From the NCBI RefSeq assembly GCF_041053055.1, contig NZ_CP163443.1, positions 1,984,001 through 2,048,000 on the forward strand: 64,000 nucleotides of DNA. The letters run 5' to 3'. The position numbers and the translations under genes are program-made. The stretch is from Streptomyces sp. R41. Its GTDB lineage: Bacteria; Actinomycetota; Actinomycetes; Streptomycetales; Streptomycetaceae. The notes beneath the pieces were generated by a model. That model made no database searches. It had not been told where the DNA came from and saw nothing but the letters and a program-made list of their open reading frames with translations. Shown piece by piece: positions 1-64,000 of this stretch (its first letter is position 1; every line of letters begins with the position of its first letter).

Positions 1-716
1 GTGAGCGCGACGACCTGGCCCGGGGTGACCGAGGGCCCAACGGTCACCAGGGAGTCGCGGTCCAGGAGGACGTCGGTGACCGGGCGGGAGCCCAGCTCCA
101 GGGCGTCCTCCAGACGCTCCTGCTCCTCCGGTTCCAACAGGCCCGCCTGGCCCGAGTCCTCGACCAGCCGGTTGAGCTGTTCGCTGGTGAAGACCGCCTC
201 GACCTCGTCCCTCGGCTCCACACGGAACAGCTTCAGGATCAGCCGGGCGCAGGCGCCCAGGCCGACGGTGACCGGCCGGCACAGCCGCGCGAAGGCGACC
301 AGGCCGGGACTCAGCCACAGCGCCGTCTTCTCGGGCGCGGCCATAGCCAGGTTCTTCGGCACCATCTCGCCGATGACGAGGTGGAGGAAGACGACGAGGG
401 CGAGCGCGATGACGTATCCGAGGGGGTGGATCAGCCCGTCGGGCAGATGAATCGCCTCGAAGACCGGCTCCAGCAGATGGGCGACGGTCGGCTCGGCGAC
501 CGCGCCGAGCGTCAACGAGCAGACGGTGATGCCGAATTGGGCCGCGGCCATCATCTGCGGGAGCCGCTCGAGGCCGTACAGGACCTGTCGGGCCCGCGCG
601 GTCCCCAGCGGTTCGATCTGGCTGCGCCGCACGGAGACGAGCGCGAACTCGGCGCCGACGAAGAAGCCATTGGTGAGCACCAGCAGCGCGGCGAAAAGGA
701 GTTGGAGCACGCTCAT
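1..716 (-). CDS. CNNM/HlyC-family membrane protein (partial, 3' end outside window)
   Basis: N-terminal 238 residues of a hemolysin-C/CNNM-type protein (DUF21 membrane domain followed by CBS domains), a family linked to divalent-cation transport or homeostasis. The first segment (LLFAALLVLTNGFFVGAEFA) is the typical DUF21 start, GEMVPKNLA lies near residue 116, and a CBS domain seems to begin near residue 215 as the window ends. The ATG at 716 overlaps the TGA of the upstream paralogue by four bases, so the two are translationally coupled. The N-termini resemble each other closely, suggesting a tandem duplication. Family call is firm; substrate unknown. Confidence 0.85.
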   Translation of the reverse strand, partial: MSVLQLLFAALLVLTNGFFVGAEFALVSVRRSQIEPLGTARARQVLYGLERLPQMMAAAQFGITVCSLTLGAVAEPTVAHLLEPVFEAIHLPDGLIHPLGYVIALALVVFLHLVIGEMVPKNLAMAAPEKTALWLSPGLVAFARLCRPVTVGLGACARLILKLFRVEPRDEVEAVFTSEQLNRLVEDSGQAGLLEPEEQERLEDALELGSRPVTDVLLDRDSLVTVGPSVTPGQVVAL

Positions 717-2038
717 CGGACGGCCTCCGCAGCGGGCGCGGTCCGCACGAAGCGGACGCGTTCGGCGCGGTAGTGCCCGACCTGGCGCACCGACAGGCGC
801 CAGCCGGGGAGTTCGGCCTTGTCGCCGGGGGCGGGGATCCGGCCGAGCAGGTCGGCGACGAGGCCCGCGACGGTCTCGTACGGCCCCTCGGGCACGTCGA
901 GTCCTATGCGCAGCAGGACGTCCACCCGGCAGCTGCCGTCGGCGTCCCACGCGGGCCGCCCGTCCTCGGGCGGCGCCGCCGCGAGTTCGGGCAGGTCCTG
1001 CCCGTCGTGTTCATCGCGGACCTCGCCGACGAGTTCCTCGACGATGTCCTCCAGGGTGACGACGCCCGCCGTACCGCCGTACTCGTCGACGACGACGGCG
1101 ATCGGCTGCTCGCTGCGCAGCTGCTCCAGAAGGGGCTGCACGGGCAGCGTCTCCGGGACCAGCAGCGGGGCCTGGGCGATCCTGCCGACGGGGGTGCGCA
1201 GCCGGTCGCGCGAGGGGATCGCGAGGGCGTCCTTGAGGTGCACCATGCCGACGATCTCGTCGATCCGCTCCCGGTAGACGGGGAAGCGGGACAGGCCGGT
1301 GGCGCGGGTGAGGTTGACGACATCCTCGGCGGTCGCCGACGACTGCAGCGCGCTGACCTTCACGCGCGGGGTCATGACGTGCTGCGCGGTCAGGTCGGCG
1401 AGCGAGATGGTCCGTACGAAGAGATCCGCGGTGTCCTGCTCCAGGGCACCGGCCTGCGCCGAGTGCCGGGCGAGCGAGACGAGTTCTCCGGGGGTGCGGG
1501 CGGAGGCCAGCTCCTCGGCGGGCTCGACGCCGAGAGCCCGTACGAGCCGGTTGGCGACCGCGTTGAGGGCGGCGATGACCGGCCGGAACAGCCGCGAGAA
1601 GATGTGCTGCGGGCCCGCCACGAAGCGAGCGACCTGCAGGGGCTTGGACACCGCCCAGTTCTTGGGCACGAGTTCGCCGATGACCATCTGCACGGCCGAG
1701 GCGAGCAGCATGCCGACCACCACGGCGACACCGGACACGGCGCCTTCGGGGATGCCGATCGCGGTGAACGGGCCGTGCAGCAGCTCGGCGAGCGCCGGTT
1801 CGGCGAGCATGCCGACGACGAGCGAGGTGATGGTGATGCCGAGCTGGGTACCGGAGAGCTGGAAGGACAGCTCCTTGAGCGAGTTCACGACGGTCTGAGC
1901 CCGTCGGTCGCCGTCGGCCGCGGCCTTCTCGGCGTCGGGGCGCTCGACCGTGACGAGGCCGAACTCCGCCGCGACGAAGAAGCCGTTGGCGAGAATCAGC
2001 AGGAATGCCGCCCCAAGGAGCAGCAGGGGGATGGTCAT
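713..2038 (-). CDS. CNNM/HlyC-family protein with CBS pair and CorC domain
   Basis: A 441-residue membrane protein. DUF21/CNNM membrane domain occupies roughly residues 1-200 (GELVPKNWA near 121), a CBS pair about 215-335 (VMTPRVKV, then VDEYGGTAGVVTLEDI), and a CorC_HlyC domain about 350-430. This is the standard full-length architecture of the family. The usual proposal is Mg2+/Co2+ transport or regulation sensed through the CBS pair; no substrate can be read here. It is the first gene of a two-gene paralogous operon. The ATG has a GAGG about eleven bases upstream. Confidence 0.88.
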   Translation of the reverse strand: MTIPLLLLGAAFLLILANGFFVAAEFGLVTVERPDAEKAAADGDRRAQTVVNSLKELSFQLSGTQLGITITSLVVGMLAEPALAELLHGPFTAIGIPEGAVSGVAVVVGMLLASAVQMVIGELVPKNWAVSKPLQVARFVAGPQHIFSRLFRPVIAALNAVANRLVRALGVEPAEELASARTPGELVSLARHSAQAGALEQDTADLFVRTISLADLTAQHVMTPRVKVSALQSSATAEDVVNLTRATGLSRFPVYRERIDEIVGMVHLKDALAIPSRDRLRTPVGRIAQAPLLVPETLPVQPLLEQLRSEQPIAVVVDEYGGTAGVVTLEDIVEELVGEVRDEHDGQDLPELAAAPPEDGRPAWDADGSCRVDVLLRIGLDVPEGPYETVAGLVADLLGRIPAPGDKAELPGWRLSVRQVGHYRAERVRFVRTAPAAEAVR

Positions 2039-2160
2039 GCCGCCGCCTCGATATGTCGGGAGGGGGCGGCGCAGGTACTACAGGACGATCCGTCCATCGC
2101 TGGAGGGAGTCACTCCTCGGGTAGCAGGGGGCCTCTGAATTCCGGGTGGCACATCAGAGA

Positions 2161-2185
2161 CGGAGGCGCAACGAAAACGCCTCCG
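2161..2185 (-). terminator. Hairpin terminator downstream of the PH-domain gene
   Basis: Perfect 8-bp inverted repeat CGGAGGCG / CGCCTCCG around a nine-base loop, about 50 bases past the stop of the PH-domain gene and before the CNNM promoter region. It probably ends the hisE-hisG-PH transcript. There is no strong U-tract, as is usual in Streptomyces. Confidence 0.55.
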
Positions 2186-2237
2186 CCAACAGATTAATCA
2201 AGACATGGGCCCGGCGGGCAGGGTGGAAGGCTGAGAG

Positions 2238-2693
2238 TCAGCCCTCATGTTTCTCGGGGTCGCCGATGGAGCGGGCCTCGGCGAGGGCACGCAGGGCGCG
2301 GGCGTCCTCGATCGCGCGCTGTTTGGCGATGCCCGGCTGGATGCCGAGCGCGGGCAGGCTGGTGCCGTCACTGAGGTTGAGGAACACCCAGGGGTCACCG
2401 GGGCGCAGGTTGACCTGGAGGATCTCCGCCCAGTCCAGGTGTCGTTTGCCGGCGATGTTGACGACGGTGACGCCGTTCTCGTCGGCGACGACTTTGGGCC
2501 GGGAGAGCAGCAGGAGCACCCCGAAGAGCAGCGCCGCGGTGAAGATGAAGCTGAGCCGCTCCCCCGGGCCGAGCTGCTCCAGGAGCATCGCGACCGTCGT
2601 GATGACCACGAAGATCGCGGCGCCCGCGGTGAGCAGCACGGCCCGGGTGCGGGACGGTCGGAATGTGACGGGAAGGGTGGGAAGGTCTGACAT
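2238..2693 (-). CDS. PH-domain membrane protein
   Basis: 151 residues. Two hydrophobic segments (about 17-35 and 47-64) are followed by a compact bacterial PH-like domain (about 70-130, with DENGVTVVNIAGKRHLDWAE). The role of such proteins is not established. It starts 14 bases after hisG stops, so it is the last gene of a hisE-hisG-PH run. ATG start at 2693. Confidence 0.75.
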   Translation of the reverse strand: MSDLPTLPVTFRPSRTRAVLLTAGAAIFVVITTVAMLLEQLGPGERLSFIFTAALLFGVLLLLSRPKVVADENGVTVVNIAGKRHLDWAEILQVNLRPGDPWVFLNLSDGTSLPALGIQPGIAKQRAIEDARALRALAEARSIGDPEKHEG

Positions 2694-2707
2694 GTCCGGC
2701 AGTCCCG

Positions 2708-3565
2708 TCAGAGCCGGCAGGCGTGGATGGCGGTGGTCAGGATGGCCCGCGCGCCGAGCGCGTACAGGTCGTCCATGATCCGCTGGGCCTCCTTGGCGGG
2801 GACCATGGCGCGCACGGCGACCCAGCCCTCGTTGTGCAGCGGCGAGATGGTCGGCGACTCCAGGCCCGGGGTGAGGGCGACAGCCTTCTCCAGGTGCTCG
2901 GCGCGGCAGTCGTAGTCCATCATCACGTACGTCCGTGCCACCAGGACGCCCTGGAGGCGGCGCAGGAACTGCTGCACCTTGGGCTCGGCGTCCTCGGCGG
3001 TGTCGGCTCCGACCCGGCGGACGACGACGGCCTCGGACTTCATGATCGGGTCGCCGAAGACCTCGAGGCCCGCGTTGCGCAGCGAGGTGCCGGTCTCGAC
3101 GACATCGGCGATGACCTCGGCGACGCCCAGTTCGATGGCGGTCTCGACCGCGCCGTCGAGGTGGACGACGGAGGCGTCGACGCCGTGGTCGGCGAGGTGC
3201 TTGGCGACGATGCCCTCGTACGAGGTGGCGACCGTCATGCCGGAGAGGTCCGCGATGCCGCCCGCCGTGCCCGGCTTGGTGGCGAAACGGAAGGTCGAGC
3301 GGGCGAAGCCGAGCGGCAGGATCTCCTCCGCGTTGGCGCCCGAGTCGATGAGCAGGTCGCGGCCGGTGATGCCGATGTCGAGGCGGCCGGAGGAGACGTA
3401 GATCGCGATGTCGCGAGGACGGAGGTAGAAGAACTCGACCTCGTTCTCCGGGTCGACGATCCTCAGTTCCTTGGACTCCCGGCGCTGCTGGTAGCCGGCC
3501 TCATGCAGCATCTCCGCCGCAGGGCCTGACAGGGAACCCTTGTTGGGGACGGCGATGCGCAGCAT
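2708..3565 (-). CDS. hisG: ATP phosphoribosyltransferase
   Basis: First enzyme of histidine biosynthesis: condenses ATP and PRPP to phosphoribosyl-ATP. 285 residues, the long HisG form with a C-terminal ACT-like regulatory domain (about 210-285) that carries histidine feedback in the family. Visible features are the N-terminal LRIAVPNKGSL, the ITGRDLL segment and the PRPP-binding region DVVETGTSLRNAGL. It follows hisE by 45 bases on the same strand, so the two adjacent early steps are co-transcribed. Product is cytoplasmic. Confidence 0.97.
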   Translation of the reverse strand: MLRIAVPNKGSLSGPAAEMLHEAGYQQRRESKELRIVDPENEVEFFYLRPRDIAIYVSSGRLDIGITGRDLLIDSGANAEEILPLGFARSTFRFATKPGTAGGIADLSGMTVATSYEGIVAKHLADHGVDASVVHLDGAVETAIELGVAEVIADVVETGTSLRNAGLEVFGDPIMKSEAVVVRRVGADTAEDAEPKVQQFLRRLQGVLVARTYVMMDYDCRAEHLEKAVALTPGLESPTISPLHNEGWVAVRAMVPAKEAQRIMDDLYALGARAILTTAIHACRL

Positions 3566-3610
3566 GAGGTCGGCTTCCTTTGCGTGATGGGGGTTGGGGA
3601 ACAGCGGGAT

Positions 3611-3883
3611 CTACAGGTGGGCGTACACGTCGTCGAGGGAGATCCCCCGCGCGACCATCATCACCTGGACGTGGTACAGCAGCTGCGAGATCTCCTCGGC
3701 GGCGGCGTCCTTGCCCTCGTACTCGGCGGCCATCCAGACCTCGGCGGCCTCTTCGACGACCTTCTTGCCGATGGCATGGACGCCCTTGCCGACCAGCTCG
3801 GCGGTACGCGAAGTGGCGGGATCGCCGTTGGCGGCCTTGTGCTGGAGCTCGGTGAAGAGCTCCTCGAACGTCTTCTTGGACAT
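3611..3883 (-). CDS. hisE: Phosphoribosyl-ATP pyrophosphatase
   Basis: Second step of histidine biosynthesis: hydrolyses phosphoribosyl-ATP to phosphoribosyl-AMP and pyrophosphate. 90 residues, the normal size of stand-alone HisE. The MazG-like signature [14 protein letters not shown] followed by [14 protein letters not shown] holds the metal-binding acidic residues. It lies directly upstream of hisG. HisI is not in this window, so HisE and HisI are separate here, as usual in actinobacteria. Confidence 0.96.
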
Positions 3884-3917
3884 GGTGCTGCCTACCCTAC
3901 GCGCTCACGGGGGTTCC

Positions 3918-4403
3918 TCAGCGCCAGGGTTCAGATACTGAGCGCAGCGTGGCCGCGGTCGCCACCGCGGCCGTCACCGCCTCGTGCCCCTTGTCCTCGT
4001 TGGAGCCCTCGATGCCCGCGCGGTCCAGGGCCTGCTCCTCGGTGTCGCAGGTCAGCACGCCGAAGCCGATGGGCACGCCGGTGTCGATGGAGACCTGGGT
4101 GAGGCCGTGGGTGACGCCCTGGCATACGTACTCGAAGTGGGGGGTGCCGCCACGGATGACGACGCCGAGCGCGACGATCGCGTCGTAGCCGCGGCCCGCC
4201 AGGACCTTGGCGACGACCGGCAGCTCGAAGCTGCCGGGGACCCGAAGCAGGGTCGGCTCGTCGATCCCCAGCTCGTGCAGGGCGCGCAGCGCGCCGTCGA
4301 CGAGGCCGTCCATCACCTTTTCGTGCCACTGTGCCGCGATGACCGCGACGCGCAGGTCGCCGCAGTTGCGTACGGACAGTTCAGGTGCACCCTTGCCGCT
4401 CAC
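3918..4403 (-). CDS. ribH: 6,7-dimethyl-8-ribityllumazine synthase
   Basis: Penultimate step of riboflavin synthesis: joins 5-amino-6-ribitylaminouracil with 3,4-dihydroxy-2-butanone 4-phosphate. 161 residues, normal for RibH. The family segments [31 protein letters not shown] and [16 protein letters not shown] are visible. GTG start at 4403 behind GGAGAG. It is the last gene of the ribE-ribM-ribBA-ribH operon, 63 bases after ribBA. Confidence 0.97.
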
Positions 4404-4466
4404 GTCTCTCCTCAGTGCCGCTGTGCAGTGTTGCCGATAGTGCCGTTGTTGCTGGTATTGCCGTTC

Positions 4467-5765
4467 TTACTGGTTGCCGCAGGCGGACACGGTGGTCGTG
4501 TCCAGCCAGGGCAGGTCGTGACCCATCCGGTCCCGCTTGGTGCGCAGGTAGCGGAGGTTGTGCTCGCCCGCCTGTACGGGCATCGGTTCCCGAGCGGAGA
4601 CCTTGAGGCCGTGCCGGACGAGCGCGTCGGTCTTGTCGGGGTTGTTGGTCATCAGGCGCAGGCTGTGCACGCCGAGGTCCTCCAGGATCTGGGCGCTCGC
4701 GCCGTAGTCCCGGGCGTCGGCGGGCAGGCCCAGCTCCAGGTTGGCGTCGAGCGTGTCGCGGCCCTGCTCCTGAAGCTCGTACGCGCGCAGCTTGGAGAGC
4801 AGCCCGATGCCGCGTCCCTCGTGGCCGCGCAGGTAGACCACGATGCCGCGGCCCTCGGTCTGGATGCGTTCCATGGCCGTCTGCAGCTGGGGGCCGCAGT
4901 CGCAGCGCAGCGAGTGGAAGACGTCGCCGGTGAGGCACTCGGAGTGGACGCGGACGAGGACGTCCTCGCCGTCACCGATCTCGCCGTGGACGAGGGCGAC
5001 GTGCTCGACTCCGTCGACGGTGGAGCGGTAGCCGTAGGCCGTGAACTCGCCGAAGGCGGTGGGCAGGTGGACCTCGGCCTCACGGCGGACGGTGGGCTCG
5101 GCGGTGCGGCGGTAGGCGATCAGGTCCTCGATGGAGATGATCGTCAGGCCGTGCTTGCGGGCGAAGGGGATCAGCTCGGGCAGGCGGAGCATGCGGCCGT
5201 CCTCGCCCGCGATCTCGACGATCGCACCGGCCGGGCGAAGGCCCGCGAGACGGGCCAGGTCGACGGCTGCCTCGGTGTGGCCGTTGCGGACCAGGACGCC
5301 GCCGGGCTTGGCGCGCAGCGGGAAGATGTGGCCGGGGCGCACGAAGTCGTCCGCCTGGGCCCTGCCGTCGGCGAGCAGCTGAAGCGTGGTGGCACGGTCG
5401 GATGCCGAGATGCCGGTGGTCACACCGTGAGCGGCGGACGCGTCCACCGACACTGTGAACGCGGTTTTCATCGACTCGGTGTTGTCGTCGACCATCTGCG
5501 GGAGCCGGAGCCGGTCCAGTTCGTCGCCCTCCATGGGCGCGCAGATCAGCCCGCGGCACTCGCTCATCATGAAGGCGACGATCTCGGGGGTCGCCTTCTC
5601 GGCGGCGATGACGAGGTCGCCCTCGTTCTCCCGGTCCTCGTCGTCGACGACCACGACCGGGCGGCCCGCCGCGATGTCGGCGATGGCCTTCTCGACCGGG
5701 TCGAGCGCGAAGTCCGAGGCATCGAGATCGTGCCCGGTGCTGTACCAAACCGGCGCCGTTGTCAT
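4467..5765 (-). CDS. ribBA: Bifunctional DHBP synthase / GTP cyclohydrolase II
   Basis: 432 residues with two riboflavin-pathway enzymes fused. The N-terminal RibB half (about 1-215, with [11 protein letters not shown] near 40) makes 3,4-dihydroxy-2-butanone 4-phosphate from ribulose 5-phosphate. The C-terminal RibA half (about 225-425) opens GTP; the zinc-site cysteines lie in [15 protein letters not shown] and the catalytic arginine region in [10 protein letters not shown]. Both active sites look intact. The frame is open further upstream, but the ATG at 5765 overlaps the ribM stop (ATGA) and starts at the family N-terminus, so I chose it. Confidence 0.96.
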
Positions 5766-6406
5766 GCCGGGGCTCCTTCCAGGACGGGCTGCCCGGCCTT
5801 GCGGGAGCGCAGCCACCAGTCGCGCATGCCCCACAGGACGAGCGCGCCGTACAGGACGTAGACGAAACCGGAGAAGGCGAAGCCGTTGGCGAAGTTGAGC
5901 GGCACGCCCACCAGGTCCACCAGCAGCCAGGCGAACCAGAACTCGACCATGCCGCGTGCCTGGGCGTACATGGCGACGATGGTGCCGACGAAGATGTACG
6001 CGTCCGGCCAAGGGTCCCAGGAGAGGGACGGGTACGCGAAGAACAGGCCGGCCACCGCGACGGTGCCGACGGCCGCGGCGCCGATCAGGTAGCCGCGCTC
6101 GCGCCAGGTGGCGAAGCGGACGGCGATGGAACCGTCCGCCGCTTGTCCCCTGCCGCGGTTCCACTGCCACCAGCCGTACACCGCGACGATCATGACGACG
6201 ACCTGCTTGCCGGCACTGCCGGAGAGGTGGGCCGTCGAGAAGGCCGCGAAGAGGACGACGCCCGACAGGAACTGGGCGGGCCAGCTCCATATGGAGCGCC
6301 GCCAGCCGAGGGCGAGGGCGATCAGACCGATGACGTTGCCGATCATGTCCGACCACTTGATGTGCTGGTCGAAGAGGACGAAGGCCTCGGAGTTGAGCCA
6401 GTTCAC
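5762..6406 (-). CDS. ribM: PnuC-like riboflavin transporter
   Basis: 214-residue polytopic membrane protein of the PnuC family with about seven hydrophobic segments. PnuC proteins import nicotinamide riboside, but members inside actinobacterial rib operons (RibM of Corynebacterium glutamicum and Streptomyces davawensis) transport riboflavin. Its place between ribE and ribBA, with a GTGA overlap at the 5' end and ATGA at the 3' end, supports that role. Substrate is inferred from context, not from residues. Confidence 0.85.
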
Positions 6407-7005
6407 TTGGCTGCTCCCTGCGGGCCCAGCAGCCGCTCGACGTACTTGGCGATGACGTCGACCTCGAGGTTGACCGGGTCGCCCGGCTGCTTGAGGCCGA
6501 GCGTGGTCAGCGCGAGTGTGGTCGGGATGAGGCTGACGGTGAAGTAGTCGGGGCCCGCGTCGACGACGGTCAGGCTGATGCCGTCGACCGTGATGGAGCC
6601 CTTCTCGACCACATAGCGGGAGAGGTCGGCGGGGAGCGAGATCTTGACGATCTCCCAGTTGTCGGACGGCTTGCGCTCGATGACCGCGCCGGTGCCGTCG
6701 ACGTGTCCCTGCACGATGTGCCCGCCGAGGCGCTCGCCCACGGCCATGGGGCGCTCCAGGTTGACGCGGGAGCCGACGGTCAGAGCGCCGAGGCTGGAGC
6801 GGTCCAGGGTCTCGGCCATGACGTCGGCGGTGAATTCGTCGCCCTCGTGGTCGACCACCGTGAGACAGACGCCGTTGACGGCGATGGAGTCGCCGTGCTG
6901 CGCGCCCTGCGTGACGACTGGGCCACGCAGACGGAAACGGGAGGCGTCGTCGAGGTTCTCGACGGCGGTGACCTCACCCAGCTCTTCGACGATTCCGGTG
7001 AACAC
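6403..7005 (-). CDS. ribE: Riboflavin synthase alpha chain
   Basis: Final step of riboflavin synthesis: dismutation of two lumazine molecules. 200 residues with two tandem lumazine-binding repeats (about 1-95 and 96-190). The canonical N-terminus FTGIVEELG and the motif [11 protein letters not shown] between repeats are present. GTG start at 7005 has GGAGG nine bases upstream. First gene of the operon, about 155 bases after the FMN riboswitch that should control it. Confidence 0.96.
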
Positions 7006-7159
7006 TTCCCGGGTCCTCCTGCCTCATGGGGCACGGACTCCGGGGCCTGTCGATGACGACAGAATGAGCGGACGACGACACCGGGAGCGACGCCGCAAGG
7101 GGACGTGTCCCATGGGACACGTCGCAACAAACGGCAGCGCGCACGAATGCCCGCCCGCC

Positions 7160-7286
7160 GCGCACTGCCTCCCATCCGGACTTTAACCGTCGGTCCAGGA
7201 ATTTCACCTGGTCAACCGGCCGCTGGAAGCGACCGGGTCGCGGACTGTAACCGCCGGTTCGGAATTTCACCGACCCCGGAGTGCGC
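7160..7286 (-). promoter_or_regulatory. FMN riboswitch (RFN element) upstream of ribE
   Basis: On the minus strand the conserved RFN blocks appear in order: GGTGAAATTCCGAACCGGCGG, a variable hairpin, GGTGAAATTCCTGGACCGAC, then a closing AGTCCGGATGGGAG. The P1 stem is clear: GCGCACT at 7280-7286 pairs with AGTGCGC at 7160-7166. FMN binding should shut down the ribE-ribM-ribBA-ribH mRNA, at termination or translation level. The expression platform between 7159 and the ribE start was not resolved. Confidence 0.93.
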
Positions 7287-7443
7287 TGCTTCTGGTACAG
7301 AGCCAGTGTGCCACGCCTGATCGACGCCCATGCGGGCGAATGCCTGTGGGGTGGCTCACAGGCCATATGGATGGACTTCTCGCGCGGCGCGCGAGCGGCC
7401 AACTTCCGCTCCGGCGCACGCCCTTGATAATGATCCATACCCA

Positions 7444-7472
7444 TTGACGCTTTGGTCTAGTCCATTTAAGGT
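7444..7472 (+). promoter_or_regulatory. HrdB-type promoter candidate for the ECF sigma gene
   Basis: TTGACG (7444-7449), a 17-base spacer and TAAGGT (7467-7472) fit the TTGAC(A/G)-N17/18-TANNNT pattern of housekeeping promoters. It lies in a short AT-richer patch and points toward the sigma gene, whose start is 165 bases downstream. It is not the ECF41-type motif found further along. Confidence 0.45.
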
Positions 7473-7636
7473 CGGCGATCACTGCTTCGTTTCCGGCGGT
7501 TCGGTCAACCCGTCCGACCGGCAGCGCGTCCGGTTCGTCGACACCGAATGGTCGCCCCCCCCGATCGACCCGGCGGCGGTGACGGAGGCCCTTGCCCCGC
7601 CGCCGGGTCTCCAACCCTCTCTGCGAGGCTGGAGGC

Positions 7637-8533
7637 GTGACGACGAGCCTCGCCGACGAATTCGAGACGTATCGCCCGCGGCTTTTCGGGCTGGCCTACC
7701 GCATGCTCGGTTCCGCCGCGGACGCGGAGGACACCGTGCAGGACGCGTATCTGCGCTTCAGCGGCGCCGACCGCGCGGGCATCGACCAGCCCGGCGCCTG
7801 GCTCGCCAAGGTCGTCACCAATCTCTGCCTCAACCGGCTGACCTCGGCCCGCGCACGGCGCGAGCAGTACGCCGGGCCGTGGCTGCCCGAGCCCGTGATC
7901 ACTTCGGACGGCACGCTCGGCCCCCTGGAGTCGGCCGAGCGACGCGACGCCGTGTCCATGGCCCTGTTGGTCCTCCTGGAGCGGCTCACCCCGACCGAAC
8001 GCGCGGTGTACGTACTGAGAGAGGCCTTCGCGTACGGCCATCGGGAGATCGCCGGCGTACTGGAGCTGAGCGAGGCCAACTGCCGTCAGCTGTACCGGCG
8101 GGCGGTCCAGCGGGTCGCCGCGCCCAAGGCCCGCTTCGAGGCCGCGCCCGAGCAACAGGCCGGGCTCGTCGCGTCCTTCCTCACGGCGGCCCGCGAGGGC
8201 GATCTGGCCGGTCTGGAGAGTCTGCTCGCGGCGGACGTGACCTGGTGGTCCGACGGCGGCGGCAAGGTCTCCGCGGCGCGGCGGCCGATCGAGGGGCGCG
8301 AGAAGGTTCTGCGGTTCCTGGCGGGCGTCCTGGGCTCGTTCGCGACGGAGGACGTCGACTTCATGGTGGCCGAGGTCAACGGACGCGCCGCGCTGCTCGT
8401 TCGGGCGGACGACCGTCCGCTCGGTGTCGTCACGTTCGAGGTCCACGAAGGCGTGTGCACGCAGGTGCGAGCGGTGCTGAACCCGGACAAGCTGGAGTTC
8501 GTGGGCCGCCAGCTGGAGCGGGCACAGGCTTGA
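7637..8533 (+). CDS. ECF41-family sigma factor with SnoaL-like C-terminal domain
   Basis: 298 residues. Sigma-2 domain about 5-75 (LFGLAYRMLGSAADAEDTVQD), sigma-4 about 105-165, then an NTF2/SnoaL-like C-terminal domain. The two ECF41 hallmarks are visible: WLPEP near residue 82 in the linker and DGGGKV near residue 205. In this family the fused domain replaces a separate anti-sigma factor and modulates activity. The GTG at 7637 is chosen because GAGG sits eight bases upstream; longer starts have no site. The next gene encodes the usual ECF41 partner. Confidence 0.9.
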   Translation: MTTSLADEFETYRPRLFGLAYRMLGSAADAEDTVQDAYLRFSGADRAGIDQPGAWLAKVVTNLCLNRLTSARARREQYAGPWLPEPVITSDGTLGPLESAERRDAVSMALLVLLERLTPTERAVYVLREAFAYGHREIAGVLELSEANCRQLYRRAVQRVAAPKARFEAAPEQQAGLVASFLTAAREGDLAGLESLLAADVTWWSDGGGKVSAARRPIEGREKVLRFLAGVLGSFATEDVDFMVAEVNGRAALLVRADDRPLGVVTFEVHEGVCTQVRAVLNPDKLEFVGRQLERAQA

Positions 8534-8611
8534 ACCGGCCTGGTCCAGGCCTGACCCGCAGGGTCCGGATCCGGCCACGTCCTGGTCGTGGGTCAAGTCC
8601 TGGCCGGGCGT

Positions 8612-8638
8612 TGTCACATGCGTGGTGCCTGCCCGGTC
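8612..8638 (+). promoter_or_regulatory. ECF41-like promoter before the SDR/epimerase gene
   Basis: TGTCACA at 8612-8618 equals the -35 element known for ECF41 promoters. About 15 bases on, CGGTC (8634-8638) is close to the CGTC -10 element. It lies between the ECF41 gene and its partner, where the family's only well-supported target promoter is normally found. The -10 match is imperfect. Confidence 0.6.
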
Positions 8639-8696
8639 TCAGCTGACGGAGGGCGGTCCACCCGGGGGCGTCCGACGTCCGAAGGGACTGAAAAGC

Positions 8697-9452
8697 ATGA
8701 CCACGATCCTGGTGACCGGCGGCACCGGAACCCTCGGCCGACTCGTGGCCGAGCGGCTGCGGGCGGACGGCCACGAGGTACGGGTGCTCAGCCGGCACAC
8801 GCAGCCGTACGCCGTCGATCTGCGCGAGGGCGGCGCGGGGCTGGACGCCGCCGTTGCGGGCGTGGACGCGATCGTGCACTGTGCGACTACGCCGCGCGGG
8901 GGTGACGAGCGGGCGGCCGCACATCTGATCGCGGCCGCGCGCCGGGCGGGTGTTCCGCACCTGGTCTACATCTCGATCGTCGGTGTGGACGTGGTGCCGC
9001 TCGGCTACTACAGGACCAAGCTCGCGGTGGAGAAGCTGGTCGAGGAGTCGGGGCTCGGCTGGACGATCCTGCGCACCACCCAGTTCCACGACCTCGTTGT
9101 CCAGCTCCTCGCCACCATGGCCAGGCTGCCGGTCCTCCACCTCCCCGCCGGCGTCAGCGACCAGCCGATCGAGGTCGCCGAGGTCGCTGACCGGCTGGCC
9201 TCGCTGGCGGTCGGCGCGCCGGCGGGGCGCGCCGATGACATGGGCGGGCCCGAGGTGCGTACGTTTCCCTCGCTGGCCCGTGCCTATCTGCGAGCCGCCG
9301 GGAAGCGGCGCCCGTTGTTCAACGTCCGGCTTGTGGGGAAGACGTATCGGGCGTTTCGGGGTGGAGGGCATCTGACGCCGGGGCAGGCCGTGGGGAAGGG
9401 CACGTTCGAGGAGTACTTGGCGGCGCGGTTCGGGGGTGAGCGGCAGGGGTGA
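8697..9452 (+). CDS. NAD(P)-binding NmrA/SDR-type epimerase-like protein (ECF41 partner)
   Basis: 251 residues. The N-terminal nucleotide-binding motif VTGGTGTLGR (about 6-15) marks an atypical SDR/NmrA-like fold; YYRTKLAVEKLVEESGLGW resembles the active-site Tyr-x-x-x-Lys helix. Carboxymuconolactone decarboxylases, oxidoreductases and epimerases (COE) are the known genetic partners of ECF41 sigma factors, and this fits that class. ATG at 8697 is preceded by AAGGGA at nine bases; the reading frame extends further upstream without a good site. Substrate unknown. Confidence 0.85.
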   Translation: MTTILVTGGTGTLGRLVAERLRADGHEVRVLSRHTQPYAVDLREGGAGLDAAVAGVDAIVHCATTPRGGDERAAAHLIAAARRAGVPHLVYISIVGVDVVPLGYYRTKLAVEKLVEESGLGWTILRTTQFHDLVVQLLATMARLPVLHLPAGVSDQPIEVAEVADRLASLAVGAPAGRADDMGGPEVRTFPSLARAYLRAAGKRRPLFNVRLVGKTYRAFRGGGHLTPGQAVGKGTFEEYLAARFGGERQG

Positions 9453-9497
9453 CCGCGGCGTGGGTGCGGGTGGGTGGGATTTTCGCCCCGTCCGCCC

Positions 9498-10685
9498 CTA
9501 CCCGGCCCGCGGCGCGAAGAGCTCCTCCTGTGCGCCGTCGCGGGCGGTGAGCAGCGCGCCGCGGAGCACCGCCCCACCGCCCAGCGCACTCGCGCGCACC
9601 TCCGTCGGAAGCGGCGACATCCGTGCGAGGCGTTCCTCCACCCGCGCGGCGAGTGCGACCCCGCCCGCCTGGCCGACCTCGCCGCCCAGGACCACGCAGC
9701 CGGGGTCCAGTACGGCGATGACGGAGGCGGCACCGATGGCGAGACGGTCGGCGAGGGCGTCGAGGAAAAGGGAGGAGGCCGGGGCGTCGGGGGTCGCCAC
9801 CGCCTCCCTCACCAGCGCCGCCGCGTGCGGTTCGTGCGGAGCCGGCTCCGCCACGACGCCGTACCGCGCCGCCAGCCCGGCGACCGCCGCCGATCCCGCC
9901 AGCGAGTGGAAGCCGCCCTCGCAGTCCGTCGCCGAGGGGAGGGTCGACGTGCCGGGAACGGGGAGGAAGCCGATTTCACCGGTGCCGCCGGAGGCCCCGC
10001 GGCGGAGCCGGCCGTCGAGGATCACCGCGGCACCGGTGCCGTGCCCCAGCCACAGCAGCACGAACGTGTCGCGGTCGCGCGCGGCGCCGTCGCGCTGTTC
10101 GGCGAGGGCGGCGAGGTTCGTCTCGTTCTCGACCAGGACACGGGCGGGCAGGCGCTCCTGAAGGGCGGCCACCAGGCGGCGGTGCCACTCGGGCAGGCCC
10201 GAGGAGTCACGGAGTTCCCCGGTGGCCGGGTCGATCAGACCGGGGGCTCCGATGCCGACCGTGTGCAGTCGCTCCGCCCCCGCCTCCTTCGCCGCGCGCT
10301 CCACCAGCGTGACCGCCTGCTCGACGGCGGGCCCCGTGCCGGTGTCGTCCGCGATGGGCACCGACGCCCGGGCCAGCTCCGCGCCGAGGAGATCGGAGAC
10401 GACGACGGAGACGCCCTCGGTGCGCACGTCGAGGGCGGCGAGGTGGGCCCGGTCGGCGACGATCCCGTACAAGCGGGCGTTCGGGCCGCGCCGCTGCTCC
10501 CCCGACTCCCCCACCACGGAGATCAGCCCAGCTGCCGTGAGGCGCTCGACGAGGTCGGCGACCGTGGGCCGGGACAGCCCGGTGAGCTGCTTCAACTGCC
10601 CGGCCGTCAAAGGGCCTTCCTGCTGGAGCAGGCTCAGGGCGAGCCGGTCGTTGATGGCCCGGGCGGTGCTGGGTGATGCGGGCAT
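9498..10685 (-). CDS. ROK-family transcriptional regulator
   Basis: 395 residues. Winged HTH about 1-65 (LTAGQLKQLTGLSRPTVADLVERL) followed by a ROK sugar-kinase-like domain (VGIGAPGLIDPATGEL; LRRGASGGTGEIGF). The ROK zinc motif (Cys-Gly-Cys-x-x-Gly-Cys) is not conserved: the region reads ATDCEGGFHSLAG, and Phe replaces the usual His after GEIG. It may therefore sense its ligand without the structural zinc. The ATG at 10685 follows GGAGGA; an upstream in-frame extension encodes only the 18-bp repeat. It is divergent from the MFS gene, which it probably controls. Confidence 0.88.
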   Translation of the reverse strand: MPASPSTARAINDRLALSLLQQEGPLTAGQLKQLTGLSRPTVADLVERLTAAGLISVVGESGEQRRGPNARLYGIVADRAHLAALDVRTEGVSVVVSDLLGAELARASVPIADDTGTGPAVEQAVTLVERAAKEAGAERLHTVGIGAPGLIDPATGELRDSSGLPEWHRRLVAALQERLPARVLVENETNLAALAEQRDGAARDRDTFVLLWLGHGTGAAVILDGRLRRGASGGTGEIGFLPVPGTSTLPSATDCEGGFHSLAGSAAVAGLAARYGVVAEPAPHEPHAAALVREAVATPDAPASSLFLDALADRLAIGAASVIAVLDPGCVVLGGEVGQAGGVALAARVEERLARMSPLPTEVRASALGGGAVLRGALLTARDGAQEELFAPRAG

Positions 10686-10697
10686 GCGGGGATCCTC

Positions 10698-10828
10698 CCA
10701 GATCACGGGTTCCTTCCAGCTCACGGGTTCCTCCCAGACCACGGCTTCCGCCCAGACCACGGGCTCTTCCCAGATCGTGGGCCCGTCCCAGACCAGATCA
10801 TGGGCTCTTCCCAGACCACGGGCTCCTC
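10698..10828. repeat. 18-bp tandem repeat (about seven units) upstream of the ROK gene
   Basis: CCAG-starting units recur exactly every 18 bases at 10698, 10716, 10734, 10752, 10770 and 10788. A last unit at 10811 is displaced by a five-base insertion. Typical units are CCAGATCACGGGTTCCTT and CCAGACCACGGGCTCTTC. On the minus strand 18 bp equals six codons, giving a degenerate (W-x-E-P-V-x) peptide in frame with the ROK gene. Confidence 0.9.
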
Positions 10829-10864
10829 CGGATGAGTGAGGGGCATGAACCCCCGGCCTTAAAT

Positions 10865-10904
10865 CCGCTATTTATCAGGCAGGGTTCCTGATAGTTTACA
10901 GCGG
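10865..10904. promoter_or_regulatory. Operator-like palindrome in the ROK/MFS divergent region
   Basis: Perfect inverted repeat TATCAGG (10873-10879) / CCTGATA (10887-10893) with a seven-base centre, nested in a wider imperfect dyad closed by CCGCT (10865-10869) and AGCGG (10900-10904). It is AT-richer than its surroundings and lies 38 bases before the MFS start. This size and position suit a ROK repressor operator; that assignment is inference. Confidence 0.55.
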
Positions 10905-10941
10905 CAGTACGGGGAGGACGTCCGGGAGGGGCAGCGGCACC

Positions 10942-12153
10942 ATGGGTGAAGTGGTCTACGACATGCGCGAGCTGAAGCGGGCCCGGTACGCCGTGGCCGC
11001 CGTGTTCGCGGTGCACGGCGCGGTGACGGGCTCGTTCGCGACCCGCGTGCCCTGGATCCAGGACCACGCCTCCGTCGGCGCGGGCCAACTGGGCCTCGCC
11101 CTCTCCTTCACGGCGTTCGGCGCCTCCGTCTCCATGCCGCTGGCGGGGCGTATCAGCCATCGCTTCGGATCCCGCTCGGCGCTGCGCGGGCTGATCGCCC
11201 TGTGGACGCTGGCCCTGATCCTGCCGTCCCTCGCGCCCAACCTGCTCACTCTGTGCCTGGCGATGTTCACCTACGGCGCCACGGCGGGCATGGCCGACGT
11301 CGCCATGAACGCGCTGGGCGTCGAGATCGAGCGGCGGCTCGACAAGTCGATCATGTCCGGGCTGCACGGTATGTGGAGCGCGGGCGCCCTGATCGGCTCG
11401 GCCGCGGGCACGCTGGCCGCGCACCTGGGCTCGGACGCCCGCCTGCACCACGCATTGGCCGCAGCGGCCCTCACGCTCCTCGGGGTGCTCGCCTGTCGAT
11501 GGGTGCTCGATCTGCAGCCCGCCGAGGACGAGGAGCCGCCGCCGAGGTTCGCGCTGCCGCCCAAGTCGGCCCTCCTCATCGGCGCGGTCGGTTTCTGCGC
11601 GGTGTTCGCGGAGGGCGCGAGCCTGGACTGGTCGGCGGTCTACCTGCGGGACCAGCTGGATTCCTCGGCAGGTCTCGCGGCGGCGTCGACGACAGGCTTC
11701 ATGCTGACCATGGCGCTGGCCCGGCTGGCCGGCGACACGGTGGTGAACCGCTTCGGCGCCCTGCGCACCGTACGGGCGGGCGGAGTCCTGGCCGTGGCCG
11801 GGGGGCTGCTCATCGTCGTCGCGAACCAGCCCGCGGTGGCGATGGGCGGGTTCGCCCTGCTGGGCCTCGGCATCGCCGTCGTCGTCCCCCTCTGCTTCGC
11901 CGCGGCCGGGCGCAGCGGCCCCAACCCCAGCCAGGCCATCGCGGGCGTCGCCACCATCACGTACACCTCGGGTCTGGTCGCGCCGGGCGCGATCGGCACG
12001 CTGGCGCAGGCGACGAGCCTGGTGGTGTCGTTCGGGCTGGTCACGGTGCTGGCGTGCGGGCTCGTCGCGTTCGCGGGCGTGCTGCGCGCGGGCGACCGCA
12101 ACCGGCCGAAGGTCAGCCCCGCGAGCGCAGCAGTTCCCGACCCAAGGCCCTGA
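10942..12153 (+). CDS. MFS transporter (YbjJ/fucose-permease-like)
   Basis: 403 residues with about twelve hydrophobic segments and the cytoplasmic loop-2 signature GRISHRFGSR near residues 69-78. The opening region (VHGAVTGSFATRVPWIQD) is typical of the YbjJ-like subgroup. ATG at 10942 follows GGAGGGG at ten bases; a later ATG at 10963 has no site. Control by the divergent ROK regulator through the palindrome at 10865-10904 is likely. Ligand unknown; ROK linkage hints at a sugar or sugar-like compound. The 3' end overlaps the convergent thioesterase gene by 41 bases. Confidence 0.85.
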   Translation: MGEVVYDMRELKRARYAVAAVFAVHGAVTGSFATRVPWIQDHASVGAGQLGLALSFTAFGASVSMPLAGRISHRFGSRSALRGLIALWTLALILPSLAPNLLTLCLAMFTYGATAGMADVAMNALGVEIERRLDKSIMSGLHGMWSAGALIGSAAGTLAAHLGSDARLHHALAAAALTLLGVLACRWVLDLQPAEDEEPPPRFALPPKSALLIGAVGFCAVFAEGASLDWSAVYLRDQLDSSAGLAAASTTGFMLTMALARLAGDTVVNRFGALRTVRAGGVLAVAGGLLIVVANQPAVAMGGFALLGLGIAVVVPLCFAAAGRSGPNPSQAIAGVATITYTSGLVAPGAIGTLAQATSLVVSFGLVTVLACGLVAFAGVLRAGDRNRPKVSPASAAVPDPRP

Positions 12154-12577
12154 ACCGGTCACTCCACGGCGTCGGGCGCAGCGTCCCGGCGTCGAGCCGG
12201 ACGAGCACCCTGGTGCCGTGCGCGTACGTCACCGAGCCGTCGGCCGAGCAGAAGCGGAAGCCGTACGTCAGTCCGGTGTTCCCGAGCCGCTCCAGCCAGA
12301 GGTGGACGGCGTAGGCGCCGGGCCGGTTGATCGGAGCCTCGTAGCTGATCCGCAACTCCTTGACGGCGTTGCAGAAGTCGCCCGCCGCCTCCCAGTCGCC
12401 CTCGAAGCCGCCGAAGCCGCGCTCGTTCCACAACGCGGTCCAGGCACGCTCGACCATCACGGGGTAGCGGGCGTTGTGCAGCAGCCCGAGCGCGTCCAGG
12501 TCGTCGAAGTGGACGGTCACGGGAATCAGCCGCCCGTAGGCAAGCACGGGGGCGGCGGGTGGTGCTTCGGCGGTCAC
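12113..12577 (-). CDS. Acyl-CoA thioesterase-like hotdog protein
   Basis: 154 residues, single hotdog domain of the 4HBT type (HFDDLDALGLLHNARYPVMVE has the Asp-x-x-Gly-x-x-x-Asn/His-like catalytic region). Such enzymes hydrolyse acyl-CoA thioesters; chain preference cannot be told. GTG at 12577 has AGGAG at eight bases and is preferred over a GTG at 12619. It converges on, and overlaps, the MFS gene. Confidence 0.82.
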   Translation of the reverse strand: MTAEAPPAAPVLAYGRLIPVTVHFDDLDALGLLHNARYPVMVERAWTALWNERGFGGFEGDWEAAGDFCNAVKELRISYEAPINRPGAYAVHLWLERLGNTGLTYGFRFCSADGSVTYAHGTRVLVRLDAGTLRPTPWSDRFRALGRELLRSRG

Positions 12578-12700
12578 GGGCGGGGCTCCTGAGGGTGCCG
12601 GACGGGACGGTGGGGACACCCCATCCTAAGCAACCGCTCAGGAGCCCCTGTCTGTGCGGGGCTCGACGACCCTCTGGTCGCCCTGCTCCTCCTGCGCAGG

Positions 12701-13966
12701 TCAGCCCGCGATCGAGTCCAGCTGCTCCGCCGCCGGTCGCAGCGCCCACAGGTCACCGCCGGGCGGCGTTTCGAGCTTCGGCACGGCTGCCTTCGCGGCC
12801 CTGTCCCCCGCGTCGGCGGCCGCGTGCACGACGTCGCTCGCCGCGAACCGGTGGAACTCCAGCTCCGGGTGGGCCCACGGCTCGGCGCCCGTCGCCGCGG
12901 GCAGCAGATAGTCGACCGCCTTGAACAGGCTCTGGCCGTCCGGCCCTTCGTACGACCAGAGGTTCACGCCGACATGCCGGCCGATGGCGGCGAGCCGGGT
13001 GTACGCCACCAGGTCGAAGGTCGAGTAGTGCCAACTGCGGGTGCGGGCCAGCTCCTGGGGCTGACTGCCGTCGGCGGCGATCTGCGGGTCGATGCGCAGG
13101 GCGCGCGCGTCGAGGACGGTGCGCCGGGCGAGGTCCTTGTCGCCGGTCGCGTAGGCCAGTGCGGCGAGCTGCATGTCGTAGAAGGTGCCGTGGTTGTTCT
13201 TGGCGGCGCCCTCCTCCTTGCCGAATGCGCTGTTCGCCAGCCAGTCGCGGAAGTCGGTGTTCCAGGCGAGCATCGCGGTGCGGTCGCTCTTGGACCAGCC
13301 GGGGGCGCCCGTCTCCAGGATCGCGATGGCGTCCAGGACGCTGGTGTAGGACTGCGAGAAGTCGATGATGCCGATGGCCCGGCCGTCGTACTTGCAGGGG
13401 ATGAACTGCCCGTGGTTCAGGTTCGGGTTCATCCGGGTGTCCGGGGCCAGGAACCAGGTGCGCAGGACGGAGGCGGCCTTCTCGGCGTACTGCTTCTTGC
13501 CCGTGTAGTACCAGGCCAGCGAGAGGTCGTAGGACGAGTCGAAGACCTTCTCGACGTCCTGGCGGTCGGTGCCGGTGTCGACCTCGGGATTGCGCTGGCC
13601 GTCACGCTGGACGTAGGGGCAACCCCAGGGGTTGTCGGCGGTCTTGGGCTGCGAGGGCCACCAGTACGGGGCCTGGCTGAGGTAGTCGTGGACGTCGCCG
13701 CCGGGTGCGGGCTTCGGCTTGTCGACGACCGTCCAGGGGCCCTGGTTCAGCCAGTTGTCGGCGCGGGCCGTCAAATCCTCGAGCGTGCGCTTGAGTTGGG
13801 GATCACCGCGATCCAGACGCTCCTTCGTCTGCTGCAGCCGCGCGCCGTCGAGCACCGCGGTCCTGGGGACTTTCGGCGCGGCATGGGCAACGGCGGAGGG
13901 AACGACGGCGGACGCGAGGGCGACCACGGCCGCAAGGACCACACCCAGACGGGGTCTTGCACTCAT
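12701..13966 (-). CDS. Secreted alginate-lyase-family protein
   Basis: 421 residues. Signal peptide about 1-29 (hydrophobic core LGVVLAAVVALASAVVPSAV, then AHA-A). The rest matches the alpha/alpha-barrel alginate lyase family, with YWWPSQP, NHGQFIPCKYDGRA and the conserved NNHGTFYDMQ region thought to be catalytic. Probably cleaves uronic-acid polysaccharides outside the cell; actual substrate is unproven since many Streptomyces members are untested. No other polysaccharide-degradation genes adjoin it. A palindrome at 13988-14000 is just upstream. Confidence 0.88.
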   Translation of the reverse strand: MSARPRLGVVLAAVVALASAVVPSAVAHAAPKVPRTAVLDGARLQQTKERLDRGDPQLKRTLEDLTARADNWLNQGPWTVVDKPKPAPGGDVHDYLSQAPYWWPSQPKTADNPWGCPYVQRDGQRNPEVDTGTDRQDVEKVFDSSYDLSLAWYYTGKKQYAEKAASVLRTWFLAPDTRMNPNLNHGQFIPCKYDGRAIGIIDFSQSYTSVLDAIAILETGAPGWSKSDRTAMLAWNTDFRDWLANSAFGKEEGAAKNNHGTFYDMQLAALAYATGDKDLARRTVLDARALRIDPQIAADGSQPQELARTRSWHYSTFDLVAYTRLAAIGRHVGVNLWSYEGPDGQSLFKAVDYLLPAATGAEPWAHPELEFHRFAASDVVHAAADAGDRAAKAAVPKLETPPGGDLWALRPAAEQLDSIAG

Positions 13967-13987
13967 CGAGCACTCCGATCAGAAATG

Positions 13988-14000
13988 TGAACGCAGTTCA
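13988..14000. promoter_or_regulatory. Short palindrome upstream of the alginate-lyase-like gene
   Basis: TGAAC-GCA-GTTCA, perfect 5-bp arms, centred 28 bases before the lyase ATG and in the divergent region with the NCS2 permease. Similar dyads serve IclR/GntR-type repressors, but no such regulator adjoins. Low-confidence operator. Confidence 0.3.
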
Positions 14001-14087
14001 TGAGTAGGACCGTGCGAGCGTAGGGCGGCTGGTTACCCCTGACAATGGTCCGGACAGATTCACGTACAGAGAAAGCGAAGCCTCACC

Positions 14088-15482
14088 ATGGACCTCGGCG
14101 TGCGATGGAAACTGCACGGCGACGGGCGCACGCCCGCCCCCGGAGCGGTCGTCCGCCCCGATGAACGCCTCTCCTGGCCCCGTACGGTCGGGCTCGGCGC
14201 CCAGCACGTGGTGGCCATGTTCGGGGCGTCCTTCGTCGCACCCGTCCTCATGGGCCTCGACCCGAACCTCGCGATCATGATGTCCGGCGTCGCGACGGTC
14301 ATCTTCCTGCTCGCGACGCGCGGCCGCGTGCCCAGCTACCTCGGCTGCTCGCTCTCCTTCGTGGGCGTCGCCGCCGTGATTCGGGCGCAGGGCGGCACCA
14401 GCGCGACGGTGACCGGCGCGGTGTTCGTGGTCGGCATCGCCCTGTTCCTGGTGGGGCTCGCCGTGCAGCGTTTCGGGGCCCGGATCATCCATGCCACGAT
14501 GCCGCCGATCGTCACCGGCGCGGTCGTCATGCTGATCGGCTTCAATCTCGCGCCCGTGACCGCGTCCACGTACTGGCCGCAGGACCAGTGGACTGCGCTG
14601 CTGGTGATGCTGTTCACCGGCCTGGCCGTGGTCTGCCTGCGCGGCTTCTGGTCACGCATCGCGATCTTCCTCGGTCTGGTCTTCGGGTACGGGATCTCCT
14701 GGGCCTTCGACCGGATCTTCGGCAAGATCCACTCGGTGGACGCGAGCGGCAAGCTCACGGACCACTGGCGCCTGGACCTCTCCGGCGTCGGCAAGGCCGA
14801 CTGGATCGGGCTGCCGTCCTTCCACGGCCCGTCGTTCCAGTGGTCGGCGATCCTCGTAGCGCTGCCGGTCGTGATCGCGCTGGTCGCCGAGAACGCCGGT
14901 CACGTCAAGGCCGTCGGCGAAATGACCGGCGTCCGGCTGGACGACAAGCTGGGCACCGCGATCTCCGCGGACGGCGTCGGCTCGATGCTCTCCACCGCGG
15001 TCGGCGGCCCGCCGAACACGACGTACTCCGAGAACATCGGCGTGATGGCCGCCACCCGCGTCTACTCGACCGCCGCCTACTGGACCGCCGCGGGCTTCGC
15101 CCTCCTCTTCGGCGTCTGCCCCAAGTTCGGCGCGGTCGTGGCGGCGATCCCGGGCGGCGTCCTCGGCGGCATCACCGTGATCCTGTACGGCATGATCGGC
15201 CTGCTCGGCGCCCAGATCTGGCTCAACGCGCGGGTCGACCTGCGCAACCCGCTGAATCTGGTGCCGGCCGCCGCGGGCATCATCATCGGCATCGGCAACG
15301 TCACCATGAAGTTCACGGACACCTTCTCGCTGAGCGGCATCGCCCTCGGCACCCTCGTCGTGATCACCGGCTACCACGCGCTGCGGGCGATGGCTCCGGC
15401 CCACCTCAAGACGCAGGAGCCGCTGCTGGACGAGGGCACCTCCTCGTACGACGAGGTCGAGGATCAGCGCGCCAGCTCATAG
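14088..15482 (+). CDS. NCS2 uracil/xanthine-type permease
   Basis: 464 residues with 12-14 hydrophobic segments; nucleobase:cation symporter-2 family. Signatures are LGAQHVVAMFGASFVAP (early helix), AENAGHVKAVGEMTG (helix 8 substrate site with Glu) and GGPPNTTYSENIG (helix 10). The pattern is nearer uracil permeases (UraA/PyrP/RutG) than xanthine or urate carriers. The ribosome site is weak. Its 3' end overlaps the convergent GH6 gene by 19 bases. Confidence 0.9.
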   Translation: MDLGVRWKLHGDGRTPAPGAVVRPDERLSWPRTVGLGAQHVVAMFGASFVAPVLMGLDPNLAIMMSGVATVIFLLATRGRVPSYLGCSLSFVGVAAVIRAQGGTSATVTGAVFVVGIALFLVGLAVQRFGARIIHATMPPIVTGAVVMLIGFNLAPVTASTYWPQDQWTALLVMLFTGLAVVCLRGFWSRIAIFLGLVFGYGISWAFDRIFGKIHSVDASGKLTDHWRLDLSGVGKADWIGLPSFHGPSFQWSAILVALPVVIALVAENAGHVKAVGEMTGVRLDDKLGTAISADGVGSMLSTAVGGPPNTTYSENIGVMAATRVYSTAAYWTAAGFALLFGVCPKFGAVVAAIPGGVLGGITVILYGMIGLLGAQIWLNARVDLRNPLNLVPAAAGIIIGIGNVTMKFTDTFSLSGIALGTLVVITGYHALRAMAPAHLKTQEPLLDEGTSSYDEVEDQRASS

Positions 15483-16645
15483 GCGTACTCCGCCGAGAAG
15501 GTTCCCGGCGTGCCCTTGCAGCCGTCCGACTCGCCCGGCAGCTTCACCCACAGATAGGCGTCGATCCTGGCTTCCCCGGTGCTCAGGGTCGGCGCCTTGC
15601 CGATCTTCCGGCCCGCCGGATCGCACCACTCGCCGTCGGACGGGGCTCCGTTGCCGTTCCGGCTGGTGTCGATGACGGCGCCCAGGCTCGCCGGGCCGCC
15701 GAGAGCGGACAGCACCTGTCGGGCGTACGCGATCTCGTCGCTCGTACGGTGGAAATTGGACACGTTGGTGAAGATGCCGTCGGAGGAGGCGGGTGAGGCG
15801 GCACCCGCCTGGTCGAGCAGCGAGGCCTGTTTGGCGGGCGGGTTCCAGTCGGAGTGGCCGGCGTCGTAGTAGACCCGGGCCTTGGGGTTCGCGGCTTTCA
15901 AGACGCGGCCCGCGCGGGCCAACGAGGCGAAGCGGTCGGCCTGTTCGCCCTCGGTGAGGCAGTCGGACTGGGCGATCGAGTCGGGCTCCAGGATGACGAT
16001 GACCTCGCCGGATCCCAGCCCCGCCGCGAAGTTGTCGATCCAGCCGTCGTACGCGGCGAGGTCGGGCGCCCCTCCCTCCGAGGCGCCGCCACAGTCGCGC
16101 TGCGGGACGGCGTACGCCACGACGACCGGGACCCGGCCCTGCACGGCGGCGGCCGACGTCACCGCCCTGACCCGTGCGGTGATGGTGGACGGCGTGAAGT
16201 CCGCGAACCAGACCGCGGCCGGGCGGTCGGCTATGCGGGACTCGATCACATCGCGCCGGGCGTCGCCGGGATGGGCCTCGACCCAGTCGAGGACCTGGGA
16301 GTCGGGGTGGCGGTAGAGCAGGGCGGAGGCGGCCACGGTCTGCTGCTTCTTCTTGCTCGCGGAGGGCTTCGGGCTGGGCTTCGGGGACGCAGACTTCACA
16401 GGGGACGGCGAGGCCGACGTGGGCGACGGCGTCGGCACCGCGGGCAGCGGCTGGAGACTGGGCGAGCGGCTCACCAGCGGTTTGGCGTCGTCGGAGGAGC
16501 GCCCGTCGTCGAGCGCGGACACCATCCCGGTCACCGCGCCGACCGCGACCACGACCGAGGCCGCCGCGACCATGGCACCGCGCCGGGCGGCACGCCTGCG
16601 CTCGGCCCTGCGCGCGGCCAGGCGCTGGGCACGTAAGCCTGACAC
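15464..16645 (-). CDS. Membrane-anchored or secreted glycoside hydrolase family 6 protein
   Basis: 393 residues. A basic N-terminus and one hydrophobic segment (about 25-45, VAAASVVVAVGAVTGMVSAL) precede a Ser/Pro/Lys-rich linker (about 60-105) and a GH6 catalytic domain. GH6 landmarks: the acid-Asp motif QRDCGG, VILEPDSIA, YYDAGHSDW, IDTSRNGNG and AYLWVKLPGESDGC. Enzymes of this family cut beta-1,4-glucans with inversion. There is no carbohydrate-binding module, and the N-terminus may be an uncleaved anchor. GTG at 16645 chosen for the GGGGGGAG six bases upstream. Confidence 0.87.
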   Translation of the reverse strand: MSGLRAQRLAARRAERRRAARRGAMVAAASVVVAVGAVTGMVSALDDGRSSDDAKPLVSRSPSLQPLPAVPTPSPTSASPSPVKSASPKPSPKPSASKKKQQTVAASALLYRHPDSQVLDWVEAHPGDARRDVIESRIADRPAAVWFADFTPSTITARVRAVTSAAAVQGRVPVVVAYAVPQRDCGGASEGGAPDLAAYDGWIDNFAAGLGSGEVIVILEPDSIAQSDCLTEGEQADRFASLARAGRVLKAANPKARVYYDAGHSDWNPPAKQASLLDQAGAASPASSDGIFTNVSNFHRTSDEIAYARQVLSALGGPASLGAVIDTSRNGNGAPSDGEWCDPAGRKIGKAPTLSTGEARIDAYLWVKLPGESDGCKGTPGTFSAEYAYELAR

Positions 16646-16746
16646 GTACTGCTCCCCCCACTCCCGCCACGGTTGCGTTCCCCCGTTCTGGGGATGCGTC
16701 CGGCCCGGCGGCACTCCGGCCAGCCTAGGACTGGGACGCTGCCCCC

Positions 16747-17421
16747 ATGGCGCAGTTGGCACAGTTGATTACTCCCGTGGACACGGTCGTCTCCCGTATG
16801 CGTGCCCTGGACGCGACCCTGCCCGAGCGGGACGGGGTCGCGGTCTTCAACCGCGTCTACCTCGCCGTCACCGAGGAGGTCGACCGGCGTCTGGACGCCG
16901 GCGAGTTCCCGGATGCCGAGGCCGCGATCACGCTGGACGTACGGTTCGCGGAGCGCTATCTGACGGTGGCCGAGCAGGGGTGCGCGCCCGCCTGCTGGCG
17001 GCCACTGCTGCAGTTCCGGCGCCATCCCGGTGTACGTCCGCTGCAGTTCGCGCTCGCGGGCATCAACGCGCACATCGGGCACGATCTGGCGCTGGCCGTG
17101 GTGGACACCTGTCGTACGCTCGGCTGCGAACCCGCCGATCTGGAGGACGAGTTCGAACGCGTGGGCGACCTCCTCGTCTCGATGGAGGAACGCATCCGCG
17201 AAGATCTGATGCCAGGCCCCGACCTGCTCCAGATCGCCGACCCGCTCACCCATCTGCTCGGCTCCTGGAGCCTGGAGCGGGCGCGCGACGCCACCTGGTC
17301 GGCGGCGCGGGCCCTGTGGGCGCTGCGCGGCCTGCCCGACCTGGCCGAGGAGTTCGGCACCCGCCTCGACGCGGCGGTGGGCTTCGCCGGCCGGATGCTG
17401 CTCACTCCGCTGCCGGACTGA
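16747..17421 (+). CDS. DUF5995-like hypothetical protein
   Basis: 224 residues, mainly helical, no signal peptide or membrane segment. INAHIGHDLALAV near residue 101 carries conserved-looking His and Asp residues like a metal-binding helix. I associate it with the DUF5995 family by length and this segment; function unknown. Single gene, divergent from the GH6 gene. Confidence 0.7.
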   Translation: MAQLAQLITPVDTVVSRMRALDATLPERDGVAVFNRVYLAVTEEVDRRLDAGEFPDAEAAITLDVRFAERYLTVAEQGCAPACWRPLLQFRRHPGVRPLQFALAGINAHIGHDLALAVVDTCRTLGCEPADLEDEFERVGDLLVSMEERIREDLMPGPDLLQIADPLTHLLGSWSLERARDATWSAARALWALRGLPDLAEEFGTRLDAAVGFAGRMLLTPLPD

Positions 17422-17509
17422 TCCGGCCACATCACCGCGTAGACCGCGGAACGTGGCGTAGTAAGCGATACGTTGCTGATCGATACGCCTGATGCAAAGG
17501 AGCACCAGC

Positions 17510-18439
17510 ATGGCCACTCGGCTCGGCCTGAGTCTTCCGCAGACGCACCAGTACGACATCGGACGCGACGTGCCGGACGTGGCGCGCGCGGCCGAGGAGA
17601 TCGGTTACGAGAGCCTGTGGGTGTTCGAGCGCGTCCTGTTCCCCGAGCCCGCGACGCAGGGGCTGTACGGCATGCCGGGAGTGCCCTGGCCCGAGGCGTA
17701 CCGCGGACTCGCCGAACCGCTGGTGACGCTGACCCTGGCCGTCCCGGCCACACGTCGGGCGCGGCTCGGCACGAGTGTCCTGGTCGCCCCGCTGCACGGC
17801 CCGTTCCAGCTGGCCAGGACCCTCGGCACGCTGGACGCGGCGAGCGGTGGCCGGATCGTGGCGGGCTTGGGCACGGGCTGGTCGCTCGACGAGTACGCGG
17901 CGGCGGGGGTGGCCCCCTTCGAGGAGCGCGGCCAGATCCTGGACGAGGTCCTCGACGTGTGCCGCGCGGTGTGGGGCCCCGACCCGGTGCGGTACGAGGG
18001 CCGGCTGACCAAGATCGCGTCTGCCGTGGTCGCCCCGAAGCCCGCCCGGCCGATCCCGATCCTGCTGCCCGCCTTCACCAAGAAGGCACTGTCCCGGCTC
18101 GTCGAGCGCGGCGACGGCTGGATGCCGGTGGCCATGGGGGCCGAGCAGCTCGCCACGCAGTGGCAAGGGGTGCGGAACTTCGCGGCCGAGCGAGGGCGGA
18201 CGGAGCCGATCGAGTCGGTGGCGCGGGTGAACCTCCAGTACACGGCCAAGGCGTACGACGGCTCTGACCGCGCCCCCTTCCAGGGCAGCATCGACCAGAT
18301 CGTGACCGACCTCGCGGCCCACGCCGAGGTCGGCCTCGACGAGTTCTTCCTCGACTTCGGCGACAGCCCGCGGGACGCCCAGGAGCTCAAGGACCTGGCC
18401 GCCGAGGTGTACACGGCGGCCAGGGCGGCCGGAGTCTGA
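17510..18439 (+). CDS. LLM-class F420-dependent oxidoreductase
   Basis: 309 residues, TIM-barrel of the luciferase-like family. Features: LGLSLPQTHQY start, LGTSVLVAPLHGPFQLARTLGTLD (flavin/F420 strand-helix), and GRIVAGLGTGWSLDEYAAAG. This subgroup normally uses F420 rather than FMN. ATG at 17510 follows AAAGGAG at seven bases; the ATG at 17492 precedes that site and is rejected. Substrate unknown. It faces the lysine-monooxygenase gene convergently. Confidence 0.85.
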   Translation: MATRLGLSLPQTHQYDIGRDVPDVARAAEEIGYESLWVFERVLFPEPATQGLYGMPGVPWPEAYRGLAEPLVTLTLAVPATRRARLGTSVLVAPLHGPFQLARTLGTLDAASGGRIVAGLGTGWSLDEYAAAGVAPFEERGQILDEVLDVCRAVWGPDPVRYEGRLTKIASAVVAPKPARPIPILLPAFTKKALSRLVERGDGWMPVAMGAEQLATQWQGVRNFAAERGRTEPIESVARVNLQYTAKAYDGSDRAPFQGSIDQIVTDLAAHAEVGLDEFFLDFGDSPRDAQELKDLAAEVYTAARAAGV

Positions 18440-18446
18440 ACCCCGG

Positions 18447-20141
18447 TCAGTCCTCGGGCAGTTCGACGGGCGCGATCTCGTCGTAGACGTCGCCGGGCCC
18501 GGGGTTGGTCGGGTCGGTCGTCCCGCCCAGCTGGTGCATGACGCCCCAGACCGCGTTCAGCGCGGTCTGCACGGCGCCCTCGGCCCAGCCGGCCGTCCAG
18601 GAGATGTCGTCGCCCGCGAGGAAGATGCCCCGCTTGTCCTCGGGCAGGGCGTCCTGCATGAAGTGGGTGAACAGGCGCCGCTGGTAGCGGTAGTGGCCCG
18701 GCAGGTTGGCCTTGAACGCGCCCATGAAGTAGGGCTCGTTCTCCCAGGACACGGTCACCGGGTTGCCGATGATGTGCTTCCTGATGTCGACCTTCGGGTA
18801 GATCTCGCCGAGCGACTTCAGCATGACCTCCATCCGCTCGTTCGCGGACAGCGGCAGCCACTTGAGGCTGTCGTCGCACCACGTGTACGAGAGGCAGATG
18901 ACGGCGGGCTTGTCCGGACCGTCGTCGAGGAGGTAGGTGCCGCGGGTCATCCGGTCGGTGAGCGTCATCGACATGACGTCACGACCCGTTTCCTCGTCCT
19001 TGTCGAGCCAGAAGGGCCGGTCGACGGGAACGAAGAGCTTGCTCGACTCCATGTAGTGGGTCCGCTCGATGGCGGTCCAGTGGTCGATCGGGAAGAGCGA
19101 GTCGTCGCAGGCGATCTTCGAGAGCAGCATCCAGGACTGGGCGGTGAAGATGGCCGACTTGAACGTACGGATGTCGCCGTTCGCGTCCGTCACCGTGATC
19201 TGGTTGCCCGCCGTGCGGTGCAGTCGGGTCACGGCCGGGCGCGGGGTGCCGTCGTGCAGCTTCGCGAGCGAGGTCCCGTACGCCCAGTGCACGATCTTCT
19301 CCGGCTCGCGCTCCCACAGGCGCAGCGGCAGCTGCTGGGAGCCGCCGACGATGCCGCGGTGGTGGTCGTCGGCCTCGGTGTAGACGACGCGCAGGATCTC
19401 CAGGATGGAGTTCGGGAAGTCGGTGTCCCAGCCGCCTGTGCCGAAGCCGACCTGGCCGAAGATCTCGCGGTGCCGGAATGACTTGAAGGACTCCGACTCG
19501 CAGAGGAAGCCGTAGAAGGTCTGGTTGTCGAGCTTCTCGACGAGCTTCGCCCAGATCTCGCGGATGCGCGGGACATCGCGCTCGCGCATGGCCTGGTTCA
19601 TGTCGGAGAAGTCGGCGCCCTCTTCGAGACAGGCGTTCCAGGCGTTCATCACATCGCGGTAGACCTGCGGCAGGTCGTCGACGGTGGTCGCGTAGTGCGA
19701 CTCGCCCTTGAGGTCGACGACCGTCGAGGGCGTCGCCTCGGCAAGGGGGTTGGGGAACGGCCGGGTCTCCAGGCCCACCAGGTCGATGTAGTGCTGGAGG
19801 GCGGTGGAGGAGGGCGGGAAGCGCATGGCGCCCATCTCGGCGGTGAGCGAGGGGTCGCACCCGTCGAAGCCGACCGTGCGCAGCCGGCCGCCGATCTCGT
19901 CGGCCTCGTACACGACGGGCTTGAGGCCCATCTTCATCAGCTCGTACGCGGCTACGATGCCGGACAGGCCGCCGCCGATGACCGCGACCTCGGTGCCGTG
20001 CTCGGTCGCGGGTATCTGGCCGAGGCCCGCGGGGTGCGCGAGGAAGTCGTCGTACGCGTACGGGAAGTCCGGGCCGAACATGGTGATCGGCGGCTGCTGC
20101 ACATCGGCGTGCTGGACGGCGTTGGGCACCGTGGACGTCAT
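18447..20141 (-). CDS. davB: L-lysine 2-monooxygenase-like flavoprotein (DavB type)
   Basis: 564 residues, about the length of Pseudomonas DavB. As I recall that sequence, similarity runs end to end: ITMFGPDFPYAYDDFLAHPAG, the FAD motif GGGLSG (56-61), FGQVGFGTGGWDTDFPNS, and the C-terminal GDDISWTAGWAEGAVQT. DavB oxidatively decarboxylates lysine to 5-aminovaleramide. The preceding gene in the operon is a DavA-type amidase that would complete the route to 5-aminovalerate. ATG at 20141 has AAGGAG eleven bases upstream. Related amino-acid monooxygenases could differ in substrate. Confidence 0.85.
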   Translation of the reverse strand: MTSTVPNAVQHADVQQPPITMFGPDFPYAYDDFLAHPAGLGQIPATEHGTEVAVIGGGLSGIVAAYELMKMGLKPVVYEADEIGGRLRTVGFDGCDPSLTAEMGAMRFPPSSTALQHYIDLVGLETRPFPNPLAEATPSTVVDLKGESHYATTVDDLPQVYRDVMNAWNACLEEGADFSDMNQAMRERDVPRIREIWAKLVEKLDNQTFYGFLCESESFKSFRHREIFGQVGFGTGGWDTDFPNSILEILRVVYTEADDHHRGIVGGSQQLPLRLWEREPEKIVHWAYGTSLAKLHDGTPRPAVTRLHRTAGNQITVTDANGDIRTFKSAIFTAQSWMLLSKIACDDSLFPIDHWTAIERTHYMESSKLFVPVDRPFWLDKDEETGRDVMSMTLTDRMTRGTYLLDDGPDKPAVICLSYTWCDDSLKWLPLSANERMEVMLKSLGEIYPKVDIRKHIIGNPVTVSWENEPYFMGAFKANLPGHYRYQRRLFTHFMQDALPEDKRGIFLAGDDISWTAGWAEGAVQTALNAVWGVMHQLGGTTDPTNPGPGDVYDEIAPVELPED

Positions 20142-20190
20142 GGGGGTACGGACTCCTTGCACAGAAAGGTGGTTCAGGGGGCGGCGAGGC

Positions 20191-20979
20191 TCAGATCAGC
20201 GACCCGTAGAAGCCGGGGCGGCGGTCCTTCAGATACGGGTTCGCCTCGCGCGAGGCCGTGAGGAAGCCGGGGTCGGCGTCGGCGAGGACCAGTTCCTCAC
20301 CGCGGCCCGCACGGGCGCGGGCGACGCCGTCGGGTCCGGCCAGCGTGGAGAGCCCGACGAACTCGAACTCCCCTTCCTGACCGACCCGGTTGACGTACGC
20401 GACGTACATCTGGTTCTCGAAGGCGCGCACCGGGACGACGGACTCCGCGACGAACTGGAACGGGTGCATCTGCGCCGTCGGCACGAGCAGGAGGTCGGTG
20501 CCGGCGAGGGCGTGCGCGCGGACGTTCTCCGGGAACTCGACGTCGTAGCAGATCATGAGGCCGACGCGCAGTCCGCCGAGCTCGGCCTGCACGACCGGCT
20601 GCTCGCCGGGCGTGAAGTGGTCGCGCTCGAAGCAGCCGAAGAGGTGAGTCTTGCGGTAGTTCGCGAGGCGGGTGCCGTCGGCGGAGATGAGCTGGGCGGA
20701 GTTGAAGACGGACTCGCCCTCGCGCTCCGGGTAGCCGTAGGCGACGGCCACGCCGTGCCGGGTGGCGATCTCGGCGATCGCGTCGGCGGAGTCGCCGTCG
20801 GCGGGCTCGGCGAGGCGGGCGATGTCGTCGCCGATCGCGTACCCGGTCAGGAACATCTCCGGCGCCACGAGCAGCCCGGCGCCCGCGGCGGCGGCACGAC
20901 CCGTGGCCTCGTCGAGCACCTTGAGGTTCTCGACGACCGAGCCGGGGCGGCCGGAGCTCTGGAGCAGGGCTGTGCGCAT
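20191..20979 (-). CDS. davA: 5-aminovaleramidase-like carbon-nitrogen hydrolase (DavA type)
   Basis: 262 residues of the nitrilase/amidase superfamily, the size of DavA. The catalytic triad is visible: Glu41 (APEMF), Lys110 (YRKTHLF) and Cys144 (ICYDVEFPE). DavA hydrolyses 5-aminovaleramide to 5-aminovalerate and ammonia. It is first in a two-gene operon with davB, 49 bases apart. The array of CGTTGCG motifs 80-140 bases upstream is shared with the amino-acid permease gene at 33793. Confidence 0.85.
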   Translation of the reverse strand: MRTALLQSSGRPGSVVENLKVLDEATGRAAAAGAGLLVAPEMFLTGYAIGDDIARLAEPADGDSADAIAEIATRHGVAVAYGYPEREGESVFNSAQLISADGTRLANYRKTHLFGCFERDHFTPGEQPVVQAELGGLRVGLMICYDVEFPENVRAHALAGTDLLLVPTAQMHPFQFVAESVVPVRAFENQMYVAYVNRVGQEGEFEFVGLSTLAGPDGVARARAGRGEELVLADADPGFLTASREANPYLKDRRPGFYGSLI

Positions 20980-21059
20980 GCGTGATCCTCACCGGTACGG
21001 AGGGTTTGAGGGGCCAGATAGACGGTACGGGCGGCGGGCTCGGCCGGACAAGAAGAACC

Positions 21060-21120
21060 CGTTGCGCGCCACTGAACGAATCGTTGCGTGCCCCGGGGGC
21101 CCGGCGGCGATTCGTTGCGC
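21060..21120. promoter_or_regulatory. CGTTGCG motif array upstream of davA
   Basis: Three copies in one orientation: CGTTGCGCG (21060-21068), ATCGTTGCGT (21080-21089) and TTCGTTGCGC (21111-21120). The last two 10-mers recur exactly in the array at 33941-34020 before the amino-acid permease. Multiple degenerate sites suit an Lrp-type regulator, which is encoded beside that permease. Confidence 0.5.
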
Positions 21121-21275
21121 ACCCTCAGACGTAGCCCGGATCCCCCTTGAGGCGCAGGTCACAGGCATGGCCCCCACCGGACGGCGGAGGGGCGGTGACA
21201 TCCACGGCACGATGTGCCCGCCGGACGTCGGCGGAACAGTGGTGACTGTCCACTTCACCTGCAGAAAGGACCGTC

Positions 21276-21827
21276 ATGAGCCGCCTCGACCGTCGTACGG
21301 AGCTCATCGCGCTCGGCGCCGCCGTGCTCCTCTCCGCCGGAGCGGCCGGATCCGCCGTGGCGTCCGGCACCGGGCATCAGGACAAGCAGGAGGCCGCCGC
21401 CCTCACCGGCACCGCCAAGCTGTACCGGTCGGCGGGCGACGACATCACGTTCTCCTTCGACGCGCACCTGGCGGCCAAGGACAACGACGATCCACTGAAG
21501 GCCACCGGCACCTTCGAGTGGAGTCACTACATCGCCGGCGACGGGGCCTGGGCGAAGGCCAAGGTCGACTGTCTGCTCACCGGGGGCAAGGTGGCCGTCG
21601 TCTCGGGGGTGATCACCGACTCCGACCTGCCCGGCGCGAAGGGCAGGCGGGTCGGCATCACGGTGCACGACCTCGGCCACCACGACCGGCTGGGATACAG
21701 CTGGGCGTCGGTCGGTGATCCGGTGGAGACCAAGGACCTGCCGAAGTGTGTCGGCTCCGCACCCTTCGAGAAGGTGAAGCGGGGCACCGGCGACTACACG
21801 GTCGTGCCCTGGCATCCCGCGTTCTGA
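21276..21827 (+). CDS. Secreted hypothetical protein
   Basis: 183 residues. Signal peptide about 1-30 (core LIALGAAVLLSAGAAGSAVA). The mature part looks beta-rich (DDITFSFDAHLAAKDNDDPL, ATGTFEWSHYIAG) and ends in WHPAF. Two cysteines (CLLTGG and KCVGS) could form a disulfide. No family recognised. It converges on the conservon genes. Confidence 0.75.
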   Translation: MSRLDRRTELIALGAAVLLSAGAAGSAVASGTGHQDKQEAAALTGTAKLYRSAGDDITFSFDAHLAAKDNDDPLKATGTFEWSHYIAGDGAWAKAKVDCLLTGGKVAVVSGVITDSDLPGAKGRRVGITVHDLGHHDRLGYSWASVGDPVETKDLPKCVGSAPFEKVKRGTGDYTVVPWHPAF

Positions 21828-21894
21828 GCGACCCCGGGGAAGCGCGTGCACGCCCCCCGACCTGCTTGGTTCTCCCCTGGCCCGCGTCCGGTTC

Positions 21895-22275
21895 TCACAG
21901 CTCGCGCAGCCGCTCCACGATCTCGCGCAGCAGCTCCGGGTCGGCCGCCGGCCCGCCCGGCGCCGTCCGCCGCGGTGCGTCGATGCGCACCAGACGGGCC
22001 TCTGCCAGGTCGCCGAGCAGCACCCGGACGACGGTCAGGGGCAGGTCGGCGTCCGCGGCGAGCTCGACGACCGGCCGGGATCCCCGGCGCACCAGGTCGA
22101 GCAGGGCGGCGCGGACGTGGTCGACGCCCGGCTGCCCCTCGTCCGTCTCCACGGCTGTGACCTGCGACATCAGATCGATCGTGTGCCGGTTCGAGGGCCG
22201 TGTCCGGCCCCGTGTCACGGTGTAGGGCCGCACCATCGAGCCGGTCTCGTCCTCGTACCAGTGGTCGTCGGTCAC
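21895..22275 (-). CDS. DUF742 protein (conservon CvnC type)
   Basis: 126 residues, DUF742 fold with a winged-helix-like part: YTVTRGRTRPSNR at the N-terminus, then a LIxLVRRGSRPVVELAADADLPLTVVRVLLGDL-like segment. In Streptomyces conservons it links the kinase/roadblock pair to the CvnD GTPase in a G-protein-coupled-like complex. Here it is the last gene: no GTPase follows, and an unrelated secreted-protein gene converges 67 bases away. Seven bases separate it from the roadblock gene. Confidence 0.88.
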   Translation of the reverse strand: MTDDHWYEDETGSMVRPYTVTRGRTRPSNRHTIDLMSQVTAVETDEGQPGVDHVRAALLDLVRRGSRPVVELAADADLPLTVVRVLLGDLAEARLVRIDAPRRTAPGGPAADPELLREIVERLREL

Positions 22276-22282
22276 GGCCGGA

Positions 22283-22763
22283 TCAGGGGCCCGCGGGGTC
22301 GTCGGCCGACCGTACGGCGGCGGCCATGTGGCGGCCGACGCGGCGGACGAGCAACGCCATCTCGTGGGCGAGCTGTCCCACGTCCGTCTGCACCTCGCTC
22401 AGGACGGCCAGCCGACTGCCGTCGCCCGCCGGGGTGATGAAGAGGTAGGCGTCATCGAGCATCACCATGGTCTGGCGCACCTCCCCCGCGGCGAAGCGCT
22501 CGCCGGCCGACCGGGCGAGGCTGTGAAAGCCGGAGCAGACCGCGGCGAGGTGCTCGATGTCCCCTCTTCGCATGCCGTCGGAGCAGCTCAGCGGAAGGCC
22601 GTCGGCGGTGAGGAGCACGGCCTGGCGGACGTGATCGGTTCGGGCCACGAGGTCGTCGAGCAGCCAGCCGACGTCCGTGCCGGGCCGGTCGGGGGTGGTG
22701 CCGGGCGCTTCGGGGGTGCTGCCCGGGAACTCGGAGAGCCGGGCGGGATGCTCAGGCGTCTGG

Positions 22764-22774
<11 letters not shown>
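22283..22774 (-). CDS. Roadblock/LC7 protein (conservon CvnB type)
   Basis: 163 residues. A Pro/Thr-rich N-terminal tail (1-33) precedes a roadblock domain: LDDLVARTDHVRQAVLLTADG, then AVCSGFHSLARSAGERF and MLDDAYLFITPAGDGS. Such proteins act as scaffolds for small GTPases. ATG at 22774 overlaps the kinase stop by eleven bases; the open frame further upstream is the shadow of the kinase gene. Confidence 0.9.
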
Positions 22775-25121
<2,347 letters not shown>

Positions 25122-25313
25122 GGGTCTCCCCAGAACGGCAGGACGGTCGGGTGGCCGGGTGACGTGTGGTTACCCATCGGTGTTACCCGCTGGTAGCGAG
25201 CGCGGATCAACCTACGGGATGGCGCACCCGGACCGCAATGGCTTCCTGGACACTGACTCCCGGTTCAATACGCCCGGCGTGCTCGGTCGGTTCAACGCGC
25301 GGTGCGTGCCCGG

Positions 25314-26798
25314 TCAGTCGGCGCCGGGCACGGTGAAGGTGGTGACGACCGCGGCGTGGTCCGACGGCCATTCGTTGCCGGCGACGTCGGGCCAGGGGCG
25401 TGGTGTGCCGCTGACGAACGTGCGCGAGTCGAGCACGTGCAGGCCGCGATGCAGGACGAAGTCGATCCGGTCCTGGGGCTCGGGCCGCCCACTGCCGTCC
25501 TCGTGCTCCACGTGGATCGGCGACCAGGTGTGCCCCGGATCCCGTACGGGGTCGGGGTGGGCCTCGCGGTAGGAGTCGCGCAGGCCCGCCTCCTCGGCGG
25601 CCTTGGTCACGGGCCACTCGACGTCCGGCCGGTCCAGGTGCGAGGGAGCGTTGAAGTCACCGACCAGCACGACGGGGGTGGCGTCGGTGGCGGACTCGGC
25701 GATCCGCCGGAGGATCTCCCTCATCTGCTCCAGCCGTACGGCTTCGTGGGCGATGAGCTCGTCCGCCGGGAGCCGGTCGAAGGCGGCCTCGTACGGCCCG
25801 TACGGCGTGTAGTCGAGGTGAGCGCTCCAGACGTCCACCTCCTGCCCGCCGTCCAGCCGGATCCGGACGCCGGTCCCCCCGTAGAAACCGACGTCCGGGT
25901 CGCCCAGGCGGGCGGTGATCGGGTAGCGGCTGATGACGCCGAGGTTCTCGCCCGCCCGGTGGTGGTGCCAGCCGAGAGCCTCGGCGAGTTCCTGGGCCGA
26001 GTTCCCGTAGGTCTCCTGGAGGCCGACCACGTCCGCGCCCGTCTCCGCGATGGTCTTGAGCTGCTTCTCGCGGTGGTCCTCGACCTTGGTGCCGCCGTAC
26101 CAGAGGTTCCAGCTCATCACCCGCAGCTCGCGGGGCGCGACCATGGCGCGCAGCCGTGCCGGGGTAACCTCCTCCAGGCTGGCGAGGACGGTGCGCCCGG
26201 CCGCGGGGGCGATCGGCGCGAGGGAGGGCACCGCGAGTACGGCGCAGCCCGCCGCCTCGGCGGAGGCGACGCCCGTCTGGGTGTCCTCGACGGCGACGCA
26301 CGCGGCGGGCTCGACCCCCAGGGCGTGACAGGCGGCGAGGTAGGGGTCCGGGGCCGGCTTGGTGCGCTCGGTGTCGTCGGCGGTGACGGATACGGCGAAG
26401 TGTCCCGCACCGAGGGCCTCCAGGACGGTGTCGGCGACCGCGCGCGGTGATGCGGTGACGAGGGCGGTGGGGACGCCCTCGCGCACCAGTTCCTGCAGGA
26501 GTCGCAGCGCCCCCGGCCTGGGCACGATGCCGGTGCGGACGCGGTCCGCGAACTCCCGGTGCAGCTCGGCGGCGATCTCCTCGGACGGGGCGTCCGTGAT
26601 CCCGCCCAGCCAGGCCGCGGTGTATTCGACGGGCCGCCCGAGCACCTCCGCCTGGTCGGCGCCCGTCAGCGGACGCCCGAGCCGGTCGGCCACCTGCTCC
26701 ACCGCCTCCCACCACAGTCGCTCGGTGTCCACGAGCGTGCCGTCCATGTCGAACAGAACGGCCTGGAGGGTGAGTTGGGGGGTGGTGCGGTGGGTCAC
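25314..26798 (-). CDS. HAD phosphatase fused to endonuclease/exonuclease/phosphatase (EEP) domain
   Basis: 494 residues in one frame. Residues 1-215 are a beta-phosphoglucomutase-like HAD hydrolase: LFDMDGTLVDTE (nucleophile Asp), VTASPR, KPAPDPYLAAC and VEDTQTGV. Residues about 222-494 are an EEP-fold hydrolase: MSWNLWYGG, GLQETYG, VLVGDFNAPSH, DRIDFVLH and SDHAAVV, all key residues present. Fusing a phosphomonoesterase to a phosphodiesterase-type fold suggests stepwise attack on organophosphates; inference. It ends the strand run begun by the ABC importer, 67 bases after the ATPase gene, so it probably acts on the imported compound. Confidence 0.87.
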   Translation of the reverse strand: MTHRTTPQLTLQAVLFDMDGTLVDTERLWWEAVEQVADRLGRPLTGADQAEVLGRPVEYTAAWLGGITDAPSEEIAAELHREFADRVRTGIVPRPGALRLLQELVREGVPTALVTASPRAVADTVLEALGAGHFAVSVTADDTERTKPAPDPYLAACHALGVEPAACVAVEDTQTGVASAEAAGCAVLAVPSLAPIAPAAGRTVLASLEEVTPARLRAMVAPRELRVMSWNLWYGGTKVEDHREKQLKTIAETGADVVGLQETYGNSAQELAEALGWHHHRAGENLGVISRYPITARLGDPDVGFYGGTGVRIRLDGGQEVDVWSAHLDYTPYGPYEAAFDRLPADELIAHEAVRLEQMREILRRIAESATDATPVVLVGDFNAPSHLDRPDVEWPVTKAAEEAGLRDSYREAHPDPVRDPGHTWSPIHVEHEDGSGRPEPQDRIDFVLHRGLHVLDSRTFVSGTPRPWPDVAGNEWPSDHAAVVTTFTVPGAD

Positions 26799-26865
26799 GG
26801 CGCTCTCTTTCGTCGGTGGGGGGGTCTCGGTGGCCGGGCTTCGGCGTGCCGAACCCGGCTCTTCT

Positions 26866-27942
26866 TCAGTGCGTACGCTCGGCGACCAGCACCGCCCGCT
26901 CCGGCAGGCTCACCGTCACGGCGGCACCCGAAGCGAGCGCCGCGGCCTCGTGGGTGGGCAGGTCGGCCTTGACCTCGGTGCCGTCGGTGAGCCGCACGGT
27001 GACCCGGGTGGCCGCCCCGAGGAACGCGGTGGCCACGACGCGCGCGTCACCGGCCTTGTCCGGGCGCACCCGCACCGCCTCTGGCCGTACGAGCACATCC
27101 ACCTCCCGTACGGCGGGGGCGTCCCCGTCCACCGGCAGCCGCTGACCGAGTACCTCGACCGTCTCGCCGTCCAGATGTCCGGGAATCCGGCTCATCGTGC
27201 CCACGAACTCGGCGACGAAGGCGGTGGCGGGACGCCCGTACAACTCGGCCGGCGCGGCGCACTGTTCGAGCCGACCGGCCCGCATGACCGCGACCCGGTC
27301 CGCCATGGACAACGCCTCTTCCTGATCGTGCGTCACGAACAGGGTGGTGATGCCGAGCTCCTGCTGGAGCCGGCGGATCTCCTCGCGGAGCGTGAGCCGC
27401 ACCTTGGCGTCGAGCGCGGAGAGCGGTTCGTCGAGCAACAGCACGCGCGGCCGCAGGGCGAGCGCGCGGGCCAGCGCGATGCGCTGCTGCTGGCCGCCGG
27501 AGAGCTGGTGCGGGAACCGCTCGCCCTTGTCGGCCAGACCCACGAGGTCGAGCAACTCGGCGGCGCGGCCGCGCCGTTCGGCCGTGCGCACCTTGCGCAT
27601 GCGCAGCCCGAAGGCCACGTTGTCGAGGGCGCTCAGATGCGGGAAGAGGCTGTAGGACTGGAAGACCATCCCGGCGTCGCGGCGGTGCGCCGGGACGCGC
27701 GTGACGTCCTGGCCGTCCACCAACACCTCACCGGAGTCGGGGTGTTCGAACCCGGCGAGCATGCGCAGCGCGGTGGTCTTGCCGCAGCCGGACGGGCCGA
27801 GCAGGGCGAGGAGTTCGCCGGGCTGAACGGTCAGGTCCAGCCCGTCGAGGGCTACGGTCGGGCCGAACTCCCGGCGCAGTCCCCGGAATTCGACGGTGGC
27901 GGCCTTGGGGTCGGCGGCCTTCTCAAGCGTGGTGACGGTCAT
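26866..27942 (-). CDS. ABC importer ATP-binding protein (PotA/FbpC/PhnT type)
   Basis: 358 residues. Walker A GPSGCGKTT (49-57), signature LSGGQQQR, Walker B LLLDEPLSALD, H-loop VTHDQEEAL, then a C-terminal TOBE-like domain (about 280-355). Typical of spermidine/Fe3+/2-aminoethylphosphonate importers. It lies three bases after the second permease gene in an SBP-permease-permease-ATPase order. Confidence 0.92.
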   Translation of the reverse strand: MTVTTLEKAADPKAATVEFRGLRREFGPTVALDGLDLTVQPGELLALLGPSGCGKTTALRMLAGFEHPDSGEVLVDGQDVTRVPAHRRDAGMVFQSYSLFPHLSALDNVAFGLRMRKVRTAERRGRAAELLDLVGLADKGERFPHQLSGGQQQRIALARALALRPRVLLLDEPLSALDAKVRLTLREEIRRLQQELGITTLFVTHDQEEALSMADRVAVMRAGRLEQCAAPAELYGRPATAFVAEFVGTMSRIPGHLDGETVEVLGQRLPVDGDAPAVREVDVLVRPEAVRVRPDKAGDARVVATAFLGAATRVTVRLTDGTEVKADLPTHEAAALASGAAVTVSLPERAVLVAERTH

Positions 27943-27945
27943 GGT

Positions 27946-28758
27946 TCATCCCCGGGAAGCGGTACGGGAGCGCCCACCGAGCCCGGCGAGCGAGAGGAGC
28001 AGGGCCCAGGTGACCAGCAGACTGAGCACGGAGACGGCGACGGACAGCTGGGCCTGCGAGCCGCCGACGCTGTAGATCCACACGGCGAACGGCTGGAAGC
28101 CGAGCAGCTGGGCGACCGTGAACTCGCCGAGGACCAGCGCCAGCGTGAGGAAGGAGGCGTTGAGCAGCGCCCCGCGCAGATTGGGCAGCACGACCCGGAC
28201 CAGCGCCTGCGGCCAGCCCGCGCCGCAACTCCGCGCGGCCTCCACCAGCGTGCGTACGTCGATGGCGCGCAGCCCGGCGTCCAGCGCCCGGTACACGAAC
28301 GGCAGCGCCATCACGACGTACGCGAGGACGAGCACGAACGGGAAGTCGGGGTTCTGGATCGCCACGAACGTCTGGAACAGCGGCGTACGCGAGAGGTGCT
28401 CGGGCCCCCACTTCAGTACGGTGGCGATCCCGGCGACGAAGGCGATCGGCGGAACGACCAGCGGCAGTGAGCACACCACCTCGACGACCGGCCGCAGCCG
28501 GGGCGCCCCGAGCCGCAGCGCGACCATCGCGGGCACCATCAGGAACAGCACCACGGCGATGGTGGCGGCGGCCAGTTCCAGGGAGAGCAGCAGGCTGGAG
28601 ACGAAGCCGTCGGTGGAGACGATCTGGCTGTACGCGTCGAAGGTGACGCCCTGGCCCGGCACGTCGACCGTGAAGATCACCGAGGCGGCCAGCGGGACCA
28701 GGAAGTACAGCGCGGCGCAGCCGAGGACGACCCAGCGCCACAGATTCAGGCGAGCCAT
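27946..28758 (-). CDS. ABC importer permease (second subunit)
   Basis: 270 residues, about six TM segments. The EAA loop is VEAARSCGAGWPQALVRVVLP (near residues 165-185), which docks with the ATPase. ATG at 28758 lies within the end of the upstream permease gene (13-base overlap), and the longer upstream frame is not protein-like. Similar to the second permease of PhnV/PotC-type systems. Confidence 0.9.
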   Translation of the reverse strand: MARLNLWRWVVLGCAALYFLVPLAASVIFTVDVPGQGVTFDAYSQIVSTDGFVSSLLLSLELAAATIAVVLFLMVPAMVALRLGAPRLRPVVEVVCSLPLVVPPIAFVAGIATVLKWGPEHLSRTPLFQTFVAIQNPDFPFVLVLAYVVMALPFVYRALDAGLRAIDVRTLVEAARSCGAGWPQALVRVVLPNLRGALLNASFLTLALVLGEFTVAQLLGFQPFAVWIYSVGGSQAQLSVAVSVLSLLVTWALLLSLAGLGGRSRTASRG

Positions 28759-29651
28759 CGCGCACTCCGTCGTTGCAGGGGCAGGTACACGGCCATGACG
28801 AGGCCCGCGATGAGGACCATGTCGAGGCTGAGGGCGAGCGCCACGTTCTCCTGGCCGACCAGCACGTTGCCGGAGATGGCGTCGGCGATCTGCAGGGTGA
28901 CCAGCGGAACCGCGCTGCCCACCATCGCCGCCGCGGTGGCGTACGCGGCGAAGGCGCTGCCGAAGAGCAGCACCAGCCCGCCGAGCAGCGAGGGCGCGAG
29001 AACGGGCAGCGCCACGTGCCGCCAGTACTGGACGGAGGTGGCGCCGTTGTTCTGCGCGGCCTCGCGCCACTGGGAACGCAGACCCTCAAGGGCGGGCGTG
29101 ATGGTGAGGACCATCAGCGGGATCAGGAAGTACAGGTAGACGATGACCAGACCCCAGAAGCTGTAGAGGTTCCAGCCCTTGTCGGTCAGGCCCAAGTGCC
29201 GCGTCAGCACACCGGAGTTGCCGAGGGTGGCGACGAACGCGAAGGCCAGCGGCACGCCGCCGAAGTTGGCGAGGACGCCGGACGCGGTCAGCACGGCCTC
29301 GCGCAGCGCGCGGAAGCGGGAGGTCACCACGGCCTGGGCGAGCGGCAGTCCGAGGACGGTCGCGATGCCCGCGGAGACGGCGGACAGTTTGACGCTGCCG
29401 ATCAGGGCGGTGAGGTACGCGCCCTTCAGCGAGCCGGTCAGATTGGCCGTGGTGTACGACGTGGCGCCGGTGGCCTGGTCCTTGACCGTGAAGGCGCCGT
29501 TCAGCATGGCCAGCGCGGGGATCCCGAAGGCGATGGCCACGACGACGAGCAGCGGGACGACGGCGAGCCAGCCTGGGGCGCGGCGCCGCCGCTGCTTGTC
29601 AGCAGCGGCGGGCACCACGTCGGCCGGGACCTCGGTGAGGACGGTGGTCAT
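28746..29651 (-). CDS. ABC importer permease (first subunit)
   Basis: 301 residues, about six TM segments with a cytoplasmic Arg-rich N-terminus. EAA loop: WREAAQNNGATSVQYWRHVALP. ATG at 29651 overlaps the SBP stop (ATGA), so the importer genes are translationally coupled. PhnU/PotB-like. Confidence 0.9.
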   Translation of the reverse strand: MTTVLTEVPADVVPAAADKQRRRRAPGWLAVVPLLVVVAIAFGIPALAMLNGAFTVKDQATGATSYTTANLTGSLKGAYLTALIGSVKLSAVSAGIATVLGLPLAQAVVTSRFRALREAVLTASGVLANFGGVPLAFAFVATLGNSGVLTRHLGLTDKGWNLYSFWGLVIVYLYFLIPLMVLTITPALEGLRSQWREAAQNNGATSVQYWRHVALPVLAPSLLGGLVLLFGSAFAAYATAAAMVGSAVPLVTLQIADAISGNVLVGQENVALALSLDMVLIAGLVMAVYLPLQRRSARWLA

Positions 29652-30805
29652 CCGGAGACGGCCTTGCCCCAGCCCTGGGCGAGGACGCCCTTGGCCTTGC
29701 TCTGCTGGGCCTCGGTCGGGAAGCTCGGCGTGCCCGAGACCTCGGGGAGCTTGGCGGCGGCGGTCTTGTCGAGCGTGCCGGCCTTCTCCATCGCGGTCAT
29801 CAGGGCCGGGCGGGCGTAGCCCTTGAGCCAGAGGTTCTGGCCCTCGGCGCTGTAGAGGTACTCCTGCCACAGGCGGGCGGCCGCCGGGTGCGGGGCGTCC
29901 TTGTTGATGGCCTGCGAGTAGTACTGGGAGAACTGGCCGTCGGTCGGGACGGTGACCTTCCAGTCGACGCCCTTGGACTTGAACTCGTCGGCGTAACCGG
30001 CGTTCAGGTAGTCCCAGTCGATGCTGATCGGCGTCTCGCCCTTCTCGACCGTGGCCGGCGTCGACTCGACCGGCGTGTAGTTGCCGTTCTTCTTCAGCTT
30101 GGCGAAGAAGTCGAGGCCGGGCTGGATGTCGTCGAAGGAGCCGCCGTTGGCGAGCGAGGCCGCGTACACGCCACCGAAGGCCGAACCGGACTTGGTGGGG
30201 TTGCCGTTGAGCGCGACCTGGCCCTTGTACTCCGGCTTGAGCAGGTCCTTGAAGGTCGTCGGGCACTCCTTGACCTTCTTGGCGTCGCAGCCGATGGAGA
30301 TGTAGCCGCCGTAGTCGTTGTACCACTGCCCCTTCGGGTCCTTCTGGCCCTCGGGGATGTCACCGAAGGAGGCGACCTCGTAGGGCGCGAGCAGCCCCTG
30401 CTGGGCGGCGCTCAGAGCGAAGGAGCTGCCGAGGTCGAGGACGTCGGGTGTCCGGTCCTGGCCCTTGCGCGACGTGACGGCGTTGATCTCGTCCTGGCTG
30501 GAGCCGTCCGGGTTCTCGACCTCGATCTTGATGCCGTACTTCTTCTTGAAGCCGTCGATCAGGGCGCCGTAGTTGGCCCAGTCGCGGGGCAGCGCGATCG
30601 CGTGCAGCGTGCCCTCCTTCTTGGCGGCCTTGACCAGGGCGTCGAGGCCGCCGAAGTCCGCGGCCGAGGTCGCGGTGGCCGCGCTCTTGCCGTTGGCGGT
30701 GGTCGCCTTGTCGTCGGGAGCGGCGCCACAGGCGCTCAGGGCGAGTGCGGCGGCGACGGCGAGGCCGCCGGTGAGGACGGCGGTCCTCGGCAGGAACACG
30801 GTCAC
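29648..30805 (-). CDS. Extracellular solute-binding lipoprotein (PhnS/Fe3+/polyamine type)
   Basis: 385 residues. Lipoprotein signal ends in LALSAC (Cys about 26). The mature protein is a periplasmic-binding fold of the PotD/FbpA/PhnS superfamily: ALPRDWANYGALIDGFKKKYG, DVLDLGSSFAL, SAFGGVYAASL and TPISIDWDYLNAG. GTG at 30805 has GGAGA five bases upstream. Substrate is not decidable by eye; databases often call such proteins 2-aminoethylphosphonate-binding. The HAD-EEP enzyme gene in the same run fits a phosphorus compound. Confidence 0.88.
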   Translation of the reverse strand: MTVFLPRTAVLTGGLAVAAALALSACGAAPDDKATTANGKSAATATSAADFGGLDALVKAAKKEGTLHAIALPRDWANYGALIDGFKKKYGIKIEVENPDGSSQDEINAVTSRKGQDRTPDVLDLGSSFALSAAQQGLLAPYEVASFGDIPEGQKDPKGQWYNDYGGYISIGCDAKKVKECPTTFKDLLKPEYKGQVALNGNPTKSGSAFGGVYAASLANGGSFDDIQPGLDFFAKLKKNGNYTPVESTPATVEKGETPISIDWDYLNAGYADEFKSKGVDWKVTVPTDGQFSQYYSQAINKDAPHPAAARLWQEYLYSAEGQNLWLKGYARPALMTAMEKAGTLDKTAAAKLPEVSGTPSFPTEAQQSKAKGVLAQGWGKAVSG

Positions 30806-30846
30806 GGTCTCTCCAGGAGTACGCACGAGGGTGTGGTGGGACGGAG

Positions 30847-30864
30847 AACTTGTCTGAACAAGTT
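30847..30864. promoter_or_regulatory. GntR/HutC-type operator in the divergent region
   Basis: Perfect palindrome AACTTGT-CTGA-ACAAGTT, whose core GTCTGAAC resembles the GT-N-TA-N-AC pattern of HutC-subfamily sites. It lies 42 bases upstream of the SBP start and 153 bases from the GntR start, well placed to repress the importer and perhaps the regulator. Confidence 0.6.
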
Positions 30865-31016
30865 GGCCCCAGTAGGCCCGGCAATGGTGTCCTGTTCGTA
30901 AACTTTGGCGAAACCGTGACCCTTGATTCCCTGCACAATCCCGGCCCGCGCCGATCACCGTCGTATCTCGATTAGGCTGGTCACGCTGTGCACAACAGCC
31001 GAATCAGAGGGGAAGC

Positions 31017-31757
31017 ATGGCGGCGCGACACGAGGAGATCGCCGACGAGCTGCGGCGGGCGATCGACCGCGAGGAGTACACGGTGGGCAGCCTGCTGCCC
31101 GCGGAGACGGACCTCGCGGCCCACTACGGCGTCTCGCGCGGCACGGTCCGCCAGGCCGTCGCGGCGCTGACCGCCGAGGGACTCATCGGCTCCCGCCAGG
31201 GCGCCCGCCGCGTGGTCCTGGCCAGCCGCCGCAGCCAGAGCTTCGCCGAACTGCGCAGCTTCGCCCAGTGGGCGCGCGCGATGGGGCGGGAGGCGACGGG
31301 CCATGTGGTGTCGCAGGAATACCAGCCGGCGACCTCGGAGGACGCCGTACGTCTCCAACTCCCCGAGATGACACCCGTGTTGCACGTCCTGCGCGTCCGC
31401 GGCCTGGACGGCGAACCGGTCCTGCTGGAGCGGACCGTGTACGCGGACTGGATCTCCCCCGCAGTCGAGGCCATCGAACCGGAGTGCCCCTCGGTCACCC
31501 AGCGGCTCTTCGAGGACACCGGTCTGGTCTTCGCCTACGGCGAGCACGTCATCGACGCGGTCGCGGCCGGCGCCCAGGACGCCGACCTGCTCGGCGTCCG
31601 CCGCACCAGCCCGCTCCTCCGCGTCCGCCGCGTCACCACCACACGCGAAGGGCGCCCGGTGGAATGGTCCGACGACCGCTACCGCTCGGACGCCGTGAGC
31701 TTCAGCGTGCACAACTCGATCGGGAACAACGCGCTGGCCCGCAAGACAGCGGAGTGA
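31017..31757 (+). CDS. GntR-family regulator with UTRA domain (HutC subfamily)
   Basis: 246 residues. wHTH about 1-70 (GSLLPAETDLAAHYGVSRGTVRQAVAALTAEGLI is the GntR core), UTRA ligand-binding domain about 85-235. Such proteins sense small metabolites such as sugars, histidine intermediates or phosphonates. It is divergent from the importer operon and probably binds the palindrome at 30847-30864. ATG at 31017 follows GGGGAAGC. Confidence 0.9.
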   Translation: MAARHEEIADELRRAIDREEYTVGSLLPAETDLAAHYGVSRGTVRQAVAALTAEGLIGSRQGARRVVLASRRSQSFAELRSFAQWARAMGREATGHVVSQEYQPATSEDAVRLQLPEMTPVLHVLRVRGLDGEPVLLERTVYADWISPAVEAIEPECPSVTQRLFEDTGLVFAYGEHVIDAVAAGAQDADLLGVRRTSPLLRVRRVTTTREGRPVEWSDDRYRSDAVSFSVHNSIGNNALARKTAE

Positions 31758-31761
31758 GTGG

Positions 31762-31856
31762 CAGCGCCCCGTCAGGGGCGCGGGGCCGTGACATATGCGG
31801 CTCCGCCGCGTGGGCGCGACCAGCCACGTACAGGCCGCAGCCGCGAACAAGCCCCA
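31762..31856. repeat. Dispersed Streptomyces intergenic repeat with embedded hairpin
   Basis: Begins with hairpin GCGCCCC-GTCA-GGGGCGC (31764-31781), then GCGGCTCCGCCGCGTGGGCG, CGACCAGCCACG and a tail GCCGCAGCCGCGAACAAGCC. I recognise this family as very common between Streptomyces genes. Its position after the GntR stop and before the convergent Lrp gene suggests terminator use as well. Confidence 0.65.
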
Positions 31857-31863
31857 GAGGCAC

Positions 31864-32316
31864 CTACGTAGGCGACCCAGAAGAAAACCGTCGCAGCAAC
31901 GGCGAAAGCACCAGCACGGACTTCGTCCGTTCCACGAACGGCTCCCCGGCAATCCGCTCCAGCACCCGCTCGAAGTGCCGCATGTCGGAGGCGAAGACCT
32001 GCACGACCGCGTCCGCCTCCCCGGTGACGGTGGAGGCGGCCACCACCTCCTGGTACCGCTCAAGACCGCGCTGAATCGTCTCCGGCGAGGTGTTACGGCG
32101 GCAGTAGATCTCGACGAACCCCTCGGTCTCCCACCCGAGCGCCGCCGGGTCCACCCGCACGGTGAACCCGGTGATGGCCCCGGTGGCCCGCAACCGGTCC
32201 ACCCGTCGCTTCACGGCGGGCGCGGACAGACCGACCAGTTGCCCAATGTCGGCGTAGGAGCGACGCGCATCCTCGGCGAGGGCGTGCACGATGCGTTCGT
32301 CGAGATCGTTCAGCAC
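31864..32316 (-). CDS. Lrp/AsnC-family transcriptional regulator
   Basis: 150 residues. HTH about 1-60 (LNDLDERIVHALAEDARRSY, then DIGQLVGLSAPAVKRRVDRL), RAM/ACT ligand domain about 65-145. Family members form octamers and respond to amino acids. It lies ten bases after the amino-acid permease gene on the same strand, so it is probably co-transcribed and controls that permease. Confidence 0.93.
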   Translation of the reverse strand: MLNDLDERIVHALAEDARRSYADIGQLVGLSAPAVKRRVDRLRATGAITGFTVRVDPAALGWETEGFVEIYCRRNTSPETIQRGLERYQEVVAASTVTGEADAVVQVFASDMRHFERVLERIAGEPFVERTKSVLVLSPLLRRFSSGSPT

Positions 32317-32326
32317 TGCGGGTGGA

Positions 32327-33793
32327 TCACTTTTCTGACGTTGCGATACGGGACCGGCGATAGCCGTAACTGAAGTAGAACACGAGCCCGACGGCCATCC
32401 AGACCCCGAAGACCACCCAGGTGACGGTCGACAGGCTGCCCATCATCCACACACAGAGGACGAAGCCGATCGCGGGCAGCAGGGGCGAGAGCGGAACCCG
32501 GAAAGTACGCCGCATGTCCGGGCGTGTCCGGCGCAGTACCACCACGGCGATGTTGACCAGCGCGAAGGCGAAGAGCGTACCGATGCTGGTGGCGTCGGCG
32601 AGCTGGCCGAGCGGAATCGCGGCGGCGAGGACACCGCAGAACAGCGAGACGATCACGGTGTTGGCACGGGGCGTACCCGTCTTCGGGTCGACCCGTGCGA
32701 AGACCTTGGGCACGAGCCCGTCGCGGGACATCGCGAAGAGGATGCGGGTCTGGCCGTACAGCACGGTCAGGACGACGCTCGCGATGGCGATGACGGCGCA
32801 GGCGGCCAGCAGCGTGCCCCAGAAGGTCTGCCCGGTGACGTCCTTCATGATCTCGGCGAGCGCGGCCTCCGAGTCGTTGAAGCGCTGCCAGGGCTTCGCG
32901 CCGACGGCGACGGCCGCGACGACGACGTACAGCGCCGTCACGATGACCAGCGAGAGCATGATCGCGCGCGGCAGGTCGCGCTGGGCGTTCTTCGCCTCCT
33001 CACCGGCCGTGGAGGCAGCGTCGAAGCCGATGTACGAGAAGAAGAGCGTCGCACCCGCGGCGCTGACGCCGGTCATGCCGAGCGGCATGAAGTGCTCGTA
33101 GTTGCCGGACCGGAAGCCCTGAATGCCGATCGCGCAGAAGAGCACCAGCGCGGCGATCTTCACGCACACCATGATCGTGTTGGCGCGCGCCGACTCCTTC
33201 GCCCCGCCGAGCAGGAACGCCATCGCGAGCAGCACGACGATCAGCGCGGGCAGGTTGAAGATGCCGCCGTCGCCGGGCGGCGCGGACAGGGCGTCCGGGA
33301 TGGTGACGCCGATCGTGCCGTCGAGCAGCTCGTTCAGGTACTCGCCCCAGCCGACCGCGACCGCGGCCACCGAGACGCCGTACTCGAGGACCAGACACCA
33401 GCCGCAGATCCAGGCGATCAGCTCGCCCATCGTTGCGTACGCATACGAGTACGAGGACCCCGAGACCGGGATGGTGCCCGCCAGCTCGGCGTACGAGAGG
33501 GCGGAGAAGAGCGCCGTGAGACCGGCGATCACGAAGGACAGGGTGACCGCGGGGCCGGCCTTGGGGACGGCTTCGCCGAGGACGACGAAGATGCCGGTGC
33601 CGAGCGTGGCACCGATGCTGATCATGGTTAGCTGCCACAGCCCGAGGGAGCGCCGGAGTGAGCCTCCCTCACCCTGGCCACCCTCGGCGACCAGGGCTTC
33701 TACGGGCTTGCGGCGCATGAGGCGCGCGCCTGTCCCCGGGGACGGTGGGGCGGATGTGGTGCGGGACTGCGGGGGTGCGCCTTGGTCGAGCAC
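32327..33793 (-). CDS. APC-family (cationic) amino-acid permease
   Basis: 488 residues, 12-14 TM segments. N-terminal LWQLTMISIGATLGTGIFVVLG is the APC helix 1 signature; SYSYAYATMGELIAWICGW and FFSYIGFDAASTAGEEAKN follow, resembling the CAT/YfnA cationic amino-acid group. GTG at 33793 has AAGGAG seven bases upstream. The adjoining Lrp gene and the shared motif array with davA hint at lysine or related amino acids, but that is inference. Confidence 0.88.
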   Translation of the reverse strand: MLDQGAPPQSRTTSAPPSPGTGARLMRRKPVEALVAEGGQGEGGSLRRSLGLWQLTMISIGATLGTGIFVVLGEAVPKAGPAVTLSFVIAGLTALFSALSYAELAGTIPVSGSSYSYAYATMGELIAWICGWCLVLEYGVSVAAVAVGWGEYLNELLDGTIGVTIPDALSAPPGDGGIFNLPALIVVLLAMAFLLGGAKESARANTIMVCVKIAALVLFCAIGIQGFRSGNYEHFMPLGMTGVSAAGATLFFSYIGFDAASTAGEEAKNAQRDLPRAIMLSLVIVTALYVVVAAVAVGAKPWQRFNDSEAALAEIMKDVTGQTFWGTLLAACAVIAIASVVLTVLYGQTRILFAMSRDGLVPKVFARVDPKTGTPRANTVIVSLFCGVLAAAIPLGQLADATSIGTLFAFALVNIAVVVLRRTRPDMRRTFRVPLSPLLPAIGFVLCVWMMGSLSTVTWVVFGVWMAVGLVFYFSYGYRRSRIATSEK

Positions 33794-33940
33794 GCGCTGG
33801 CTCCTTCATCGCTGCCGGTCGGGACGGCGGGGACCGGCGGCACCCCTGCGAGCAGGAACCCACCGAGCGGGGTCCCCGCCACGCCTATGTACAGCGCTTG
33901 ACCCTATGAGTCCGGCCTTCACGGGCGTAATGCAGCAACC

Positions 33941-34020
33941 TTGCGCATCTCCGCAAGATCGTTGCGTTCATCGCATCCCGGCGCATGTTCGTTGCGCGGG
34001 GCCTTTCGATGGTTGCGCAA
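33941..34020. promoter_or_regulatory. TTGCGCA/CGTTGCG motif array upstream of the APC permease
   Basis: In 80 bases: TTGCGCA (33941-33947), ATCGTTGCGT (33958-33967), TTCGTTGCGC (33988-33997) and palindromic TTGCGCAA (34013-34020). Two 10-mers are identical to ones upstream of davA. The array is between the permease and the divergent LLM operon and could control both. One 10-mer also occurs by itself inside the permease coding region (33429-33438). Confidence 0.5.
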
Positions 34021-34120
34021 GGCGCCTTTCATCGCCTTGACGAGGTTCCGGAAGCCCTATGGATTGACACCTCGTCAGGTCTGCTTCATGGTGCTCGCCA
34101 CTCGATACGGGAGGCACGGC

Positions 34121-35233
34121 ATGGACCTGGATGTCCTGTACGAGATCGACGTACCGAAGCCCTGGAAGGGACCGCACCCCTACGGTCAACGCGCGGCCGA
34201 GCAGCGGGCGTACCGCGAGGCCGTGGAGCAGATCCGGCTCGCCGACCGGATGGGGTTCCGCACGGTGTGGGCGGTGGAGCACCACTTCCGCGAGGGCCGC
34301 TCGCACTGCCCCGCCCCGGAGGTGCTGCTGGGCCATCTCGCGGCGCTGACCGAGCGCATCCGGCTGGGCTTCGGCGTGACCCTCACGCCGTTCGGCTTCA
34401 CTGCCCCGCAGCGGATCGCGGAGAAGGTCGCCGCCGTCGACGTACTGTCCGACGGGCGCGTGGAGTGGGGCACGGGCCGCTCGACGCCCATGGAGCAGAC
34501 GGCGTTCGGCGTGGACCGCGCCAACTCCCGCGAGGACTGGCGTGAGGCGATCGAGATCGTCACCGGGATGTGGCGCGAGGAGTACTTCGCCTACGAGTCG
34601 CCGCGCTTCTCCTTCCCCCGCCGCATGGTCACCCCGAAACCGGTCCAGGACCCGCACCCGCCCTGCTGGATGGCGGCGACCTCGCCCGGTTCGGCGGAGG
34701 TCGCGGGCGCGAGCGGCCTCGGTCTGCTCTCGTTCTCGATCATGCAGCCGCTGGAGGCGATGGCCCGCCAGGTCGCCGCGTACCGCGAGGCGGCCCGCGC
34801 ACCGCGCCCGATCACCGACGTCACCACGGACCGCGTCGCCGCGTACACCCTTGTCCACGCCACGGACCGCCCGGGCAAGCGCGTCTGGGACTCGGTCGCC
34901 TGGTGGTACGAGAACCTGGCGCGCTTCACCCTGGACTGGGAGCTCCCCCACCTCTCCCCCGACGAGCGCGACCGCGCCTTCCCGCTCCTCGATCCGATCA
35001 TCCAAGGAGCCGTCCCGGTCAGGGAGTTCAACGACGGCGACATGATCCTCATCGGCGACGCGGAGACCATCGTCCGCAAGGCGAAGCACTACGCGGACCT
35101 CGGGATCGACCAGCTCATCTGCTACGTCCAGTGGGGCTATCTGGAACACCGGGAGATCCTGCGCACGATCGAGATCCTGGGGAAGGAAGTCATCCCGGAG
35201 CTGGCGGGGTACCGGCCGAAGGCGGTGCCATGA
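34121..35233 (+). CDS. LLM-class flavin-dependent monooxygenase
   Basis: 370 residues, luciferase-like TIM barrel: MGFRTVWAVEHHFREG, LGFGVTLTPFGFTAPQRIAEK, LSDGRVEWGTGRSTPME, and a substrate-region MAATSPGSAEVAGASG. The long insertion and WAVEHHF resemble LuxA/alkanal-type FMNH2 monooxygenases more than F420 enzymes. ATG at 34121 with GGGAGG six bases upstream. Coupled by ATGA to the SDR gene. Confidence 0.86.
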   Translation: MDLDVLYEIDVPKPWKGPHPYGQRAAEQRAYREAVEQIRLADRMGFRTVWAVEHHFREGRSHCPAPEVLLGHLAALTERIRLGFGVTLTPFGFTAPQRIAEKVAAVDVLSDGRVEWGTGRSTPMEQTAFGVDRANSREDWREAIEIVTGMWREEYFAYESPRFSFPRRMVTPKPVQDPHPPCWMAATSPGSAEVAGASGLGLLSFSIMQPLEAMARQVAAYREAARAPRPITDVTTDRVAAYTLVHATDRPGKRVWDSVAWWYENLARFTLDWELPHLSPDERDRAFPLLDPIIQGAVPVREFNDGDMILIGDAETIVRKAKHYADLGIDQLICYVQWGYLEHREILRTIEILGKEVIPELAGYRPKAVP

Positions 35234-36066
35234 CCCCAGGCCCCACAACTCCTGACCCCACACCCCCTTCGGACACGTCCCCGGTGCCCGACTACGCCTC
35301 CCTCCACCGCCTCGAGGGCCGGTCGTTCGTCCTGCTGGGCGCCGGCAACGGCATCGGCCGCCAGACCGCGCACGCGCTCACCGCACTGGGCGCCCGGGTG
35401 CTCTGCGTCGACGTGGACAAGGAACGCGCGGAGGCCGTCGCCGCCGAGACCGGCGGGGTGCCGTACGTCGCCGACGTGACGCGACGGGAGGCGGTACGGG
35501 ATCTCTTCACCTACGCCATAGGGGAGTTGGGCCCGGTCGGCGGAGTCGTCGACATCGTCGGCATGGCCCAGTACGGCCCCCTGGACGCGATGGACGACCA
35601 GACCTGGGACTGGCACTTCGACATGGTGCTGCGGCACGCGTGGCTCGCGGTCCAGTACGGCGGCCCGGCGGTCGCCGAATCCGGCGGCGGCCCCCTCGTG
35701 TTCGTCGCCTCCGTCTCCGGCCTGACCTCCGCGCCGCTGCACGCCGCGTACGGCGCGGCGAAGGCCGGCCTCGTGTCGCTGGTCCGCTCGGCCGCGGTGG
35801 AGTTCGGGCCGCGCGGCGTGCGGGTCAACGCCGTTGCGCCCGGGGCGGTTTGGACGCCGCGGGTCGCCGGCCTGCTCGGTGCGGAGGGCCGTCGCCGAAA
35901 CGCCGAGAACGCCCCGCTCGGACGCATGGCCGAACCCGCCGACATCGCCTCGGCCCTGCTCTTCCTGGCATCCCCGCTCTCCTCGTACGTCACCGGCCAG
36001 ACCCTCGTCGTGGACGGCGGCGTCACGGTCAAGTTCCCGTACCCGACGATCGGCGGCCCACGATGA
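35230..36066 (+). CDS. SDR-family oxidoreductase
   Basis: 278 residues. A Pro/Thr-rich N-terminal tail (1-20) precedes the classical Rossmann motif GAGNGIGR (about 38-45), the catalytic Ser (VASVSG), Tyr-x-x-x-Lys (YGAAKAG) and C-terminal GQTLVVDGGV. ATG overlaps the LLM stop and the TGA overlaps the next start. Substrate unknown; the neighbours suggest a short oxidative catabolic route. Confidence 0.9.
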   Translation: MTPGPTTPDPTPPSDTSPVPDYASLHRLEGRSFVLLGAGNGIGRQTAHALTALGARVLCVDVDKERAEAVAAETGGVPYVADVTRREAVRDLFTYAIGELGPVGGVVDIVGMAQYGPLDAMDDQTWDWHFDMVLRHAWLAVQYGGPAVAESGGGPLVFVASVSGLTSAPLHAAYGAAKAGLVSLVRSAAVEFGPRGVRVNAVAPGAVWTPRVAGLLGAEGRRRNAENAPLGRMAEPADIASALLFLASPLSSYVTGQTLVVDGGVTVKFPYPTIGGPR

Positions 36067-37007
36067 AGAACCTCCTGCGCGGCCTCGCGTGGTGGTCGGA
36101 CGACGGCCGTCCGCTGCGCGCCGACCCTGCCGACCGGGACCGGCTGCCCGCCGACACCTGGTCGCGGGCTCTCGTACCGGCGGGCGTACGCCTGGAGTTG
36201 AGGTGTCACGGGGTGTCCGCGCTGCGGATCCGGTACGCGGCGACGGAGCCGTCCCTCGCGGACACGTACCGCGACTCCGCCCCCGTCTTCACGCTGCTGT
36301 CGGGCGACGAGGTGGCGGACGAGGTCCCGGCGCGGCCGACGGACGACGGCACGGCGGTTTTCGAACTCCCCTGTCCCGACGGCGAGTTCACCGTCCACCT
36401 GCCGGAAGCCCTGAGCCCGGTGATCCGCGCGGTCGGCACGGACGCGGGCACGGTCGAGGCCGCTCCCGCACGCCCCCGCTGGGTCGTCTACGGCGACTCG
36501 ATCGTCGAGGGCTGGTCGGCCTCACGCCCGCATCTCGCCTGGCCCGCGATCGCCGGACGGGCACTGGGCGTCGACACGGTGAATCTCGGCTACGCGGGCG
36601 CGGCACGCGGCGAACTCGCCTCGGCCGAGCAACTGGCCTCGCTCGACGCCGACTTGGTCACCATCGCCTTCGGCACCAACTGCTGGGCGCGGCCACCGCA
36701 TTCGGCCGCGCTGCTGTACGAGGTGGTGCGAGCGTTCCTGACGGTGGTCCGCCAAAGCCACCCGCACGTCCCCCTGCTGGTCGTCTCCCCCGTCGTACGC
36801 CCCGACGCGGACACCACGGCGAACCGCCTCGGCGCCACGCTGGCGGATCTTCGGGATGCGGTGGAGCGGGCAGCACACGACGTACCGCTGCTGCCTGGAG
36901 GCCGACTCCTGGACCCGGCTCACCTGGCGGACGGGGTACATCCGGGCGACGCAGGGCACGCCCTGCTGGCGGAGGCGGTGGTGGAGGCGCTACGGAAGAC
37001 GAGCTGA
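36063..37007 (+). CDS. SGNH/GDSL hydrolase with N-terminal beta-sandwich domain
   Basis: 314 residues. N-terminal jelly-roll-like region about 1-135, then an SGNH domain: block I GDSIVEGW (Ser nucleophile, about 144), block II NLGYAGAARGE, block III AFGTNCW and block V DGVHPGDAGH (catalytic Asp and His). The layout resembles CE2-type acetyl esterases. No signal peptide, so probably cytoplasmic. Third gene of the coupled LLM-SDR-SGNH operon; a monooxygenase product ester could be its substrate (inference). Confidence 0.87.
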   Translation: MKNLLRGLAWWSDDGRPLRADPADRDRLPADTWSRALVPAGVRLELRCHGVSALRIRYAATEPSLADTYRDSAPVFTLLSGDEVADEVPARPTDDGTAVFELPCPDGEFTVHLPEALSPVIRAVGTDAGTVEAAPARPRWVVYGDSIVEGWSASRPHLAWPAIAGRALGVDTVNLGYAGAARGELASAEQLASLDADLVTIAFGTNCWARPPHSAALLYEVVRAFLTVVRQSHPHVPLLVVSPVVRPDADTTANRLGATLADLRDAVERAAHDVPLLPGGRLLDPAHLADGVHPGDAGHALLAEAVVEALRKTS

Positions 37008-37040
37008 GGCCCCGTCCATGGGGCCCCGCCAGGCGGTTTA

Positions 37041-37145
37041 GCCCGTCCGGCGTTTGAGGACGAGGCCTTTCAGGCCGAAGCGGGGGTCTGGGGGTGGCAG
37101 CCCCCCAGGTACGGAACGGGCAGGGGCGGAGGGGGCGAAAATCCC
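37041..37145. repeat. Dispersed GC-rich Streptomyces repeat
   Basis: Starts GCCCGTCCGGCGTTTGAGGA, continues with CGAGGCCTTTCAGGCCGAAG, then GGGGGTGGCAGCCCCCC and GGGCAGGGGCGGAGGGGG. I recognise this as a common Streptomyces intergenic repeat. It contains hairpins (AGGCCTTTCAGGCC; GGGGG-TGGCAG-CCCCC) and lies between two convergent genes, where it may terminate both. Confidence 0.6.
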
Positions 37146-37198
37146 GAGTGCGCAACGGCACGTCAGCCGTCGCGCTCGGCTCCGGCCCCGGCCCGGCC

Positions 37199-37594
37199 TC
37201 AGCCCGCGTCCGGCCCCCCGGCGATCCCCCGCGCCCGCGCCACGTCCTCCTCGTCGAACCCCATCTGCCCGGGCCGCCCGTAGGCCGCCGCCTGCGCGTC
37301 GATCCAGCGCGTGTGGGCCTCCCAGGCCGCCTGCTTGCTGGTGCCGAGGGCCGCGCCGATCTGGGACCAGGAAGCACCGGACTCGCGGGCGGCGCGGACG
37401 GTGAGCTGACGGCCGTACGCCGCCTTGCGGGCGACCACCTCGCTCAGCGCGAGGAGCTCGAGCAGCTCGGCCCGGTCGAGCGCCTCGGCGTCGCTCCCGG
37501 CCCCGGCGAGCGACTCCCGCACGCGCAGCTCGTCGAGGCGAGCCACAGCGGTCAGCAGGGTGTACTGCGGCTCGATGCTCTGCGGTGTCGTCAT
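37199..37594 (-). CDS. Small HTH-domain protein
   Basis: 131 residues, acidic and helical, with a C-terminal HTH: VRAARESGASWSQIGAALGT then SKQAAWEAH (about 68-96), like sigma-region-4 or MerR-type readers. The protein at 48006-48548 has a related HTH ([20 protein letters not shown]). The palindrome at 37608-37625, directly before its ATG, suggests autoregulation. Function unknown. Confidence 0.78.
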   Translation of the reverse strand: MTTPQSIEPQYTLLTAVARLDELRVRESLAGAGSDAEALDRAELLELLALSEVVARKAAYGRQLTVRAARESGASWSQIGAALGTSKQAAWEAHTRWIDAQAAAYGRPGQMGFDEEDVARARGIAGGPDAG

Positions 37595-37607
37595 GACCTC
37601 AGCCTTG

Positions 37608-37625
37608 CGTCAAGCAAGCTTGACG
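37608..37625. promoter_or_regulatory. Palindrome upstream of the small HTH gene
   Basis: Perfect CGTCAAG-CAAG-CTTGACG, 14 to 31 bases before the HTH start and ending exactly at the stop of the GNAT gene. Good candidate for an autoregulatory operator. Confidence 0.5.
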
Positions 37626-38150
37626 TCAAGAGGGCCTGACGCTCTGCTCGACGACGGACAGCTCCTTGACCAGGAACACACAGGGGTCGGCGCACTCGTG
37701 CCGCTCACCGCTGGAGCCCAGGTGCGCATAGCGGTCGACGTACGCCACGGTGGGCCGGTAGCCGAGCCGCGCGTACAGCGCGGCGGCACGCGGGTTGTCG
37801 TCGCCGACACCGAGCCCCATGAGCCCGATTCCGCGCGCGATCGCCCTCTCCTCTGCGGCGCGCACGAGAGCACTGCCGATGCCCCGGGAGCGCAGCGACC
37901 CTGGCCACACGAACAGCCCGTTGAGCTCGGGACAGCCCGGCCGCGCCGCCCGCACCTCGGGAGCCGCGTACCCGGTCCAGCGGATCTCCGCGTGCCCGAC
38001 GGGCCGATCGTCGAGCCAGGGGATCAGACAGGTGCTGCCACCGGCCTCCTGGCGCGCGAAACGCGCCCGGTGATTTCCGTCGACGCTGTACGACGGCATG
38101 AAGCGGTCAAGGAGCGCGAGGTCCTCGACCGAGCAGTCCGCGATTCTCAT
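37626..38150 (-). CDS. GNAT-family N-acetyltransferase
   Basis: 174 residues. GNAT core with the acetyl-CoA P-loop SLRSRGIGSALVRAAEERA (about 90-110) and the following GVGDDNPRAAALYARLGYR. Substrate not recognisable. ATG at 38150 chosen as the first residue of the folded domain; its ribosome site is weak (only GG). Same strand as guaB1, separated by a terminator. Confidence 0.85.
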   Translation of the reverse strand: MRIADCSVEDLALLDRFMPSYSVDGNHRARFARQEAGGSTCLIPWLDDRPVGHAEIRWTGYAAPEVRAARPGCPELNGLFVWPGSLRSRGIGSALVRAAEERAIARGIGLMGLGVGDDNPRAAALYARLGYRPTVAYVDRYAHLGSSGERHECADPCVFLVKELSVVEQSVRPS

Positions 38151-38177
38151 CCGGCCGAGCGTAGCGAGCGCCGAACA

Positions 38178-38224
38178 CACGTACGGCCCCTTTTCCCGAG
38201 AGGCGGGAACAGGGGCCGTGCGTG
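38178..38224 (-). terminator. Long hairpin terminator after guaB1
   Basis: CACGTACGGCCCCT (38178-38191) pairs with AGGGGCCGTGCGTG (38211-38224) with one G-U, enclosing a nested CCCG/CGGG. It lies twelve bases past the guaB1 stop. Confidence 0.75.
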
Positions 38225-38236
38225 AAGGAGAGCGCG

Positions 38237-39721
<1,485 letters not shown>

Positions 39722-39786
39722 TCAGCCAGGGGGAAGAGCACGTACTTCATTGTCCCATGTCGGCCGGTATGCGGTGCCCGCACAGA

Positions 39787-40164
39787 TCATCCAGGCTGGT
39801 CGGTGGGCAGTTGGTCGGATCCTCCAAGGGAGAGGACGACGGACAGCGTCGCGTTGTGCTCCTGGTAGTGCCCCGCGGCCGCCGCCAGGATCTCCTGGAC
39901 GATTTCCCACTCGTCGGGGTGCCCGACCGCGTAGGGCCGCCAGCCGGTCACCACGAGCAGTCGGCCCGGGGTCGCGGGCCCCCAGTCGGGGTCGCCCAGG
40001 ACATCAGCGAGCGCGTCCCAGTTCCGGCCGAACCACTCCGGCAGGTCGAGGGCGCGTGCGCAGCGCTCCATGAAGGCGCCCTTGTCCCTGACGCCGGCGA
40101 GGTCGAGTTCGGTGACCTGCCACCCCGCCGCGCGGCACACGTCCGCGAAGGGCCCGTGAGTCAT
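39787..40164 (-). CDS. Barstar-family ribonuclease inhibitor
   Basis: 125 residues with the barstar signature LPEWFGRNWDALADVLGD (about 41-58), where acidic residues plug the active site of guanyl RNases. The ATG overlaps the stop of the RNase gene (ATGA), so toxin and cytoplasmic antidote are coupled. Slightly longer than classical barstar (about 90) because of extra C-terminal residues. Confidence 0.92.
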   Translation of the reverse strand: MTHGPFADVCRAAGWQVTELDLAGVRDKGAFMERCARALDLPEWFGRNWDALADVLGDPDWGPATPGRLLVVTGWRPYAVGHPDEWEIVQEILAAAAGHYQEHNATLSVVLSLGGSDQLPTDQPG

Positions 40165-40574
40165 CTCAGCACCGCCCTGAACGACTTGTAGTGATCATCG
40201 GTGTAGTAGATCTCACCGCCCTGCCCGGTGACAATGCGCCGGGCTCCGCGGTCTCGCTCGCCGGGGGTTTTGACCGTGTACTCGTGGTAATAGCCGCGCG
40301 GGTGTTTCGGCAGCAGCCGCTCGAAGTTGCCGAAGACGACGCCGTCCCTGGCGTACGGGAAGGGGCCGCCCTCGTCGATGAGGGCGAGGGTCCGACGGGC
40401 CTCGGCGGGCAGCTGGGCCTCGGGGACGGTACGCATGTCGCCGACCCAGGACGGGGCTGCCGTCGGGGCACGTGTGTCGGAGGCGGTCGTGTTCGTCGAG
40501 GAGCAGCCCGTCAGCAGCACTCCGAGGCACAGGAACAGGCCCGCGAACACGCGGGGGACGGACCGCAGCAGCAT
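40161..40574 (-). CDS. RNase Sa/barnase-like guanyl ribonuclease, predicted lipoprotein
   Basis: 137 residues. The C-terminal 95 match RNase Sa as I recall it: GGPFPYARDGVVFGNFE, GYYHEYTVKTPG, RGARRIVTG and YYTDDHY. Catalytic Glu98, Arg112/113 and His128 are all present. Unlike RNase Sa it lacks the disulfide cysteines. The N-terminus ends in lipobox LLTGC (Cys24), so the enzyme is probably anchored outside the membrane and not freely secreted. ATG at 40574 starts the signal peptide. The following gene is barstar. Confidence 0.88.
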   Translation of the reverse strand: MLLRSVPRVFAGLFLCLGVLLTGCSSTNTTASDTRAPTAAPSWVGDMRTVPEAQLPAEARRTLALIDEGGPFPYARDGVVFGNFERLLPKHPRGYYHEYTVKTPGERDRGARRIVTGQGGEIYYTDDHYKSFRAVLR

Positions 40575-40639
40575 GACGTCGATGCTGCCACGGCCGCCCC
40601 CGAGCGGCGCGGCGATGGGCCCCGAGGGGCCCTGAAGGG

Positions 40640-41686
40640 TCACGGCCCGTCCGGGTCCGCCCGGTTCAGAGCCGGTCGCGGCGTCGGCCCCGCCGTCATC
40701 AGATAGTCCGCGGCCGACGTGTCCGTCACCAGGCTGGTGACGAGCCCGGAGCGCAGCACCGCGTCGATGGCGGCCGCCTTCCGCTGCCCGCCCGCGATGG
40801 CGACGACCTCCGGTATGCGCCGCAGCCGGTCGGCCTCGACCGTGATGCAGCGCTCGCCCAGGTCACGGCCGACCCGTCGGCCCTCGGCGTCGAAGAGGTG
40901 CGCGGACATCTCGGCGGCGACGCCGAGCGACGCGTAGTGCGCGCGCTCCTCGTCGCTGAGCATGTCGTGCACCGTGGAGATGCCCGGCTCCCAGGAACCG
41001 ATGGACACGCACGCGACCGTGACCTTGTCGAAGTACTCGAAGGCGCGGGCGATCCCGGTCTGGTTGCGCAGCGCGGCCGCGGTGGCCGCGTCGGGCAGCA
41101 GCATCGGCGCGTAGATGGGGTGGGCGTCCCCGCCCGACACCTGCGCGGCGCGCCGTACCGCCTCGACCGAGCCGCGCTCGGCGGTCCCGGCGTCGTACAC
41201 ACCCGTCAACTGGACCACCGTGCAGGGCGGCAGCCGGTCGAGGGCGGCCGCCATGTGGATGGTGGACCGGCCCCAGGCCAGGCCGAGCACATCGCCCTCG
41301 TTGACCAGCTCGCCGAGCAGGTCCGCGGCGACCTCGCCGAGGTTCTCGGGGTCGGGCGACTCGTCGGCGACCTCGGCCGGCGACTCGACCACGACGGCGT
41401 GCCTGAGGCCGTAGCGGGCGCGCAGCGCGTCGGAGCGCTCCGCGTCCAGTTCGGCCGGCACGCGGATCTCGATGCGCACGAGATCACGTTCGAGAGCGGT
41501 CTCCAGGACCCGGGCCACCTTGAAGCGGCTGACGCCGAACTCCTCCGCGATCTGGATCTTGGACTTGCCCTCGAGGTAGAAGCGGCGGGCCATGGCCGCC
41601 GCCTGCACCAGCTCAGCGGGTCCCATCCGCATGGCTGACCGGCCCGCCGACATACCCGACACGGCGATCTCCTCACTGCTGTTCAC
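40640..41686 (-). CDS. SorC/DeoR-type sugar-binding transcriptional regulator
   Basis: 348 residues. HTH about 25-65 (KIQIAEEFGVSRFKVARVLE) followed by a sugar-binding domain of the ribose-isomerase-like fold (GLAWGRSTIHMAAALDRLPP; VACVSIGSWEPG; EVVAIAGGQRKAAAI). Family members respond to phosphorylated sugars. Rpe is 78 bases upstream on the same strand, so control of pentose-phosphate or sugar uptake genes is plausible. Confidence 0.9.
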   Translation of the reverse strand: MNSSEEIAVSGMSAGRSAMRMGPAELVQAAAMARRFYLEGKSKIQIAEEFGVSRFKVARVLETALERDLVRIEIRVPAELDAERSDALRARYGLRHAVVVESPAEVADESPDPENLGEVAADLLGELVNEGDVLGLAWGRSTIHMAAALDRLPPCTVVQLTGVYDAGTAERGSVEAVRRAAQVSGGDAHPIYAPMLLPDAATAAALRNQTGIARAFEYFDKVTVACVSIGSWEPGISTVHDMLSDEERAHYASLGVAAEMSAHLFDAEGRRVGRDLGERCITVEADRLRRIPEVVAIAGGQRKAAAIDAVLRSGLVTSLVTDTSAADYLMTAGPTPRPALNRADPDGP

Positions 41687-41764
41687 ACTCTGGATTCGCC
41701 GTTCATCCTTGCAGATCCGGCGTACTTGATCAGCCCTGATGGGCGCCGTTCACGTTCCCTTGGC

Positions 41765-42451
41765 TCAGTGGTCGCACGCCCACGCCGCATGGGCGATCGC
41801 CTCCTGTGCCTGGGTGCGCAATGCACGTACCGCCTGGGCCGGGTCAGATGCCCCGTAGACCGCCGAACCGGCGACGAAGACGTCGGCTCCCGCCTCCGCG
41901 CACCGCTCGATGGTGGACGCCGACACGCCGCCGTCGACCTGGAGCCACAGTTCGAGGCCGTGCTTGCTGATCAGCTCACGGGTGCGGCGGATCTTCGGGA
42001 GCATGATGTCGAGGAACGCCTGGCCGCCGAAGCCGGGCTCGACCGTCATGATCAGCAGCATGTCGAGTTCGGGGAGCAGGTCCTCGTACGGCTCGATGGG
42101 GGTCGCGGGCTTGAGCGCCATGGAGGCGCGGGCGCCCTTGGCCCGGATCTCGCGGGCGAGTCGCACCGGCGCGGCGGCCGCCTCGGCGTGGAAGGTGACG
42201 GAACCGGCACCCGCTTCCACGTACTGGGGGGCCCACCGATCGGCGTCCTCGATCATCAGATGGCAGTCCAGCGGCGTGTCCGTCGCACGGGCCAGAGACT
42301 CTACGACCGGCACACCGAGCGTGAGGTTCGGTACGAAATGGTTGTCCATGACGTCGACGTGGAGCCAGTCGGCCCCTTCCACCGCCTTTGCCTCCTCGGC
42401 AAGGCGGGCGAAGTCGGCGGACAGGATGCTGGGGTTGATCTGCACGGCCAT
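41765..42451 (-). CDS. rpe: Ribulose-phosphate 3-epimerase
   Basis: 228 residues. Interconverts ribulose 5-phosphate and xylulose 5-phosphate in the pentose phosphate pathway. Signatures: [48 protein letters not shown] and WLQVDGGV, giving the metal-binding His/Asp residues and the phosphate site. Normal length. Divergent from the MMPL gene. Confidence 0.97.
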
Positions 42452-42585
42452 GCCCCAAGACTGCCATGCCCGGCACCGGTTGCTCTCCTCGGTCCAGACC
42501 TAGGCCGTTCTGCGGATGTTGTACAGCGGCCCGACATGCCATGCTGGGCCGCCGACCGGCTCCAGATACGGCTACGGGGGTGGCC

Positions 42586-44757
42586 ATGACGGACGGGAAA
42601 GAGCGCCATGTGCGCCAGGGACTCATCGGATTCGTGTGCGGGCGGCGCAGCAAGTGGCTGATCGTCGGGCTGTGGCTGGTGGCGCTCGTGGTGGCGGCAC
42701 CGCTCGCCTCCAAGCTCACCGACGCCCAGGACAACGACGCGGCCTCCTGGCTGCCCGGTTCCGCCGAGTCCACCCAAGTCCTCGACACGTCCAACAAGTT
42801 CAGGCCTGAGCAGATCCCGGCGGTCGTCGTGTACGCCCGCGAGGGCGGCCTGACCGCCCAGGACAAACAGGCGATCGCCCAGGACGCACAGCGGATCAAG
42901 GGGCTCACGGCACACGGCGTACGCGGCGCCGAGACGCGCGGCCCCGTCTACAACAACCCCACCGCCCCCGAAGCCGCCCAGATCTATGTGCCGATCACGA
43001 TGGACAAGAAGGGCTGGGAGGAGATCGCGCCCGCGGTCGACTCCATCCGTGACCAGGTCGGCAAGGGCGGCGGCGGGCCGGCGGTCCACATCACGGGCCC
43101 GGGCGGCACCTCCGCCGACTTCTCCAAGGCCTTCGAGGGCATCGACTCGACGCTGCTGTTCTCCGCGATGGGCGTCGTGATCGTGATGCTGCTGCTCACC
43201 TACCGCAGCCTCACCCTGATCTTCGTCCCGCTGATCGGCGTGGTCGCCGCGCTCTTCACGTCCCAGGCGCTGATCTATCTCCTCGCGAAACACGCGGGCC
43301 TGACCGTCAACGGGCAGAGCGCGGGCATCCTCACGGTCCTCGTGTTCGGGGCGGGCACCGACTACGCGCTCCTCCTGGTCGCCCGCTACCGCGAGGAGCT
43401 GCGCCGCCATGAAGACCGCCACGAGGCGATGGCCCTCGCCCTGAACCGCGCGGGCCCGGCGGTGCTCGCGTCCGGCGCGACGGTCGTCCTGAGCATGCTG
43501 GTGCTGCTCGCCGCGGAGATGAACTCGACGCGGGGCCTCGGCCCGGTGGCCGCGATCGGCGTGGCCGTCGCCCTCCTCGCCATGGTCACGCTCTTCCCGG
43601 CCCTGCTGCTGGTCTTCGGCCGCTGGATCTTCTGGCCGGCGATCCCGCACTTCGGCTCGTCCGATCCGACCGCGAGCGGCGTCTGGGCCCGCATGGGCCG
43701 CCGTATCGCCCGCCGCCCGCGCCTCGTCTGGGGCGCCACCGCCCTCGCCCTGGCGGCCCTCTCCTTCGGCCTGCTGCAGATCCGCGCCGAGGGGATCAGC
43801 AACGCGGACGCGTTCACCGGCAAGCCGGACTCGATCACCGGGCAGGAGATCTCCGAGCGGTACTTCCCGGCCGGCAGCGGTGATCCGCTGGTCATCGTCT
43901 CCGACCAGGCCCAGGCCGACCAGGTCCGCAGCGCGGTGGCCGGTACGAAGGGTGTGGCGCCGAACAGCATCACCGTGCCCGCGGGCACGAAATCCTCGTA
44001 CGACGGCAAGGTGCTGTTCGAGGCGACGATGACCGATCCCGCCGACAGCGAGGCCGCGAAACGGACGGTCGAGCGCGTACGGGACGCCGCGCACGCCGTG
44101 CCTGACGCGAACGCGCGGGTGGGCGGCGGGACCGCGGCCCTGCTCGACATGGACGCGGCGACCACCCACGACAACATCGTGATCATCCCGGCGGTCCTGC
44201 TGGTCGTCCTGCTGATCCTGGGTGTGCTGCTGCGCGCCCTGGTGGCTCCGCTGCTGCTGATCGGGACGGTCGTGCTGTCCTTCGCGGCGGCACTCGGCGC
44301 CAGCGCGCTCGCCTTCCGGCACCTCTTCGACTACGCGGGCGAACAGACGGACTTCCCGCTGTTCGTCTTCGTGTTCCTGGTCGCCCTCGGCATCGACTAC
44401 AACATCTTCCTGACCACCCGGATCCGCGAGGAGGCCGGTCACCAGGGCACCCGTGCGGGCGTGGTGACGGGCCTGGCGGCGACGGGCGCGGTCATCACGT
44501 CCGCGGGCCTGGTGCTGGCCGGCACCTTCGCCGCGCTCGGCACCCTCCCGATGGTCGCCTTCGCCGAGATCGGCTTCGCGGTGGCTCTGGGCGTCCTGCT
44601 GGACACCTTCATCGTGCGGTCGATCCTGGTGACGTCGCTGTTCCTGGATGTGGGACCGAAGGTGTGGTGGCCGCACCGACTGGCCCAGGAGGGTGGGTCG
44701 GAGCGGCCGACGGCGAAGCTGTCGGAGGCTCCGGAACCGGCGTCGCAGCCGGACTAG
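42586..44757 (+). CDS. MMPL-family RND-type transporter
   Basis: 723 residues, about twelve TM segments in two MMPL repeats. The first has a large extracytoplasmic loop (about 50-180) and FGAGTDYALLLVARYREELRR; the second repeats ALGIDYNIFLTTRIREEAG. These Asp-Tyr motifs carry the proton-relay residues. Streptomyces homologues (ActII-3 type) export lipids or secondary metabolites; the cargo here is unknown. ATG at 42586 follows GGGGGTGG; earlier in-frame codons lack homology. Confidence 0.9.
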   Translation: MTDGKERHVRQGLIGFVCGRRSKWLIVGLWLVALVVAAPLASKLTDAQDNDAASWLPGSAESTQVLDTSNKFRPEQIPAVVVYAREGGLTAQDKQAIAQDAQRIKGLTAHGVRGAETRGPVYNNPTAPEAAQIYVPITMDKKGWEEIAPAVDSIRDQVGKGGGGPAVHITGPGGTSADFSKAFEGIDSTLLFSAMGVVIVMLLLTYRSLTLIFVPLIGVVAALFTSQALIYLLAKHAGLTVNGQSAGILTVLVFGAGTDYALLLVARYREELRRHEDRHEAMALALNRAGPAVLASGATVVLSMLVLLAAEMNSTRGLGPVAAIGVAVALLAMVTLFPALLLVFGRWIFWPAIPHFGSSDPTASGVWARMGRRIARRPRLVWGATALALAALSFGLLQIRAEGISNADAFTGKPDSITGQEISERYFPAGSGDPLVIVSDQAQADQVRSAVAGTKGVAPNSITVPAGTKSSYDGKVLFEATMTDPADSEAAKRTVERVRDAAHAVPDANARVGGGTAALLDMDAATTHDNIVIIPAVLLVVLLILGVLLRALVAPLLLIGTVVLSFAAALGASALAFRHLFDYAGEQTDFPLFVFVFLVALGIDYNIFLTTRIREEAGHQGTRAGVVTGLAATGAVITSAGLVLAGTFAALGTLPMVAFAEIGFAVALGVLLDTFIVRSILVTSLFLDVGPKVWWPHRLAQEGGSERPTAKLSEAPEPASQPD

Positions 44758-44786
44758 GACGGGCCTGGGACCGGCCTGGGGACTCC

Positions 44787-44837
44787 TCAGCCGGTCCTGC
44801 GGATCCCCGGGGACCAGATCAGCCGGTCCTGCGGATC
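44787..44837. repeat. 19-bp perfect direct repeat at the rsmB 3' end
   Basis: TCAGCCGGTCCTGCGGATC occurs at 44787-44805 and 44819-44837, period 32. The second copy encodes the last residues and stop of rsmB; the first repeats it just downstream, as if the gene tail was duplicated. Confidence 0.9.
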
Positions 44838-46252
44838 AGCGCCAGGTACATCGCGTCCGTCCCGTGCAGATGCGGCCACAGCTGTACGTCGGGGCCGTCG
44901 CCCAGGGCCGGTACGCCCGGCAGCAGCGGGCGGGCGTCGAGCAGCTCGGCGGAGCCGCCCTCGTAGTGCTTGAGGACGTCGTCGACGACCGCGCGGGTCT
45001 CGGCGAGGTGCGGCGAGCAGGTGGCGTACCCGACCACACCACCGACCCGCACCGAGTCGAGCGCCGTGCGCAGCAGCCCTCGCTGGAGCGGCGCGAAGCC
45101 GTCCAGGTCCTCGGGGCGGCGCCGCCAGCGGGCCTCCGGACGGCGGCGCAGCGCGCCCAGACCCGTGCAGGGCACGTCCATGAGCACCCGGTCGAAGGTG
45201 CCGGGCCGCCACGGCGGACGGGTGCCGTCGGCGGCGATGACCTGATAGGGCCCGGGATTGCCGGCGAGCGCCTTCGCCACCAGGCCCGCCCGGTGCGGCT
45301 GCTTCTCCGAGGCGAGCAGGACGGCATCGCGTTCGGCGGCGAGCCCGGCCAGCATGGCGGCCTTGCCGCCGGGTCCGGCGCAGCCGTCCAGCCAGGCCTT
45401 GTCGGGCCCGTCGAGCGGCGCGTTCGCCAGAGCGAGCGCGACCAGCTGGCTGCCCTCGTCCTGGACGCCCGCACGGCCCTCCCGTACGGCGTCGATGGCG
45501 CCCGGTTCGCCGCCCTCGGTGAGCCGCACGGCATACGGCGACCAACGGCCGGGCAGCGCGGACTCGTCCCCGAGTACGTCGAGGAGCTCGTCGGCGGTGG
45601 AACGCCCGGGCCGGGCGACGAGGGTCACCTCGGGCCGCTCGTTGTCGGCTTCGAGGAGGTCCTCGATCCCCGCGCGGCCACCGCCCAGCGAGTCCCACAG
45701 CGCCGAGACGACCCAGCGCGGGTGCGAGTGCACGACGGCGAGATGGTTCTCGGGGTCCTCGTCGTAGGGCGGCGCGACCTGCTCCAGCCAGCCGTCGAGA
45801 TCCTGCTGCGCGACCTTGCGCAGTACGGCGTTGACGAACTTGGCCCGCCCGTCGCCGAGCACGACACGGGCGAGCTCGACGGTGGCGGAGACGGCGGCGT
45901 GCGTCGGAATCCGCGTCCCGAGCAGCTGATGCACACCGAGGCTGAGCACATCGAGCACCGGCGGATCGACTTCCCTGAGCGGCCGGTCGACACAGGCCGC
46001 GATGACGGCGTCGTACGTCCCCTGCCGGCGCAGCGTCCCGTAGACCAGCTCGGTCGCCAGCGCCGCGTCCCGCCCGTCGAAGTCGCCCTTCTCGCGCGCC
46101 TTCCGCAGCAGCGGCGGCAGAACGAGGTTCGCGTACGCGTCCCGCTCGTCCACGGCCCGCAGCGCCTCGAAGGCGAGCATGCGGACCGGGTCCTTCTGCG
46201 GACGGCGGTAGGGCTTGCCGGGCTTGCGCGGCCGGCGGGACTGCTCACTCAC
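44819..46252 (-). CDS. rsmB: 16S rRNA cytosine-C5 methyltransferase
   Basis: 477 residues. N-terminal NusB-like RNA-binding domain about 20-165, C-terminal SAM-dependent methyltransferase with CAGPGGKAAMLAG (SAM site), DVPCTGLGALRRRPEARWR (first catalytic Cys) and VGYATCSPH (second Cys). RsmB methylates C967 (E. coli numbering). Lys/Arg-rich first 25 residues are usual in actinobacteria. It follows fmt on the same strand. Confidence 0.94.
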   Translation of the reverse strand: MSEQSRRPRKPGKPYRRPQKDPVRMLAFEALRAVDERDAYANLVLPPLLRKAREKGDFDGRDAALATELVYGTLRRQGTYDAVIAACVDRPLREVDPPVLDVLSLGVHQLLGTRIPTHAAVSATVELARVVLGDGRAKFVNAVLRKVAQQDLDGWLEQVAPPYDEDPENHLAVVHSHPRWVVSALWDSLGGGRAGIEDLLEADNERPEVTLVARPGRSTADELLDVLGDESALPGRWSPYAVRLTEGGEPGAIDAVREGRAGVQDEGSQLVALALANAPLDGPDKAWLDGCAGPGGKAAMLAGLAAERDAVLLASEKQPHRAGLVAKALAGNPGPYQVIAADGTRPPWRPGTFDRVLMDVPCTGLGALRRRPEARWRRRPEDLDGFAPLQRGLLRTALDSVRVGGVVGYATCSPHLAETRAVVDDVLKHYEGGSAELLDARPLLPGVPALGDGPDVQLWPHLHGTDAMYLALIRRTG

Positions 46253-46351
46253 GAAAAAGGTTCTCCGGATTCTGGATGGTTCGGCCTGTCCACCCTACGT
46301 CCGGACGGGCGCCGGGGGCCCCGCGGGCCGCCTGCGGCGGCGCGGGCGTTG

Positions 46352-46587
46352 GCGCGCGTTTCGGGGCGCGTCGGCGGGGCGGGTGCGGGCGCGCGTTTCG
46401 GGGCGCGCCGGCGGGGCGGGTGCGGGCGCCTTTCGCGGCCGCGTGCGCGGGGGCGGGCGTAGGCGCCCATCGCCCGGCGCAGAGTGCCAGCAGGGGGGTC
46501 CGCGTCGGCGGGGCGGGCGTGGACGGCCCCCGCGGACCGCATCCGCCGGACGGCCATGCACGGCCCTCACGGACCGCATCCGCCGGT
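46352..46587. repeat. GC-rich 37-bp period repeats between fmt and rsmB
   Basis: The 334-base gap holds no gene. A 37-bp unit starting GCGCGCGTTTCGGGGCGCG occurs at 46352 and 46389, with a degenerate third at 46426. A separate 28-base repeat (containing GGACCGCATCCGCCGG) occurs at 46523-46550 and 46560-46587, also at a 37-base period; its second copy overlaps the fmt stop codon. Confidence 0.75.
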
Positions 46588-47519
46588 CAGACCCCGACGC
46601 GCTCCCCGGAGGGGATCCGCACGCCGCGCGCCCAGTCGGCGGCGCGCATCGGCTTCTTGCCCTGGGCCTGGACCCAGAGCAGCTCGACGGCGTACGACCC
46701 GGTCCCGACGTAGACGTTGTTCTTGCCGACGGACAGCTCGCCCGGGGCGAGGTCCGTGCGGTCCGGCACGGATGCCACCTGGATGAGCTTGAGCCGCTCG
46801 CCCCGGAAGACGGTCCACGCGCCGGGGGCGGGCGTGCACCCGCGCACGACGCGGTCGACGCGGAGCGCCGGGGCGGACCAGTCGATGTGGGCGTTCTCGA
46901 CGGTGATCTTCGGCGCCACGGTGATGCCGTCGGTGGGCTGCGGCACGGCCTTGAGGCTGCCGTCCTCGATCCCGTCCATCGTGGCGGAGAGCAGCCCGGC
47001 GCCGGCGAAGGCGAGCCGTGTGAGCAGGTCCCCGCTGGTGTCCGTGAGCCGGATCTCCTCGGTGACGGTCCCGTACACGGGCCCCGAGTCGAGCCCTTCC
47101 TCGATGAGGAACGTGGACGCACCGGTGATTTCGTCGCCGGCCATGATCGCGTGCTGCACGGGAGCGGCGCCGCGCCAGGCGGGCAGCAGCGAGAAGTGCA
47201 GATTGACCCAGCCGTGGGCGGGGATGTCGAGGGCGACGCGCGGCAGCAACGCCCCGTACGCGACCACGGGGCAGCAGTCGGGCGCGATCTCCCTGAGCCG
47301 CGCCAGGAACTCCTCGTCCCGCGGCTTCACCGGCTTCAGCACCTCGATCCCGGCCTCCTCCGCCCGCTCGGCGACCGGACTCGCGACAAGCCGCCGCCCC
47401 CGCCCGGCAGGCGCGTCGGGCCGCGTGACGACAGCGGCCACCTCGTGCCGCCCGGAGGCGATCAGGGCGTCCAGAGCGGGAACGGCGACCTCGGGGGTAC
47501 CTGCGAAGACAAGCTTCAT
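46587..47519 (-). CDS. fmt: Methionyl-tRNA formyltransferase
   Basis: 310 residues. Formylates initiator Met-tRNA with 10-formyl-THF. N-terminal start [19 protein letters not shown], formyl-folate site [21 protein letters not shown] (catalytic Asn/His), and C-terminal tRNA-binding OB domain about 205-300. ATG at 47519 is the family start. Gene order fmt-rsmB is the standard bacterial pair. Confidence 0.97.
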
Positions 47520-48548
<1,029 letters not shown>

Positions 48549-48559
48549 CCAACTCCCCC

Positions 48560-48590
48560 TGCCTCCCGGAGCCGACCGGTCCGGGAGGCA
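48560..48590. terminator. Bidirectional terminator between the HTH gene and priA
   Basis: Perfect 11-bp inverted repeat TGCCTCCCGGA / TCCGGGAGGCA around nine bases, between the two convergent stops. Confidence 0.75.
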
Positions 48591-48653
48591 CCCTCGAGGT
48601 GAGGCGCCCCTGCGCCGAGGCAGCCCTGGGCGCACGCCTCCACTGACGCACCC

Positions 48654-50801
48654 TCACCCAATGTCCGGCGGATCGATCCGAACCCGTACGGGCTCACTCC
48701 CCCCACGCGCCATCCGCGCCGCCTGCGCGGTCTTCAGCGCGGCCGCCAGCGCCGCACCGCTCCCGGGCGGCACCCGGATGAGGGCCCGCTCCCAGCGCTC
48801 ACCCGGAGGCGGCGCACCCACCCGCCGGGGCCGCCCCGCCTCCGTGACGGCCATCGGTACGGGCCCCAACACCTCGGCGTCGCGAGGAAGTTCGACCACG
48901 GCGAGAAACTCGGTGAGAGCCTCCGGCGCACCGGAGACGGCCGCCATCCGAGAGACAGGCGGAAACCCCAGCTCGGCCCGCTCGGCGAGCTCGCGCACCG
49001 CGTGCCCGACGGGATCCCACCGCACGAGCGCCTGCACGGGCCGCAGCGTCGGCTCGGCGACCACCACCACGGTGCCCCCGGCCTCCTGCGGGCGTACGAG
49101 TGCCGCGGCCCCGATCCAGCGTCGCAACGCGTCCTCACCGGCCCGCAGATCGGGCCGCCCGAGCATCGCCCAGCCGTCGAGCAGCAACGCGGCGGCGTAC
49201 CCACCCTCGGCGACGGGCTCGGCTCCCGGTGTACTGACGACGAGGGCGGGCGCCTCGGACACGGTGTCCAGCACCTGCTCCCGCCCGGACGTCCGCACCG
49301 GCACGGCCGGGAACGCCCGCCCCAGCTCCTCGGCGGTGCGCCGGGCACCCACGACCTGCGCCCGCAGCCGGAACCCGCCGCATTCGGGGCAGTGCCAGGC
49401 CGCCTCGTCCCGCCCGCACCACGTACACCGCAGCGCGCCCGCGTCCTGTGCCTCCAGCGGCCCGGCGCAGTGCCGGCACCGCGCGGGCGCCCGGCACTGC
49501 GCACAGGCCATCCGGGGCACGTACCCCCGCCGAGGTACCTGCACGAGCACGGGCCCGCTCCTCAGACCCTCCCTGACGACCCGCCAGGCGAGCGTGGGCA
49601 GCCGCGCGGCGCGAGCGGCCTCGTCCCGCGCGAGATCCCCGTCCCCCACGGTCCGCACGAGCGGCGCCGCCCCCCGCACCTGCTCCCGCTCCGCGACCAG
49701 CGGCAACGCCCATCCGCTCTCGACGAGCTGCGCGGCCTCGACCGTGCAGCCCCAACTCCCCAGCAGGAAGGCGCACTTGTCGTGGGCTGCCCGCAGCAGC
49801 AGCACTTCCCGCGCATGCGGCTGCGGCGCGTGCTGCTCGCTGTGGCTGTCGTCCCCGTCGTCCCAGATGACGACCAGCCCCAGATCCCGCACGGGGGCGA
49901 ACATGGCGGCCCGGGTCCCCACGACGGCCCGTACGGAACCACGCCGGACGGCGAGCCACTCCCGATACCGCTTCTCGGGCCCGGCCTCGGCGGTGAGCAC
50001 CGCATGCCGCCCCTCTCCCAACAGCGAGGTCAGCGCGGCATCAACCCGGGATACGGCACGCCCATCCGGTACGACGACGAGGGCGCCCCGCCCGGAGGCG
50101 AGCGTCGCGCCCACGGCTCTGGCGATTTCCTCGGCCCAGCCAGGCCCCGGCAACGCGTTCCACACAGCTCGCGGCGCCCCGCCCGCCGCGAGCGACTCCA
50201 CAAAGGCGGCCCCGCGCCCGTACCGCGCCCAGGACCCCACCTCAGGCGCCTCGGGAACGGGCAGCGGCTCGGGCGAGGGCTTCCCCTCCGCCCGCGCGTT
50301 CCGCGGCGGCACCGCAAGCTGCAGCACATCCGCAAGGCTCCCCGCATACCGATCGGCGACGGCCCGGGCCAGCCCCAGCAGCTCGGGCCCGAGCACGGGC
50401 TCGGGAGACACCACCTGGGCCAGCGCGGCGAGCGGCCCGGAGTAGTCGGAATCGGCGAGCCGCTCGACGAGAAACCCGTCGATCAGTCCGCCACCCTCAC
50501 GGCGCCCCTCCCGCACGCGATGCCGCCCGGCCCCGAACCGCACCCGGACGCGCACCCCGGGCCGAGCTGCCTCATCAAGCTCCTCAGGCACGGCGTAATC
50601 GAAGTACCGATCAAGATGCAGCACGCCCTTGTCGACCAGCACCCGCGCGACCGGCAACTCCTTGGCAAGCGCCGCCCCCCGCCAGGTCCGCGGCTTCGCC
50701 TTCGGCACCTTGGCCTGCCGCACCCCCTCGCGGATCAGCGCAAGCTGCTCGGGCGGCGCGCCCTCCGCGCCACCCTCACCCCGCCCATTCGCGCTGCTCA
50801 C
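48654..50801 (-). CDS. priA: PriA-like primosomal protein lacking helicase motifs
   Basis: 715 residues. N-terminal DNA 3'-end-binding domain (FDYAVPEELDEAARPGVRVRV), a helicase-fold region without a valid Walker A (NALPGPGWAEEIARA where GxTGSGKT belongs) and with DDGDDSH in place of DEEH. An intact zinc-binding region follows (CAQC, CRHC, CTWC, CPEC). Actinobacterial PriA proteins are known to lack detectable helicase motifs. GTG at 50801 has AGGA eight bases upstream and starts SSANGRG. The 5' leader carries the tRNA-like element. Confidence 0.88.
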   Translation of the reverse strand: MSSANGRGEGGAEGAPPEQLALIREGVRQAKVPKAKPRTWRGAALAKELPVARVLVDKGVLHLDRYFDYAVPEELDEAARPGVRVRVRFGAGRHRVREGRREGGGLIDGFLVERLADSDYSGPLAALAQVVSPEPVLGPELLGLARAVADRYAGSLADVLQLAVPPRNARAEGKPSPEPLPVPEAPEVGSWARYGRGAAFVESLAAGGAPRAVWNALPGPGWAEEIARAVGATLASGRGALVVVPDGRAVSRVDAALTSLLGEGRHAVLTAEAGPEKRYREWLAVRRGSVRAVVGTRAAMFAPVRDLGLVVIWDDGDDSHSEQHAPQPHAREVLLLRAAHDKCAFLLGSWGCTVEAAQLVESGWALPLVAEREQVRGAAPLVRTVGDGDLARDEAARAARLPTLAWRVVREGLRSGPVLVQVPRRGYVPRMACAQCRAPARCRHCAGPLEAQDAGALRCTWCGRDEAAWHCPECGGFRLRAQVVGARRTAEELGRAFPAVPVRTSGREQVLDTVSEAPALVVSTPGAEPVAEGGYAAALLLDGWAMLGRPDLRAGEDALRRWIGAAALVRPQEAGGTVVVVAEPTLRPVQALVRWDPVGHAVRELAERAELGFPPVSRMAAVSGAPEALTEFLAVVELPRDAEVLGPVPMAVTEAGRPRRVGAPPPGERWERALIRVPPGSGAALAAALKTAQAARMARGGSEPVRVRIDPPDIG

Positions 50802-50877
50802 AGCAACATTCCTACCAGACCCCACTGACACCGCCGTGCGCCCGAGATCAAGCCGGCCGCGGATCGCGCACGTCCTG

Positions 50878-50965
50878 AGGACGCTTCTGCCATAGACCAC
50901 TCGGCCATACCGGTCCAGGACCGGCAGCAGGATTCGAACCTGCGAAGGAGATCACCCGGAAGTAC
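50878..50965 (-). tRNA. Candidate circularly permuted tRNA-like gene (3' half precedes 5' half)
   Basis: Minus strand order: T-stem GCAGG (50943-50939), loop TTCGAAT, CCTGC (50931-50927); acceptor 3' strand TGCCGGT (50926-50920); five bases CCTGG; acceptor 5' strand ACCGGTA (50914-50908); TG; D-stem GCC (50905-50903), loop GAGTGGTCTAT, GGC (50891-50889). The acceptor strands form 7 bp (one G-U). U8, A14, G18, G19, A21, G53, T54, T55, C56, A58 and C61 are all in place. GAAG (50887-50884) can pair with CTTC (50962-50959), closing an anticodon arm across the permutation, with a 15-base variable region. No CCA is encoded. Anticodon uncertain. A remnant of two tandem tRNAs is the main alternative. 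Confidence 0.55.
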
Positions 50966-51093
50966 CCGCAACCATCGCACCGGGCGCCACGACGTCAGCA
51001 CCTCCCGAGTTCCAAGCGGCAGCGGACCATGTACCAGATTCACCGCGCGCCCTGGGCGCACTCCACCGAAGTAACCGCGGCCATCGCACCGGG
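50959..51093 (-). repeat. Two 26-base direct repeats flanking the tRNA-like leader
   Basis: Plus-strand copies GAAGTACCCGCAACCATCGC... at 50959-50984 and GAAGTAACCGCGGCCATCGC... at 51068-51093 differ at three bases. GGAGATCACC also occurs beside each. The first copy includes the 3' anticodon-stem strand of the tRNA-like element, so part of that element was duplicated upstream. Confidence 0.75.
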
Positions 51094-51156
51094 AGATCAC
51101 CAGCGTACGAACGCCGCAGCCACCCGCACCACCCATTTCCCGTGTGGTGAAACGGT

Positions 51157-51189
51157 GAGGCCCGGCACCCCGAAGGGGCACCGGGCCTC
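51157..51189 (-). terminator. metK terminator
   Basis: Stem with outer arms GAGGCCCGG / CCGGGCCTC and inner CCCC / GGGG, separated by tandem G-U pairs, three-base loop; starts 17 bases past the metK stop. It separates metK from the tRNA-like element and priA. Confidence 0.8.
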
Positions 51190-51205
51190 GCCGAACAAGC
51201 GGGTC

Positions 51206-52414
51206 CTACAGACCGGCAGCCTTGCGCAGCGCCTCCACCCGGTCCGTCCGCTCCCACGTGAAGTCGGGCAGCTCGCGGCCGAAGTGTCCGTACGCGGCCG
51301 TCTGAGCGTAGATCGGGCGCAGCAGGTCGAGGTCGCGGATGATGGCCGCCGGGCGGAGGTCGAAGACCTCGGTGATGGCGGTCTCGATCTTCTCGGCGTC
51401 GACCTTGGCGGTGCCGAAGGTCTCGACGAAGAGACCGACGGGCTCGGCCTTGCCGATCGCGTAGGCGACCTGGACCTCGCAGCGCGAGGCGAGGCCCGCG
51501 GCGACGACGTTCTTCGCGACCCAGCGCATCGCGTACGCGGCGGAGCGGTCGACCTTGGACGGGTCCTTGCCGGAGAAGGCGCCGCCGCCGTGGCGGGCCA
51601 TGCCGCCGTACGTGTCGATGATGATCTTGCGGCCGGTCAGGCCGGCGTCGCCCATCGGGCCGCCGATCTCGAAGCGGCCGGTCGGGTTGACCAGGAGGCG
51701 GTAGCCCTCGGTGTCCAGCTTGATGCCGTCGTCGAGGAGGGCCTTCAGCTCCGGCTCGACCACGAACTCGCGGATGTCGGGGGCCAGGAGCGAGTCCAGG
51801 TCGATGTCCGAAGCGTGCTGGGACGAGACCACGACCGTGTCCAGGCGGACCGCCTTGTCACCGTCGTACTCGATGGTGACCTGGGTCTTTCCGTCGGGAC
51901 GGAGGTAGGGAATCGTGCCGTTCTTGCGGACCTCGGACAGACGGCGCGAGAGGCGGTGCGCCAGGTGGATCGGAAGCGGCATCAGGTTCGGCGTCTCGTC
52001 GGTCGCGTAACCGAACATCAGGCCCTGGTCGCCCGCACCCTGCCGGTCGAGCTCGTCGTCGTCACCCTCGACCCGGTTCTCGTACGCCGTGTCGACGCCC
52101 TGCGCGATGTCCGGCGACTGCGAGCCGATGGACACGGAGACGCCACAGGACGCGCCGTCGAAGCCCTTCTTCGACGAGTCGTAGCCGATCTCGAGGATCT
52201 TGTCCCGCACGAGCTGGGCGATCGGCGCGTACGCCTTGGTCGTGACCTCGCCGGCCACGTGCACCAGGCCGGTCGTGATCAGCGTCTCCACGGCGACCCG
52301 GGACGTCGGGTCCTCCCGCAGAAGCGCGTCGAGAATGGTGTCGCTGATCTGGTCAGCGATCTTGTCGGGGTGACCCTCGGTCACGGACTCCGAGGTGAAC
52401 AGGCGACGGGACAC
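51206..52414 (-). CDS. metK: S-adenosylmethionine synthase
   Basis: 402 residues. Makes SAM from methionine and ATP. GTG at 52414 (GGGAG four bases upstream) gives the family N-terminus [20 protein letters not shown]; the frame runs further upstream but without homology. Signatures [12 protein letters not shown] and [16 protein letters not shown] (P-loop-like) are intact. I see no SAM riboswitch in the 240-base leader. Confidence 0.97.
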
Positions 52415-52654
52415 AACGCTCCCTGTGGTTGCAGCGGCTGCTGGCTGATCATTGGCGGACGGGACGGAGGCTGCGCCCGGCGTCGTCCGAGAACAGTTTA
52501 TCGGTCGCGCTCGCCCGCAGGCCCCCTTGTCTCGCTTCTCGGAAGCGCTGTGACCTGCGGCACGGGCATTCTGCGCCATGACGATCGGTCTTCACCAGGT
52601 TCGTCACACCGTATTTCGCGCGGATGGAGGCGTCCGTTGAGGCGAATGAGACAT

Positions 52655-53857
52655 TCACCGCAGGCGGCGTGTCACCAGGTCCCACACGGTCTCGGCCAAG
52701 GCTTCCTTGGGTCCGTACGGCACCGGGGTCTCACTGCCGTCGGCTCCGAGCACCACGGCCTCGTTCTCCTCGGAGCCGAACGTCTTGCGCTCTCCCACCT
52801 CGTTCACCACGAGGAGATCGCAGCCCTTGCGCTCCAGCTTCGTACGGCCATTGGCGAGGACGTCGTCCGTCTCGGCGGCGAAGCCGACGACCACCTGGTC
52901 GGGGCGCGGCCGGTCCGTGGAGATCTCCGCGAGGATGTCCGGATTACGGATCAGAACGATCGGCTCCGGTTCCTGGCCGTCCTGCTTCTTGATCTTTCCG
53001 GCCGCGTACGTGGCCGGGCGGAAGTCCGCCACCGCCGCGGCCATCACCACGGCGTCGGCGTCGGAGGCCGCCTTCAGTACCGCCTCGCGCAGTTGCACGG
53101 CCGTCCCGACCTGTACGACGTCCACGCCGGCCGGGTCCGGCAGTCCGGTGTTCGCGGCGATCAGGGTGACGCGGGCGCCGCGCGCGGCCGCCGTACGGGC
53201 GAGGGCGTACCCCTGCTTGCCGGAGGAGCGGTTGCCGAGGAAGCGGACCGGGTCGAGCGGCTCGCGCGTGCCGCCCGCACTGATGACGACGTGACGGCCG
53301 GTCAGATCGGGCTCGGTCACGCCCCGCGCGAGCACCCGGCGGCAGATCTCGAAGATCTCGGCGGGCTCGGGCAGCCGCCCCTTGCCGGTGTCGACACCGG
53401 TCAGGCGCCCCACCGCGGGCTCGATGACGACGGCGCCGCGGCGGCGCAGCGTCGCCACGTTCTCCTCGGTCGCCGGGTGCTCCCACATCTCCGTGTGCAT
53501 GGCGGGAGCGAAGACGACCGGACAGCGGGCGGTCAGCAAGGTGTTCGTGAGGAGGTCGTCGGCCAGGCCGTGGGCCGCCTTGGCCAGCATGTCCGCCGTC
53601 GCGGGGGCCACGACCACCAGGTCGGCGTGCTGCCCGATGCGGACGTGCGGGACCTCGTGGACGTCCGACCAGACCTCGGTCGAGACCGGGTGGCCGGAGA
53701 GCGCGGACCAGGTGGCGGCGCCGACGAAGTGCAGCGCCGACTCGGTGGGAACGACCCGTACGTCATGACCGGACTCGGTCAAACGACGCAACAGCTCACA
53801 GGCCTTGTAGGCGGCGATGCCGCCGCTGACCCCCAGAACGACCTTCGGCTTGTCCAC
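52655..53857 (-). CDS. coaBC: Phosphopantothenoylcysteine synthetase/decarboxylase
   Basis: 400 residues, two coenzyme A steps. CoaC (about 1-185): flavoprotein with GVSGGIAAYKACEL, catalytic His in PHVRIGQHADL and the PAMHTEMWEHP loop. CoaB (about 190-400): ISAGGTREPLDPVRFLGNRS and AAVADFRP with the CTP-binding KIKK. GTG at 53857 follows GGGGAGG. Standard neighbour of rpoZ and metK in actinobacteria. Confidence 0.96.
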   Translation of the reverse strand: MDKPKVVLGVSGGIAAYKACELLRRLTESGHDVRVVPTESALHFVGAATWSALSGHPVSTEVWSDVHEVPHVRIGQHADLVVVAPATADMLAKAAHGLADDLLTNTLLTARCPVVFAPAMHTEMWEHPATEENVATLRRRGAVVIEPAVGRLTGVDTGKGRLPEPAEIFEICRRVLARGVTEPDLTGRHVVISAGGTREPLDPVRFLGNRSSGKQGYALARTAAARGARVTLIAANTGLPDPAGVDVVQVGTAVQLREAVLKAASDADAVVMAAAVADFRPATYAAGKIKKQDGQEPEPIVLIRNPDILAEISTDRPRPDQVVVGFAAETDDVLANGRTKLERKGCDLLVVNEVGERKTFGSEENEAVVLGADGSETPVPYGPKEALAETVWDLVTRRLR

Positions 53858-53902
53858 CGGGCCTCCCCAACACTCGAAAACGTACAACCCCATGACACAC
53901 CA

Positions 53903-53931
53903 CAGGCCCGACAGTCGCGCTGCCGGGCCTG
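53903..53931 (-). terminator. rpoZ terminator
   Basis: CAGGCCCG (53903-53910) / CGGGCCTG (53924-53931) with two further inner pairs, directly after the rpoZ stop. Confidence 0.75.
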
Positions 53932-53953
53932 GGATGAAGGAAAGAAACGGTGA

Positions 53954-54226
53954 CTACTGCGCGGGGCCCTCAACGGCCTCGGACGTCAGCAGACCCGCGT
54001 TGATCTCGCGCAGGGCGATCGAAAGCGGCTTCTCGTGGACGTGGGTGTCGACGAGCGGACCGACGTACTCGAGGAGGCCCTCGCCGAGCTGCGAGTAGTA
54101 CGCGTTGATCTGACGGGCACGCTTGGCCGCGTAGATCACGAGGCTGTACTTCGAGTCGGTGGCCTCGAGGAGCTCGTCGATCGGAGGGTTGATGATGCCC
54201 TCGGGCGCGGTGATGGAAGAGGACAC
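53954..54226 (-). CDS. rpoZ: RNA polymerase omega subunit
   Basis: 90 residues. Omega subunit aids beta-prime assembly. Signatures: [20 protein letters not shown], then [13 protein letters not shown] with the conserved Ala-Lys-Arg-Ala-Arg-Gln-Ile. Normal length. 37 bases after gmk. Confidence 0.97.
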
Positions 54227-54263
54227 GCTTGGCCTTCCGAAAGGTGGGATTGATCAGTGAAGA

Positions 54264-54821
54264 TCACACAACGTCCACCAAGGCTAGCAGCTCGCGCGCC
54301 ACGTCCTCGACGGAGGTGTTGACCAGGGTGACATCGAACTCCGGCTCGGCCGCCAACTCGATCTTGGCCGCCGCCAGGCGGCGCTCGATCACCTCGGGCG
54401 GTTCGGTGCCCCGCCCGGTGAGCCTGCGCACCAGCTCCTCCCAGGAGGGAGGGGCCAGGAACACGAGCAGGGCCTCCGGCATGGACTCGCGGACCTGACG
54501 GGCACCCTGGAGGTCGATCTCCAGGAGGACCGGCACACCCGACTCCAGGTGCTCCAGGACGGCCTTGCGCGGCGTCCCGTAGCGGTTGCCGGCGAATTCG
54601 GCCCACTCCAGCAGCTCGCCGTTGGCGATCAGCTTGTCCATCTCCTCGTCGGTGACGAAGAAGTAGTGGACTCCATGCTTCTCACCCGGGCGCGGCTTGC
54701 GGGTCGTCGCCGACACCGAGAGCCAGACCTCGGGGTGTTCCTTGCGCATATGGGCGACGACCGTGCTCTTGCCGACCCCTGAGGGGCCGGAGAGCACGGT
54801 CAGCCGCGGACGTTCACTCAT
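54264..54821 (-). CDS. gmk: Guanylate kinase
   Basis: 185 residues. Phosphorylates GMP to GDP. P-loop [10 protein letters not shown] (11-20), GMP-binding [13 protein letters not shown] and GVHYFFV, then [15 protein letters not shown] start at 54821. It lies between integration host factor and rpoZ, the conserved actinobacterial order. Confidence 0.97.
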
Positions 54822-54858
54822 GCAGCGATTATTCCAGCAATCCCGGAGTGCCCAGGAC

Positions 54859-55182
54859 TCAGGCGCCGGAGCCGCCGAACTCGCGCTCCAAGGAAGCGAT
54901 CTGGTTCGAGCCGAGGCCGCGTACGCGGCGGCTCTCGGAGATCCCGAGTCGCTCCATGATCTGCTTGGCGCGGACCTTGCCCACGCCCGGCAGGGACTCG
55001 AGGAGAGCGGAGACCTTCATCTTGCCGATGACGTCGTTCTCCTGGCCCTGCTTGATGACCTCGTGAAGGGAGGCGCCGGAGTGCTTGAGTCGATTCTTGA
55101 CCTCGGCCCGCTCCCGGCGAGCCGCGGCGGCCTTTTCGAGCGCGGCTGCGCGCTGTTCAGGGGTAAGGGGCGGAAGAGCCAC
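54859..55182 (-). CDS. mihF: Actinobacterial integration host factor
   Basis: 107 residues, as for S. coelicolor sIHF. Nucleoid-associated protein: helical N-terminus ([20 protein letters not shown]) and helix-two-turn-helix [20 protein letters not shown] that contacts DNA. GTG at 55182 with GAGGTGA nine bases upstream; the longer open frame is ignored. Essential for lambda-like integrase function in mycobacteria and affects sporulation in Streptomyces. Confidence 0.96.
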
Positions 55183-55278
55183 GCCTACGTCACCTCGGAT
55201 GTCGAACTGTCGGATACGGACCGGTGAGGAACCTAGTCGCCCCACACCTGGGGAGCTACGAGCAACACGCTTGCCCGT

Positions 55279-55318
55279 TCTCCCCCACTGCCTTAAAAGC
55301 GTGGGAGGTGCCCCCACT
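55279..55318. repeat. Dispersed hairpin repeat between pyrF and mihF
   Basis: TTCTCCCCCACTGCC ... GCGTGGGAGGTGCCCCCAC, with CCCCCAC/GTGGG complementarity. I recognise it as a frequent Streptomyces intergenic motif. The rest of the 310-base gap (55183-55492) shows no gene. Confidence 0.5.
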
Positions 55319-55492
55319 CGACGGAGACTAGCGGGCAAGTGCGCCAGAGTCAGCGAGAACAGCGGAAAAGTCCTGGTCAGCCTCCCTGGAGCCGGACATT
55401 TCCGACATACTGCCCCGGATTTGAGGATGTATTCAGACTCAGGGCGCTCCGAAGACACTCATCGGAGGACTGTCGAGCGACTGTCCGAGGAC

Positions 55493-56331
55493 TCAGGCGG
55501 CCGCAACAGCGGCCCTGATCTCCTCCGCGAAGCGCTCCGCGGACTCGCGCAGCGCGGCCACGTCGGGACCGTGACGAAGAACACCCCGGCTCACGTTCGG
55601 GACGACATTGCGCACCGCCGCCCCGAAGACACCCGCCAGATCGGCCGCCGTCGCCCCCTGGGCACCGATTCCGGGTGCGAGGAGCGGTCCGTTGATCTCC
55701 AGGTCGTACGAGGAGAGGTCGCCCAGCGTGGCCCCGACGACCGCGCCGAAGGAGCCGAGGGGCGTCTCCCCCGCGTTCTCGACGGCCAGGTGCCCGAGCA
55801 TCGTCGCTCCGACGTTCCGGCCGTCCGCCCGGACCGCGTGCTGCACCTCGCCGCCCTCCGGGTTGGAGGTGAGCGCGAGGACGAAGAGCCCGGCCCCGCT
55901 CTCGCGCGCGAGCTCCACCGCGGGCTTCAGCGAGCCGTAGCCGAGGTAGGGCGACACGGTCAGCGCGTCGGAGAAGAGCGGCGCGTCCTTGCGCAGGAAG
56001 GTCTCCGCGTACGCGGCCATGGTCGAGCCGATGTCGCCGCGCTTGGCGTCCATCACGACCAGCGCGCCGGCCGCCCGCGCCTGCTCGACCGACTTCTCCA
56101 GGACGGCGATCCCGCGCGACCCGAAGCGCTCGAAGAAGGCGCTCTGCGGCTTGAGGACGGCGACCCGGTCGGCCAGCGCCTCGACGACGGTGCGGCTGAA
56201 GCGCTCCAGGCCCGCGATGTCGTCGTTCAGGCCCCAGTCGGTGAGCAGAGAGGCGTGCGGGTCGATGCCCACGCACAGGGGGCCCCGCTCGTCCATTACG
56301 CGGCGAAGACGTGCGCCAAAGGGTTCCAGGC

Positions 56332-56335
<4 letters not shown>
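55493..56335 (-). CDS. pyrF: Orotidine 5'-phosphate decarboxylase (type 2)
   Basis: 280 residues. Last step of UMP synthesis. Type-2 signature VVMDAKRGDIGSTMAAYAE (catalytic Asp-x-Lys-x-x-Asp), N-terminal LCVGIDPH. ATG at 56335 overlaps the pyrD stop (ATGA). Last pyr gene of the operon. Confidence 0.96.
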
Positions 56336-57444
<1,109 letters not shown>

Positions 57445-57478
57445 GTCCTCAAAAGAGCCTCACGAAGGGGCTCACGAA

Positions 57479-57508
57479 GAGGGGGACACCGTTTCCGATG
57501 TCCCCCTC
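57479..57508 (-). terminator. Intra-operon hairpin between carB and pyrD
   Basis: Perfect 10-bp stem GAGGGGGACA / TGTCCCCCTC with a ten-base loop, eight bases past the carB stop. A weaker GAGCC/GGCTC hairpin follows at 57455-57472. It may reduce read-through into pyrD-pyrF. Confidence 0.8.
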
Positions 57509-57515
57509 AGGGCTG

Positions 57516-60816
<3,301 letters not shown>

Positions 60817-60824
<8 letters not shown>

Positions 60825-61959
60825 GCTGGCCCTCCATCAGGGATACGAAGCGGTCGAACAGGTAGGCGGCGTCGTGCGGGCCCGCTGCCGCTTCGGGGTG
60901 GTACTGGACGCTGAAGGCCGGCTGGTCGAGCAGCTGGAGGCCCTCCACCACGTTGTCGTTGAGGCAGACGTGGGAGACCTCGGCGCGGCCGTAGGGGGTG
61001 TCGGACACCTTGTCGAGCGGGGCGTCGACGGCGAAGCCGTGGTTGTGCGCGGTGACCTCGACCTTGCCGGTCGTGCGGTCCTGCACGGGCTGGTTGATGC
61101 CGCGGTGGCCGTACTTCAGCTTGTACGTGCCGAAGCCGAGCGCGCGGCCCAGGATCTGGTTGCCGAAGCAGATGCCGAAGAGCGGCGTCTTGCGGGCGAG
61201 CACTTCCTGCATGACGGCCACCGGACCGTCGGCGGTCGCCGGGTCACCGGGACCGTTGGAGAAGAAGACGCCGTCGGGGTTCACGGCGTACACGTCCTCG
61301 ACCGTGGCCGTCGCGGGCAGCACGTGCACCTCGATGCCGCGCTCGGCCATGCGGTGCGGGGTCATGCCCTTGATGCCCAGGTCGACGGCGGCGACGGTGA
61401 AGCGCTTCTCGCCGATCGCGGGGACGACGTACGTCTCCTTGGTGGCGACCTCTGCGGCGAGGTTCGCGCCCTTCATCTCGGGGGCCTGGCGCACCTCGGC
61501 GAGCATCGTGCCCTCGTCGGGCAGCGCGTTGCCGGAGAAGATGCCGACGCGCATGGCGCCGCGCTCGCGCAGATGGCGGGTCAGCGCACGCGTGTCGATG
61601 CCGCTGATGCCGACGACGCCCTGGTGCCGCAGCTCATCGTCGAGCGAGCGCCGGGAGCGCCAGTTGGAGGGCACGCGCGCGGGGTCGCGTACGACGTAAC
61701 CGGAGACCCAGATCCGCTGCGACTCGGGGTCCTCGTCGTTGACGCCGGTGTTGCCGACGTGCGGGGCGGTCATCACGACGACCTGGCGGTGGTACGACGG
61801 GTCGGTGAGGGTCTCCTGGTAGCCGGTCATGCCGGTGGAGAACACCGCTTCGCCGAAGGTCTCCCCCACGGCCCCGTAGGCACGGCCACGGAACATCCGG
61901 CCGTCCTCCAGGACGAGTACGGCGGGAACCTTGGCGGCTCCCCTGGTGGAGGTCGTCAT
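60817..61959 (-). CDS. carA: Carbamoyl-phosphate synthase small subunit (glutamine amidotransferase)
   Basis: 380 residues. N-terminal CarA domain (about 1-150) and class I glutaminase: catalytic Cys in [12 protein letters not shown], His and Glu in [13 protein letters not shown]. Supplies ammonia to CarB. ATG at 61959 overlaps the stop of the upstream membrane-protein gene (ATGA). Confidence 0.97.
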
Positions 61960-62525
61960 CGTGCGCCTTCCGTGTCGATGCTCTTGTTGATCATGCTGTT
62001 CAGGGTGTCGACCCACTCGTTGTGCTCGGCCGCGCGATCCGAGCGGAAACCGGAGTCGAGCAGTTTGTCGCCGTGCGCCCAGGTGACGACGAGGAGTCCG
62101 CCCTCGGTGAGGACCTTGCCGGCGATGCCCTTGTCGAGCCGGGCCTCTCGCAGGGCCGCGAGAGGCACGAAGAAGTCGGTCGCTCCCGGACGTACGACAT
62201 CCAGGCCCGCCTCCGTCAGGGTCAGCTCGACCCGGCTGCGGGTGCCCAGGCCGTGCGCCACGATGCGGTCGAGCCACTGCCCGGCGGTGGTGGAGCCGTG
62301 GTAGCGGCCGCTCATGCTCAGTTTCACCGGGCCGAGGGCTTCTGGCGCGGTAGGCAGCTCGGGCAGGTCACCCTGGAGGGTGGCGCGCCACTTCCAGCCC
62401 TCGCGCATCAGCCAGTAGATGAGCGCGACGAACAGGATGAGCCCGACGAGCCAGCCGATCCGGCCGGCCCAGTCGGTCACGGGCGCCGACTTCTGTTCGG
62501 CGGCCATCGAGATGAGAGGTGTCAC
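61956..62525 (-). CDS. PH-like membrane protein of the pyr operon
   Basis: 189 residues. One TM helix about 20-40 ([20 protein letters not shown]), then a soluble PH-like domain. The same type of gene sits between pyrC and carA in other actinobacteria, including mycobacteria. Role unknown. GTG at 62525 overlaps the pyrC stop (GTGA); an internal ATG at 62507 is possible. Confidence 0.8.
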
Positions 62526-63808
62526 GCGAGCTTCCCGTCGACGAGGGTGGCCTTGCCCCGCAGCCAGGTGTGCGTGACCCGGCCCGGCAGCTCACGGCCC
62601 TCGTAGGGGGTGTTGCGGCTGCGCGAGGCGAAGCCCGCGGGGTCCACGGCCCCACGGTATGCCGTGTCGACCAGGGTGAGGTTCGCGGGCTCACCTGCCG
62701 AGACGGGACGGCCGTGGCCCTTCGCCCGACCGATCTGCGCGGGCTTGACCGACATGCGGTCCGCGACTCCGGCCCAGTCCAGCAGCCCGGTCTCGACCAT
62801 CGTCTGCTGCACGACGGACAGCGCGGTCTCGAGCCCCACCATGCCCATGGCGGCCGCGGCCCATTCGCAGTCCTTGTCCTCGTGCGGGTGCGGCGCGTGG
62901 TCGGTGGCGACGATGTCGATCGTGCCGTCGGCGAGCGCCTCGCGCAGCGCCATGACATCGCGCTCGGTGCGCAGCGGCGGGTTGACCTTGTAGACCGGGT
63001 TGTACGTGCGCACCAGCTCGTCGGTGAGGAGCAGGTGGTGCGGGGTGACCTCGGCGGTGACGTCGATGCCGCGGGACTTGGCCCAGCGCACGATCTCGAC
63101 CGAACCCGCCGTCGACAGGTGGCAGATGTGGACGCGCGAGCCGACGTGCTCGGCGAGCAGGACGTCCCGGGCGATGATCGATTCCTCGGCCACCGCCGGC
63201 CATCCCCCGAGCCCCAGCTCGGCGGAGACGACACCCTCGTTCATCTGGGCGCCCTCGGTGAGGCGGGGCTCCTGCGCGTGCTGCGCGACCACACCGCCGA
63301 AGGCCTTCACGTACTCGAGGGCGCGGCGCATGATCACCGCGTCGTCCACGCACTTGCCGTCGTCCGAGAAGACCGTGACGCCGGCCGCCGACTCGTGCAT
63401 CGCGCCCAGCTCGGCGAGCTTCTTGCCCTCCAGGCCGACCGTGACGGCGCCGATGGGCTGCACGTCGCAGTAGCCGTGCTCCTGGCCGAGCCGGTAGACC
63501 TGCTCGACCACACCGGCGGTGTCGGCGACCGGGAAGGTGTTGGCCATGGCGAACACGGCGGTGTAGCCACCGACGGCCGCCGCCCGCGTACCGGTCAGCA
63601 CGGTCTCGGAGTCCTCACGGCCCGGCTCACGCAGATGCGTGTGCAGGTCGACGAGTCCCGGAAGGAGCACCTTGCCGTCGGCCTCGACGACTTCGGCGCC
63701 CTCGGCGCTGAGACCGACACCCACCTCCGCGATCGTCCGACCGTCGATCAGGACGTCCTGCGGCTCGCCCCCGAGCACCTTCGCACCACGGATAAGGATC
63801 TTGCTCAT
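62522..63808 (-). CDS. pyrC: Dihydroorotase
   Basis: 428 residues, class I amidohydrolase. Third step of pyrimidine synthesis. Metal-binding His pair in GLVDLHTHLREPG, VHICHLSTAGSV, and catalytic Asp in VATDHAPHPHEDK. Five bases after pyrB. Confidence 0.97.
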   Translation of the reverse strand: MSKILIRGAKVLGGEPQDVLIDGRTIAEVGVGLSAEGAEVVEADGKVLLPGLVDLHTHLREPGREDSETVLTGTRAAAVGGYTAVFAMANTFPVADTAGVVEQVYRLGQEHGYCDVQPIGAVTVGLEGKKLAELGAMHESAAGVTVFSDDGKCVDDAVIMRRALEYVKAFGGVVAQHAQEPRLTEGAQMNEGVVSAELGLGGWPAVAEESIIARDVLLAEHVGSRVHICHLSTAGSVEIVRWAKSRGIDVTAEVTPHHLLLTDELVRTYNPVYKVNPPLRTERDVMALREALADGTIDIVATDHAPHPHEDKDCEWAAAAMGMVGLETALSVVQQTMVETGLLDWAGVADRMSVKPAQIGRAKGHGRPVSAGEPANLTLVDTAYRGAVDPAGFASRSRNTPYEGRELPGRVTHTWLRGKATLVDGKLA

Positions 63809-63813
63809 GGTTC

Positions 63814-64000
63814 TTACTTCTCCTCGGTACGGGTGTGGGTGACGGCCGGCTCGTTGCCGCCAAGGAGCAGATACAGGACGGCCATCCGGATCGAGACGCC
63901 GTTGGCGACCTGCTCGACGACGGTGCAGCGCTCGGAGTCGGCGACCTCGGCGGTGATCTCCATACCGCGGACCATCGGGCCGGGGTGCATCACGATGGCG
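63814..64000 (-). CDS. pyrB: Aspartate carbamoyltransferase, C-terminal end (partial)
   Basis: Last 61 residues, running off the window. [13 protein letters not shown] and the following [20 protein letters not shown] match the C-terminus of PyrB (HPxPxxR motif). Stop TAA at 63816-63814, then pyrC. Confidence 0.93.

Follow-up and report, generated by a model that had tools for sequence, protein, structure and literature searches.

Circularly permuted tRNA genes, in which the 3′ half precedes the 5′ half and a short linker lies between the acceptor strands, are known from algae and archaea, and the Y RNA genes described so far usually adjoin rsr, the gene for the Ro60-like (TROVE) protein Rsr. 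Chen et al. (2014) reportedly found probable Y RNAs close to Ro60 in over 250 species; the rsr-linked RNAs of Streptomyces may therefore already be known, while copies linked to priA would not follow from it. According to three articles, the basal stem of the Y RNA binds Rsr, PNPase is tethered to Rsr by the Y RNA in the RYPER particle of Deinococcus, and DusA and TruB act on the head of YrlA as a substrate (PMC8394870, PMC7790460, PMC4726728); the first of these also names PDB 6CU1 for Salmonella YrlA (PMC8394870).

Here, we analyzed a stretch of 64,000 nucleotides from Streptomyces sp. R41 (the window). With a probability that we put at about 0.88, a region of it between metK and priA encodes a tandem pair of non-coding Y RNAs, which would serve in trans as an additional supply of Y RNA for an Rsr encoded far away. 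The segment 50988-50837 is best read as a bacterial Y RNA of the YrlA type with a tRNA-like head. As in YrlA (Rfam RF02553), a long stem is formed from both ends of the RNA, and the T-arm, acceptor and D-arm follow one another in permuted order; unlike YrlA, the RNA scores below the Rfam cut-off, lies away from rsr, has another stem sequence and lacks an anticodon-like stem. The initial annotation of this DNA had proposed a circularly permuted tRNA-like element at 50878..50965. That span proved too narrow: the enclosing long stem was missed, as was the partner RNA at 51097-51000.

Models of the Streptomyces Y RNA stem

A DNA search of 61 genomes returned matches at several loci outside the metK-priA interval, in which permuted tRNA-like modules are bracketed by GGTGCG..GG..CGG.TACTTC (5′) and GATCTCGGG (3′). 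The modules are often tandem, and many of the loci lie directly upstream of an ORF starting MARFN. Two covariance models were built: R1 from 21 rsr-linked tRNA-like RNAs, whose structure was assigned manually, and R2 from 30 short rsr-linked RNAs. The metK-priA copies were left out of the training of both. In the R1 alignment 96.7% of cells were paired and 18 of 36 pairs showed double changes, a level reached by 0 of 500 shuffles; when the alignment was slid (six slides), only 34-52% of cells were paired. Each model also detected the other RNA of the window, R2 finding the long RNA by its stem alone at 45.5 bits (E 2.4e-8). The sequences show that both RNAs are built on the same long basal stem as the Y RNAs found ahead of rsr in this genus; in the second RNA, the T-arm, acceptor and D-arm are arranged as in Rfam YrlA. 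The features are collected in Table 1.

Table 1. Features of the metK-priA interval, in the order in which the minus strand is read
Feature	Position	Strand	Sequence or basis
metK	51206..52579	-	TIGR01034, 559 bits
G+C-rich inverted repeat after metK, possible terminator	51157..51189	-	read from sequence; no T-run
-10-like hexamer	51102..51107	-	TACGCT; 4 nt before short Y RNA
Short Y RNA without tRNA-like head	51000..51097	-	R2 56.3 bits, E 7e-11; R1 41.7 bits
Long Y RNA with permuted tRNA-like head	50837..50988	-	R1 74.7 bits, E 3.3e-14
Outer basal stem, 5′ strand	50980..50988	-	pairs with 50846-50837; fold, R1, covariation
Inner basal stem, 5′ strand	50966..50973	-	GGTTGCGG; pairs with 50862-50855; fold, R1, covariation
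T-arm	50927..50943	-	GCAGG-TTCGAAT-CCTGC; read from sequence, R1 model match
Acceptor 3′ strand	50920..50926	-	TGCCGGT; read from sequence, covariation
Linker joining acceptor strands	50915-50919	-	CCTGG
Acceptor 5′ strand	50908..50914	-	ACCGGTA; read from sequence, covariation
D-arm, 3-bp stem	50889..50905	-	GCC-GAGTGGTCTAT-GGC
Hairpin after D-arm	50871..50883	-	CGTCC-TCA-GGACG
Inner basal stem, 3′ strand	50855..50862	-	CCGCGGCC; fold, R1, covariation
Outer basal stem, 3′ strand	50837..50846	-	fold, R1, covariation
priA (primosomal protein N′)	48654..50801	-	NF011452, 1170.6 bits; start taken as GTG 50801

The pair shares with the rsr-linked Streptomyces Y RNAs both the stem motifs (GGTGCG..TACTTC and GATCTCGGG) and the tandem arrangement of a short and a tRNA-like form, the short RNA here preceding the long one. 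The rsr-linked copies precede rsr, whereas the present pair sits between metK and priA. An anticodon-like stem is also retained in the rsr-linked long RNAs (helix 3; 88.8% paired, double changes in three of four pairs), whereas in the long RNA of the window this stem is not formed (four unpaired marks in the R1 alignment) and small hairpins flank the head.

Two ordinary tRNA genes in tandem can imitate this arm order. False positives at about 54.6 bits occurred with R1 in many genomes, and the two places inspected were head-to-tail tRNA-Asn genes (L119 1057-1208 and L120 407-714), a warning for Y RNA searches in general. On this account an R1 match had to exceed 60 bits to be counted, a limit set once these cases had been seen, and the cut-off for R2 was E 0.001. 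That the element itself is the decayed junction of two such genes is hardly credible, as it scores 74.7 bits and is flanked by the Y stem rather than by tRNA halves, and no ordinary tRNA pair was present in the upstream regions of relatives that were inspected.

The Rfam collection gave no match to the pair at the gathering threshold. In E-value mode YrlA aligned to the long RNA with matching arm order, scoring 23.7 bits where the gathering value is 69; it gave only 40.2 and 32.9 bits on the rsr-linked Y RNAs of the same genome and 41.3 bits on the tandem tRNA-Asn genes of L119, and at E 0.5 it left the metK-priA copies of G024, G124 and G072 unmatched. Since a tRNA pair outscores these rsr-linked Y RNAs with YrlA, the Rfam model alone is indecisive, and it is the Y stem that decides. 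R1 and R2 rank Streptomyces Y RNAs above tandem tRNAs, where the Rfam model is not reliable. Elsewhere in the window, Rfam identified a Streptomyces-metK RNA (52419-52535, minus strand) and an FMN riboswitch (7158-7288, minus strand). ARAGORN called a tRNA-Lys (L107 2933-3006), a tRNA-Cys (L109 2478-2547) and a tRNA-Asp (L111 2407-2484) that overlap Y RNA matches; Y RNAs can thus be misannotated as tRNAs.

The tRNA-like head and its variation among relatives

The permuted order noticed in the initial annotation is seen in the sequence: on the minus strand the T-arm and acceptor 3′ strand (50943-50920) precede the acceptor 5′ strand and D-arm (50914-50889), and both the CCTGG joint between the acceptor strands and the TG spacer between the acceptor 5′ strand and the D-arm were read as described. 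The acceptor can be drawn with 7 bp, one of them G-U, or with 8 bp and a 3-nt loop; the proposed extension to 9 bp fails, as a loop of 1 nt would be left. An ordinary tRNA had been ruled out, and ARAGORN indeed finds none in the 64-kb window.

Conservation was assessed in an alignment of ten long copies from ten genomes (eight flanked by metK and priA, one by priA only and one by metK only). With a structure set by eye on the same ten sequences, 94.8% of cells were paired and 12 of 31 pairs showed double changes. The covariation score exceeded that of all 500 shuffles, and a count of further pair types was no better than shuffles (198 of 500). The compensatory changes that the initial annotation had proposed to look for in the acceptor and T stems of relatives are present: the T-arm stem was paired in 100% of copies with double changes in two of five pairs, and four of the seven acceptor pairs showed double changes. 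One acceptor pair (columns 76-92) was unpaired in four of the ten copies, and the outermost pair of the RNA in three, the window included. The D-stem hardly varies among the ten copies, so covariation is no test of it and this arm of the head is weakly tested. For nine short copies, RNAalifold gave 25 pairs, six with double changes. Folding of single sequences was unremarkable (z -1.37, with 19 of 200 shuffles as stable, and z -0.65, with 45 of 200).

These observations bear on the reading of the element as a circularly permuted tRNA gene, whose RNA would be cut and joined into a working tRNA. The arm order, the TG spacer and conserved residues of the T- and D-loops speak for it; nevertheless, we consider it extremely improbable. 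The genome's ordinary tRNAs cover all 20 amino acids and include Leu(CAG), so that no missing tRNA would be supplied, and the flanks match a model of the Y RNA stem that contains no tRNA part (the R2 match above). Joining across GAAG/CTTC, as had been suggested, is not borne out either: this pairing is lost in the ten-sequence alignment, GAAG facing CCTC in G024 and CCAC in G124. The long RNA differs from circularly permuted tRNA genes in having neither a conserved anticodon join nor a decoding need, and the stretch read as a split loop starting GTCC or as a loop CTCAGGA is better taken as the hairpin after the D-arm, which reads CGCCC-TCA-GGGCG in G024. What stands of the earlier proposal is a genuine permuted tRNA-like fold; the tRNA gene and the joining do not, and a role as priA leader is unlikely (see below). 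Modules of this permuted order are common in Streptomyces inside Y RNAs.

Which tRNA is imitated by the priA-linked head is uncertain. With the D-arm alone, tRNA-Ser was among the best matches in all five priA-locus copies compared, tRNA-Tyr in four and tRNA-Cys in one, and a comparison using both halves favored Tyr, both comparisons being made without a significance test. Away from rsr, dispersed Y RNAs were seen at 13 loci in 13 genomes (L106, L107 and L108-L118; R1 75.7-120 bits); the same kind of D-arm comparison, likewise made without a significance test, placed 11 of the 13 nearest tRNA-Glu. These 13 loci had no evident common neighbor gene; the high-GC3 ORFs around them had no strong common homologue except between L113 and L116 (87%), and the ORFs of L108 and L109 gave a distant ABC-type match (41%).

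Distribution beside priA and association with rsr

Whole genomes and 83 priA-upstream regions, some of them ended by contig ends, were scanned. In 11 of 121 genomes of the genus, priA has a Y RNA directly upstream; metK adjoins the other side of the Y RNA in ten, and in the remaining one (G007) the fetched kilobase contained no metK. The long form was found beside priA in G000, G024, G072, G124 and, weakly, G007 (32.2 bits), and the short form in G000, G024, G124, G118, G114, G013, G076, G106 and G063; a poor copy in G133 (22.3 bits) was left out of the counts. In G072 (L069) the 5′ part of the priA-linked Y RNA is tandemly repeated ahead of the long Y RNA (49-192, minus strand). In a second, order-level sample of 99 genomes that overlaps the first, ten stretches were fetched, and in four of them (G170, G179, G182 and G151) a long Y RNA occupies the metK-priA interval; in G173 a long Y RNA follows metK, and priA does not occur within about 1 kb. 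A 261-base query gave no match in phage records.

The proximity of the long RNA, which ends 36 nt before the priA start, and its recurrence directly upstream of priA in 11 genomes would suit the tRNA-shaped, cis-acting priA leader that the initial annotation had offered as an option. This, however, we regard as very unlikely. The Y RNA is absent from most relatives, the G173 copy sits beside metK with priA not within about 1 kb, and priA is preceded by its own conserved block, TGTCAGTGG..GGTARGAATG..GTGAGC, present in all ten regions without a Y RNA that were tried (the pattern missed 24 of the 83 regions, which were set aside). Because this block is kept with and without Y RNAs, we infer that a separate RNA gene is likelier than a leader. 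A pattern for traces of the Y RNA 3′ end upstream of priA matched 10 of 48 block-bearing regions without a Y RNA; as this pattern lacked a background control, we give it no weight.

A further reading keeps the Y RNA origin and takes the copy in this genome to be non-functional and decaying. Decayed counterparts, recognized by eye, occupy the same place in G132, G009, G127, G086 and G120, and in G118 for the long RNA. In the window, by contrast, only the outermost pair disrupts otherwise complete helices, and the copy differs from those of relatives by compensatory changes; we judge decay there to be unlikely.

The tandem Y RNA reading gains from the presence of a partner protein. A Pfam TROVE search was positive in 67 of the 121 genomes and located the genome's own rsr at C1:2702578, about 0.67 Mb from the pair; adjacency to rsr, usual though not defining for Y RNA genes, is thus lacking at metK-priA. 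Three Y RNAs adjoin this rsr, and a PNPase gene is present. The Rsr-like protein (526 aa; L062 1994-3574, minus strand) aligned with TROVE across just 60 residues (49.8 bits), had no NCBIfam match, and was similar (E 2e-28) to two solved sequences labelled 'TROVE domain-containing'; it is a diverged Ro60, though beside Y RNAs. R1 matched above 60 bits in 63 of 121 genomes, every one with TROVE, and R2 at E 0.001 in 65, of which 64 have TROVE. Taken together, one or the other model matched in 67 of 67 TROVE genomes versus 1 of 54 others (Fisher p 7e-34, uncorrected for kinship). In the single exception, G089, the TROVE search was negative and a short Y RNA (L242 1160-1488; 73.4 bits) adjoins a 70-residue match to rsr, which we take for a remnant, rsr apparently having been lost before the Y RNA. 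All 11 genomes with a priA-linked copy have TROVE (p 0.001, uncorrected), and such a copy is absent from most rsr genomes.

Proposed role and significance

Both Y RNAs are probably co-transcribed from a promoter near 51105 and then separated by processing. In 9 of 12 loci the motif TANNNT is found 4-7 nt upstream of the first Y RNA; a sigma-70 consensus scan and a terminator scan of 50750-51250 found no promoter and no terminator. By analogy with the described systems, the basal stem would bind the Rsr ring, and the tRNA-like head may be read by tRNA-binding or tRNA-modifying enzymes, PNPase, or both, so that the Y RNA would tether, or gate, what reaches Rsr. The pair would feed the same particle in trans, its Rsr being encoded at the distance given above. 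Relative to the rsr-linked copies, the head has lost its anticodon-like stem, and small hairpins flank it in place of that stem. One can also imagine, as a speculative and rather doubtful extension, a multi-locus Y RNA system in which copies not linked to rsr imitate different tRNAs (a Ser/Tyr-like D-arm beside priA, a Glu-like one at the dispersed loci), each recruiting its own tRNA-acting protein to a single common Rsr ring or shielding its own step of tRNA metabolism from that ring.

A literature search that included PMC7790460, PMC9569102, PMC8394870, PMC8628891 and PMC4726728 found no paper on Streptomyces Y RNAs and nothing contrary to the earlier statement that no permuted tRNA gene is established in this genus. 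Provisionally, what is apparently new is the occurrence of Y RNAs some 0.67 Mb from rsr and without the anticodon-like stem, and the oddity of the pair lies mainly in its distance from the gene of its likely protein partner. This suggests that Y RNA genes need not adjoin rsr, being present, and decaying, elsewhere in the chromosome. In our sample, Y RNAs were found only where rsr or a remnant of it exists, and the purpose of the tRNA disguise becomes testable in a tractable genus.
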